Source: Thermodesulfobacteriota bacterium (GTDB lineage Bacteria > Desulfobacterota_D > UBA1144 > Nemesobacterales > UBA2774). From it: a stretch of 38,625 bases of DNA. Location of the stretch: contig BQJP01000025.1 in the NCBI GenBank assembly GCA_021604765.1, positions 1 through 38,625 of the forward strand, in the 5' to 3' direction. The notes beneath the pieces were generated by a model that saw nothing but the letters and a program-made list of their open reading frames with translations, was not told the DNA's origin and searched no databases. A program made the translations under genes and the position numbers. Within the stretch, counting starts at the first letter, position 1. Each line of letters starts with the position of its first letter. Of this stretch, positions 1 through 38,625 are shown piece after piece.

Positions 1-342
1 ATTATACTGTCCTAATAGCTTTCTATCTTTGCCAATAATTACTGCGGTGTTGAAATACTTCCCATTTTTTTGTTCATAAATGGGTGCAACTATAGTTACA
101 GCTAATCTTTTAGCCGCTTTCTTCATTTCGCTGACAGTATAACCCTTAAGTGTTTCGGCGTAATCGTCTTTATTGATATCTTCCCACTGCGGAAAATAAG
201 GGGTCTGAAAAAGCTCTTGCAACGCAATTATCTGAGCACCTTTATTTGCGGCTTTTTCAATCATCTTCAGTGTGTTTGTAACATTTGAGGGTATGTTATC
301 TGAAACTTTGGTTTGAATTAGAGCTATTTTAACGGTTTTCAT
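1..342 (-). CDS. Carbon-nitrogen hydrolase (nitrilase superfamily), N-terminal part, cut by window edge
   Basis: The reading frame starts at the ATG at 342-340 and stays open through base 1, giving 114 residues with no stop. The N-terminus has the standard nitrilase-superfamily layout: a first strand 'VKIALIQTKVSDN', then 'GAQIIALQELFQTPYF' with Glu43 in the position of the catalytic glutamate. The 'LQELF..PYF' wording is typical of N-carbamoylputrescine amidase and beta-ureidopropionase-like enzymes, which hydrolyse carbamoyl amides to amine, CO2 and ammonia. The catalytic Lys and Cys lie outside the window, so the substrate cannot be decided. It lies 96 bp downstream of the purine permease on the same strand, but a candidate promoter of its own is visible. 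There is no clear Shine-Dalgarno sequence. Confidence 0.85.
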   Translation of the reverse strand, partial: MKTVKIALIQTKVSDNIPSNVTNTLKMIEKAANKGAQIIALQELFQTPYFPQWEDINKDDYAETLKGYTVSEMKKAAKRLAVTIVAPIYEQKNGKYFNTAVIIGKDRKLLGQYN

Positions 343-367
343 TGAAGTATCTTTTGGTTTTTACGAT

Positions 368-395
368 ATTCTACTAGTTGACTGCATCATTGCAA
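368..395 (-). promoter_or_regulatory. Candidate sigma-70 promoter for the nitrilase-family gene
   Basis: Read on the minus strand, TTGCAA (395-390) is followed after 16 bp by TAGAAT (373-368). This gives a start site about 20 bp before the ATG at 342. It is a plausible but unproven promoter. Confidence 0.35.
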
Positions 396-438
396 ACATT
401 CTATTTACAAGTGTCTTGGTCTTTGAATAGACATGCTC

Positions 439-1758
439 TCAAAGCCATATATATTTCGCAATAAAAAGAGCTGCGAAAAGGTACAATAGCCAATGAATAT
501 TTTTGCCTTTGCCACGTACTATTTTTAAAAGCACATACGAAATAACTCCGAAGGATATCCCCTGTGTTATGCTAAAAGCAAGAGGCATGATAAGCAGTGT
601 AAGGAATGCTGGAATAGACTCCGTATAATCTTCCCAATCTATATTAACAATATTCTTGAACATCATAGCGCCAATCATAATTAATGCCGGGGCAATAACT
701 GGATAAAGTGTTATGCCATTGATCTCATAGCCTGCTCCAATTAGTTGAACTAAAGGATTTATGAATATGGCTAATATAAAAAGCAGTGCAACTACAATAC
801 TTGTTAATCCGGTTTTCCCTCCTGCCGATATTCCTGTGGTGCTTTCTATATATGCAGTAACAGTGGAAGTTCCCAATAGCGCTCCTGTAGTTGTCGAGAT
901 CGCATCTGATAGCAATGCCCCACGGGCCCTGGGAAGTTTTCCATTCTTCATATAGCCAGCAGACTGGCTCACTCCTACTAAGGTTCCAACTGTATCAAAT
1001 AGGTCAAGAAACAAAAAAATGAAAATTACAGTCAGGAGCTCCGGGTTTGCGAAGATGTTTGGTATCTCAAGTTTAAAAAGAGTAGAGTCGAGCGAAGGTG
1101 GGGCAGCTAACACTCCTTTAAATTCAACTAAGCCAATTATGAGACCGACAACTGCTGTAATGATAAATCCAATTAATATTGCTCCTTTTATTCTACGCGC
1201 AAAGAGAATAGCCATTATAATCAAGCCCAGAATTGACAACAACGTGGGTGTTGAAGTGATGTCGCCTAATGTGACGTATGTAACCGGGTGGCTCACTACG
1301 ATTCCTGACCATTCAAGTCCAACCAGTGCAATTAACAGTCCTAATCCCACAGGTATGCTGTTTTTGAGACAATCGGGCAATATAGTAATCAGCTTTTCTC
1401 TCAAACCCACTGTAGAAAGTAAGATAAATGCAACACCAGAGATAAAAACTGCCCCCAGTGTTATCTGCCAACTGTAACCTAAAGTAAGGACTACTATATA
1501 AGTGAAGTAAAAATTCTCTCCCATTCCAGGGGCAAGTGCTATGGGATAATTAGCCATTAGCGCCATGAGAACTGTTCCCAGAGCGGCAGATATACATGTG
1601 GCAACCATCACCGCTCCCGGATCCATTCCGGCTGCGCCTAATACAGTAGGTTGAACAAAAATAATGTATGACATAGTCATAAATGTCGTAATCCCCGCCA
1701 TTATTTCTGTTCTCGGGTTCGTGTTATGTTCTTTTAGATTGAATAAACGCTCTAGCAT
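439..1758 (-). CDS. NCS2/AzgA-type purine permease (adenine/guanine/hypoxanthine uptake)
   Basis: A 439-residue integral membrane protein of the AzgA (AdeP/PbuG) branch of the NCS2 nucleobase transporters, which import adenine, guanine or hypoxanthine with protons. Visible family marks are the N-terminus 'MLERLFNLKEH..NPRTEIMAG', the first helix 'TTFMTMSYIIFVQP', 'GMGENFYFTY' (compare the family's GMGxNAFFTY) and 'FLFLDLFDTVGTLVGV' in the substrate-binding core. Twelve or more hydrophobic segments run to the C-terminus. I chose the ATG at 1758 because family members begin MLERLF; the open frame extends 17 codons further (to 1809), and neither start has a good ribosome-binding site. It is divergent from the TSUP gene at 1901. 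The general function is secure; which purine is carried is not. Confidence 0.9.
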   Translation of the reverse strand: MLERLFNLKEHNTNPRTEIMAGITTFMTMSYIIFVQPTVLGAAGMDPGAVMVATCISAALGTVLMALMANYPIALAPGMGENFYFTYIVVLTLGYSWQITLGAVFISGVAFILLSTVGLREKLITILPDCLKNSIPVGLGLLIALVGLEWSGIVVSHPVTYVTLGDITSTPTLLSILGLIIMAILFARRIKGAILIGFIITAVVGLIIGLVEFKGVLAAPPSLDSTLFKLEIPNIFANPELLTVIFIFLFLDLFDTVGTLVGVSQSAGYMKNGKLPRARGALLSDAISTTTGALLGTSTVTAYIESTTGISAGGKTGLTSIVVALLFILAIFINPLVQLIGAGYEINGITLYPVIAPALIMIGAMMFKNIVNIDWEDYTESIPAFLTLLIMPLAFSITQGISFGVISYVLLKIVRGKGKNIHWLLYLFAALFIAKYIWL

Positions 1759-1873
1759 TGTTTCGTCAAAGTATGTTAGGAAATTGAGTTCTGAAAATCT
1801 TACGAACACTAATGTACTATCAATTAATTGAGGAATCTATACTAATTAACCATTTCAGAGTAACTTTTTATCA

Positions 1874-1888
1874 CTTAAGTTTCTTAAG
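1874..1888. promoter_or_regulatory. 15-bp palindrome in the divergent permease/TSUP interval
   Basis: CTTAAG-TTT-CTTAAG is a perfect 6+3+6 inverted repeat 12 bp upstream of the TSUP ATG, between two divergent transporter genes. It has the geometry of a dimeric regulator operator, but no regulator is known and such an AT-rich site could be chance. Confidence 0.25.
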
Positions 1889-1900
1889 AACGGAATACAT

Positions 1901-2647
1901 ATGCCTGAATACTATGAACTTTTGATACTTTTTGGAGTTGGCCTCTTAACCGGCGTGATCAATATAATGGCGGGTGGTGGCTCAAGCCTCACTTTGCCAA
2001 CGCTTATTTTTCTTGGACTGGACAGTGCTACTGCTAACGGGACTAACAGAGTTGGGATTCTGATTCAGAGTATTTTTGCTACTCTATCTTTTCGTAAAGA
2101 AAAAATAACTGGATTAAATCTTAGTCTCAGACTTGCGGCTTTTACTATTCCCGGTGCTATCATAGGCGCATTAATTGCTGTCAGAATGAGCGACAGGTGG
2201 TTTGAGATAATTCTTGGCATAATTATGATTGGTGTAATTATCTCAATGCTGGTGCCACAGAGTAAGAATTTAGTTACTTCTGATCAAGGGCAGAAAACAT
2301 GGCTTGTTTATCCTGCAATGTTCGCAATTGGCTTTTACGGCGGTTTTATCCAAGTCGGTGTAGGGTTCCTCATTATGGCTGCGCTATATCATATAATGAA
2401 AATGAACCTCGTATTTGTGAATATGCACAAGGTTTTTATAACACTCATATTTACAATTCCGGCCCTTCTTATTTTTATCTGGACTGACAACGTGGATTGG
2501 CTGTTGGGTTTTGTTCTGGCAGCTGGTAATGGACTCGGGGGCTGGTGGGCGGCGCGGATTTCTGTTAAAGGCGGAGAAAAAGTTATCCGCTATATAATGA
2601 TCGCGGCAATTTTCATTATTGCTCTCAAACTCTTTGGGCTATTTTAG
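1901..2647 (+). CDS. TSUP (TauE/SafE) family membrane transporter
   Basis: A 248-residue, almost wholly hydrophobic protein with about eight membrane segments in two related halves, the usual architecture of the TauE/SafE (TSUP) anion permeases. The conserved glycine-rich motif appears in the first half as 'GVINIMAGGGSSLTLPTL' and is echoed in the second as 'GFYGGFIQVGVGFLIM'. 'NGTNRVGI' between helices is also typical. Family members move sulfite, sulfoacetate, taurine-derived sulfonates or similar anions; the substrate here cannot be read from sequence. The ribosome-binding site is weak (CGGAA about 7 bp upstream). It converges on the lipoprotein gene at 2663 with a 15-bp gap. A second, distinct TSUP gene lies at 23104. 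Confidence 0.85.
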   Translation: MPEYYELLILFGVGLLTGVINIMAGGGSSLTLPTLIFLGLDSATANGTNRVGILIQSIFATLSFRKEKITGLNLSLRLAAFTIPGAIIGALIAVRMSDRWFEIILGIIMIGVIISMLVPQSKNLVTSDQGQKTWLVYPAMFAIGFYGGFIQVGVGFLIMAALYHIMKMNLVFVNMHKVFITLIFTIPALLIFIWTDNVDWLLGFVLAAGNGLGGWWAARISVKGGEKVIRYIMIAAIFIIALKLFGLF

Positions 2648-2662
2648 TTTTTCGCTCTAAAT

Positions 2663-3253
2663 TTAATTGAAAATGATGGTTCCAAATCCATCACCTGTAG
2701 TTCCGCCGAATGAAAAACCTTCAACTCCTGGAGTAGCTAAAAATGTAGAAGAATAATCTATTTGTACAGGACCTGAAGCGTTTTCAAATTGACCACTGCC
2801 GCCAGTAAAAGTGCCCACTTGTGTGCTTGTTGAAGTGTTTGTAATTGGATCAAAGCAGCTAAAGCCGCTGTCCCAAGTGCCAAAAATAAGCTCCCCATTC
2901 GAGAAACGTTTTACAAAATTACCTCGCACTAATGAAAACTCATCCTCTCCAATATCGCAATTTGCATTTTCCAGAACTAGTTCAAATTCATTTAAACTTT
3001 GTATGGAGACAGTACCAAATGTGCTGGTTCCTACAAATGTACCTAAATTAGCCGGTCTACCATCTCCGTTTGTATCTGTAGACGCAGGCCCAGTTTCAAA
3101 ACTCCCAGAGTAAACTTCTGTAAATGCGATTTCATTATCTTGTGCATTACTATTATTGTCACAAGACACACAAAGACCCAAAATTAATGTAGAACAAAGA
3201 AATAATGATAAAACTTTGAGTAACGATAAATCACCATATTTGATTTGATTCAT
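2663..3253 (-). CDS. Putative exported lipoprotein with an Asp-rich calcium-type loop
   Basis: A 196-residue protein of unknown function. Residues 9-29 are hydrophobic and end in a lipobox-like 'LCVSC' (Cys31); the -3 residue is Cys instead of Leu, so lipidation is likely but imperfect. The mature part is a Ser/Thr/Gly-rich beta protein. 'DTNGDGRPAN' (about residues 60-69) resembles an EF-hand or dockerin calcium loop. The later 'GTFTGGSGQFENASG' resembles the 'GTG.F..A.G' strand-turn of dirigent/allene-oxide-cyclase-like small beta-barrels, but I cannot confirm that fold. It starts 33 bp after the MFS gene, has a strong GGAGGG ribosome site and is probably co-transcribed with it. Confidence 0.65.
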   Translation of the reverse strand: MNQIKYGDLSLLKVLSLFLCSTLILGLCVSCDNNSNAQDNEIAFTEVYSGSFETGPASTDTNGDGRPANLGTFVGTSTFGTVSIQSLNEFELVLENANCDIGEDEFSLVRGNFVKRFSNGELIFGTWDSGFSCFDPITNTSTSTQVGTFTGGSGQFENASGPVQIDYSSTFLATPGVEGFSFGGTTGDGFGTIIFN

Positions 3254-3285
3254 GAGATACCCTCCATAGATTTTATATGAAATGT

Positions 3286-4572
3286 TTAACCGACATCATC
3301 ATTATAAGTCTCGCGAATTACAAAGAATACTATAAGAGAAACAACAGACGCTGCAATTAGGTAAAAACTAGGTGCAAGTTTGTTTCCAGTTGCGTCTATC
3401 AAATATGTGGCGACAAAAGGTGCGGTTCCTCCAAAAATTGCAAAACCAATGTTATATCCTATGGACAAAGCACTCATACGAATCCTTGCCGGAAAGAGCT
3501 CTACCATCATAGCCCCGAAAGGTCCAAAGACCATAGATAATCCTAATGCAAAAACAAATTGCGCGAGCAGATCATATGTAAAGTTGTCCCATGTAAGAAC
3601 CACAAAAAGAGGATATGCGGATATAGCTAATATTAAACATCCGGTGATTAATATTGGTCGCCTGCCAACTTTATCGGACAGATAACCCATTACAGGAGTC
3701 AATACCATCAATAAGATCATGCTTATCGTATTTATTTCGAGAGCAGAAGATAATAATAAGTGTGTTTCAGTGGATAGATAGGTTGTTAAGTAAACAAAAA
3801 TCAGATAAAAATTTATTGAACCAACGCATGTTGCACCAACTACAGTGAGTATCTCCCTCCAGTGATACTTAAATGCATCAACTATAGGGGTTTTGGCTAG
3901 CTGACCCGCCTCCTTCATCTTTTTAAATGCAGGAGACTCATCTAGCCCTGATCTAAGAAAAAGACCGATTATTCCTATAACTAACCCAAGTAAAAACGGA
4001 ATTCTCCACCCAAAGCTTTGCACCTGTGCTTCTGTAAATATATTGGTTATTACTGAAGCGATTGCAGATCCCAAGAGTATTCCTCCAAGCAGGCTAAATA
4101 CTGTCCAGCTACTGTAAAAACCCCTCTGAGGAGGAGGGTGGGGAGCATTTTCAACTACATATGAAATTGAACCGGTGAACTCACCGCCTACTGAAACTCC
4201 CTGAATGAGTCTAATTATGGTAAGAAAAATTGGTGCCCATATACCTGCGGTCTCATAGGTCGGCAGCACTCCGATTAATGTAGTAGGTACTGCCATCATA
4301 ACAACCGAGATTTCAAGCGCTTTTTTACGCCCAACTTTATCACCCAGAATTCCAAACACTACAGATCCGATTGGGCGCATTAGGAATCCTACAGCAAATA
4401 TTCCAAAAGTGGCTAATAGGCCTGTTAGCTGATCGTCGGAGGGAAAAAAGAGCTCGGCAATTATAGGGGCGAAAAATCCGTAAAGCGCAAAATCGTACCA
4501 TTCCAACACATTTCCAACACATCCCGCAATTACATTCTTTACTCTATGTTCAGAAGTTGCTTCAGCTGCCAT
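3286..4572 (-). CDS. MFS transporter, metabolite:H+ symporter (ProP/MHS-like) family
   Basis: A 428-residue, 12-helix major facilitator. The N-terminal 'GNVLEWYDFALYGFFAP' is the signature start of the MHS subfamily (ProP, KgtP, ShiA, CitA), which import osmolytes, 2-oxoglutarate, citrate or shikimate with protons. The MFS loop motif between helices 2 and 3 is intact ('GILGDKVGRKKAL'), and its second-half counterpart is 'GYLSDKVGRRPIL'. The ligand cannot be assigned more closely. Translation starts behind a clear GGAGGG site. The small lipoprotein gene follows 33 bp downstream, and the P-loop kinase gene diverges on the other side. Confidence 0.88.
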   Translation of the reverse strand: MAAEATSEHRVKNVIAGCVGNVLEWYDFALYGFFAPIIAELFFPSDDQLTGLLATFGIFAVGFLMRPIGSVVFGILGDKVGRKKALEISVVMMAVPTTLIGVLPTYETAGIWAPIFLTIIRLIQGVSVGGEFTGSISYVVENAPHPPPQRGFYSSWTVFSLLGGILLGSAIASVITNIFTEAQVQSFGWRIPFLLGLVIGIIGLFLRSGLDESPAFKKMKEAGQLAKTPIVDAFKYHWREILTVVGATCVGSINFYLIFVYLTTYLSTETHLLLSSALEINTISMILLMVLTPVMGYLSDKVGRRPILITGCLILAISAYPLFVVLTWDNFTYDLLAQFVFALGLSMVFGPFGAMMVELFPARIRMSALSIGYNIGFAIFGGTAPFVATYLIDATGNKLAPSFYLIAASVVSLIVFFVIRETYNDDVG

Positions 4573-4699
4573 AGAAACCCTCCATCAGGTCGTATATTCA
4601 TTTTATAACACTTTTAAAAAAAGATATCAATAACAGCCTCAATCGTTGTATGAATTTATTTCTTCTAAATTATCGGTTTTAATATTTATAGAGAGCGGT

Positions 4700-5299
4700 A
4701 TGAAATTAGATGAATTAGTTGAAACTATTCTAAAGCAAGAAAAGAAGCATCCTTATGTCATAGCCTTTGAGGGAATGATAGGCAGCGGGAAGAGCTACGA
4801 GGCGAACCTACTTAAAGAACAGTTAGGAGGCAAAGTTCAACAAATATCTACTGATTTGTTCGTGAGTGTACCCAGGTCTGAATGGCCAAAGAGACTGGAA
4901 GTGCATGATATAGATCTTCACACTTGGTATGATCTCCAAAAAATAGAACGGGCGCTTGAATCAGTAAAGAAAAAAGAACGCTTTACAGTTGATGGTCTAT
5001 ACAATTTATCTAACGGGCAATTTGATGATGAACTTGAGGTTGATGCCACCGATTGTGATTACTTAATTTTAGAGGGTCTACTATCCTGCCACCAAGATTT
5101 GGATGATTTCGTTGATCTCAGGGTTTTCCTAGATGTGCCGGAGGAAGTGGCGTTGAGTAGGGCACACGTGCGTGACGAAACTGTAAGACATCTTGACCAT
5201 GATAGCTGGCTTCAAAAAAAAGATATTTTTTATGACCATTACCTTCCTTATCTAAAATCCCATAAAGATAGGGCGCATATTATTCTGGATCCTGATTAA
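4700..5299 (+). CDS. P-loop nucleoside/uridine-kinase-like protein of unassigned substrate
   Basis: A 199-residue P-loop protein. Walker A is 'GMIGSGKS' (residues 25-32). 'STDLF' (50-54) has the Asp expected of phosphoryl-acceptor binding in uridine kinase, phosphoribulokinase and pantothenate kinase-like folds. 'FTVDGLYN' (95-102) and 'YLILEGLL' (121-128) follow, the latter like the 'LEGI/LEGL' strand of uridine kinases. The lid contains Arg/His-rich 'SRAHVRDETVRHLDH'. I start it at the ATG at 4700 (GAGAGCGG just upstream); a TTG at 4646 would add 18 residues unlike the family. It is convergent with the SDR gene, stop to stop within 1 bp. It is a small-molecule kinase in all likelihood, but the substrate is unknown. 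Confidence 0.7.
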   Translation: MKLDELVETILKQEKKHPYVIAFEGMIGSGKSYEANLLKEQLGGKVQQISTDLFVSVPRSEWPKRLEVHDIDLHTWYDLQKIERALESVKKKERFTVDGLYNLSNGQFDDELEVDATDCDYLILEGLLSCHQDLDDFVDLRVFLDVPEEVALSRAHVRDETVRHLDHDSWLQKKDIFYDHYLPYLKSHKDRAHIILDPD

Positions 5300-5300
5300 T

Positions 5301-6083
5301 CTAAGCTTTGAATTCAGGCTCGTCTCTTCCAAGATAAACCGAGAGAGCGCCTCCCTCAACAAATATAGTCTGCCCGGTTATGTACTGAGCTTCATCCGAA
5401 GCAAACATCACTGCTGGCGGGACTATGTCATCAGGCTTTCCTCTTCTGCCCTCAGGTACGCCTTTTGTCATATATTCATCATACTCAGGATCAGATGATG
5501 AAGACATCGGAGTTGCGATTGATCCGGGAGCTATGCAGTTTACTGTGATTTCATTGGGTGCAAGATCAACAGCCATCACTTTTGTAATAATCATGACTCC
5601 GGCTTTAGCGGCGTGGTAGGCAATTGATATTGGATGGAAGTCCATTACACCAGCGACTGAACCAATGTTAATGATGCGTCCGCTAGATTTCTGTTCTATA
5701 ACATGTTGTGCAAAATGTTGGGATAAAAAGAATAGACCTTTGAGACTAATATCAATCTGTTTATCCCAAGTATCGGGAGTTACTTCAAAAACCGTTTCTC
5801 TTCTTGCATAAGCGGCGTCATTTACTAGAATGTCTACTTTGCCAAATGCCTCAATAGCTTTATGAATCAGTTTTGGATGAGCGTCTACATCTCCTACATC
5901 GAGAGTATCGTATATAGCTTCTCCACCCATATCTTTCACTTCTTGAACTACTTCGATGCATTTATCCTCATGAAGTGCAGCAATAACAACTTTTGCCCCT
6001 TCTTTCACAAATCCAAGTGTAATAGCTCTACCTATTCCAGATGACCCACCGGTTATTATTGCAACTTTATCTTTTAGCCTCAT
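5301..6083 (-). CDS. Short-chain dehydrogenase/reductase (SDR), classical type
   Basis: A 260-residue classical SDR acting on an unknown alcohol or carbonyl with NAD(P). The Rossmann motif is 'TGGSSGIG' (residues 11-18). The usual NNAG appears as 'VNDAA' (87-91). The catalytic Ser142, Tyr156 and Lys160 are present in 'GSVAG' and 'YHAAK'. The fourth member of the tetrad, normally Asn in 'vNLKG', is Ser113 ('DISLKG'). The C-terminal 'GQTIFVEGG' is standard for the family. An AGGAG site lies 12 bp before the ATG. The gene is divergent from ispH with a 151-bp shared upstream region. Family assignment is firm; substrate unknown. Confidence 0.88.
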   Translation of the reverse strand: MRLKDKVAIITGGSSGIGRAITLGFVKEGAKVVIAALHEDKCIEVVQEVKDMGGEAIYDTLDVGDVDAHPKLIHKAIEAFGKVDILVNDAAYARRETVFEVTPDTWDKQIDISLKGLFFLSQHFAQHVIEQKSSGRIINIGSVAGVMDFHPISIAYHAAKAGVMIITKVMAVDLAPNEITVNCIAPGSIATPMSSSSDPEYDEYMTKGVPEGRRGKPDDIVPPAVMFASDEAQYITGQTIFVEGGALSVYLGRDEPEFKA

Positions 6084-6234
6084 TTAATTGTTATTCTCCT
6101 ACCGATACGGTTTTAATTTTATCAATATCACTATATAAATTAACCTATCAAGCATTTTTCATGATAGAATTACATCATACAAAGATAGTGTATAAAATGC
6201 AATTAGAGTATAGTATTCAATCTAGGAGTAATTT

Positions 6235-7182
6235 ATGCGAGTAATAGTAGCTAAGCCAAGAGGATTTTGTGCAGGAGTAGACAGAGCGATAGAAATAGTT
6301 GAGAGAGCTCTGGAAACCTATGGCGCACCAATCTACGTCCGCCATGCGATTGTGCACAACAAACGCGTTGTTGAATCTTTGATTGAGAAGGGCGTTAAGT
6401 TTGTAGAGGACCTTGAAGAGATAGAGGACGAAGGGGCAAAAGTAATATTCAGCGCTCACGGTGTGAGCCCCGCTGTATGGAACGAAGCGAGTCATAATAA
6501 CCTTGAAGTCGTGGACGCGGTATGTCCTCTGGTAACCAAAGTCCACAATGAAGTTAAACACTATGCTGATCTTGGATACACAATTATATTAATTGGTCAC
6601 AGGAATCATGTCGAAGTTATAGGTACCAGCGGGCACGCTCCCGAAAAAGTAATAGTTGTTGAGTCTGTTGAAGAAGCTCAAAAACTTGCAGTACCTGATC
6701 CGGATAAGATTGCTTACGTTACTCAAACTACCTTAAGCGTAGATGATACGAGGGATATACTTGCGGCCCTGAAAGAAAGATTTCCTAATATCGTAAGCCC
6801 TTCAAAACTAGACATTTGCTATGCTACCCAAAACAGACAAGACGCAGTAAAAGCTTTGGCCAAAGAAGCGGACATTATTTTTATTATGGGCTCTCCAGAA
6901 AGCTCTAACTCAAACAGGCTTGTTGAAGTTGCTAAAGCAAATGGTGTAGAGAAAGCTTATCTAATCGAAGGGGCCGATAATCTTAACGGCCACTTATTTT
7001 CAAGTGATATGGTAATTGGATTAAGCTCAGGCGCTTCAACTCCTGAGACTGTAGTACTTGAAGTCATAGATAGGCTAAAAGAGTTTGGGGCCGACAGCGT
7101 AGAAGAGCTTGATGGAAAAGAAGAGCATACAAGATTTCCGTTTCCGGAAACTATTCAGTTTACATCTGCATCCAGTTCTTAG
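6235..7182 (+). CDS. ispH: 4-hydroxy-3-methylbut-2-enyl diphosphate reductase (IspH/LytB)
   Basis: The last enzyme of the methylerythritol phosphate pathway, reducing HMBPP to isopentenyl and dimethylallyl diphosphate with a 4Fe-4S cluster in the cytoplasm. The 315-residue length is normal. The three cluster cysteines are Cys12 ('RGFCAGV'), Cys97 ('DAVCPLV') and Cys195 ('DICYATQ'). Substrate-binding His41, His75 and His125, catalytic Glu127 ('GHRNHVEVIG') and the 'TQTTLS' segment (163-168) are all present. 'SSNSNRL' and 'SGASTPE' complete the diphosphate pocket. An AGGAG sequence sits 7 bp before the ATG. The gene stands alone, divergent from an SDR gene and convergent with the carbonic anhydrase gene. 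Confidence 0.97.
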   Translation: MRVIVAKPRGFCAGVDRAIEIVERALETYGAPIYVRHAIVHNKRVVESLIEKGVKFVEDLEEIEDEGAKVIFSAHGVSPAVWNEASHNNLEVVDAVCPLVTKVHNEVKHYADLGYTIILIGHRNHVEVIGTSGHAPEKVIVVESVEEAQKLAVPDPDKIAYVTQTTLSVDDTRDILAALKERFPNIVSPSKLDICYATQNRQDAVKALAKEADIIFIMGSPESSNSNRLVEVAKANGVEKAYLIEGADNLNGHLFSSDMVIGLSSGASTPETVVLEVIDRLKEFGADSVEELDGKEEHTRFPFPETIQFTSASSS

Positions 7183-7192
7183 TCACTGATAT

Positions 7193-7702
7193 TTAGAGTG
7201 TTATTATTTCTGTGAGTTCAGCTGTTTTGGTATTAAGCAAAAGCCCTGTTATTGTTATATCTTTATCAATAAGAGGATGATTTCTTATATGCATTACATC
7301 GTTTTTAATACTTTCTATTCTATCAGAAATTGTTAACCAGTTAATGAACTCTCCTTCAGATGAGTGAAGTTTTTCTTTTAATAATCGTCCCATTTCTTCT
7401 TGTGTAAATGTTTCAAAACCACATTCTGAATGGTGTATAATTAGAAATTCGTTAGTTCCTAAGTATGTATAAGAAGCCACAAGTGAACGTATGGCATCTT
7501 CGCTTGCCCGGCCTCCTCCATTTCTAATAAAATGAGCATCCCCCAATTCCAAACCTAAGAATTTTAAAGGGTCAAGGCGGCAGTCCATACATGTTAAAAC
7601 TGCTAGTCTCTTTTTTGGAGCTGCACCCAAATCTGAATTCTCGCCAAATTCCTTAGCGTATTGTTGGTTAGCTGACATTATGTGGTTAATATTGTCACTC
7701 AC
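7193..7702 (-). CDS. Small beta-class carbonic anhydrase
   Basis: A 169-residue enzyme expected to interconvert CO2 and bicarbonate. Zinc ligands are Cys38 and the pair His91/Cys94 ('HHSECG'). The Asp-Arg dyad is Asp40 and Arg42 within 'TCMDCRLDP'. 'IRNGGGRASEDAIRSL' is the conserved helix after strand 2. The length and the 'MD.RLDP' wording match the short clade typified by mycobacterial Rv1284, not the ~220-residue plant-like type. It follows the sigma factor gene by 58 bp on the same strand and has its own AGGAGAA site, so it may be read through from the sigma factor promoter. Confidence 0.9.
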   Translation of the reverse strand: MSDNINHIMSANQQYAKEFGENSDLGAAPKKRLAVLTCMDCRLDPLKFLGLELGDAHFIRNGGGRASEDAIRSLVASYTYLGTNEFLIIHHSECGFETFTQEEMGRLLKEKLHSSEGEFINWLTISDRIESIKNDVMHIRNHPLIDKDITITGLLLNTKTAELTEIITL

Positions 7703-7760
7703 AAAATTCTTCTCCTAATAACGTTTATGTTCTCTAAATATTATTAAGTGTGTCTGGAGC

Positions 7761-8894
7761 TTAAGTCAAGAAGTCTTTTAATATATACCCTTCTTCTGAA
7801 GCCGCTATTTTTTTAAGTGCTATAGTTTCAATTTGTCTTATACGTTCTCTGCTCAAGCTATATTTAAGTGCTATCTGTTCGAGCTTATGAGGATCTTCAT
7901 AATCAATGCCGAACCTCATTTTTAGCACATCTCTTTCTCTATCGGATAATTGTCTAAGCGATCTCCTAACTCTTTTTGTCATAGAGTTCTCAGCAATGTA
8001 ATAGTCGGCTTTCTTGCTGTTAGGGTCAGGAACTATGTCTAGATAGGTTTTAGTGTCTTCATCCACTCCTGATACTTCTAAGGGAACAGTTAGATTTCTT
8101 CCCCTTAGAATAGTGTTTACTACATCTTTGGAGAGACCTGTTTCTAGAGCTATTTCTTCGCTATCAGCTGTTTTTTCTCTATTATATTCTAGCCTGGCTT
8201 TTGCTTTAAAAACTACAGATGCTTGCTCCTGTAAATAGACCGGGATAGAAATTACCTTCGTTTGTTCCATGATCGCTCTGGATAATGACTGATGTATCCA
8301 CCAAGCACTGTAGGTTGAGAATTTAAATCCCTTTGTATGATCAAATTTTTCAACTGCTTTCATCAGTCCTATATTCCCTTCTTGTATCAAATCAGAGAGT
8401 GGAAGACCTCTGCTTTGATACCTATTGGCTAGATCAATTACAAATCTCAAATTGGACTTGATAAATTTCTCTCTAATCCTCAGTACTCTATCATTAAATA
8501 GTCTCTGCTTAGCTTGAAGATATGCTGTGTTTGTTTTTTTTGTATAGGTTTTTTTGCTATCTATTGTGTTCAGCTGTTCGAGTATTTCTTTAGTCTTTTC
8601 TTTGCAAATTTTTAACTGTGCCGCTAGAGCTAATTCATCTCGTCTGCTAAGGAGCCCCTCACCGTTTAAGTCTTTATAATATGCGAAAAGCAGTCTATAG
8701 TTTTTATTAACTGTTCCTGTATCAATTTCTGCTTCATCAGTTTCTGATTCCTTGTGTTCATCTTGATTATTGTCGGCATCAAAATTGATTTCATTTGCGG
8801 AATAATTTTGCTCAGAATCTTCTGATACAATGATCTCTGAGTGCTCAAAGGCATTGGTTAATAATTCATTCCCCTCTATTTGTTTAAGTGCCAT
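7761..8894 (-). CDS. Sigma-70-family factor, group 2 (RpoS/RpoD-like, no region 1.1)
   Basis: A 377-residue RNA polymerase sigma factor with regions 1.2 to 4.2. The first ~65 residues are acidic and unlike region 1.1. Region 1.2 spans about 68-98 ('YYKDLNGEGLLSRRDEL'). Region 2 spans 144-212, with the core-binding 'LPLSDLIQEGNIGLMKAVEKF' stretch and region 2.4 'STYSAWWIHQSLSRAI'. Region 3 spans about 214-290 and region 4 about 310-366, with the helix-turn-helix 'YSLSRERIRQIE'. Region 4.2 keeps the residues that read a housekeeping -35 element. In region 2.4 the usual 'WWIRQAIT' is 'WWIHQSLS'. The lack of region 1.1 and of the long non-conserved region points to an alternative, stationary- or stress-type factor. 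Translation starts behind GAGGAT; two palindromes overlap its promoter region. Confidence 0.9.
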   Translation of the reverse strand: MALKQIEGNELLTNAFEHSEIIVSEDSEQNYSANEINFDADNNQDEHKESETDEAEIDTGTVNKNYRLLFAYYKDLNGEGLLSRRDELALAAQLKICKEKTKEILEQLNTIDSKKTYTKKTNTAYLQAKQRLFNDRVLRIREKFIKSNLRFVIDLANRYQSRGLPLSDLIQEGNIGLMKAVEKFDHTKGFKFSTYSAWWIHQSLSRAIMEQTKVISIPVYLQEQASVVFKAKARLEYNREKTADSEEIALETGLSKDVVNTILRGRNLTVPLEVSGVDEDTKTYLDIVPDPNSKKADYYIAENSMTKRVRRSLRQLSDRERDVLKMRFGIDYEDPHKLEQIALKYSLSRERIRQIETIALKKIAASEEGYILKDFLT

Positions 8895-8920
8895 ATTCTT
8901 TAATCCTCAGAAGAATTTAA

Positions 8921-8981
8921 TTTAGGGTAACTAATGTTTAGGAACCCTAAATAAATATAATAAATTTTTTTCAGAAATCAA
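8921..8981 (-). promoter_or_regulatory. Sigma factor gene promoter with two palindromic operators
   Basis: Read on the minus strand, TTGATT (8981-8976) and TATATT (8959-8954) with a 16-bp spacer form a good promoter. Its upstream end lies inside the last codon of the MarR gene. Just downstream lie TTTAGG-AAC-CCTAAA (8937-8951, perfect 6+3+6) and a weaker copy TTTAGG-GTA-ACTAAT (8921-8935), with centres 16 bp apart. Both match the palindrome upstream of the MarR gene. A repressor bound here would cover the transcription start. Confidence 0.6.
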
Positions 8982-9589
8982 TGTTTTTTGTAGTGAGGAC
9001 ATTCTTTACATATATCATCTTCGCTTAGGAGTGTGTGGAGTTGCTCACAATAGTGGGGTTTAGGATCACCTATAAATCTATCTCTGCTAAAATAACAACA
9101 ATCTGTGCAAATATCACTACTGAAGATAAGTCCTTTATCAGTAAGTCTCTCTGTTATTCTATGAAGTAGATTCTCAAGTATCTCTTGTTCTTTCTCTGTG
9201 AATTCTGAAACTATTTCTTCAAGTTCTATTCCTATGTCTTCAAGTAAGTTCACCGCACGGATGCCACTTTGAGTCAAGTCTAGATGGACTTTTCTTCGAT
9301 CCTCCAAGTCTCGGCTTCTTAAGATCAGCTTTTTCTTTTCTAAAGAATCTATAATTCCGCTTGCTGTTGCAGGAGCGCATGAAAGGTTTTTCGCAATATT
9401 ACCAACTGTGATCGCTTCTTTTCTTGTGTAATTAATAAATAGGAGTGTTTTGATTTGAACCGGTGTAAGGTGTTCAATTTTACTCTTATCCCAGAAGATA
9501 TTCCTTACAGCCTGGCTTATACTAAAAAAGGTTCTAGTTATTTGGCCGCCTAAATTATTCTGACGGTAAAGTGGATCAAAGATAGACAT
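8978..9589 (-). CDS. MarR-family regulator with a cysteine-rich C-terminal extension
   Basis: A 203-residue protein, about 50 longer than a usual MarR repressor. Residues 20-150 form the dimeric winged-helix domain: recognition region 'TVGNIAKNLSCAPATASGII' and wing 'RSRDLEDRRKVHLDLTQSG'. The extra tail (151-203) holds Cys161, Cys164, Cys165, Cys181, Cys194 and Cys197, with His179 and His199 alongside, in a CxxCC...HYC...CxxC pattern. Such spacing suggests a Zn or Fe-S site and hence metal or redox sensing; this is inference. The ATG is preceded by AAGGTGA. A palindrome 12 bp upstream of the ATG implies autoregulation, and the same palindrome lies before the sigma factor gene just downstream. 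Confidence 0.85.
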   Translation of the reverse strand: MSIFDPLYRQNNLGGQITRTFFSISQAVRNIFWDKSKIEHLTPVQIKTLLFINYTRKEAITVGNIAKNLSCAPATASGIIDSLEKKKLILRSRDLEDRRKVHLDLTQSGIRAVNLLEDIGIELEEIVSEFTEKEQEILENLLHRITERLTDKGLIFSSDICTDCCYFSRDRFIGDPKPHYCEQLHTLLSEDDICKECPHYKKH

Positions 9590-9601
9590 TGGTCACCTTT
9601 A

Positions 9602-9645
9602 TTTAGGATACCTAATAGATCTTAGTTAATACAAGTTAATACAAT
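9602..9645 (-). promoter_or_regulatory. MarR gene upstream region: palindromic operator and tandem 10-mer
   Basis: TTTAGG-ATA-CCTAAT (9602-9616) is a 6+3+6 palindrome, one mismatch from perfect, and shares its half-sites with the pair before the sigma factor gene. Immediately upstream is a tandem repeat of TTAATACAA(G/T) at 9626-9635 and 9636-9645. Each copy gives a TTGTAT on the minus strand that could serve as a -35; TATCCT (9610-9605), inside the palindrome, could be the -10. The operator would thus overlap the promoter of its own regulator gene. Confidence 0.55.
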
Positions 9646-9658
9646 AGAATAGAAGAGA

Positions 9659-10858
9659 TTACAGTAGCTCAAGCCCATTCTCTGCTTCTGCAAAATATGC
9701 GGCTGCAGTTTCTTTTACGTTGGGATACTCATTCGTGTATTTATTCATTATTTCTGTTGCTGAGTCCTCTGTAATTTCATTTCTGACAAACGCAACGACA
9801 CATCCTCCATATCCGCCGCCATTAATTGCAGCACCATAAACTCCCTCCCTCAAGCTACTTAATTCAAAGAGCCTTTTAGCTTCCGGGCTGCCCCTATCAT
9901 AATTTTCTATAGTACTAATAGAAGATTCGTTCATCAATTGGCCAAATTTATCGATATCTCCGGTATTCCAAGCCTCTATTCCTTGCTCTACACGCCCGAC
10001 TTCTGAGAAATAATGAGCCGCCCAATTTTTTACATCCTCGGGCAATCTTTTTTTCTGGGCCTCGTAAACTTCAGATGGTATATCTGATAATACACTTGGA
10101 GATTTTAATCCTCCCATAAGTCCTAACAGGCCTGCTGTTCTTTTACATGCTTCAACCCTCTCGTTAAAACCTGATGAGGTTAGCTCATGGCTCAGACCAG
10201 TATATAAAATGAGAATCTTAAACTCCTTTCCAGATTCTGGTCTCGGATGTTCAATAACCTTTTTAGATTTAGTATCAATATATAACAATTGATCTTTCTT
10301 CCCATGGATAATTGAGCTCTGATCTAAAATACCGTTTTGCAATTTTAGATATTTATTTTCTATCCCTGAGTCGAGACAAACATATTGATCAGGTGTGAGA
10401 TTGTAATTATTTAAGTGAGAGAGTGCTTTAAGATAAGCTAGACCCACTGAGGCTGAAGAGCTTAAACCGCTTGCAGGCAATGACCCAGTTACTGCTCCTG
10501 TGAACCCTACTTCAATCGCCATATGTTCTTGAATAATTTTAGCTGCCCCCATTGCGTATCTTCCCCAGTCATCTTTTCTCGTAGTTCGTATGTTGTCTAA
10601 ACCAAACTCTACAATTCCCGGATAGTTTGTACTGTACAAACGAATTCTTCTCTCATCATTTGGAGCAAAGGCTAAGAGTGTTCTGGCGTTAATAGTCATA
10701 CCCAATACAGGACCGCCCTGATGATCTATGTGTGCACCAAGTGGTGAAATACGGTATGGGGAAGCTACAATATTTAATTCAGAATAGGCAAATTTTTCTC
10801 GTATTCGTAGATGTTCTATAAGTGTCTCAACTTGATCTTGTAGGGCTGGGAATTCCAT
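9659..10858 (-). CDS. GHMP sugar kinase, galacturonokinase-like (usually annotated galactokinase)
   Basis: A 399-residue GHMP kinase phosphorylating a sugar at C1 with ATP. Motif 1, 'SPYRISPLGAHIDHQGG' (33-49), replaces the galactokinase 'GRVNLIGEHTDYN'; the sugar-contacting Glu is Ala42, while His43 and Asp45 remain. From memory, plant D-galacturonokinase has nearly this wording ('PLGAHIDHQGG'). Motif 2 is 'PASGLSSSAS' (128-137), the catalytic Asp is Asp179 in 'GILDQ', and motif 3 is 'AINGGGYGGCVVAFV'. The product would then be galacturonate 1-phosphate, feeding nucleotide-sugar salvage. This rests on motif likeness; true galactokinase remains possible. The gene lies 17 bp downstream of the ABC transporter and is likely in one operon with it. 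Confidence 0.75.
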   Translation of the reverse strand: MEFPALQDQVETLIEHLRIREKFAYSELNIVASPYRISPLGAHIDHQGGPVLGMTINARTLLAFAPNDERRIRLYSTNYPGIVEFGLDNIRTTRKDDWGRYAMGAAKIIQEHMAIEVGFTGAVTGSLPASGLSSSASVGLAYLKALSHLNNYNLTPDQYVCLDSGIENKYLKLQNGILDQSSIIHGKKDQLLYIDTKSKKVIEHPRPESGKEFKILILYTGLSHELTSSGFNERVEACKRTAGLLGLMGGLKSPSVLSDIPSEVYEAQKKRLPEDVKNWAAHYFSEVGRVEQGIEAWNTGDIDKFGQLMNESSISTIENYDRGSPEAKRLFELSSLREGVYGAAINGGGYGGCVVAFVRNEITEDSATEIMNKYTNEYPNVKETAAAYFAEAENGLELL

Positions 10859-10875
10859 AAGTTCTAATTTTTATA

Positions 10876-12954
10876 TCAGCTTGTTAAAGTGGAAAACTGA
10901 CGTATCTCATTTTGTAGATTGTATAGATTAAAGTAAATGCCTTTTTTAGCTAGCAGTGAAGTGTGAGTCCCGGACTCTGAAATCTCACCTTTATGAATAA
11001 CAAGTATTCTATCCGCTTCTCTAACATTCGATAATCTGTGCGCGATAATTAAAGTTGTAGTACCGTTTCCATTCTTTTTTATTGTTTCTTGGATTCTTTT
11101 TTCAATATTGGCGTCAATATTTGAGGTCGCTTCATCTAGGATCATAAGTTTGGCGTTTTTTGAAAATGCCTGATTTATAGATACTAGTTGTTTCTCACCA
11201 GAAGATATAGAATTTCTATTACTGCTGGAAAGCTGCGCAATATTTTTTATTGACGGTAGACGATTGGTTCCAGTCTCATGGTCCTCTGAAACATTTTTGC
11301 CGAATAAAAACAAGTCTTGAAATACCGCGGAAATATTCTCTCTCAAGAAATCAGGATTGTAATCTAATATATTGATTCCGTCTAATAATATTTCTCCCTT
11401 TTGAGCTTCATAGAATCTTAGGATCAAATTTACAATCGTAGTTTTGCCTGATCCTGTTAATCCTACAAGAGCAACTGTTTCACTAGGGTTTAATTTAAAT
11501 GAGACATTTTTTAGAACCCATTCGTTATCGTCATATGAGAACCACACCTTCTTAAATTCAATCTCCCCGTTAATATCTCCCTCGGTTATTCCTGAGGTAG
11601 CCTCGGGAACAGCACTGGAAAGTTCGTATAAGTTTTCTGTAGCTGCAGCTGCAGACTGGAAGAGATTGTATTTTTCTGCAAGCTCCATTATTGGTCTGAA
11701 TAACAACCTCACATAGTATAAATAGGCAATTAGAGCACCCAGAGTTAAGTCCAGACTTAGTACCTCAAGCCCGCCATACCATAGTATGAAGGCGACTGTG
11801 AAAACACTAGTAAATTCTATAAATGGTCTGAATGTGGCATAGACCCAGAGCTGATCCATATTCGCTTTGTAGTTTTCACTGTTTACCCCCTTAAACTTCT
11901 CAAAGTTTTCTATCTCTTTGTTATATAGTTTGATCAGGATAATTCCTTTTACACTCTCTTGAACAAAAGCATTTAACTTTGCGATCGATATCCTGACATC
12001 TCTATAAACCGTTTTTAGTTTCATTCTGAAAAGACTTGCAAAAATAAGCATCAGCATAGTTAGAATAAATACATAAACAGTCAGAGTCCTATTCATAAAA
12101 AACATAACGACAAAAACACCAATAACTACTAGAATGTCCTTAAAGAACTGAACCATAACTGATGTATACATTTCATTTATCGCATTTATATCGTTTGTTA
12201 CTCGCGTAGTAAGTCTTCCAACAGGATTTTTATCAAAGAAGGTTTGTGGAAGACGCATTATATGGGAAAAGACCTGAACCCTCATCCTGTGCATAATTTT
12301 ATGCCCTGAGTAATTTAGAAGGTAGGTGAAAAGTGAGCTAAATATGAAAATTCCCAGTAGACAAAGGAACAATAGTGCTGCAAGTTTTATGACATGTTTT
12401 ATCTCGTCACTTCTTAAAACTATAATCTCACTTTTTTTTAACTTAGCCATTGAGGTATAACTTATGTAGTTATAAGGACCTACCGCGGCAAATAGGTCTT
12501 GGTTGTTGGCAACAATGTTAGCTAACTCTTTATTGTCCTCAGTGCTTAAATCGTTTTGATTAATTGCCAGGTACCTTTCCTCTGAGACTAGGCCCAGCTT
12601 TTCCAGATTGTGCCTATCCTCGTTGTCAATCTCTGACATGTCTATTAAATATGAACTTTGATCAAGAGGTACTACCAGGCTCGGGTATTTATCTTTTATA
12701 TCTAAGACTAATTTTCTATCTGTTTGTTTATCGCCTAAATCTGCAATTCTCCATGAGGGATAGATGTATTTATCCACAGCCAGTTTAGCAATATAGGGCA
12801 CAGTCAGCTCAAGGGAAGCTGTAATAATCATAAAGACAAGAGCTAAAAACATAGCTGTCCTATAGGGACCGGTGTATCCGAATAGCCATCTTATGAGTTT
12901 TAAGTCATAAGTTTTCTTGCCCTTTTTAGCTTCCTCGTTATCCATTAATGCCAA
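10876..12954 (-). CDS. ABC exporter half-transporter with large extracytoplasmic insert and shortened nucleotide-binding domain
   Basis: A 692-residue fused membrane-plus-ATPase exporter (MdlB/MsbA-like). Helix 1 lies at about 33-60. About 115 mostly polar residues follow before helix 2 (about 190-215), where most family members have a short loop; they should face the periplasm. 'LPQTFFDKNPVGRLTTRVTND' is the normal coupling region. In the ATPase domain, Walker A is 'GLTGSGKTT' (498-506), the Q-loop 'VFQD', the signature 'ISSGEKQ' (from 583), Walker B 'LMILDEATS' and the switch 'IIAHR'. The Q-loop to signature segment is about 20 residues short, and the exporter X-loop 'TEVGERG' is not recognisable. 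It precedes the galacturonokinase-like gene by 17 bp. Substrate unknown. Confidence 0.85.
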   Translation of the reverse strand: MALMDNEEAKKGKKTYDLKLIRWLFGYTGPYRTAMFLALVFMIITASLELTVPYIAKLAVDKYIYPSWRIADLGDKQTDRKLVLDIKDKYPSLVVPLDQSSYLIDMSEIDNEDRHNLEKLGLVSEERYLAINQNDLSTEDNKELANIVANNQDLFAAVGPYNYISYTSMAKLKKSEIIVLRSDEIKHVIKLAALLFLCLLGIFIFSSLFTYLLNYSGHKIMHRMRVQVFSHIMRLPQTFFDKNPVGRLTTRVTNDINAINEMYTSVMVQFFKDILVVIGVFVVMFFMNRTLTVYVFILTMLMLIFASLFRMKLKTVYRDVRISIAKLNAFVQESVKGIILIKLYNKEIENFEKFKGVNSENYKANMDQLWVYATFRPFIEFTSVFTVAFILWYGGLEVLSLDLTLGALIAYLYYVRLLFRPIMELAEKYNLFQSAAAATENLYELSSAVPEATSGITEGDINGEIEFKKVWFSYDDNEWVLKNVSFKLNPSETVALVGLTGSGKTTIVNLILRFYEAQKGEILLDGINILDYNPDFLRENISAVFQDLFLFGKNVSEDHETGTNRLPSIKNIAQLSSSNRNSISSGEKQLVSINQAFSKNAKLMILDEATSNIDANIEKRIQETIKKNGNGTTTLIIAHRLSNVREADRILVIHKGEISESGTHTSLLAKKGIYFNLYNLQNEIRQFSTLTS

Positions 12955-13146
12955 TTTCTAAATGCTCCTATATTCCTTATATAATTGCCTGATTAATCTT
13001 TGGATCTTATTAGTATAATCTTTTCTAAGAATTGTGTAGATTTTAGGTATAAGATAATATTAAGTTTATTTGCTACTTGTAAAAAATCAAAAATATTACA
13101 AACTGACGAAAATCAATTTTTAGCATAACTATATAAGGAGTTGTTT

Positions 13147-13449
13147 ATGATTAAGCATATCGTAATGTGGAGACTGAAGGACGTAGCCGCAGGTGCTACA
13201 AAAGAGGAGAATGCTCTTAAATTAAAAGACTCTCTTGAATCTCTGACAGATAAAATTCCATCATTAAAAGCTGCTGAGGTAGGTATTAATTTCAACCCGT
13301 CACCCGCAGCCTTCGATGTGGTTTTGTATTCAGAGTTTGAGGATCAAGAAGGTCTTAACGCATATCAGAATCATCCAGAGCATGTAAAGATAGTCGATTT
13401 TGTAGGAGAGATTAGAACAGACAGAGCAGTTGTAGATTATGAAGATTAA
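13147..13449 (+). CDS. Dabb-family (stress-responsive A/B-barrel) protein
   Basis: A 100-residue protein with the Dabb ferredoxin-like fold. It shows the N-terminal strand 'MIKHIVMWRLKD', a central helix 'ALKLKDSLESLTDKIPSL', then 'VGINFNPSPAAFDVVLYSEFED' and the closing 'YQNHPEHVKIVDFV', where the HP.H stretch is the most conserved part of the family. Members dimerise into an alpha/beta barrel; many are stress-induced, and a few act on polyketide or phenolic ligands. The actual role here is unknown. I start at the ATG at 13147, 6 bp behind AAGGAG; a TTG two codons earlier is possible. It is convergent with tsaD, 12 bp away. Confidence 0.85.
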   Translation: MIKHIVMWRLKDVAAGATKEENALKLKDSLESLTDKIPSLKAAEVGINFNPSPAAFDVVLYSEFEDQEGLNAYQNHPEHVKIVDFVGEIRTDRAVVDYED

Positions 13450-13461
13450 GGAATTACACAA

Positions 13462-14529
13462 TTAGGCTGTCTTAGTCTGAGAGCCTCTTCCTCTCGCTTG
13501 TTTAGGTCTTGAGGTTGAGAAAGGTGTAAGACTAAGTTTGGACGTAGTTCCATTTTTAAACATAAATCCTCCAAGAGACCCTATCATGGCAGCGTTATCT
13601 GTACAGTATTTTGGAGATGGGATATATACCGAAATGCCTTCTTCCTCAAGCTTTTCCTTAGATAGTTCTCTTAACCTAGAATTACATGCTACTCCACCTG
13701 CAATAACAACACTTTTCACATGGTTTTCTTTAGCCGCGAGCAGTGTCTTATCAACGAGGGTTTCTACGATGGCTTCCTGGTAGCTTGCGCATATATCTTT
13801 TAATTCTTTGTTGTTTGGGTCTGGGTGCTTTCTTAAGTAATAGAGGACTGAGGTTTTAACACCGCTAAAGCTGAAATCAAAAGTAGACGTAGTCATAAAA
13901 GGTCGTGGGAAAGGGATTGCTCCCCTATTACCTTCTTTTGCCAGCTTATCGATTTCTATACCGCCAGGGTATGGCAGTCCCATAATTTTAGCTGCTTTAT
14001 CAAATGCTTCTCCTGCAGCATCGTCTCTTGTTTTCCCAAGCATCTCAAATTCCGTATGGCTCTTTACAAGATAAAGGCTAGTATGTCCTCCGGATACAAC
14101 GAGTCCAACAAAAGGGAACGGAACTTCATTTTCCAGATGAACAGCAGACATATGAGCTTCAAGATGGTTAACCCCAATAAGTGGGATATTTAGTCCAAAG
14201 GCAATAGCTTTCGCAGTTGAAAGCCCAACCATCAAGGCCCCTATCAACCCCGGACCGTGCGTAACAGCAACCCCATCAATATCTTCTCTTTTAATTCCTG
14301 ATTCTTTAATAGCTTTATCTACTACTGGCATTATTAGCTCAACATGCTTTCTTGAAGCTATCTCTGGTACAACTCCGCCGTATTCTTTGTGAATATCAAT
14401 CTGAGAAGCTACTATATTTGACAGCACCTTCGTACCGTCCTGTATTACAGCCGCCGAGGTTTCATCGCATGAGGACTCTATAGCCAGTAAATTGGATGAC
14501 ATTCCATCTATTTTACTAGACTCTTTCAT
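13462..14529 (-). CDS. tsaD: tRNA N6-threonylcarbamoyladenosine transferase TsaD
   Basis: This enzyme transfers threonylcarbamoyl from threonylcarbamoyl-AMP to A37 of ANN-decoding tRNAs, working with TsaB and TsaE. Family marks are 'AIESSCDETSAAV' near the start, 'YGGVVPEIASRKH', 'HGPGLIGALMVGL', the metal-binding HxxxH in 'VNHLEAHM', 'SGGHTSLYLVK', 'DDAAGEAFDKAAK', 'FSFSGVKT' and 'GGVACNSRLR'. Its 355 residues are normal. The start is uncertain: GTG 14535, ATG 14529 (GAG 8 bp upstream) and ATG 14502 are all in frame, and the family usually begins close to the third. It is divergent from thiC. tsaB and tsaE are not in the window. Confidence 0.95.
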   Translation of the reverse strand: MKESSKIDGMSSNLLAIESSCDETSAAVIQDGTKVLSNIVASQIDIHKEYGGVVPEIASRKHVELIMPVVDKAIKESGIKREDIDGVAVTHGPGLIGALMVGLSTAKAIAFGLNIPLIGVNHLEAHMSAVHLENEVPFPFVGLVVSGGHTSLYLVKSHTEFEMLGKTRDDAAGEAFDKAAKIMGLPYPGGIEIDKLAKEGNRGAIPFPRPFMTTSTFDFSFSGVKTSVLYYLRKHPDPNNKELKDICASYQEAIVETLVDKTLLAAKENHVKSVVIAGGVACNSRLRELSKEKLEEEGISVYIPSPKYCTDNAAMIGSLGGFMFKNGTTSKLSLTPFSTSRPKQARGRGSQTKTA

Positions 14530-14550
14530 ATTCACAACTCAAAGATATAA

Positions 14551-14579
14551 TTGCGATTTTCTCTCAATACTTTTATACT
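14551..14579 (+). promoter_or_regulatory. Candidate sigma-70 promoter for thiC
   Basis: TTGCGA (14551-14556) and TATACT (14574-14579) are separated by exactly 17 bp, placing transcription start near 14586 and leaving a leader of about 60 nt. That leader is too short for a TPP riboswitch, and I see no conserved CTGAGA core. Confidence 0.5.
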
Positions 14580-14627
14580 ATCTGTTGTTAAGTTGTTAAT
14601 GGGCCAATAATGGGTTTGGCAAGCTAA

Positions 14628-16553
<1,926 letters not shown>

Positions 16554-16642
16554 TCGTTAGTTAAGTTAGACTATTTCTGCATGTCCCCACAAAATTAATC
16601 TCCATTAATATATAAAAAACATATACGGATTCTTAAATATTA

Positions 16643-18457
16643 TTATAAGGTCTCAGGATTAACGTTACTCGGCGTACAGCTTGAAATATCCACAGCCTGC
16701 AACACAACAGTAAGTCCGCTAAAACTTAAGGGGACAAAAACGTTGAAAGAAGCATCCCCGTTTCCGTCTGCTGTAACTGTAACTAAGTTGTTAAAATCTG
16801 ATATTCCCGCCTGAAGCCCCGGGCATATTTGATCAGCACTAACCGTACCTGCTTGAAATCCCCAAAGAAAAGTCACATCTCCACTGGGTGTTGCCTCTGA
16901 TACAGAAAGAATGTTTTGTTCTCCGGCTATTCCTGGAGTAAATTGATTTAGTATGAATTGTCCGGGTTGTTGTGAATCGATAGTCTGATTAGTAACATTA
17001 CTCCCAGTGCATAAAGTTAAATCTATTGCCTGTAATACTACACTCAGCCCTGCGAAACTAACAGGAACAAAAACATTAAATAGAGCAGTGCCGTTTGCGT
17101 CTGCTGTAACTGTTACTAAGTTGTTAAAATCTGATATTCCCACTTGAAGCCCCGGGCATATTTGATCAGCACTAACCGTACCTGCTTGAAATCCCCAAAG
17201 ATATCTAACATCTCCATTGGGAGTCGCGCCTCTGGCTTCTATTGTGTTCGTCTCATCTGCAGTACTTGGATCAAGTGGCAAGAGTGATATTAGGGCTGGG
17301 GTATTATCTTCTATTATCTTAAATATCTCACCATCCTGGTCAACTATATATATTTCACCCGCCGCATCTTCTCCAAAAGATGTTATGTTGTTTATGGCTC
17401 CAGTATCCGGAGCAAGCTCAGCAGTACGCTCTTGAAATTCCGTCATAGTGCTACCGTTCCATTTGAAGCTCCATATCCTACCTGTGCAGTAATCCGCGAA
17501 GAAATAAGTGCCGTCAAGCGAGGGTATCGCCGAGCCTCTATAAACATATCCCCCTGTTACCGAGCAATCAGATTGTGTGCTATCGTAATCATGTATTGGA
17601 ATAGTTAGTTCGGGGGCGTTACATGTACAACCAGAGAGTCCTGTACACTGAGTCCCCTCCATACAACGCCATCCGTAATTCTCACCGCCACCGCTGTTAC
17701 CGGGCTGCCAACTAACTTCTTCACGATCGCCTTGTCCAACGTCCCCTATATATAGATCACCGTTAAGTCTGTCAAAACTCACTCTCCAGGGATTTCTAAC
17801 TCCCAAAGACCAAATACTGTCTAAGGTCGATGGGTCGCCCACAAAAGGATTATTAGGCGGGACAGAAAAGCCGCTGTCAACATCTATTCTATGAATCTTT
17901 CCAAGTCTTCTTTGAGGATTCTGGGCTCTGTTTCCCGGATCATTTCCTGATCCACCATCTCCCAAAAAGTAATAAAGAAAGCCGTCATTAGGGCTGAATG
18001 CAAGCATTCCTCCGTTATGGTTCCCAAACGGCTGATTAATAGTTGTGAAAATGAACTCGCTGTTAGGATCAGCAATATCCGGATTGCTGGATGATACTTT
18101 GTAGCGAGCTAACACTGTATTCCCGGAGTTGTTAGTATAATTTACATAGAAAAAACCATTATTTGCATAGTCCGGATGAAAAGCCAGTCCAAGTAGACCC
18201 TGTTCTCCACCGCTTCCTGCTTTGGAGTTTAAGTCTATAAAAGGAGTTGGTAGAACGGTACCGTTCTTAATAATTTTTATCCGAGCTGAATTCTGCTCTA
18301 CTACAAACTGTCTTTGAAAATCTCCCGCGGGTGAAGTGAGAAATAAAGGGCTTGAGAAACCGCTTGCTACTCTTTCTGTTTTAATTGCCCACGAGTTTGG
18401 CATAATAGGAGCAATAAGAACAAGAATTAATATTATTATTGAGTTCAATTTATACAT
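16643..18457 (-). CDS. Exported PQQ-type sugar dehydrogenase (glucose/sorbosone dehydrogenase family) with duplicated C-terminal module
   Basis: A 604-residue exported protein. The ATG at 18457 follows a strong GGAGGA site and opens a clear signal peptide ending near 'PNSWA' (residue 24); the open frame reaches 12 codons further up, without that site. Residues ~30-375 form the six-bladed propeller of soluble PQQ dehydrogenases: 'SGGEQGLLGLAFHPDYANNG', 'FGNHNGGMLAF', 'LGDGGSGNDPGN', 'LGKIHRIDVD', 'RNPWRVSFD', 'DVGQGDREEV' and 'GENYGWRCMEG' with a nearby Cys cluster. It should oxidise an aldose in the periplasm. The last ~215 residues are two copies of a 111-residue beta-sandwich-like module ('LWGFQAGTVSADQICPGLQ'), unrelated to the enzyme core and of unknown role. 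It is divergent from the reductase gene at 18645. Confidence 0.85.
   Translation of the reverse strand: MYKLNSIIILILVLIAPIMPNSWAIKTERVASGFSSPLFLTSPAGDFQRQFVVEQNSARIKIIKNGTVLPTPFIDLNSKAGSGGEQGLLGLAFHPDYANNGFFYVNYTNNSGNTVLARYKVSSSNPDIADPNSEFIFTTINQPFGNHNGGMLAFSPNDGFLYYFLGDGGSGNDPGNRAQNPQRRLGKIHRIDVDSGFSVPPNNPFVGDPSTLDSIWSLGVRNPWRVSFDRLNGDLYIGDVGQGDREEVSWQPGNSGGGENYGWRCMEGTQCTGLSGCTCNAPELTIPIHDYDSTQSDCSVTGGYVYRGSAIPSLDGTYFFADYCTGRIWSFKWNGSTMTEFQERTAELAPDTGAINNITSFGEDAAGEIYIVDQDGEIFKIIEDNTPALISLLPLDPSTADETNTIEARGATPNGDVRYLWGFQAGTVSADQICPGLQVGISDFNNLVTVTADANGTALFNVFVPVSFAGLSVVLQAIDLTLCTGSNVTNQTIDSQQPGQFILNQFTPGIAGEQNILSVSEATPSGDVTFLWGFQAGTVSADQICPGLQAGISDFNNLVTVTADGNGDASFNVFVPLSFSGLTVVLQAVDISSCTPSNVNPETL
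16765..16868. repeat. Second copy of intragenic 104-bp near-identical block
   Basis: This block matches 17098-17201 with only 3 differences by eye, at an offset of exactly 333 bp (111 codons). It encodes the core of the second C-terminal module of the sugar dehydrogenase, including 'SADQICPGLQ'. Confidence 0.85.
17098..17201. repeat. First copy of intragenic 104-bp near-identical block
   Basis: Partner of 16765-16868. The rest of the two modules has diverged, so this core is either a recent duplication remnant or has been kept alike by gene conversion. Confidence 0.85.
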
Positions 18458-18644
18458 AGTTCCTCCAGTATAAAACTTCATTTGGGTATTCATTGTCTAC
18501 TATCTAGAGTTGAATCTTCCGCCTTAATTCAATGCTATCATACGTAAATCGCTCAAGCAACAAGTTTTTATTATGCAAATTTTCATATTATATTATGTCT
18601 GGTTGTATATTAATATTGTGACAAAATATCAAGGAGAAATCTAA

Positions 18645-19646
18645 ATGAGTGACCAAACTTATAACGCATATGTAGTTAATGAAACCGAACAAAATGTTTT
18701 TGAAAGAAATATCAGTGAAAACTCTATTGATGATTTGCCTGAAGGTGAAGTGCTTGTTAAGGTCCATTACTCTTCACTCAATTATAAAGACGCGCTGTCT
18801 GCCACAGGAAATAAAGGAGTAACAAGAAAATTCCCTCACACACCCGGAGTTGATGCTGCAGGAGTCGTAGAAGAAAGCAGTGATGAAAGATTTACTGCTG
18901 GGCAAGAAGTTGTCGTGCATGGATATGATCTAGGATGTAATACGTGGGGCGGTTTTGGAGAGTATGTAAGAGTCCTTGCTGATTGGGTTGTCACCTTGCC
19001 AAAGAACCTCACACTTAAGGAAAGTATGGTCTATGGCACAGCCGGATATACCGCTGCTTATTCTGTTCTTAGGCTGGAAGAATACGGGGTTAAACCTGAA
19101 AATGGTGAAGTGCTTGTTACAGGAGCTACAGGTGGTGTTGGAAGTGTGGCTGTAGCCATTCTGGCTAAATTGGGTTATCAGGTAGTTGCATCAACAGGTA
19201 AAACAGACCAAGCTCAGTTCTTACTTGATTTGGGCGCTAAAGAAGTAATTAGCAGAGAAGATTCCCAAGATGATTCTGGAAGACCACTTCTAAAAGGTAG
19301 ATGGGCTGGCGTGGTCGATACGGTCGGCGGTGAAATACTGGCAACCGCAATTAAATCAACTAATCCTCAGGGTGTGGTTACTTGTTGTGGGAATGTAGCT
19401 TCGGCCGATCTTCCGATTAATGTTTACCCCTTTATATTAAGAGGAGTTTCCTTAGTAGGAATTGATTCTCAAGACTCTCCAATGAACCTAAGACAAAAAA
19501 TTTGGGATAGAATCTCGACTGATTGGAAACTTGATCAACTTGAACAATTGACTACCGAAATTACACTTCAAGAACTTGATAGTAATATAGAACTAATATT
19601 GCAAGGTAAACAAAAAGGCAGAGTCTTGGTCAATTTGGCGCAGTAG
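18645..19646 (+). CDS. YhdH/AcuI-type NADPH-dependent enoyl (acryloyl-CoA-like) reductase, MDR superfamily
   Basis: A 333-residue zinc-free medium-chain reductase of the YhdH/YhfP/AcuI group, which includes acryloyl-CoA reductase. Typical marks are 'VKVHYSSLNYKDALSATG', 'FPHTPGVDAAGVVEES', 'GFGEYVRV', 'YGTAGYTAA' and the nucleotide-binding 'VTGATGGVGSVAVAILAKLG' (about 157-176). 'CCGNVASADLPINVYPFILRG' in pieces and 'QKGRVLVNL' close the domain. Zinc ligands are absent, as expected. It may detoxify acrylate or acryloyl-CoA from DMSP or propionate-linked routes, but no linked gene supports a particular substrate. AAGGAG lies 8 bp before the ATG. It is followed by a 267-bp non-coding stretch before amt. 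Confidence 0.88.
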   Translation: MSDQTYNAYVVNETEQNVFERNISENSIDDLPEGEVLVKVHYSSLNYKDALSATGNKGVTRKFPHTPGVDAAGVVEESSDERFTAGQEVVVHGYDLGCNTWGGFGEYVRVLADWVVTLPKNLTLKESMVYGTAGYTAAYSVLRLEEYGVKPENGEVLVTGATGGVGSVAVAILAKLGYQVVASTGKTDQAQFLLDLGAKEVISREDSQDDSGRPLLKGRWAGVVDTVGGEILATAIKSTNPQGVVTCCGNVASADLPINVYPFILRGVSLVGIDSQDSPMNLRQKIWDRISTDWKLDQLEQLTTEITLQELDSNIELILQGKQKGRVLVNLAQ

Positions 19647-19857
19647 CACGGTACCTAAAGTTCCGATCCTGCACAAAAATTAAGCTTGCTGTGCTTAAAC
19701 TTTGCACTCTGTAAGTTCTTGCGGTTCCTGAAAATAATATTTTGTATTTATCTGTGTGTAGATAAATTGATCATTGTGTTATTCAACCTCCCCTAATTAT
19801 TGATTTTTATCCATAGTTATATTTATTAATGATATCCAATTAAATTCTCTCCTCATT

Positions 19858-19872
19858 TGGCATTACTATTGC
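19858..19872 (+). promoter_or_regulatory. Sigma-54 (RpoN) -24/-12 promoter of amt
   Basis: TGGCAT-N5-TTGC matches the sigma-54 consensus TGGCAC-N5-TTGC with one change and exact spacing (GG at 19859-19860, GC at 19871-19872). Transcription would start near 19884, giving a 30-nt leader with the ribosome site GGAGG at 19900 and the ATG at 19914. The rest of the 267-bp upstream region holds GCAC/GTGC half-sites at 19671, 19691 and 19704 that could belong to an enhancer-binding activator such as NtrC; this is weak. Confidence 0.7.
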
Positions 19873-19913
19873 AATTATATAAGACACACACAAAGACACG
19901 GAGGTATGGAGAT

Positions 19914-21233
19914 ATGTCTAAATTAGCCCTAAAGGGGATTTTTCTACCCTTTTTATCGATTTGTCTATTTATTCCCGGAATTGCATTTGCCCAGGAAGGT
20001 TTGGATACCGGAGACACAACATGGATAATGGTATCTACGGCACTTGTACTGTTCATGATGATTCCAGGCCTAGCTTTATTCTACGGTGGTCTGGTGGCCA
20101 AAAAGAATGTTCTTTCAATATTGATGCAGTGCTTCGCAGTAACTGCACTTGTAACAATAATCTGGACTATTATTGGTTATAGCCTTACTTTTGATACCAC
20201 AGGAATGGTTGCTGGAGAATGGAACCTTAATGCTTTTGTAGGTGGTCTGGATAAGGCCTTTTTACATGGCATTACGCCTGATACATTGTCAGGAAGTATT
20301 CCTGAACTTTCATTCTTTGCCTTTCAACTAACCTTTGCCATAATTACCCCTGGTCTATTCATAGGTGCTTTTGCTGAGCGAATGAAATTCTCAGCAATTA
20401 TGTGGTTTGTCGCAATTTGGGTAATTCTGGTGTACTTCCCAATTGCTCATATGGTATGGGGTGGTGAAGGGTCATTCTTTGGTGATATGGGTGTTATTGA
20501 TTTTGCAGGCGGTATTGTAGTTCATATCACAGCAGGCGTTGCAGCCTTGGTAGCTGCTATAATGGTAGGAAGAAGAAGAGGCTATCCAATGCCTACTCCT
20601 CCTCATAATATGACAATGACACTAACAGGAACTGCAATGCTTTGGGTAGGGTGGTTTGGTTTTAATGGTGGCAGTGCTCTTGCTGCTGATGGTACAGCCG
20701 CAATGGCCATCGTTGTAACTCAGATTTCCCCATGTGTAGCCGCGCTCACTTGGATTGCAATTGAGTGGATAAAGAATGGAAAACCGAGTGCTCTTGGTTT
20801 TGCGACCGGCGCTATTGCGGGACTTGCAGCTATTACTCCTGCTTCGGGTTCAGTTGGTCCTATGGGAGCTATTGCCATAGGTTTTGTTTCTGCGGTGCTG
20901 GCATATGTTGCCGCTACATGGCTGAAGTATCAGTTCAAGTATGATGATGCGCTTGATGTGGTGGGTGTTCACGGTGTAGGGGGATTTGTTGGTATCATCA
21001 TGGTATCTTTCTTTGCTGCTGTCTCATTAGGCGGAACTGTTGTTGATCTGGACATACCGAACCAGCTTAGGGTTCAAGCGTTAGCAGCATTCTTTGCTAT
21101 TGTTTACACTGGAGTTATTTCATTCATTATTCTTAAACTCATTGATGTCTTTATCGGACTCAGGGTTAACGAGGAACAAGAAGTACAAGGTCTTGACTAC
21201 TCCGATCATGGTGAGTCAGGATATGATTTATAG
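19914..21233 (+). CDS. amt: Ammonium transporter Amt
   Basis: A 439-residue Amt/Mep/Rh channel for ammonium in the inner membrane. The ATG at 19914 follows GGAGGT and opens a signal peptide cut at 'GIAFA|QEG' (after residue 26), as in E. coli AmtB. Asp196 and His204 in 'DFAGGIVVHITAG' and His353 in 'GVHGVGGFVG' correspond to AmtB Asp160, His168 and His318, so the twin-histidine pore is intact. Eleven membrane helices follow the signal peptide. No glnK lies beside it, unlike the usual pairing. It has a sigma-54 promoter upstream and a terminator downstream, so it is probably a single-gene unit induced by nitrogen limitation. Confidence 0.96.
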   Translation: MSKLALKGIFLPFLSICLFIPGIAFAQEGLDTGDTTWIMVSTALVLFMMIPGLALFYGGLVAKKNVLSILMQCFAVTALVTIIWTIIGYSLTFDTTGMVAGEWNLNAFVGGLDKAFLHGITPDTLSGSIPELSFFAFQLTFAIITPGLFIGAFAERMKFSAIMWFVAIWVILVYFPIAHMVWGGEGSFFGDMGVIDFAGGIVVHITAGVAALVAAIMVGRRRGYPMPTPPHNMTMTLTGTAMLWVGWFGFNGGSALAADGTAAMAIVVTQISPCVAALTWIAIEWIKNGKPSALGFATGAIAGLAAITPASGSVGPMGAIAIGFVSAVLAYVAATWLKYQFKYDDALDVVGVHGVGGFVGIIMVSFFAAVSLGGTVVDLDIPNQLRVQALAAFFAIVYTGVISFIILKLIDVFIGLRVNEEQEVQGLDYSDHGESGYDL

Positions 21234-21269
21234 AGTTGAGATTCTAAATTAGACTAAATTATAAACTCA

Positions 21270-21310
21270 GGCTGGGTAGAAAAATATACTGCTCAGCCAG
21301 AGAATTTTTA
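21270..21310 (+). terminator. Intrinsic terminator after amt
   Basis: GGCTGGGTAG (21270-21279) pairs with CTGCTCAGCC (21289-21298) as a 10-bp stem with two G-U pairs and a 9-nt loop. A run of five T follows at 21305-21309. It is the only clear intrinsic terminator I see in the window. Confidence 0.6.
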
Positions 21311-21378
21311 TAAACATTCAAATTCTTACCTATTAGAAAAACTTGAAAAATGTAATATTCAACCTATGATTGAATATT

Positions 21379-21804
21379 ATGATTCAGGTTACTCCCGAAA
21401 TATTTATTGATGAAGATCAAATAGAACTTGAGTTTATCAGGTCTTCCGGCCCCGGCGGTCAAAACGTCAATAAAGTCTCAACCGCTGTTCAGCTTAAGTT
21501 TAATATAGATGCCTGCGTTAATCTTCCTACAAAGCTCAAGCAGCGTTTGATTAATCTGGCGGGAAGCAAGGTAACTAAAGATAATAAAATTCTCATTGAA
21601 GCGTCTGCTTTTAGATCTCAGGAGAAAAACCGTAGCGATGCCATTTCCCGACTTGTTGAGCTCATCCGTAAAGCTTCTATAGAACCTAAACCAAGGCGTA
21701 AGACAAAACCGACTTTTGCATCCAAACAGAAGCGAATTGAATCAAAAAAACGTAAGGGCGAAATAAAGAAGATGCGCCGTACAGTCCCGCTGTCAGATGA
21801 TTAA
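21379..21804 (+). CDS. arfB: Ribosome-rescue peptidyl-tRNA hydrolase ArfB (YaeJ/ICT1 family)
   Basis: A 141-residue class-I release-factor-like protein that frees nascent chains from stalled ribosomes independently of a stop codon. The catalytic GGQ is in 'RSSGPGGQNVNKVST', near residues 24-30. 'LIEASAFRSQEKNRSDAI' follows, and the long basic tail ('KPRRKTKPTFASKQKR..SKKRKGEIKKMRR'), which enters the empty mRNA channel, is present. There is no codon-recognition domain. I start at the ATG at 21379; a TTG three codons earlier is possible. It opens a plus-strand run of six genes with mostly short gaps. Confidence 0.93.
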   Translation: MIQVTPEIFIDEDQIELEFIRSSGPGGQNVNKVSTAVQLKFNIDACVNLPTKLKQRLINLAGSKVTKDNKILIEASAFRSQEKNRSDAISRLVELIRKASIEPKPRRKTKPTFASKQKRIESKKRKGEIKKMRRTVPLSDD

Positions 21805-21858
21805 GCTTAAATTTGATAAGGATATCTGGACTGGTACAATACCAGCTTCGAATTTACT

Positions 21859-22080
21859 ATGAGCACAGATAACGACAATCAAAAGACCTGCCGTTGTGGA
21901 TACACAAGAGACCATGCTTGGATAGTTCCTAAACCGAGCTACTCATTCTGGGGCTGGATTCTTGTTGGAACAGGCATCAGTCATCCCCCGACTGAGATCC
22001 GCTTTGAATGCGATAAATGTGGTGAAGTATTCGAACGCATCACCGATTCAACATTGCTAAAAAGCCATTCCTACAAGTAA
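21859..22080 (+). CDS. Small zinc-ribbon-like protein, unknown function
   Basis: A 73-residue protein. Two metal-ligand pairs are Cys11/Cys13 ('CRCGY') and Cys51/Cys54 ('CDKCGEVFE'), with His19 nearby. Between them is an aromatic stretch, 'SYSFWGWILVGTGIS', which is too short and mixed to call a membrane helix with confidence. The CxCG...CxxCG layout suggests one zinc-ribbon knuckle fold. There is no good ribosome-binding site; a 6-bp hairpin (CTGGTA-CAA-TACCAG, 21831-21845) lies just upstream. It follows arfB by 54 bp. The regular cysteines and in-frame context make it likely real. Confidence 0.6.
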   Translation: MSTDNDNQKTCRCGYTRDHAWIVPKPSYSFWGWILVGTGISHPPTEIRFECDKCGEVFERITDSTLLKSHSYK

Positions 22081-22175
22081 TTACTCATTATTAGTCAACT
22101 TTTGGCTAGTATTCGTTTATATTAAATAGAAACCATTCCTAAATAATTGAAATAGTTTTGGAGCGCATGCCATAT

Positions 22176-23087
22176 ATGAAGAATAAAGCCATACTAATAA
22201 CTATATGTTTGATGCTAGTAGTGTTTTTATCCTCCTGTAATACCAAGTGTATATCAGTATCGAATGCCGAGCTTGAAAAAATAGGCCAGCTTATCTTCAT
22301 TAACGAGGGGGCCGCTAAAGTTGAAAATCTAACAACCTGGAATGAGGGCGAGGAATTTGCATCCCTAGGAATTGGTCATTTCATTTGGTATCCGGAAGGA
22401 AAAGAATATAGGTTTTATGAAATTTTCCCCGAAGTTTATGAGTTTATAAAATCAAACGGCGGACAACCTCCCAGTTGGATGGAGAATATGTCGACATTTG
22501 ATCTGCCCTGGGATTCGAGACAACAGTTTTACAACGAATTCGAATCTACGAAGATGGTTTCTTTAAGACAGTTTTTACTTGAAACAATACCACAGCAGTC
22601 ACTCTTTTTGGCAAGCCGGTTGGAGAATAGTCTTCCTAAAATCTTAGAAGCGGCCCCCCCTGAATCTCATGAGCATATAAAACAACAATTTTACCGTGTG
22701 GCTAACTCTACTATGGGCATGTATGTATTGATAGATTATGTGAATTTCAAAGGGGAAGGGACTTTAGAGTCGGAACGTTACAACGGACAGGGCTGGGGAT
22801 TGCTACAAATTCTAGAAGGCATGAATGGAACAGAAAAAGGCATGCCGGCGCTTCAGGAGTTTGCCGATGGAGCAGAGAGAGTTTTGCTCAGACGTGTTAG
22901 TAATTCTCTTCCTGAGAGGGGTGAGAAGAGGTGGATTCCCGGTTGGAAAAACAGGATTAAAACATATACATCTCAAGACATTTCACAATACTCCGAATCA
23001 CCCACAGAGACTGAACAATCTGATCAATCCAGTATTATTGAAATTGTGAGTGATATATACAGAAACTTGGTTTGTGGTCAGACTTGA
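22176..23087 (+). CDS. Lipoprotein with lysozyme-like motifs, unknown function
   Basis: A 303-residue lipoprotein: signal peptide with lipobox 'FLSSC' (Cys21), then a soluble, presumably periplasmic domain. Three segments recall the lysozyme superfamily: 'FINEG' (Glu44), 'ASLGIGHFIWY' (GIGH at 65-68; compare the T4-lysozyme 'TIGIGH') and 'GQGWGLLQIL' (compare 'GLMQI' in lytic transglycosylases). This would suggest cleavage of peptidoglycan or a related glycan, but it is my motif reading, not an established family. The start is uncertain: ATG 22176, ATG 22167 or TTG 22158, with GGAG at 22160-22163. The TSUP gene follows after 16 bp. Confidence 0.7.
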   Translation: MKNKAILITICLMLVVFLSSCNTKCISVSNAELEKIGQLIFINEGAAKVENLTTWNEGEEFASLGIGHFIWYPEGKEYRFYEIFPEVYEFIKSNGGQPPSWMENMSTFDLPWDSRQQFYNEFESTKMVSLRQFLLETIPQQSLFLASRLENSLPKILEAAPPESHEHIKQQFYRVANSTMGMYVLIDYVNFKGEGTLESERYNGQGWGLLQILEGMNGTEKGMPALQEFADGAERVLLRRVSNSLPERGEKRWIPGWKNRIKTYTSQDISQYSESPTETEQSDQSSIIEIVSDIYRNLVCGQT

Positions 23088-23103
23088 TCTAATATAATTC
23101 CTT

Positions 23104-23919
23104 ATGGATTACTGGGTTCTATATATACTTAGCCTCTTGGCTGCAGGGCTTGTCTCAGGATTTGTTGCCGGACTCTTTGGAGTAGGTGGGGGCATAGTTA
23201 GAATACCTATATTCTTGTTTCTTTTCCCCATACTAGGCATTGAACCTGATGTCCTAATGCACGTCGCCGCAGGTACTTCTCTGGCATTGGCTATTCCTTC
23301 TTCTATAATGGCCTCAAGGGCTCAATATAAGGCTGGAAAATTGGATATGGGGTTTTTAAAATCATGGATACCTGCTTTAGTGGTTGGTGTGATTGTAGGT
23401 ATTTTCGTGATGCGATTTGTCTCGAGCAGGTTTTTGGAGCAAGTTTTTGCTTTTGTGATCTTATTTGTTTCAATACAGATGTTCTTTACTACAAGTGACT
23501 TCAAAATTACCAAAGAATTTCCGGGTTTGTTTTTAAAGTCAGTTTCAGCTTTTCTTATTGGTGCTTTATCTAAAATGACCGGGCTAACAGGTGGGAGTTT
23601 TACTACTCCAGTACTCACTGCTTATGGATATCCCATACACCGCTCAATTGCAGTGGCGACAGCAGGCGGATTTTTTATTAGTATATTCGGAGCAGTCGGT
23701 TCAATAATAAATGGACTCGGTATTCAAGGCAGGCCTGACTTCTCTCTTGGCTATATAGATTTGACTGCCGTATTGGTTATGATTGCTCCAATAATATTAA
23801 TGGCTCCACAAGGTGTGAGACTCGCTAACCATCTCAGCCAGGAAAGATTGAGAAAAGTTTTTGCAATATTTTTATTTATAATAGCTTTAGATATGATTAT
23901 GAATCTTTATTTTAAGTAA
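23104..23919 (+). CDS. TSUP (TauE/SafE) family membrane transporter
   Basis: A 271-residue membrane protein with about eight helices. The two glycine-rich family motifs are 'GFVAGLFGVGGGIVRIPIF' in the first half and 'LSKMTGLTGGSFTTPVL' in the second; 'MHVAAGTSLALAIPSS' is also typical. It probably exports or imports a sulfur-containing or organic anion; the substrate is unknown. It differs clearly from the TSUP protein at 1901, so the two are paralogues, not a recent duplication. It sits 16 bp after the lipoprotein gene and 11 bp before ruvX and is likely in one transcript with them. Confidence 0.87.
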   Translation: MDYWVLYILSLLAAGLVSGFVAGLFGVGGGIVRIPIFLFLFPILGIEPDVLMHVAAGTSLALAIPSSIMASRAQYKAGKLDMGFLKSWIPALVVGVIVGIFVMRFVSSRFLEQVFAFVILFVSIQMFFTTSDFKITKEFPGLFLKSVSAFLIGALSKMTGLTGGSFTTPVLTAYGYPIHRSIAVATAGGFFISIFGAVGSIINGLGIQGRPDFSLGYIDLTAVLVMIAPIILMAPQGVRLANHLSQERLRKVFAIFLFIIALDMIMNLYFK

Positions 23920-23930
23920 CGGAGAATTTA

Positions 23931-24344
23931 TTGAGAACATTAGCTCTTGATGTTGGAACTAAAACAATTGGCATTGCTGTCAGCGATGAATTGGGTATTA
24001 CAGCTAATGGCATTACTACGATTCAAAGAAAGAGCTTGAAAGATGATCTTCATGAGTTGGATATCTTAATTAAGGAATATAAACCCGGGGAGGTAGTTGT
24101 CGGAGTACCTTATCAAATGGACGGTAGTGTTAGTGAAAGGGGGCAACAGATTTTAAACTTCGCAGAAAAAATAAGAGAGGCTTTTTCGTTGCCTATTGTA
24201 TTGTGGGATGAGAGTTTTTCCACTGTTAACGCTGAAAAAAAACTTATAGAAGGGAATATGAGCAGGAAAAAGAGAAAGAAAGTTATTGATAAGATTGCCG
24301 CAGTTTTTATACTCCAGGAATATCTGGAGTCGAAAAGATTTTAA
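23931..24344 (+). CDS. ruvX: RuvX/YqgF, RNase H-fold nuclease (pre-16S rRNA processing / Holliday-junction resolvase family)
   Basis: A 137-residue RNase H-fold protein. 'LALDVGTKTIGIAVSDELG' carries the first catalytic Asp (Asp7). 'VVVGVPYQMDGSVSERGQQ' matches the family's 'vVGlP..mdGs...ra' segment. 'LWDESFSTVNAEKKLIEG' and 'KVIDKIAAVFILQEYLES' supply the remaining acidic residues. Family members process the 5' end of 16S rRNA or resolve recombination junctions. Translation starts at TTG, which is well placed behind GGAGA and is the only start that fits the family N-terminus. It lies between the TSUP gene (11 bp) and the hydrolase gene (17 bp). Confidence 0.92.
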   Translation: MRTLALDVGTKTIGIAVSDELGITANGITTIQRKSLKDDLHELDILIKEYKPGEVVVGVPYQMDGSVSERGQQILNFAEKIREAFSLPIVLWDESFSTVNAEKKLIEGNMSRKKRKKVIDKIAAVFILQEYLESKRF

Positions 24345-24361
24345 GCTAGGAGAATTCTTAA

Positions 24362-25150
24362 ATGCCTTATGCAAAAGTAAACGGTGTAAGTCTATATTAT
24401 GAGGTTTATGGAGATGGTGACCCGGTAGTGCTCATAGGAGGGCTTGGAAGCCAGCTTCAAAGCTGGGCTACGCAAGTTCCATTATATTCCGAACATTTCA
24501 AAGTTGTAGTTTTTGATAACAGAGGGTCGGGAAAATCAGATAAACCAGAAGAGAGGTATTCAACGGCAGATATGGCAGAGGATACTTCGGCATTAATGTC
24601 AGAACTTGGAATAGAATCTGCCCATGTTGTGGGCAAATCTATGGGGGGCATGATAGGACAGTGGCTAGCTATTAATTACCCACAGAAAGTACAAAAGTTG
24701 GTTCTTGGTTGCTCATCGGCATCTCGAGATGAAGTTGGTAATCAGATTCTTAGGATGGGGAGAGACATTGCAACTAATATTGGAACTCAAGCTGTATGGT
24801 TAATGTCACTTTACTTGGGCTATAACAGAGAGTATATCGAAGAGAATTTAGGGACGATACAAGAGGCTATGTCCACGGTTGTTGACGATCCCGAGTCGCT
24901 TAGGGGTTATATTGGTCAGAGTTACGCTTGCGAAGGTCATAATACACTTGATTTACTAAACAAGATTACTTCAGAGACTCTTGTCATTCTTGGTGAAACT
25001 GATTTGATAGCATCACCCAAACGCTCAAAGGTGCTTGCTGAACAAATACCTGATTCTGTTTTAAAAGTCTTCAGTGGAGTAGGCCATGGATTTTGGAGGG
25101 AGAGGCAGCAAGAGGTTGATGACTTGGTGCTAGATTTTCTATTAAGGTGA
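24362..25150 (+). CDS. Alpha/beta hydrolase (enol-lactonase / esterase-like)
   Basis: A 262-residue alpha/beta hydrolase without a signal peptide. The triad is Ser93 in the nucleophile elbow 'GKSMGG', Asp214 in 'LGETDLIAS' and His242 in 'GVGHGFW'. The oxyanion region is 'GGLGS' (26-30), followed by 'FDNRGSGKSDKP'. Overall the sequence resembles 3-oxoadipate enol-lactonase (PcaD) and related small esterases, but no catabolic genes adjoin, so the substrate is open. It ends the plus-strand run that begins with arfB and is convergent with the Lon-N-domain gene, 4 bp apart. Confidence 0.87.
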   Translation: MPYAKVNGVSLYYEVYGDGDPVVLIGGLGSQLQSWATQVPLYSEHFKVVVFDNRGSGKSDKPEERYSTADMAEDTSALMSELGIESAHVVGKSMGGMIGQWLAINYPQKVQKLVLGCSSASRDEVGNQILRMGRDIATNIGTQAVWLMSLYLGYNREYIEENLGTIQEAMSTVVDDPESLRGYIGQSYACEGHNTLDLLNKITSETLVILGETDLIASPKRSKVLAEQIPDSVLKVFSGVGHGFWRERQQEVDDLVLDFLLR

Positions 25151-25154
25151 AGGT

Positions 25155-25856
25155 CTAGTTAAGATTTCTCTTATCGACAATCTCACTTCTTTTCTGAGAT
25201 GTAATTGAAATCATGTCCAGTCTTGATTGTAAGTCGTTGATTATTATTTCAGATCTTTTCTGGACATTAGTTTCTTCCAGCAGAATTTGTTTATCAAAGA
25301 CGTTAGGAAAGATTAAACTGCCCAATGCATCAGTTAAGTTTTCTAGAGGCAGTTTCGTATTAACATTGATTCTGTGAGCTTTTTGTTTCTCATCAAGATA
25401 TAAATTCCATTTATTTACAAGTTCTTCTATCGTCGTTCTCAGACTCTCATTACTCTCATCAAATTCATTTTCCATGATACTTACACGTGCCTGTCTATAT
25501 GGCTGTTCACTTACTACTTCTATGATTTTTGCCCTTTTTAATCCATACAGAACTATGTTTATCTTACCATCATTAAGTTCTTCAGAACTCACTATTCTTC
25601 CCATTCCTATCACATCATAAACTTCAGGATTTCTGTAATAATCACTTTCCCAACCGGGTTTAAGCAGAGCCATTCCTATAATTTTTTCAGTACTTAAAGC
25701 CTTATGTACCATTTCCCTATATCTAGTTTCAAATATATGTAGCGGGAGCAGTGTATTTGGAAAAAATACTACTGAGGAGAGTGGGAATAGAGGGATAATT
25801 CCTGAAAAATTATCGAGATTCGCAACATCTTTGAGATCTAATTCCGGCAGTTCCAT
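25155..25856 (-). CDS. Stand-alone Lon N-terminal (substrate-binding) domain protein
   Basis: A 233-residue protein consisting of a Lon-N (LAN, PUA-like) domain and a helical tail. It has no AAA+ or protease domain. The domain opens with 'IIPLFPLSSVVFFPNTLLPLHIFETRYREMV', read in pieces, the standard Lon-N start. 'IGMALLKPGWE', 'VIGMGRIV' and 'NIVLYGLKRAKI' follow. In the full protease this domain binds substrates; the function of stand-alone versions is not established. AAGGA lies 8 bp before the ATG. It is divergent from trxA across a 141-bp region. Confidence 0.88.
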   Translation of the reverse strand: MELPELDLKDVANLDNFSGIIPLFPLSSVVFFPNTLLPLHIFETRYREMVHKALSTEKIIGMALLKPGWESDYYRNPEVYDVIGMGRIVSSEELNDGKINIVLYGLKRAKIIEVVSEQPYRQARVSIMENEFDESNESLRTTIEELVNKWNLYLDEKQKAHRINVNTKLPLENLTDALGSLIFPNVFDKQILLEETNVQKRSEIIINDLQSRLDMISITSQKRSEIVDKRNLN

Positions 25857-25930
25857 TAAATAAATCCTTATTTGATGATTTTGAATTTAGTATAGCATAG
25901 GATTGTGGAATAAATTGTGAAAAAATCCTT

Positions 25931-25961
25931 TTGAATCCTTTTCGGTTAGATCATTATCTAA
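25931..25961 (+). promoter_or_regulatory. Candidate trxA promoter with overlapping palindrome
   Basis: TTGAAT (25931-25936) and TTATCT (25954-25959) are 17 bp apart. The palindrome TTAGAT-CATT-ATCTAA (25946-25961) covers the -10, so a regulator bound there would block RNA polymerase. No regulator is identified. Confidence 0.4.
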
Positions 25962-25997
25962 GTTAGTAAATAGCTTGTCGATTCAAGGAGGTGCAAT

Positions 25998-26339
25998 ATG
26001 AGTAGAACGATAACTTTAAATGACGAGAATTTTGAAAATGAAGTACTCAATTCCAAAACTCCAGTCCTTGTAGACTTCTGGGCAGAATGGTGCGGACCAT
26101 GTAGAGCACTGGCCCCTGTTATTGAAGAAATTGCCGAGGAATATGGCGAAAATTTGAAAGTAGGGAAAATAAATGTAGATGAAAACCCAGGAGCACCATC
26201 AGCATTTGAAATAAGGAGTATTCCAACTCTCATAATCTTTAAGGACGGTGCTGTAGTTGACAGAGTTGTAGGAGCGTTACCAAAGAATAATATTACTGAG
26301 CTGATCGATTCGGCAGTTGAGTTTAAGAAAACAGCTTAG
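25998..26339 (+). CDS. trxA: Thioredoxin
   Basis: A 113-residue cytoplasmic disulfide reductase. The active site is '[15 protein letters not shown]' with Cys32 and Cys35. The cis-proline loop is '[13 protein letters not shown]', and '[21 protein letters not shown]' in pieces is typical of TrxA. Strong AAGGAGG ribosome site 5 bp before the ATG. It would be recharged by a thioredoxin reductase not seen here. It is followed by a 151-bp structured interval before the cobalamin adenosyltransferase gene. Confidence 0.96.
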
Positions 26340-26361
26340 GCTATAAATTTGACAATAAAAA

Positions 26362-26453
26362 TTTGGGAGGAATTCTGGTACTTGAGCATTATTAAAATGC
26401 TAGAATTTCTCCCTTAGAATTCGAGTTTCATGATTTTATAACATCCCTCCCAA
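26362..26453 (+). other. Nested inverted repeats between trxA and the cobalamin adenosyltransferase gene
   Basis: GGGAGGAATTCT (26365-26376) pairs with AGAATTTCTCCC (26402-26413): 12 bp with one G-U. It encloses AGCATT-ATTAA-AATGCT (26385-26401). The same 5' arm can instead pair as TTGGGAGG (26363-26370) with CCTCCCAA (26446-26453). The two outer stems are mutually exclusive. No U-run follows, so this is not a standard terminator, and the B12-box of cobalamin riboswitches is absent. Confidence 0.55.
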
Positions 26454-26490
26454 GATTGAACCGTATTGACCATTCGGTTAATATTTCACA

Positions 26491-27048
26491 ATGTCAAAAA
26501 AGAGAATAACCAAGGTTTATACCAAGACCGGTGATAAAGGCCTTACCTCCTTAGTTGGTGGAGAAAGAGTTAGCAAAGCGTCACTCAGAGTGGATTCATA
26601 TGGGGATGTGGATGAATTAAACGCTGTGCTTGGGATAATCCGCTCACAAGGTGTGGATAAGGAAATTAACGCCTTAATAATCAAGATACAAAATGATCTT
26701 TTTGTCATGGGTGCGGATTTAGCGAGCCCTATGAATATAGAAGTTCCTAGAGTAAGTGCTGAAAGTATTGAGAATCTAGAGATAGCAATTGATCAATTTC
26801 TTGAAGAACTTGAGCCTCTTAAAGAATTTATCTTACCCAGCGGCAACACAGGGGGATCGTATCTACATTTTGCTCGAACAGTATCCAGGAGAGCAGAGAG
26901 AAAAGTTGTTAAACTAATGGATGATGAAGAGATCGGAGAAAATGTGCTTATATACTTAAATCGTCTTTCCGATTTACTTTTTGTTATGGCCAGGGTTGAG
27001 AATCAACGTGGGAGCTTTAAAGAAACATTTGTAGATTTTAATAAATAA
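26491..27048 (+). CDS. Cob(I)alamin adenosyltransferase, PduO/MMAB type
   Basis: A 185-residue enzyme making adenosylcobalamin from cob(I)alamin and ATP. The ATP-binding N-terminus is 'TKVYTKTGDKGLTSLVGG'. Further signatures are 'RVDSYGDVDELNAVLG', 'FILPSGNTGGSYLHFARTV' with 'SRRAER' and 'YLNRLSDLLFVMAR'. Length and motifs match the PduO family, not CobA/BtuR or EutT. It implies an adenosylcobalamin-dependent enzyme such as methylmalonyl-CoA mutase elsewhere in the genome. The ATG has no clear Shine-Dalgarno. It heads a plus-strand run through nadA, and the structured interval upstream may affect its expression. Confidence 0.93.
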   Translation: MSKKRITKVYTKTGDKGLTSLVGGERVSKASLRVDSYGDVDELNAVLGIIRSQGVDKEINALIIKIQNDLFVMGADLASPMNIEVPRVSAESIENLEIAIDQFLEELEPLKEFILPSGNTGGSYLHFARTVSRRAERKVVKLMDDEEIGENVLIYLNRLSDLLFVMARVENQRGSFKETFVDFNK

Positions 27049-27104
27049 TAGAGAGCGCACACAAAATAGATATTGATATTGTAAATCCCAAAATTGATGC
27101 TTAT

Positions 27105-27698
27105 TTGGACAGCCTTATTAATAGTGAAGACGACATCCTCTCCGAGATGGAAGAGTTGGCCAGGGAGCAGAATATCCCCATTGTTGGGCGCCAGGTCGGA
27201 AGTTTTCTATATCAGCTTGCAATTACCATAAATGCAAAAAGAATATTTGAACTAGGTTCCGCATTTGGTTATTCCGCATACTGGTTTGCCAAAGCTGTAG
27301 GTGCAGACGGTCAAGTATACTTCACTGATTTATCTAAGAACAATATAAACCTAGCCAAAGATTTTATTAAACTTGTGGGATTTGAAGAGAGAATAGATAT
27401 AAATTTTGGAGACGGTTCTTTAATTTTAGACGAAATCTCAGGAGAGTTTGATATCATTTTTAATGATATCGAGAAAGAGGACTATCCTAAAGTAATAGAT
27501 AAGGCTTATGCTAAACTAAGAACTGGTGGTTTATTTGTTACGGATAATGTTCTTTGGCACGGGAGAGTGATATCAGATGACAAATCACCTGCCACCGAGG
27601 GTGTAAGGGAATTTACGAAACTTCTAATGTCACATGAGGGTTTTTATACAACAATCGTTCCAATTAGGGATGGACTATCAATTAGCGTAAAATTATAA
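27105..27698 (+). CDS. Class I SAM-dependent O-methyltransferase (caffeoyl-CoA OMT-like); true start probably upstream
   Basis: An O-methyltransferase of the PF01596-type group. The SAM motif is 'IFELGSAFGYSAYWFAKAVG'. 'VYFTDLSKNNINLAKDF' binds the ribose, and 'FDIIFNDIEKEDYPK' holds the metal-site Asp region. 'TGGLFVTDNVLWHGRV' has the conserved DN..W. The coordinates use TTG 27105, the only canonical start in frame. But 13 codons of open frame upstream, from 27066, encode 'IDIDIVNPKIDAYL', which matches the conserved family N-terminus. The frame there opens only after a stop at 27042, and no ATG, GTG or TTG occurs. The gene follows the adenosyltransferase and precedes glnD by 17 bp. The methyl acceptor is unknown. 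Confidence 0.82.
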   Translation: MDSLINSEDDILSEMEELAREQNIPIVGRQVGSFLYQLAITINAKRIFELGSAFGYSAYWFAKAVGADGQVYFTDLSKNNINLAKDFIKLVGFEERIDINFGDGSLILDEISGEFDIIFNDIEKEDYPKVIDKAYAKLRTGGLFVTDNVLWHGRVISDDKSPATEGVREFTKLLMSHEGFYTTIVPIRDGLSISVKL

Positions 27699-27715
27699 TC
27701 ACAACCGGTAAAAAA

Positions 27716-30370
27716 ATGAAGAAAGCAGACAATTTGGCTTTAGAAACAAGCGAGTTAAGTAAAAATATAAAGCTCAGACTTATTCGAAAGGAAAATGAGC
27801 TAAGAGAGCTCCATACTAAAAAAGCTAAGCGCGATAGAGCTTTGTCAGGAAGTATACTAGCCAAAAAAAGAACTGAAATTGCTGATAAGTTAATAAGACA
27901 AGCCATAGTACAGCAAGGTTATAAAGACTTAAAAAATGTAGCTATTGTTGCGCTTGGGGGATATGGGAGAAACGAGCTCTGTCCATACTCCGATATTGAT
28001 CTGATGTTTCTTTACAAACCACGCAATAAATCTTTCGCAAAGGATATAACCGAAAAGCTTCTTTATTTGCTGTGGGATCTAAATTTTGAAGTTGGTCATT
28101 CGGTTAGAACTATAGACGAGTGCTTAGAGCTTTGCCTGGACGACGATGAAGACACGACCATCCTAACATCTCTTTTGGACAGCCGCTTAATTTTTGGTGA
28201 TAAAGATCTCTATAACAATTTTGAGAAGAAACTTTTTAACGATCTTATGCCAAGCATTTCCTCAAAATTTATTCAAAAGAAGATAGAAGAAAATGAAGAA
28301 CGAATAGATAGATTCGGCAGATCGATTTATCTGATTGAACCCAATGTAAAAGAGGGAGAGGGTGGACTTAGGGATATTCACTATGCGCTGTGGATTGCAC
28401 AGGCCAAATTTAAAGTAAAGACTTTTGATGAACTCCTTCCCAAGGGAATACTGTTAGAAAAAGAGTTAAGAACTTTTGAAAAGGGGCTTAACTTTCTTCT
28501 CCTTATCAGATCAGAGCTCCACTACCTGGCTCAAAGAAGAGAGGATAGGCTTGGATTTGAATTTCAAGAGAAGATTGCAAAGTTTTTAGGATTTAAAGAT
28601 GCTGAGTTGCCGGGCGTAGAAAGGTTTATGAGAATCTATTATCTAAGAGCAAATGATACCAGGGAGCAGTCAAATAGACTAATTGAGAAATGTGTGACTG
28701 TACCTAGAGCAAAGATACGCACTCCTAAGGCAGTTTCCCTTGAACATGGTTTCATAATCCAAAGTGGCATGTTATCTGTTTCAAGTGCAGAGGTGTTTAA
28801 TGAAGACACTGCTAATTTAATGAGAGCTTTTGAGTATGCAGACAAGCACGAGGTCAGGATGAATACTTATCTTGTTGAATTAATTAGAGAGAGTGTTAAC
28901 CGAACTACTATTGATGAAAGTGTAAGGAATAATGAGGAATTCAATGCTTCTTTCCTAAGGCTTCTAAGAAAAGGTAAAAATGTTGCCGATACATTATTTG
29001 AAATGAACAGGCTCAAACTCTTGGGATATTATATACCTGAATTTGGCAAGATTGTTTGTATGGGTCAGCACGATGCATATCATGTTTACACTGTGGATGT
29101 CCACTCAATATTCATGGTTGGAGAGATTGAAAATCTAATCAATTATAAATATGATGAAGAATTTCCGTTGCTAACAAAAACTGCAGAATCAGTAATGAAA
29201 AGACATGTTTTATTCTTAGCTTGCCTCTTTCATGACATGGGGAAGGGAGAGGGCAGAAATCACGCTCAGAAAGGCGCTGCAATGATACCCAAAATCGCTA
29301 AGCGAATGGGTTTGACGAGAGTAGACGGTGAGCAACTCGAATTTTTAGTAAAGCATCATCTGATCATGACCCATTTCTCACAACGTCGTGATATTCACGA
29401 TTTTAGCTTAATTGCTAGATTTGCAAGATCAGTCAAAACTTTAGAGACGCTATCTTTGCTCTATCTATTAACTTTTGCAGATGTCAGATCGGTAGGACCA
29501 GATGTTTGGACCAACTGGAAGGGCATGTTATTAAAAGAACTCTATATTAGAACGGTGAAGGTCTTAGAGCAGGGAGAGTTCAAAAAAGAAGAACCTAAAG
29601 ATAGATTAAAAAGAGTAACAGAAGATGTAAGTGCGATGTTAAGCAAAAAGGTAACTAAGAGAAATGTTAAAAGTATATTATCTAAAATGCCTGATTCATA
29701 TTTTCTAGGCTTCTCTCCGCGCAAAATCGCAAGCCATGTTGAATTTATAGATAAATCCAAGGGGGTAATAGGGTTTGATCTCTCCTTTTTCCCTAATCAG
29801 GAATTCGATGAGCTTACAATTTGGGGAAAGGATCAACATGGAATATTCTCCAGGCTTTGCGGAGTTATTAGAGCGAGTGGTTTTAATATTCTGGGAGCAA
29901 GAATTGCAACCAGGAGTGACGGAAGGATCTTAGATGTTTTTTATGTGAACAGGCTTGGTAAGTCCAGCGGCGGGGAAGATGAATTATATAAGAAACTCGA
30001 CAGAAATTTAAATGGAGTATTGTCCGGCAAACTCGATTTAGAAAAGCTGGTTGCAGCAAGGAAAAAAGATAGCTCCCGATACGGCAAAAAAATTCCTTTA
30101 TACCCAACACGTGTTGAAATTGACAATGAGGCCTCGGATAAAGCTACTGTTATAGATGTTTTCACATACGATAGAGCTGGTTTACTCTACGATATAACCA
30201 AATCTATTAGCGAGCTTAAACTTTCTATTGAATATGCCAAAATCTCTACAAAAGTAGATCAGGTTGTTGATGCTTTCTATGTTTTAGATATTAAAGGGAA
30301 GAAAATCACTGATAAGGAAAAGATTGAGGATATAAAAGCTGCTATCTTTAATGCCATCGCTACAGGATAA
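27716..30370 (+). CDS. glnD: Bifunctional PII uridylyltransferase / uridylyl-removing enzyme GlnD
   Basis: An 884-residue glutamine sensor that adds UMP to PII proteins under nitrogen limitation and removes it under excess. The nucleotidyltransferase motif is 'GGYGRNELCPYSDIDL' (81-96) with Asp93 and Asp95. 'GEGGLRDIHYALWIAQ' marks the following helical domain. The HD uridylyl-removing site is 'CLFHDMGKG' (His506/Asp507). Two C-terminal ACT domains (about 700-775 and 808-884) begin 'LTIWGKDQHGIFSRL' and 'IDVFTYDRAGLLYDIT' and bind glutamine. All parts are complete. The ribosome site is weak. No glnB, glnK or ntrBC is in the window, but amt at 19914 carries a sigma-54 promoter, consistent with an intact nitrogen-control cascade. 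Confidence 0.96.
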   Translation: MKKADNLALETSELSKNIKLRLIRKENELRELHTKKAKRDRALSGSILAKKRTEIADKLIRQAIVQQGYKDLKNVAIVALGGYGRNELCPYSDIDLMFLYKPRNKSFAKDITEKLLYLLWDLNFEVGHSVRTIDECLELCLDDDEDTTILTSLLDSRLIFGDKDLYNNFEKKLFNDLMPSISSKFIQKKIEENEERIDRFGRSIYLIEPNVKEGEGGLRDIHYALWIAQAKFKVKTFDELLPKGILLEKELRTFEKGLNFLLLIRSELHYLAQRREDRLGFEFQEKIAKFLGFKDAELPGVERFMRIYYLRANDTREQSNRLIEKCVTVPRAKIRTPKAVSLEHGFIIQSGMLSVSSAEVFNEDTANLMRAFEYADKHEVRMNTYLVELIRESVNRTTIDESVRNNEEFNASFLRLLRKGKNVADTLFEMNRLKLLGYYIPEFGKIVCMGQHDAYHVYTVDVHSIFMVGEIENLINYKYDEEFPLLTKTAESVMKRHVLFLACLFHDMGKGEGRNHAQKGAAMIPKIAKRMGLTRVDGEQLEFLVKHHLIMTHFSQRRDIHDFSLIARFARSVKTLETLSLLYLLTFADVRSVGPDVWTNWKGMLLKELYIRTVKVLEQGEFKKEEPKDRLKRVTEDVSAMLSKKVTKRNVKSILSKMPDSYFLGFSPRKIASHVEFIDKSKGVIGFDLSFFPNQEFDELTIWGKDQHGIFSRLCGVIRASGFNILGARIATRSDGRILDVFYVNRLGKSSGGEDELYKKLDRNLNGVLSGKLDLEKLVAARKKDSSRYGKKIPLYPTRVEIDNEASDKATVIDVFTYDRAGLLYDITKSISELKLSIEYAKISTKVDQVVDAFYVLDIKGKKITDKEKIEDIKAAIFNAIATG

Positions 30371-30438
30371 TCTTTACAATAACCTTAAATCCACAACGAC
30401 AATTCTCAATATCTATTAAAGCAGATTTACTAATTATT

Positions 30439-32037
30439 ATGAATAGAAAAGACTTAGTTGAAATCCATACAGATTTTTTAATAATAGGAAGTGGTTTGGC
30501 AGGTCTCTACGCTGCGCTATACGCATCAAAGTTTGGTAAAGTAATACTTTTAACTAAATCCACTATTGAAGAAAGCAATTCATTTTGGGCTCAGGGTGGC
30601 ATCGCAGCCGCAATGGATCCAGAGGATTCAACGTGGTTCCATATTGAAGATACGCTCAAGGCTGGAAGGGGGCTTTGCAATACAGAGGCCGTTGAAATTC
30701 TTGTTGAAGAGGGCAGGGACCGAGTCATAGATTTGATAGCCCTGGGAATGAAATTTGATGCCGGGGAAAGCGGGCTTGAACTTGGGCTTGAGGGCGGACA
30801 TACAAAAAGGCGTGTTCTTCATGCAGGTGGCACTTCGACCGGCAGAGAAATGGTCAGGTTTCTCATTGCTGCAGTTGAAGAAAATCCTTCTATTACAAAG
30901 TTTGAAAATACCGGAGTAATTAAATTCTTGTCAGATAATCAAAACTGTTACGGAGCCTTGGCTCTAGATCAAAATTTTACACCTTCGTTGATAATATCTA
31001 AATCTACTATACTAGCTACAGGCGGGGCTTCAGCTCTTTATAAAAGAACAACCAACCCTAGGGGGTCAGTAGGGGAAGGAATAGCCCTATCTTACCAAGC
31101 GGGTGCTGAGATTGCTGATATGGAGTTTATGCAGTTTCATCCAACTGCTTTTTATAGTGAAAAAGGAGAGAGTTTTCTCATAAGTGAAGCCCTGAGGGGA
31201 GAAGGAGCACATCTCTTAAATAGTGAAGGGAAAAGGTTTATGACAGAATATAGTGAATATGCAGAACTTGCTCCGAGGGATGTTGTCTCACGTGCTATAT
31301 CCTCTGAAATAAATAACTCTGGTGATAACAATGTTTATTTGGACTTAAGGCATATAGAATCAGACTATATCATCAAAAGATTTTCAAATATTTACAACTT
31401 CTGTCTTAGCTCGGGCGTTGATGCTACTAAAGATCTCATCCCGGTTGCTCCTGCTGCTCACTATACGATAGGTGGTGTCAAGACAGGGCTCTACGGCGAA
31501 ACAAACATAAGAGGATTATTTGCATGCGGAGAGGTTGCCTGTACCGAAGTGCATGGGGCTAACCGCTTAGCTAGTAACTCACTTCTTGAGTGCGTAGTAT
31601 TTGCAAAAAGGGCGGTAGATGGGGCTTGTGAAATTCTAAGTGACAATACCAATTCAACTTTCGACATAGATGCCCTTCTCTTTAGTGATCTTAATTTCGA
31701 ACATTCAGAGTCTCAATCCAAATCACTGTCAGGACATAAAAAAGTGGTTTCTCAAATCTTAAACAGCGATGTCGGAATTGTGAGAACAAAAGAAGGACTA
31801 TTAAGAGCTATAAGCAAGATAGAGGAGATTTCACAATCTCTAGAGGAATCTTCAGGATACTATAGACTTAAGCTTAAAATGGTGATTGATGTGTCTCTCT
31901 TAATAGCTAAATCTGCGCTTATTAGAGAGGAATCAAGGGGAGTTCATATTAGGGAAGATTACCCGCAGGAAGATAAGAGTTGGGAAAATCATATAGTAAT
32001 TAGAAAAGGAGAAAAACCTTTATTTACAGCTGTTTAG
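30439..32037 (+). CDS. nadB: L-aspartate oxidase NadB
   Basis: A 532-residue FAD enzyme converting L-aspartate to iminoaspartate, the first step of de novo NAD synthesis. The FAD Rossmann motif GxGxxG is Gly17-Gly22 in 'LIIGSGLAGLYAALYAS'. 'SFWAQGGIAAAMDPEDS' and 'HAGGTSTGREM' are family-specific. The active-site region 'QFHPTAFY', 'SEALRGEGAHLLNSEG' and 'DLRHI' is intact. 'CGEVACTEVHGANRLASNSL' binds FAD near the C-terminus. It starts the nadB-nadC-nadA cluster, 68 bp after glnD, and may share its transcript. Confidence 0.97.
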   Translation: MNRKDLVEIHTDFLIIGSGLAGLYAALYASKFGKVILLTKSTIEESNSFWAQGGIAAAMDPEDSTWFHIEDTLKAGRGLCNTEAVEILVEEGRDRVIDLIALGMKFDAGESGLELGLEGGHTKRRVLHAGGTSTGREMVRFLIAAVEENPSITKFENTGVIKFLSDNQNCYGALALDQNFTPSLIISKSTILATGGASALYKRTTNPRGSVGEGIALSYQAGAEIADMEFMQFHPTAFYSEKGESFLISEALRGEGAHLLNSEGKRFMTEYSEYAELAPRDVVSRAISSEINNSGDNNVYLDLRHIESDYIIKRFSNIYNFCLSSGVDATKDLIPVAPAAHYTIGGVKTGLYGETNIRGLFACGEVACTEVHGANRLASNSLLECVVFAKRAVDGACEILSDNTNSTFDIDALLFSDLNFEHSESQSKSLSGHKKVVSQILNSDVGIVRTKEGLLRAISKIEEISQSLEESSGYYRLKLKMVIDVSLLIAKSALIREESRGVHIREDYPQEDKSWENHIVIRKGEKPLFTAV

Positions 32038-32049
32038 GTTGCTATTCTT

Positions 32050-32895
32050 ATGAATAATATAGAAATGGATTGGGATAAAATTGATTCTATTTTGGTTAAT
32101 GCCCTCAAAGAGGATATAGGGTCGGGCGATATTACAACTGACGCGATTTTTCCCTCAGATGCTACTTGTGAGGCTCGAATTATTAGTAAAGAAGAGGGAG
32201 TGATAGCAGGTATTTCAATAGCAAAAAGAGTTTTTTATAAATTAGACCAGAGTGTTTCTTTTTCCCAAAGTTTATCTGATGGCGATCGTGTTAAGCCCGG
32301 TCAGGAAATACTCAGGATGAAGGCTTTAGTTCGCGCAGTACTTACCGCAGAGCGGCTGGCGCTTAATATTCTCCAAAGGATGTCGGGGATAGCTACAGCT
32401 ACATCACAATATGTGGATGCAGTGAAAGACTCTCAAGCTAAAATATTAGATACTAGAAAAACCGCGCCCGGACTCAGAATTTTAGATAAATATGCGGTTC
32501 TAGCAGGTGGAGGGCAGAACCACCGTTTCGGACTCTTTGATGCAGTTTTAATCAAAGACAATCATATAAATTTTGCAGGCAGCATTACCAAAGCAGTTGA
32601 AATTGTGCGTTCCAAATACCAAGATAAATATAAAATTGAAGTTGAGACATCAACCCTGGATGAGGTAAAGGAAGCTCTTGTTGTAGGAGCTGATATCATC
32701 ATGTTAGATAACATGGATGTTTCAACGATGAAAGAGGCTGTTAAGATTATTAATAGTAAAGCTCTTACCGAAGCTTCAGGTGGCATAACTCTCAATACTA
32801 TTGCAGGTATTGCAGAGACAGGTGTTGATTATATTTCCGTTGGAGCTCTTACACATTCTTCTCCTTCTCTAGACATATCCCTCTATATGGTATAA
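32050..32895 (+). CDS. nadC: Nicotinate-nucleotide pyrophosphorylase (quinolinate phosphoribosyltransferase) NadC
   Basis: A 281-residue enzyme converting quinolinate and PRPP to nicotinate mononucleotide. N-terminal 'ALKEDIGSGDITTDAI', central 'AERLALNILQRMSGIAT' and 'ILDTRKTAPGLRILDKYAV' carry substrate-binding Arg and Lys residues. 'GGGQNHRFGLFDAVLIKDNHI' in pieces completes the quinolinate pocket. The barrel end is 'EASGGITLNTIAGIAETGVDYISVG'-like in short stretches. It begins 12 bp after nadB and is followed by nadA after 36 bp. Confidence 0.97.
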   Translation: MNNIEMDWDKIDSILVNALKEDIGSGDITTDAIFPSDATCEARIISKEEGVIAGISIAKRVFYKLDQSVSFSQSLSDGDRVKPGQEILRMKALVRAVLTAERLALNILQRMSGIATATSQYVDAVKDSQAKILDTRKTAPGLRILDKYAVLAGGGQNHRFGLFDAVLIKDNHINFAGSITKAVEIVRSKYQDKYKIEVETSTLDEVKEALVVGADIIMLDNMDVSTMKEAVKIINSKALTEASGGITLNTIAGIAETGVDYISVGALTHSSPSLDISLYMV

Positions 32896-32931
32896 TTACC
32901 TACTTAAACTTTTACGGATAAAGTAAAATAT

Positions 32932-33909
32932 ATGAATGATAACAAACGGTTTGAGGAAGAAATAAAGAGGCTTAAAAATCAAAAGAACGCAGTGATTTTG
33001 GCCCACAATTACCAGCTACCGGAAGTCCAGGACATTGCTGACTTCACAGGGGACTCTTTGGCACTTTCCCAAGAAGCCGCGAAGACACAAGCGGATATGA
33101 TTGTTTTCTGTGGGGTACATTTTATGGCAGAGACAGCCTCGATAATCTCTCCCGATAAAAAAGTGCTGATACCTGATCAGAAAGCAGGCTGTTCGCTTGC
33201 TGACACGATTAATGCTGAACAGTTAAAAGCCTGGAAAGAGGAAAACCCGGGCTCTGTTGTTGTTTCATATGTGAATACAACTGCTGAGGTCAAAGCTCTT
33301 AGTGATTATTGCTGTACATCAGCTAATGCAGTTCAGATTGTTAACTCAATTCCCGAAGATAAAGAAATTCTTTTCCTGCCGGATATGTTCTTAGGAGCTT
33401 ATGCAGCAAAAGTAACAGGTAGAAAAATTGATATTTGGCCTGGGGAGTGCCACGTTCATGCAGGGATAAGAAAGCAGGATTTAGTTGAAATGCAGGATTC
33501 TCACCCAGAAGCTGAGATGATAATACATCCGGAGTGCGGATGTACGACTAATTTAATGTACCAAGCTGAAAATGGTACTTCTTGTAAAAATGGGAACGGC
33601 AATGGCCATGAAAATGGGCATGTAAAATTCCTTTCTACTGGAGGAATGATCAAACATGTTAAAGAGTCTCGGTCCAAAGAATTTATTATTGCGACTGAAA
33701 CCGGAATGCTACACCCTCTAAGAAAGGAAAATCCGGACAAGGTATTTCACCCCGCAAGAGAAAACGCAGTTTGTAAATATATGAAGATGATTACGCTTCC
33801 AAAGGTTCTAAGGTCTCTTGAAGAAGAAATTTTTGAAGTTAAAGTCCCATTAAATACTGCTGTTAAAGCCAAAAAGTCGATTGACCGCATGCTTGAAGTA
33901 ACTAGCTAG
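32932..33909 (+). CDS. nadA: Quinolinate synthase NadA
   Basis: A 325-residue 4Fe-4S enzyme condensing iminoaspartate with dihydroxyacetone phosphate to quinolinate. 'VILAHNYQLPEVQDIADFTG' and 'DSLALSQEA' open the first domain. Likely cluster ligands are Cys87 ('KAGCSLAD'), Cys202 ('HPECGC') and Cys281 ('AVCKYMKM'), a spacing close to the Bacillus-type enzyme. Residues 213-230 hold a short Asn/Gly/His-rich insert ('NGNGNGHENGH') after the ECGC motif. The stop overlaps the convergent ggt stop: one CTAG at 33906-33909 serves both genes. Confidence 0.96.
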   Translation: MNDNKRFEEEIKRLKNQKNAVILAHNYQLPEVQDIADFTGDSLALSQEAAKTQADMIVFCGVHFMAETASIISPDKKVLIPDQKAGCSLADTINAEQLKAWKEENPGSVVVSYVNTTAEVKALSDYCCTSANAVQIVNSIPEDKEILFLPDMFLGAYAAKVTGRKIDIWPGECHVHAGIRKQDLVEMQDSHPEAEMIIHPECGCTTNLMYQAENGTSCKNGNGNGHENGHVKFLSTGGMIKHVKESRSKEFIIATETGMLHPLRKENPDKVFHPARENAVCKYMKMITLPKVLRSLEEEIFEVKVPLNTAVKAKKSIDRMLEVTS

Positions 33910-35633
33910 TATCCTTCAGTTAATCCTCCTGGTCTTCTGGGATCAGAAGCCCCGTACATAAATCCCTCATCTTTAATAATGCTTTCTGCAACGCCAATAG
34001 TCCTTCCAATTTCGACTTTATATCCCATTTTTCTTAAAAGGCTTATCGTATCTTCATTCAGACCTGTTTCTACGTTCAGCACATCAGGAAGCCATTGATG
34101 ATGCACTCTAACAGAATTAGTAGCCTCTGAGATATTCATATTAAAATCAATTACATTTAAGATTATCTGAAGCACTGTGGTAATAATTCTGCTTCCACCA
34201 GGACTACCAGTTATAAGAAAAGGATTTCCATCTTTCATAACAATCGTAGGGCTCATTGAGCTAAGCATTCTTTTTTCAGGAGCAATAGCATTTAATTTCC
34301 CGCCAACAAGACCGTACGCATTAGGGTTCCCGGGTTTTGCTGAGAAATCATCCATTTCGTTGTTAAGTAAAATTCCTGTTCCAGGAACTGTGATTTTGGA
34401 ACCATAGCTAAAATTTAGTGTGTAAGTATTTGAAACAGCATTTCCTTCACTGTCCATTACAGAGAAGTGAGTAGTATTTGCTCCCTCATCTCCAATGACA
34501 TCTCCGGGCAATATTTTGTTGCTTGGAGTAGCTTGCTCCATGTCTATTTGTTCTTTTATTAATTCCGCATACTGTTTTGAGGTAAGCTCTGATACGGGAA
34601 TAGGAGAAAAATCAGGATCACCAAGGTATTTTGAACGGTCGGCATAAGCGTGCTTCATCGTTTCAGCAAAAATATGTATAGTTTTAGATGTGTTATGACC
34701 AAAAGATGAAAGAGGGAATTGCTCTAAAACATTTAGCATTTGAATTAAATGAACCCCACCCGAGCTTGGTGGGGGCATAGAGTAGACCTTATATCCTCTA
34801 TATTCTCCTTCTACAGGCTTACGTGTAACTGCCTTGTAACTTTTTAAGTCAAGAGATGTTATTAAGCCCCCGTCTTGTTTCATAAAAGAGGCAATTTTTT
34901 GAGCAATGTCTCCATTGTAAAACGTCTGAGGTCCCTTTTGGGCAATTTGTTTTAGGCTCCAGGCTAAGTTCTCTTGAGTAAGTATCTCTCCATTTTTATA
35001 AGGCTCTCCATTTTGTTTATAGAATATTTTCATACTCGCAGGTGAGCGCTCCATTTGACTTTTTGCCTGACTAAGCGATTTGCTGAGCTCGTAATCTACG
35101 GGGAACCCTTTTTGTGCTAATTCTATGGCAGGCTGAAGTGCTCTCTTAAGAGAAATTGTTCCATACCTTTCGAGAGCCAAAGCAAGCCCGGCTACTGTTC
35201 CTGGCACTCCGGCTGACAATATGCTATGTCTTGATTTCTCCTTGTCCACATTTCCTTCTTTATCCAGGAACATATCTCTGGTTGCTTGTAGAGGAGCTTT
35301 TTCTCTGTAGTCAATTGAGATAACTTCATTTTTATCTGCCAGGTAGACAAGCATAAAACCACCGCCGCCTAAATTGCCTGCTCTAGGAAACGTGACCGCC
35401 ATTGTAAACCCAATGGTTACAGCTGCATCTACTGCGTTTCCACCCTCTTTTAAGACTTGCAAACCCGCTTGAGTCGCGTATTTATTCTCACTCGCCACCA
35501 TGCCATTTTTGGCTACTACTGGGTGGAATCTGGATTTTCCGCTGTAAAGGGGGTTATCCTGTGCCTGAGCAGGTACAATGAGAGTAATAATTGTGATTAG
35601 AGCATATATTGTCTTCAATGCGATGTTAGTCAT
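33906..35633 (-). CDS. ggt: Exported gamma-glutamyltransferase
   Basis: A 575-residue Ntn-hydrolase that cleaves or transfers the gamma-glutamyl group of glutathione and related peptides in the periplasm. The signal peptide ends at 'VPAQA|QDN' (after residue 24). 'MVASENKYATQAGLQVLKEGG' in pieces and 'AVTFPRAGNLGGGGFM' are family marks. Autocleavage should occur before Thr387, the nucleophile, in 'GANTTHFSVMD'. 'NEMDDFSAKPG' and 'SSMSPTIV...SPGGSRI' complete the active site. The precursor length is normal. It is convergent with nadA, overlapping by 4 bp, and divergent from the SGNH gene. Confidence 0.95.
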   Translation of the reverse strand: MTNIALKTIYALITIITLIVPAQAQDNPLYSGKSRFHPVVAKNGMVASENKYATQAGLQVLKEGGNAVDAAVTIGFTMAVTFPRAGNLGGGGFMLVYLADKNEVISIDYREKAPLQATRDMFLDKEGNVDKEKSRHSILSAGVPGTVAGLALALERYGTISLKRALQPAIELAQKGFPVDYELSKSLSQAKSQMERSPASMKIFYKQNGEPYKNGEILTQENLAWSLKQIAQKGPQTFYNGDIAQKIASFMKQDGGLITSLDLKSYKAVTRKPVEGEYRGYKVYSMPPPSSGGVHLIQMLNVLEQFPLSSFGHNTSKTIHIFAETMKHAYADRSKYLGDPDFSPIPVSELTSKQYAELIKEQIDMEQATPSNKILPGDVIGDEGANTTHFSVMDSEGNAVSNTYTLNFSYGSKITVPGTGILLNNEMDDFSAKPGNPNAYGLVGGKLNAIAPEKRMLSSMSPTIVMKDGNPFLITGSPGGSRIITTVLQIILNVIDFNMNISEATNSVRVHHQWLPDVLNVETGLNEDTISLLRKMGYKVEIGRTIGVAESIIKDEGFMYGASDPRRPGGLTEGY

Positions 35634-35773
35634 ATGGTTATTAAATAGCTTTATCGAACTTTGTATTTCTTACTTCTTTCAGAGTGTTGATTTTAATGAT
35701 TTTTATCTTTATCAGTAAAATTGGATTTGTAATTATATTAAATTATAGCACTTACTAGATAAGGTGAAAACTT

Positions 35774-36961
35774 TTGGAAAAAAATATGGCTAAATATAAT
35801 AGCTTGAAGTTTAAGATTCTAAAATTTGTAAGCTTGCTGATATTTATTTTCTTACTTGTTGAAATAGCGTCCTTTCTGGTCGGCGATTTTTTAGAAAGGA
35901 GATTTGTAATTTTTTATAAAGCAAAAATTGATTATGCAAAATTGAGCGATAATTACAGTAGGTATATGTCAGAGCGTCATGATCTGCTGGGTTGGCCTTT
36001 TAAATCCTGGCAGTCAGAAATGAGAGATAAAACTGGTTCCAGAATTGTGCCGGCATTTTCTGATCCCGGTGAACACGAGCCATGCGTTTCGTTATATGGC
36101 GATTCTTTTACCTGGGGTTCTGGTGTAGACAATGAAGACACATGGGGAAATATTCTTTCTGAGAAACTAGGTTGCAGGGTCTCAAATTATGGTCAGCCGG
36201 CATATGGGACCGACCAGGCGTATTTGAGATATGAGCTCAATGTCGGTGATAAAGCTCCTATCGTTATATTGGGTCATCTTTCGGATGATATTCTAAGAAA
36301 TATCTCCCAATCTTATGATTTTATTTTATCTCCACCTGCATCTGGATTTCGTTATAAACCGAGATTTATTTTAGAAGAGGGGAGTATTAAATTAATTCCA
36401 ATACCCGATTTTTCAGAAGAAGATTATGAAAAAGCTATATTATATCCTGAGCAGCACCTCCCCTATGAATATTTTGTCCCAGGCGGAAGATCTAACATAT
36501 CAAGGTTAACATTCCCTTACTCTTGGTCCATTTTAAAGGCACTCTTTCAAAATAAGCCCCTTCGTTCAATCTTGTTAGGAAAGCCTTACGCCGCAGAATT
36601 TTATGAAGAAAGACATGATTCCGATGCTCTTGAGATCACAACACAAATTGCTGAGTCTTTTAACGATCTGGCTAAATATCAGGGGAAAATACCTATAGTG
36701 ATTATATTTCCGGACCTAGATGATATTAGCTACTATAAGAAAAACGGTATGTGGATATTTCAAAATTTGATTGATAGATTGAATTCAAAAAATATTGTTG
36801 TATTTAATGTTGGAGATGGTTTGCTAGAGTATGATAGAAAGGCGCATATTGAAGAGCTATTTCTGACAGAACCTACAGCAAGGGGTCACTATAATGAAAG
36901 AGGGAATAGAGTTGTAGCGGATATAATCTATAATTATTTGAAGTCAAAAAGATTGTTATAA
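35774..36961 (+). CDS. Membrane-anchored SGNH/GDSL-like protein, unknown substrate
   Basis: A 395-residue protein with one N-terminal membrane segment (about 15-37), the rest presumably periplasmic. Block I is 'SLYGDSFTWGSGV' with nucleophile Ser111. 'VSNYGQPAYGTDQAYLRY' supplies the block II Gly. 'VVIIFP'-like strands follow, and the C-terminal 'ARGHYNERGNRVVADII' contains His372 where the catalytic DxxH would be. The layout resembles SGNH proteins that add or remove acyl groups on envelope glycans, but no polysaccharide genes adjoin. TTG 35774 lies 6 bp behind AAGGTGA; ATG 35786 is the alternative start. It is convergent with rho, 39 bp away. Confidence 0.75.
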   Translation: MEKNMAKYNSLKFKILKFVSLLIFIFLLVEIASFLVGDFLERRFVIFYKAKIDYAKLSDNYSRYMSERHDLLGWPFKSWQSEMRDKTGSRIVPAFSDPGEHEPCVSLYGDSFTWGSGVDNEDTWGNILSEKLGCRVSNYGQPAYGTDQAYLRYELNVGDKAPIVILGHLSDDILRNISQSYDFILSPPASGFRYKPRFILEEGSIKLIPIPDFSEEDYEKAILYPEQHLPYEYFVPGGRSNISRLTFPYSWSILKALFQNKPLRSILLGKPYAAEFYEERHDSDALEITTQIAESFNDLAKYQGKIPIVIIFPDLDDISYYKKNGMWIFQNLIDRLNSKNIVVFNVGDGLLEYDRKAHIEELFLTEPTARGHYNERGNRVVADIIYNYLKSKRLL

Positions 36962-37000
36962 ATCTAACCTTTAGTTGGGATTAAATAGTCAAGCAGGTTA

Positions 37001-38314
37001 CTACCCGTTCATCATATTGAAAAATTCTTTATTGGATTTAGTGCCGCTCATTTTATCCAGCAAAAATTCCATAGCCTCAGTTGTATTCATTGGATTTAGA
37101 ACTTTTCTCAAAAGCCAGACTTTATTCAGCACTTCTTCACTTAAGAGAAGCTCTTCTTTTCTAGTTCCTGAACGCTGAAGATCAATAGCAGGAAATACTC
37201 TCTTATCAGCAAGTCTTCTGTCGAGGTAGCACTCCATGTTGCCGGTTCCTTTAAATTCTTCAAAAATAACCTCATCCATTCTGCTACCAGTGTCGATCAG
37301 CGCAGTAGCAATAATTGTAAGACTGCCGCCTTCTTCGGTATTTCTTGCTGCACCAAAAAACCTCTTAGGTCTCTGAAGAGCATTTGCCTCCATACCACCT
37401 GAAAGCACCCTACCACTTGAAGGACTAACGGTGTTGCTTGCACGTGCAAGCCTAGTAAGACTGTCAAGTAAGATAACGACATCTTTACCATGTTCTACAA
37501 GTCTTTTTGCCTTCTCAATCACCATGTCGGAAACCTGGATATGTCTCTGAGCAGGCTCATCAAATGTAGAACTTACAACCTCTCCATTAACAGAACGATC
37601 CATGTCCGTTACTTCCTCTGGGCGTTCGTCGATGAGTAGAACGATCAGCACTACTTCAGGGTTATTTTGTGTAATTGCATTCGCAATTCTCTGGAGCAGT
37701 ATTGTTTTTCCCGTTCTTGGCGGCGCAACTATCACAGCCCTCTGGCCTTTACCAATTGGAATAAATAAATCCATTACTCTGCTGCAGAATTCCTCTGGAT
37801 CATATTCCAGAATGATCTTTTCTTCAGGATGAAGAGGAACACGGTTCTCAAATGCTACGCGCTCTCTACAAACTTCAGGAGAATCAAAGTTAACTTCCTG
37901 TATTTTTAAAAGTGCCAGATTTTTCTCGCCTTCTCTAGGTAGGCGAACTTGTCCACCCACTGTATCACCAGTTCTTAAGTTAAATGACCGTATCTGTGAT
38001 TTTGAAACATAGATATCATCCGGACCGGGAAGATAGCTGTATTTTGGAGACCTTAAGAAACCATACCCCTCAGATAATATTTCGAGCACACCTTCAGCAA
38101 AAATAACACCTTCATTTTCGCTTTGCGCTTTAAGGATTGCGATTATAATGTCCTGCTTGGTCATGCGGGAAGCTTCTTCAATATCAAGCGCCCTGGCCAT
38201 CTTCATCAATTCTACGCTCTTTGTCTCTCTGAGATCATTAAGATTTAGTAGAACTGTATCTTCTGTGTTTTCTTTTGGTGCGGGTTTCTCCCGTAATTTT
38301 GTTGCTCTAGCCAT
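37001..38314 (-). CDS. rho: Transcription termination factor Rho
   Basis: A 437-residue hexameric RNA helicase releasing transcripts. A short charged N-terminus (1-20) precedes the Rho-N domain ('[19 protein letters not shown]'). The RNA-binding cold-shock-like domain follows ('[15 protein letters not shown]', '[19 protein letters not shown]'). The ATPase has Walker A 'APPRTGKT' (197-204), '[13 protein letters not shown]', Walker B '[14 protein letters not shown]' and '[21 protein letters not shown]'-type motifs in pieces. No large insert between Rho-N and the RNA-binding domain is present. AAGGA lies about 11 bp before the ATG. The near absence of intrinsic terminators in this window suggests heavy use of Rho. 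Confidence 0.98.
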
Positions 38315-38598
38315 AAGTGTTAAATTCCTTGACCCATATATTTAGGATTTTGTTTCAAAAAACAATTTACGTAATTTATGGAAATGAGTATCAGTTCTTT
38401 GTTGAGTTGTGATGAAAGTTAATAGACAATAATATTATGTATCTCAAAGAACTCTTTTGTCAAGTAAGTTTTTTTCCAGAAAATAAATCATTCCTCTTTG
38501 TGCTATAATGATTTCCACCTATTGATGCCACTGGCAAATATTATACATAACAGGATAATTATTCAAAATATGTATGAAAGAAAATATAAGGAGATATT
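38315..38598. other. Intergenic region between rho and the right-edge gene
   Basis: 284 bp, very AT-rich, divergent. It holds an extended -10 element (TGC-TATAAT, TATAAT at 38504-38509) pointing rightward, without a good -35. In the leader a 7-bp inverted repeat ATACATA...TATGTAT surrounds a ~24-nt AT-rich stretch. I see no RNA gene. Confidence 0.4.
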
Positions 38599-38625
38599 AT
38601 GAAAGCTTCAAAATTATTCTTCAGT
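38599..38625 (+). CDS. Start of an unidentified gene, cut by window edge
   Basis: Nine codons (MKASKLFFS) behind a strong AAGGAG site at 38588-38593, 5 bp before the ATG, and about 83 nt after an extended -10 promoter. A Lys-containing start followed by hydrophobic residues would fit a signal peptide, but too little is visible to name a product. Confidence 0.55.

Follow-up and report, generated by a model that had tools for sequence, protein, structure and literature searches.

Matching putative operators link a cysteine-tailed MarR-family gene to an adjacent sigma-70-family gene in Dadabacteria

Introduction

Two neighboring genes of a Dadabacteria genome, one coding for a MarR-like protein with a cysteine-rich tail and the other for a sigma-70-family factor, are each preceded by a palindrome of the TTTAGGN3CCTAAA type. 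This arrangement raises the question of whether the MarR protein controls the expression of both genes, as was proposed in an initial, sequence-only reading of the locus that described an autorepressor gating a sigma regulon. We address this question through comparative analysis of a 38.6-kb stretch of DNA (hereafter, the window) and of the orthologous loci in related genomes. The nearest named relatives of the window genome are mostly Candidatus Dadabacteria MAGs, with a few titled Deltaproteobacteria, Desulfobacterota or Thermodesulfobacteriales.

Direct control of sigma genes is already known for regulators of the TetR family. One of these is MtrR, a TetR-family protein for which the target gene, rpoH, is not adjacent, unlike the sigma gene of the window. 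In Neisseria gonorrhoeae, MtrR binds and represses rpoH, and its structure with the rpoH operator has been solved (PMC8053128). The case described here resembles that of MtrR in that a small dimeric repressor would act directly on the operator of a sigma-70-family gene, and differs in that MtrR has the TetR fold, is an efflux regulator, targets a sigma factor of the sigma-32 type and lacks a Cys tail. PsrA, the TetR-family regulator from Pseudomonas, controls both rpoS and itself via one palindrome type (PMC13104628), and in Borrelia, rpoS is bound at its 5' side by BadR, which is not a MarR (PMC6117026). In the open-access literature, the coverage of which is incomplete, we found no description of a MarR-family protein that represses a group-2 sigma gene directly.

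Results

The locus comprises four minus-strand genes: first a galactokinase-like gene, then the marR-like gene, the sigma gene and a carbonic-anhydrase-like gene. The marR-like gene (8978-9589) encodes a 203-aa protein that consists of a winged-helix domain and the Cys-rich tail. The protein matches PF01047 (MarR) with 46.1 bits against a curated cut-off of 24.6, and its nearest solved relative, in both sequence (about 30% identity) and fold (Foldseek probability 1.00), is the MarR-family protein MepR of Staphylococcus aureus, which, however, lacks the Cys tail and represses a drug efflux gene. The cut-offs for the named MarR equivalogs (Saro_0803, BilQ, FabT, AdcR, OhrR, SlyA) were not reached, the best score being 44.3 bits vs 200. 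Orthologs of the cysteine-tailed MarR in Dadabacteria show 45-87% identity.

The tail has the layout C161-x2-C164-C165 ... PHYC181 ... C194-x2-C197. Among 14 orthologs, C161, C164, H179, C181, and C197 are invariant, and C165 is present in all but one; also invariant are the recognition-helix residues P73, A74, T75, and S77. No relatives of the tail were detected in Pfam or PDB, and the model of its structure is of low confidence, with pLDDT values of about 40-47. The conservation of the cysteines suggests sensing that involves thiols, Zn or an Fe-S cluster. A parallel is provided by ArnR of Corynebacteria, which binds [4Fe-4S] and the DNA binding of which is eliminated by NO (PMC12343034). 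ArnR likewise combines a MarR/ArsR-like winged-helix domain with a C-terminal Cys sensor region, a likeness taken from its published description; its three Cys are differently spaced, and it acts on nar and hmp rather than on a sigma gene. By analogy, the tail may hold an Fe-S cluster, with Zn or thiol chemistry equally possible. Cys-tailed MarRs that are related to this one but have no sigma neighbor are encoded in Dadabacteria, beside the trigger factor gene (tig), and also in more distant genomes. In genomes of family f1, such a second Cys-tailed MarR, with the tail CxxC...HxC...CxEH, is located upstream of tig (L114:2793-3374, L126:3110-3676); with no sites nearby and no sigma neighbor, this paralog was rejected as part of the same system.

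The sigma gene (7761-8894, 377 aa) encodes regions 2, 3 and 4, with PF04542 and PF04545 scoring above the cut-off and PF04539 just below it. Scores for the RpoS/RpoD equivalogs were under the respective cut-offs (rpoS_proteo, 216 vs 379 bits; RpoD_Cterm, 231 vs 354 bits), and by its sequence, the protein is an RpoD/RpoS-like (group 1/2) sigma-70 factor. Region 4.2 is housekeeping-like, and the otherwise conserved TRTIRVP stretch that follows region 2.4 is altered in the f1 sigmas. A separate, housekeeping-type RpoD-like paralog is present in the same genome (G000:C4), where we counted approximately 11 full-length RpoD/RpoS-like sigma paralogs and 27 sigma70_r4 hits. This expansion of RpoD/RpoS-like sigmas is marked in the Dadabacteria family of the window; our search for literature on Dadabacteria sigma factors yielded no paper.

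The palindromes described previously are located precisely where they had been placed: the perfect one, TTTAGGAACCCTAAA, at 8937-8951 in front of the sigma gene; one with a single mismatch, TTTAGGATACCTAAT, at 9602-9616 in front of marR; and one with two mismatches, TTTAGGGTAACTAAT, at 8921-8935, which has the TTAGN5CTAA form on the coding strand and is centred 16 bp away from the centre of the perfect site. We denote these the primary sigma-gene, marR (autoregulatory) and secondary putative operators, respectively. The candidate marR operator begins 27 nt before the marR ATG and ends 12 nt before it, so that relative to the start codons, the sites are at about -27 (marR) and -57 (sigma). Within the window, the exact core TTAGGN3CCTAA is confined to two places, 8937-8951 and 9602-9616, vs 0.05 expected occurrences, and none of 100 shuffles reached two; with up to 3 mismatches, the motif is no commoner than chance (25 vs 30 expected). 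It had also been claimed that the window contained no comparable palindrome elsewhere. This holds for sequences of the TTTAGG type but not for palindromy as such, given that the window includes 18 inverted repeats that match perfectly over 6-bp arms separated by 3 bp; hence, what is unusual is the matching sequence at two neighboring promoters rather than the palindromic structure. Across the entire genome (3.42 Mb), the marR-sigma locus is the sole location of the perfect 15-mer. A two-mismatch match inside marR (9540-9554) is not kept in relatives.

For comparison, we employed 14 orthologous marR loci from three families (f1, f2, and f4), which share ancestry and so do not represent 14 independent events. 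In relatives, the palindromes are retained along with the gene pair. The sigma-side palindrome is found in 14/14 loci, 29-50 nt downstream of the marR stop codon (perfect in 11 and with one mismatch in 3), and is followed by a sigma-70-family gene wherever the contig continues. The marR-side palindrome is present in 13/14 loci, in most cases 27-30 nt and in one case 50 nt upstream of the marR start; it is absent in G016. The arm bases are conserved at 98% in the sigma site and 89% in the marR site, compared to 48-66% in the flanks, so that, on the sequence evidence, the flanking DNA is diverged around a fixed island of palindromes. By way of calibration, only 0.7% of 110-bp stretches taken at random from 20 neighborhoods, the marR-sigma locus among them, contain a site with no more than one mismatch. 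The secondary site is in register, 16 bp from the primary one, in the nine f1 loci, being close to TTAGN5CTAA if not always exact, and is missing from the f2 and f4 loci.

These patterns bear on the possibility that the palindromes function as RNA, with a hairpin between the two genes acting as an attenuator or terminator. The tandem sites of the window genome can jointly fold into a 9-pair stem, but the z-score is only -1.6 and there is no terminator-like site; the second site required for the long stem is the one that f2 and f4 lack; the arms are kept as sequence and not by covariation, with variable loops (conservation of the 3-bp loop is 55% in the sigma site and 81% in the marR site); and the same motif also stands before marR. 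We therefore regard an RNA function as very improbable.

The order of marR and the sigma gene is kept where the contig allows it to be traced, and the genes upstream differ. Carbonic anhydrase, suggested earlier as a possible read-through partner, is not conserved as a component of the module: the beta-carbonic-anhydrase-like gene (7193-7702, minus strand, PF00484) is located after the sigma gene in the window and G009, an arrangement that five other loci (G008, G013, G016, G026, and G030) lack. A match before a carbonic anhydrase gene of G030 was discarded, as it overlaps the likely Shine-Dalgarno sequence of that gene.

The gene pair and the sites come and go together. In five genomes of the same genus (G001, G002, G004, G005, and G006), the MarR and any close ortholog of the sigma factor are absent, the sigma relatives among the best hits being distant, with ~42% identity or less, and no exact TTTAGGN3CCTAA was detected in these genomes except for one within an ORF of G002. 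When the 250 bp upstream of sigma genes were scanned in parallel, allowing no more than one mismatch, sites were found for 10/10 MarR-linked genes and 0/~29 unlinked ones. Consistent with the earlier expectation that the motif is not randomly scattered, most exact matches in marR-bearing genomes are at the marR-sigma locus, and in the window genome, all one-mismatch matches away from the locus but one are inside ORFs. We considered and rejected a genome-wide MarR regulon: the pattern with up to two mismatches is no commoner than its reversed control (221 vs 348). Because the motif is not spread genome-wide, the MarR, judged by the site distribution, looks like a dedicated gatekeeper of the sigma gene. 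Additional intergenic sites, counted on the loci fetched, are lineage-specific, such as those before an NIR_SIR reductase gene in G016 and a dehydrogenase-like gene in G007. In G022, a tandem TTTAGGGTTCCTAAA-g-TTTAGGATAACTAAg precedes a cytochrome P460 gene (L156:1501-1531, G022:C123:2093) and shares the 16-bp register of the window sites.

A further palindrome, TTTAGGTACCCTAAC, is located in the window genome 45 nt before the start of a peroxiredoxin (AhpC-TSA) gene (G000:C20:37514-37528; L010, L145, L164). It cannot be taken as proof of a MarR regulon: the TTAGGTAnSCTAA palindrome before this gene is kept in most genomes of genus g1, including some that lack the MarR-sigma pair and thus the cysteine-tailed MarR. 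Accordingly, such sites may have one or more readers besides this MarR, and this is the main weakness in assigning all of them to it. An alternative is that all TTAGGN3CCTAA sites are read by a different regulator, one that also serves the peroxiredoxin gene, with marR and the sigma gene merely two of its targets. We deem this decidedly improbable given that the exact sites of most other marR-bearing genomes are concentrated at the marR-sigma locus, and that in f4, they vanish together with the gene pair (zero exact sites in G028 and G034, and a single one, inside an ORF, in G018). Moreover, G001, G002, and G004 yielded no MarR with a similar recognition helix, and the neighborhood of the tig-linked paralog is, as noted above, devoid of such sites.

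The position of the sigma-side palindrome relative to the promoter is informative as to the direction of control. TTGATT-16-TATATT (8981-8954, minus strand) is the only consensus promoter match in 8850-9760, and the primary palindrome starts 2 bp after its inferred -10 element. Such matches are easily reached by shuffled sequences, which average 2.9 of them, and the weight of the promoter call comes from its position beside the palindrome and from the like arrangement in relatives, where equal promoter spacing is readable. In G026, G030, and G032, the first ATG of the sigma ORF is about 3-10 nt after the palindrome, which leaves no room for a promoter downstream. With a consensus promoter just upstream of the palindrome and no space for one beyond it in these three genomes, occlusion of the start region is, as far as sequence can tell, the likely mode of action, and the site would serve in repression.

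The opposite sign has a precedent in PsrA, and the MarR could accordingly bind the same sites and repress itself but activate the sigma gene. The layouts are nearly the same, with the PsrA palindromes at -28 relative to its own ATG and at -59 to -35 relative to the rpoS ATG (PMC13104628), and in both cases, one palindrome type is found at the regulator's own promoter and that of an RpoS-type sigma. PsrA, however, belongs to the TetR family, activates rpoS and is linked to fatty acids, and activation is hard to reconcile with the consensus promoter immediately upstream of the sigma-gene palindrome or with the lack of promoter room downstream of it in G026, G030, and G032, so that we consider it unlikely.

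Discussion

The proposal of a MarR autorepressor that also controls a sigma gene is supported by site conservation, linkage, and the non-random distribution of the motif. We consider it quite probable, on these comparative grounds, that the two genes comprise a module in which the cysteine-tailed MarR represses itself and the adjacent RpoD/RpoS-like sigma gene. Sites, their conservation, linkage, joint presence or absence with the gene pair, and placement next to a consensus promoter are directly seen at these loci, and from them, we infer DNA binding by the MarR, repression as its sign, a signal, and a regulon of the sigma factor. In this scheme, a dimer of the cysteine-tailed MarR would bind TTTAGGN3CCTAAA; occupancy of the site over the marR start region would repress marR, and occupancy of the single site, or of the tandem pair 16 bp apart, over the sigma start region would shut off the sigma gene. 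The Cys tail would sense a signal, conceivably thiol oxidation, Zn, or loss or nitrosylation of an Fe-S cluster, that releases both promoters, and the sigma factor thus produced would turn on its regulon. Such a circuit would add the MarR family to the TetR family as a source of repressors that act directly on sigma genes. It would also provide one of the roughly 11 RpoD/RpoS-like sigmas of an uncultured phylum with a specific controller that can be put to the test and with a precisely defined operator, the Cys tail being a route to the signal and, later, to the sigma regulon in organisms that cannot be grown.

The history of the sigma component appears to be more complicated. In a maximum-likelihood tree, the ten linked sigmas of f1 form one clade (100/100), and the linked sigmas of f4 group with unlinked f4 sigmas, forcing at least two label changes, with the caveat that the branches are long and exact placement is unsure. 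If this placement is right, the repressor and its operators stayed in place and the attached sigma changed. We put forward, tentatively and with somewhat more doubt than conviction, a broader interpretation in which the cysteine-tailed MarR is a redox- or metal-responsive switch with little more than one target, a group-2 sigma factor. In this view, the repressor and its operators persisted while the attached sigma was exchanged between lineages, making the MarR a portable sensor-to-sigma adaptor in a phylum with expanded sigma factors.

The module is also subject to decay and, possibly, duplication. A second copy in G022 (L128:1687-2604, G022:C704) is decaying: its marR frame is without a normal start, the sigma gene has lost its core and is reduced to 125 aa, and each of its two sites has decayed to two mismatches. 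A further sigma gene, at a contig end in G032 (L135, G032:C50), carries a perfect palindrome just before its start, so that this genome may have the module in duplicate.

Follow-up and report, generated by a model that had tools for sequence, protein, structure and literature searches.

What would a MarR-type regulator do with a cysteine-bearing tail, and which genes would such a protein control? The question is raised by a gene in the window, the whole 38,625-nucleotide stretch of DNA analysed here. An earlier note had described its product as a complete winged-helix domain followed by a tail with six cysteines (Cys161, 164, 165, 181, 194, 197) and two histidines (His179, His199), possibly a metal or redox switch. 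All eight residue numbers were correct on recheck, and the span that had been given for the tail (8978-9136) corresponds to residues 152-203 plus the stop codon. The gene and its parts are as follows.

8978..9589, minus strand: MarR-type regulator with a Cys4 tail, 203 aa (open reading frame with an ATG start; Pfam MarR; orthologues)
9287..9469, minus strand: winged-helix MarR domain, residues 41-101 (Pfam PF01047; helices and wing confident in AlphaFold2)
8981..9118, minus strand: C-terminal tail, residues 158-203, with the Cys4 site and H179 (invariant in 15/15 orthologues)
9107..9109, minus strand: C161 codon (invariant in the 15-row alignment)
9098..9100, minus strand: C164 codon (invariant in the 15-row alignment)
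9047..9049, minus strand: C181 codon (invariant in the 15-row alignment)
8999..9001, minus strand: C197 codon (invariant in the 15-row alignment)

The cysteine-bearing tail and its conservation

The protein matches the MarR model PF01047 at residues 41-101 with 46.1 bits (cut-off 24.6), which bears out the claim that a complete winged-helix domain precedes the tail. Its best sequence match among solved structures is MepR (E 1.5e-11). In the AlphaFold2 monomer, helices at residues 13-36, 107-128 and 132-151, with strands 89-93 and 101-105 between, agree with the helical dimerisation arms that flank the winged helix in MarR proteins. The Rrf2 domain of IscR, NsrR and RirA (PF02082) scored 15.4 bits against a cut-off of 30, below the level of membership. 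Known MarR repressors (PF01047; MepR, AdcR, OhrR) likewise have a winged helix and, often, an inverted repeat by their own gene, but the window protein has ~50 extra residues that contain the Cys4 site. Among the 60 solved chains listed (the best 60 of 72 matched), no alignment extended beyond residue 153, and the tail is therefore regarded as an addition.

None of the Pfam or NCBIfam matches above cut-off reached into the tail. DUF1284 matched below its cut-off (E 0.12) and was judged a chance match. A tail profile compared with solved structures gave five matches up to E 10, none of them credible; the best was ribosomal protein L32 (E 0.028), which shares one CX2C only. The AlphaFold2 model, built from 14 alignment rows, had pLDDT <50 at residues 158-186 and 191-203 and displayed no cysteine cluster geometry. 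The cysteine spacings of HiPIP and of family-4 uracil-DNA glycosylase were also weighed as possible likenesses. Among the papers listed from an open-licence library, none dealt with this Cys4 MarR tail or with the operator predicted below.

The gene has 15 orthologue loci, spread over 14 of the 57 genomes in the phylum group. C161, C164, H179, C181 and C197 are invariant in an alignment of these 15 orthologues, whose identity falls as low as 45%, as are F167, P178, Y180, E196 and P198. The remaining positions are less conserved: C165 is a cysteine in 14/15, C194 in 9/15, and H199 a histidine in 8/15. In 40 relatives from outside these orthologues, no cysteine stands at either the C165 or the C194 position. 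A histidine three residues past the last cysteine occurs in 37 of these 40 relatives, at a position where 14/15 Dadabacteria orthologues have Tyr or Phe. The earlier note had named loss of the tail cysteines in orthologues as the finding that would undo its claim; by alignment, four of the six are conserved. Its larger set of six cysteines and two histidines is thereby reduced, with C161, C164, C181, C197 and H179 standing and C165, C194 and H199 falling away as variable.

The Cys4 core, spaced CX2C-X16-C-X15-C in the window protein, recurs in MarR relatives from Paenibacillales, Nostoc, Bacteroidota, Rhizobiaceae and gammaproteobacteria, and the four cysteines were invariant in 20/20 selected tails. 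A more distant Dadabacteria paralogue group, OG2, follows the same plan and occurs also on plasmids of Pseudomonas, Enterobacter, Vibrio and Phaeobacter. Relatives spanning 80% or more of the window protein were present in 23 plasmid records; 13 of these were fetched and all 13 had the Cys4 tail, as did 5/5 fetched plasmid records matching an OG2 protein. In 198 genomes of the Paenibacillus order, 13 places matched at E 6e-69 or better, with the tail intact in 12 and the gene broken in the tail at the other (L087). The 13 named relative-bearing loci in the genome collection are labelled Candidatus Dadabacteria (8), Desulfobacterota or Deltaproteobacteria (3), Paenibacillus (1) and, nearest at 87%, Thermodesulfobacteriales. 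A scan of viral contigs confirmed no relative, phage records gave two partial matches, both to the winged helix, and the OG2 gene had no counterpart at the DNA level in E. coli genomes.

How constant is the spacing? In 55/55 tail-bearing proteins, a CX2C is followed by 11-16 residues, a cysteine, exactly 15 residues and the last cysteine. The set comprised 15 proteins from Dadabacteria, 10 from Paenibacillales, 11 from plasmids (Nostoc, Bacteroidota, Paraburkholderia, Rhizobiaceae) and 19 from OG2; it was selected with a looser form of the motif (last gap 13-17), and so the count speaks for a constant spacing and is not an unbiased frequency. The equivalent of H179 is a histidine in 36/36 of these proteins outside OG2 and in 10/19 within it. 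As judged from the alignments, the candidate ligand set common to the relatives is the four cysteines. On the tree, OG2 splits from the rest at 94/91, and the Dadabacteria orthologues (78/91), the Paenibacillales (99/99) and the broad plasmid set (83/85) account for one change each.

The sigma-70 partner and the predicted operators

The next gene downstream encodes a sigma factor, and inverted repeats lie before both genes.

7761..8894, minus strand: group-2-like sigma-70 factor, 377 aa, next gene downstream of marR (Pfam regions 2 and 4)
9602..9616, no strand assigned: predicted operator O1, ATTAGGTATCCTAAA in minus-strand reading, 12 bp before the marR start codon
8937..8951, no strand assigned: predicted operator O2, TTTAGGGTTCCTAAA in minus-strand reading, 42 bp before the sigma start codon
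8921..8935, no strand assigned: weaker further site next to O2, differing from WTTAGGnnnCCTAAW at one position (genome motif scan)

Sigma regions 2 and 4 scored above their Pfam cut-offs and region 3 just below (23.4 vs 25.3). The protein passed a general sigma-70 model and fell far below the equivalog cut-offs of the RpoD and RpoS models, and for this reason it is called group-2-like. Clustering of open reading frames placed a same-strand sigma-70 gene directly after marR at 15/15 loci, with gaps of 42-104 bp; the sigma gene runs off the contig at L037 and L042, and at L033 marR was masked in the clustering by an overlapping frame. Within the window's family the order ABC transporter, GHMP kinase, marR, sigma, carbonic anhydrase, ispH is mostly kept, and in other families the surroundings of the pair differ. 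In a tree of the linked sigma genes, the nine from the window's family group formed a supported clade. One of the nine is from G008, where marR would fall off the contig. The sigma genes of L039-L041 lie outside this clade, and the linked sigma genes as a whole need three changes on the tree, which does not demonstrate a single origin. Sigma-70 genes are expanded in the window's genome, where a threshold of E 1e-30 gives 11 matches, the linked sigma factor among them; among the 57 genomes the counts are 7-15 in families f1 and f4 but 3-7 in f6 and 3-5 in f8. At L038 (6688-7065) lies that genome's second marR-sigma pair, in which the sigma gene is a 125-residue remnant without the middle of the protein.

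The inverted repeat was first spotted by eye in upstream alignments and then counted against the motif TTTAGGnnnCCTAAA. In the gap between marR and sigma, a site with 0-2 mismatches was present at 15/15 loci; at each locus no more than 2 of 400 shuffles did as well. Upstream of marR such a site was present at 14/15 loci (matched by at most 7 of 400 shuffles), 12-15 bp from the first codon in 13 of the 14 and at 35 bp in L036. The exception is L039, whose best upstream site had 3 mismatches and was equalled by 40/400 shuffles. These counts rest on 30 bases of readable upstream sequence at L033, on an aligned first codon of ATT at L038, and on a gap scanned as 89 bp at L100 (true length 86). Second repeats similar to the site at 8921..8935 were noticed by eye in several relatives.

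The sites were also placed in the context of whole genomes. In the 3.4 Mb genome of the window, WTTAGGnnnCCTAAW occurs exactly three times; two of these sites (8937-8951 and 9602-9616) flank marR and the third lies elsewhere. O2 is the only exact match to the strict motif TTTAGGnnnCCTAAA in that genome. Among 28 genomes scanned, the strict motif was exact at the marR locus in 12 of the 14 that bear the gene. The 28 genomes hold 19 exact sites, 14 at the marR locus and 5 elsewhere, against 17 for the mirrored control; the 14 comprise those of the 12 gene-bearing genomes, one at the G008 contig edge beside the sigma gene and one at a second G032 contig end. When one mismatch was allowed in the window's genome, WTTAGGnnnCCTAAW gave 46 sites against 71 for its mirrored control, which is no genome-wide excess. 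A wider direct regulon was considered and rejected: the five off-locus sites (G007, G010, G016, G018, G022) do not exceed the control count of 17, and by eye they fall within or close to unrelated open reading frames, as does the remaining WTTAGGnnnCCTAAW site in the window's genome.

The presence of a repeat in front of each gene suggests autorepression by the MarR protein and repression of the sigma factor. At L040-L042, a TTGACA, 17 nt and a -10-like hexamer were seen by eye to end one base before the marR site, a position that fits repression. A promoter-like match in the window, TTGATT-16-TATATT ending two bases before O2, is weak, with 1 found against 2.7 expected by chance.

Operators and neighbour genes of relatives

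A shorter form of the repeat, WWAGGnnnCCTWW, was present in 9 of 11 plasmid loci outside OG2 (11 sites; control 2) and in 1 of 13 OG2 loci (control 3), and none of 10 Paenibacillales loci had it (control 6). Of the Nostoc sites, one falls between tpx and marR, and another precedes a thioredoxin gene. In Rhizobiaceae, the site lies 11-13 bp before the candidate marR start at 6/7 loci, as in Dadabacteria; two of these six candidate starts differ from the annotation. Further sites precede a TlpA-SOD-marR run in Rhizobium SSA_523 and a DUF2024-to-marR run in Spirosoma. The same half-sites thus occur before marR genes of Nostoc and Rhizobiaceae that have no sigma gene following, which points to the MarR protein as the binder. 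The OG2 proteins share the Cys4 core and the X15 spacing, but their predicted operator differs. Relatives with the recognition helix KGT-SQ in place of PAT-S go with another repeat, GTATCGAnTCGATAC or variants of it; the OG2 pattern GTATYGAnTCRATAC was exact in 3/13 OG2 loci, and variants were seen by eye in others.

It is possible, with a very small probability, that the inverted repeat is bound by some other factor (for example in the sigma factor's own regulation) while MarR acts elsewhere, as the Paenibacillales relatives without the repeat would allow, but the inverted-repeat form is expected for a dimer, and the repeats in Nostoc and Rhizobiaceae and the different repeat that accompanies KGT-SQ all speak for MarR.

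What might a MarR protein of this kind sense? In a raw count, seven of the ten annotated plasmid loci had at least one neighbour that was judged to be a redox-, peroxide-, NO- or oxygen-related gene. These neighbours include Tpx, catalase, SOD, globins and redoxins. The three loci with no clear redox gene are those of Spirosoma (thiamine genes), Leisingera (sulfite oxidase and a sigma gene) and S. fredii (response regulators and hypotheticals). Of 48 loci scanned, 19 encode a small CPVC protein with a thioredoxin fold, whose copies are 55-78% identical between phyla; the 19 include 10/10 in Paenibacillales, 5/6 of Dadabacteria OG2, and those of Nostoc, Pseudomonas, Enterobacter and Lelliottia. 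None of 14 Dadabacteria loci of the window's group encodes this protein, and at E 1e-10 the window's genome has no copy of it.

Several other arrangements were seen around the relatives. In Leisingera, a sigma-70 gene (L067 3968-4771) is divergent from an OG2-type Cys4 MarR and is possibly a second sigma pairing. The window's genome also has an OG2 Cys4 MarR paralogue (L110 8793-9374, C1), which, as at L111-L113 in three relatives, lies just before tig-clpP-clpX-lon (names by eye). Small thioredoxin/glutaredoxin, DUF2024 and Rho-binding antiterminator genes are divergent from OG2 marR in Pseudomonas, Enterobacter and Lelliottia. At four Rhizobiaceae loci the gene after marR encodes a 238-residue hypothetical protein, of which the L063 copy has no Pfam match.

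L095 4027-4858, L096 3954-4873, L098 3954-4874: conserved divergent thioredoxin/glutaredoxin-DUF2024-antiterminator set
L063 5656-6372, L066 5654-6370, L176 5630-6346, L177 5624-6340: 238-residue hypothetical protein

The putative cofactor and a proposed mechanism

As far as comparison of sequences reaches, the Cys4 core, the inverted repeats at the locus and the marR-sigma pair are conserved. What, then, would the Cys4 site hold? An iron-sulfur cluster is favoured over zinc, given a site made up of a single CX2C plus two lone cysteines and given the NO, oxygen and peroxide genes found beside relatives. A metal or Fe-S switch, as had been proposed, is still the best reading of the tail, at a site that would consist of Cys4, perhaps with H179, and not of six cysteines and two histidines.

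Zinc is an unlikely but serious alternative, bound either structurally or in a form lost on thiol oxidation, so that the protein would be a zinc-stabilised repressor or a zinc-thiol switch acting at the same operators. Four invariant cysteines suit Zn(Cys)4 equally with Fe-S, and the CPVC partner gene of Paenibacillales and many other relatives suits thiol chemistry. Two CX2C knuckles are common in zinc ribbons, but the tail has a single CX2C and two lone cysteines. The protein also scored 30.6 bits against a cut-off of 175 with NF038251, the equivalog model of AdcR-type zinc MarR proteins, and falls outside that family. It is improbable that the tail works without metal, as a thiol-disulfide switch like that of OhrR-type MarR proteins, with thioredoxin to reset it. 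The four invariant cysteines and the 19 loci with CPVC neighbours would agree with such a switch, but the CPVC gene is missing from the 14 orthologue loci scanned and, at E 1e-10, from the window's genome, and the constant X15 before the last cysteine better fits a cofactor site.

Are there precedents for an Fe-S cluster in such a position? SufR-type repressors have a winged helix with C-terminal cluster ligands, like the repressor proposed here; their helix-turn-helix family and cysteine pattern differ from those of the window protein. SufR-type Fe-S repressors are named in PMC12343034, which also describes ArnR of Corynebacterium, a MarR/ArsR-like winged-helix protein with C-terminal cysteines that binds [4Fe-4S]. 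DNA binding by ArnR is reportedly lost with NO, and the protein controls narK and hmp (PMC12343034). By this account, NO can abolish DNA binding by a MarR/ArsR-like repressor that has C-terminal cysteines and a [4Fe-4S] cluster. In a comparison of positions only, the three conserved cysteines reported for ArnR (179, 193, 223) contain no CX2C, in contrast to the CX2C-X16-C-X15-C of the window protein. ArnR is an analogue with a different cysteine spacing.

The explanation preferred here, which has perhaps an even chance of being right, is that the window protein is an autorepressor whose Cys4 cofactor site senses redox stress and releases the sigma factor. A dimeric MarR-type repressor with this added C-terminal site would bind TTTAGGnnnCCTAAA before its own gene and before the downstream sigma-70 gene. 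C161, C164, C181 and C197 would hold an iron-sulfur cluster. If the cluster were lost, or suffered oxidative or nitrosative damage, DNA binding would weaken. The marR and sigma genes would then be released, and the sigma factor would redirect RNA polymerase. A role as a sensor is suggested by the neighbour genes of relatives together with the predicted operators. The earlier finding of an unusual MarR tail is confirmed as real and gains a predicted operator and a sigma-factor target.

A broader and more tentative proposal is that Cys4-MarR proteins are an undescribed, widespread family of repressors with an Fe-S sensing domain, which would guard thioredoxin, peroxidase and globin genes elsewhere and which was rewired in Dadabacteria to a group-2 sigma factor. 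In that case, a redox sensor in Dadabacteria would switch an entire sigma regulon through direct repression, with no anti-sigma factor involved. Few Fe-S repressors are on record, and a redox cofactor within a MarR protein would, if true, add a new class to them. The idea is testable now through the predicted operator, the Cys4 core and the existence of culturable relatives (Paenibacillus, Nostoc, rhizobia). For Dadabacteria, which have many sigma-70 paralogues and are beyond ordinary genetics, it offers a concrete handle on what may activate one sigma-70.
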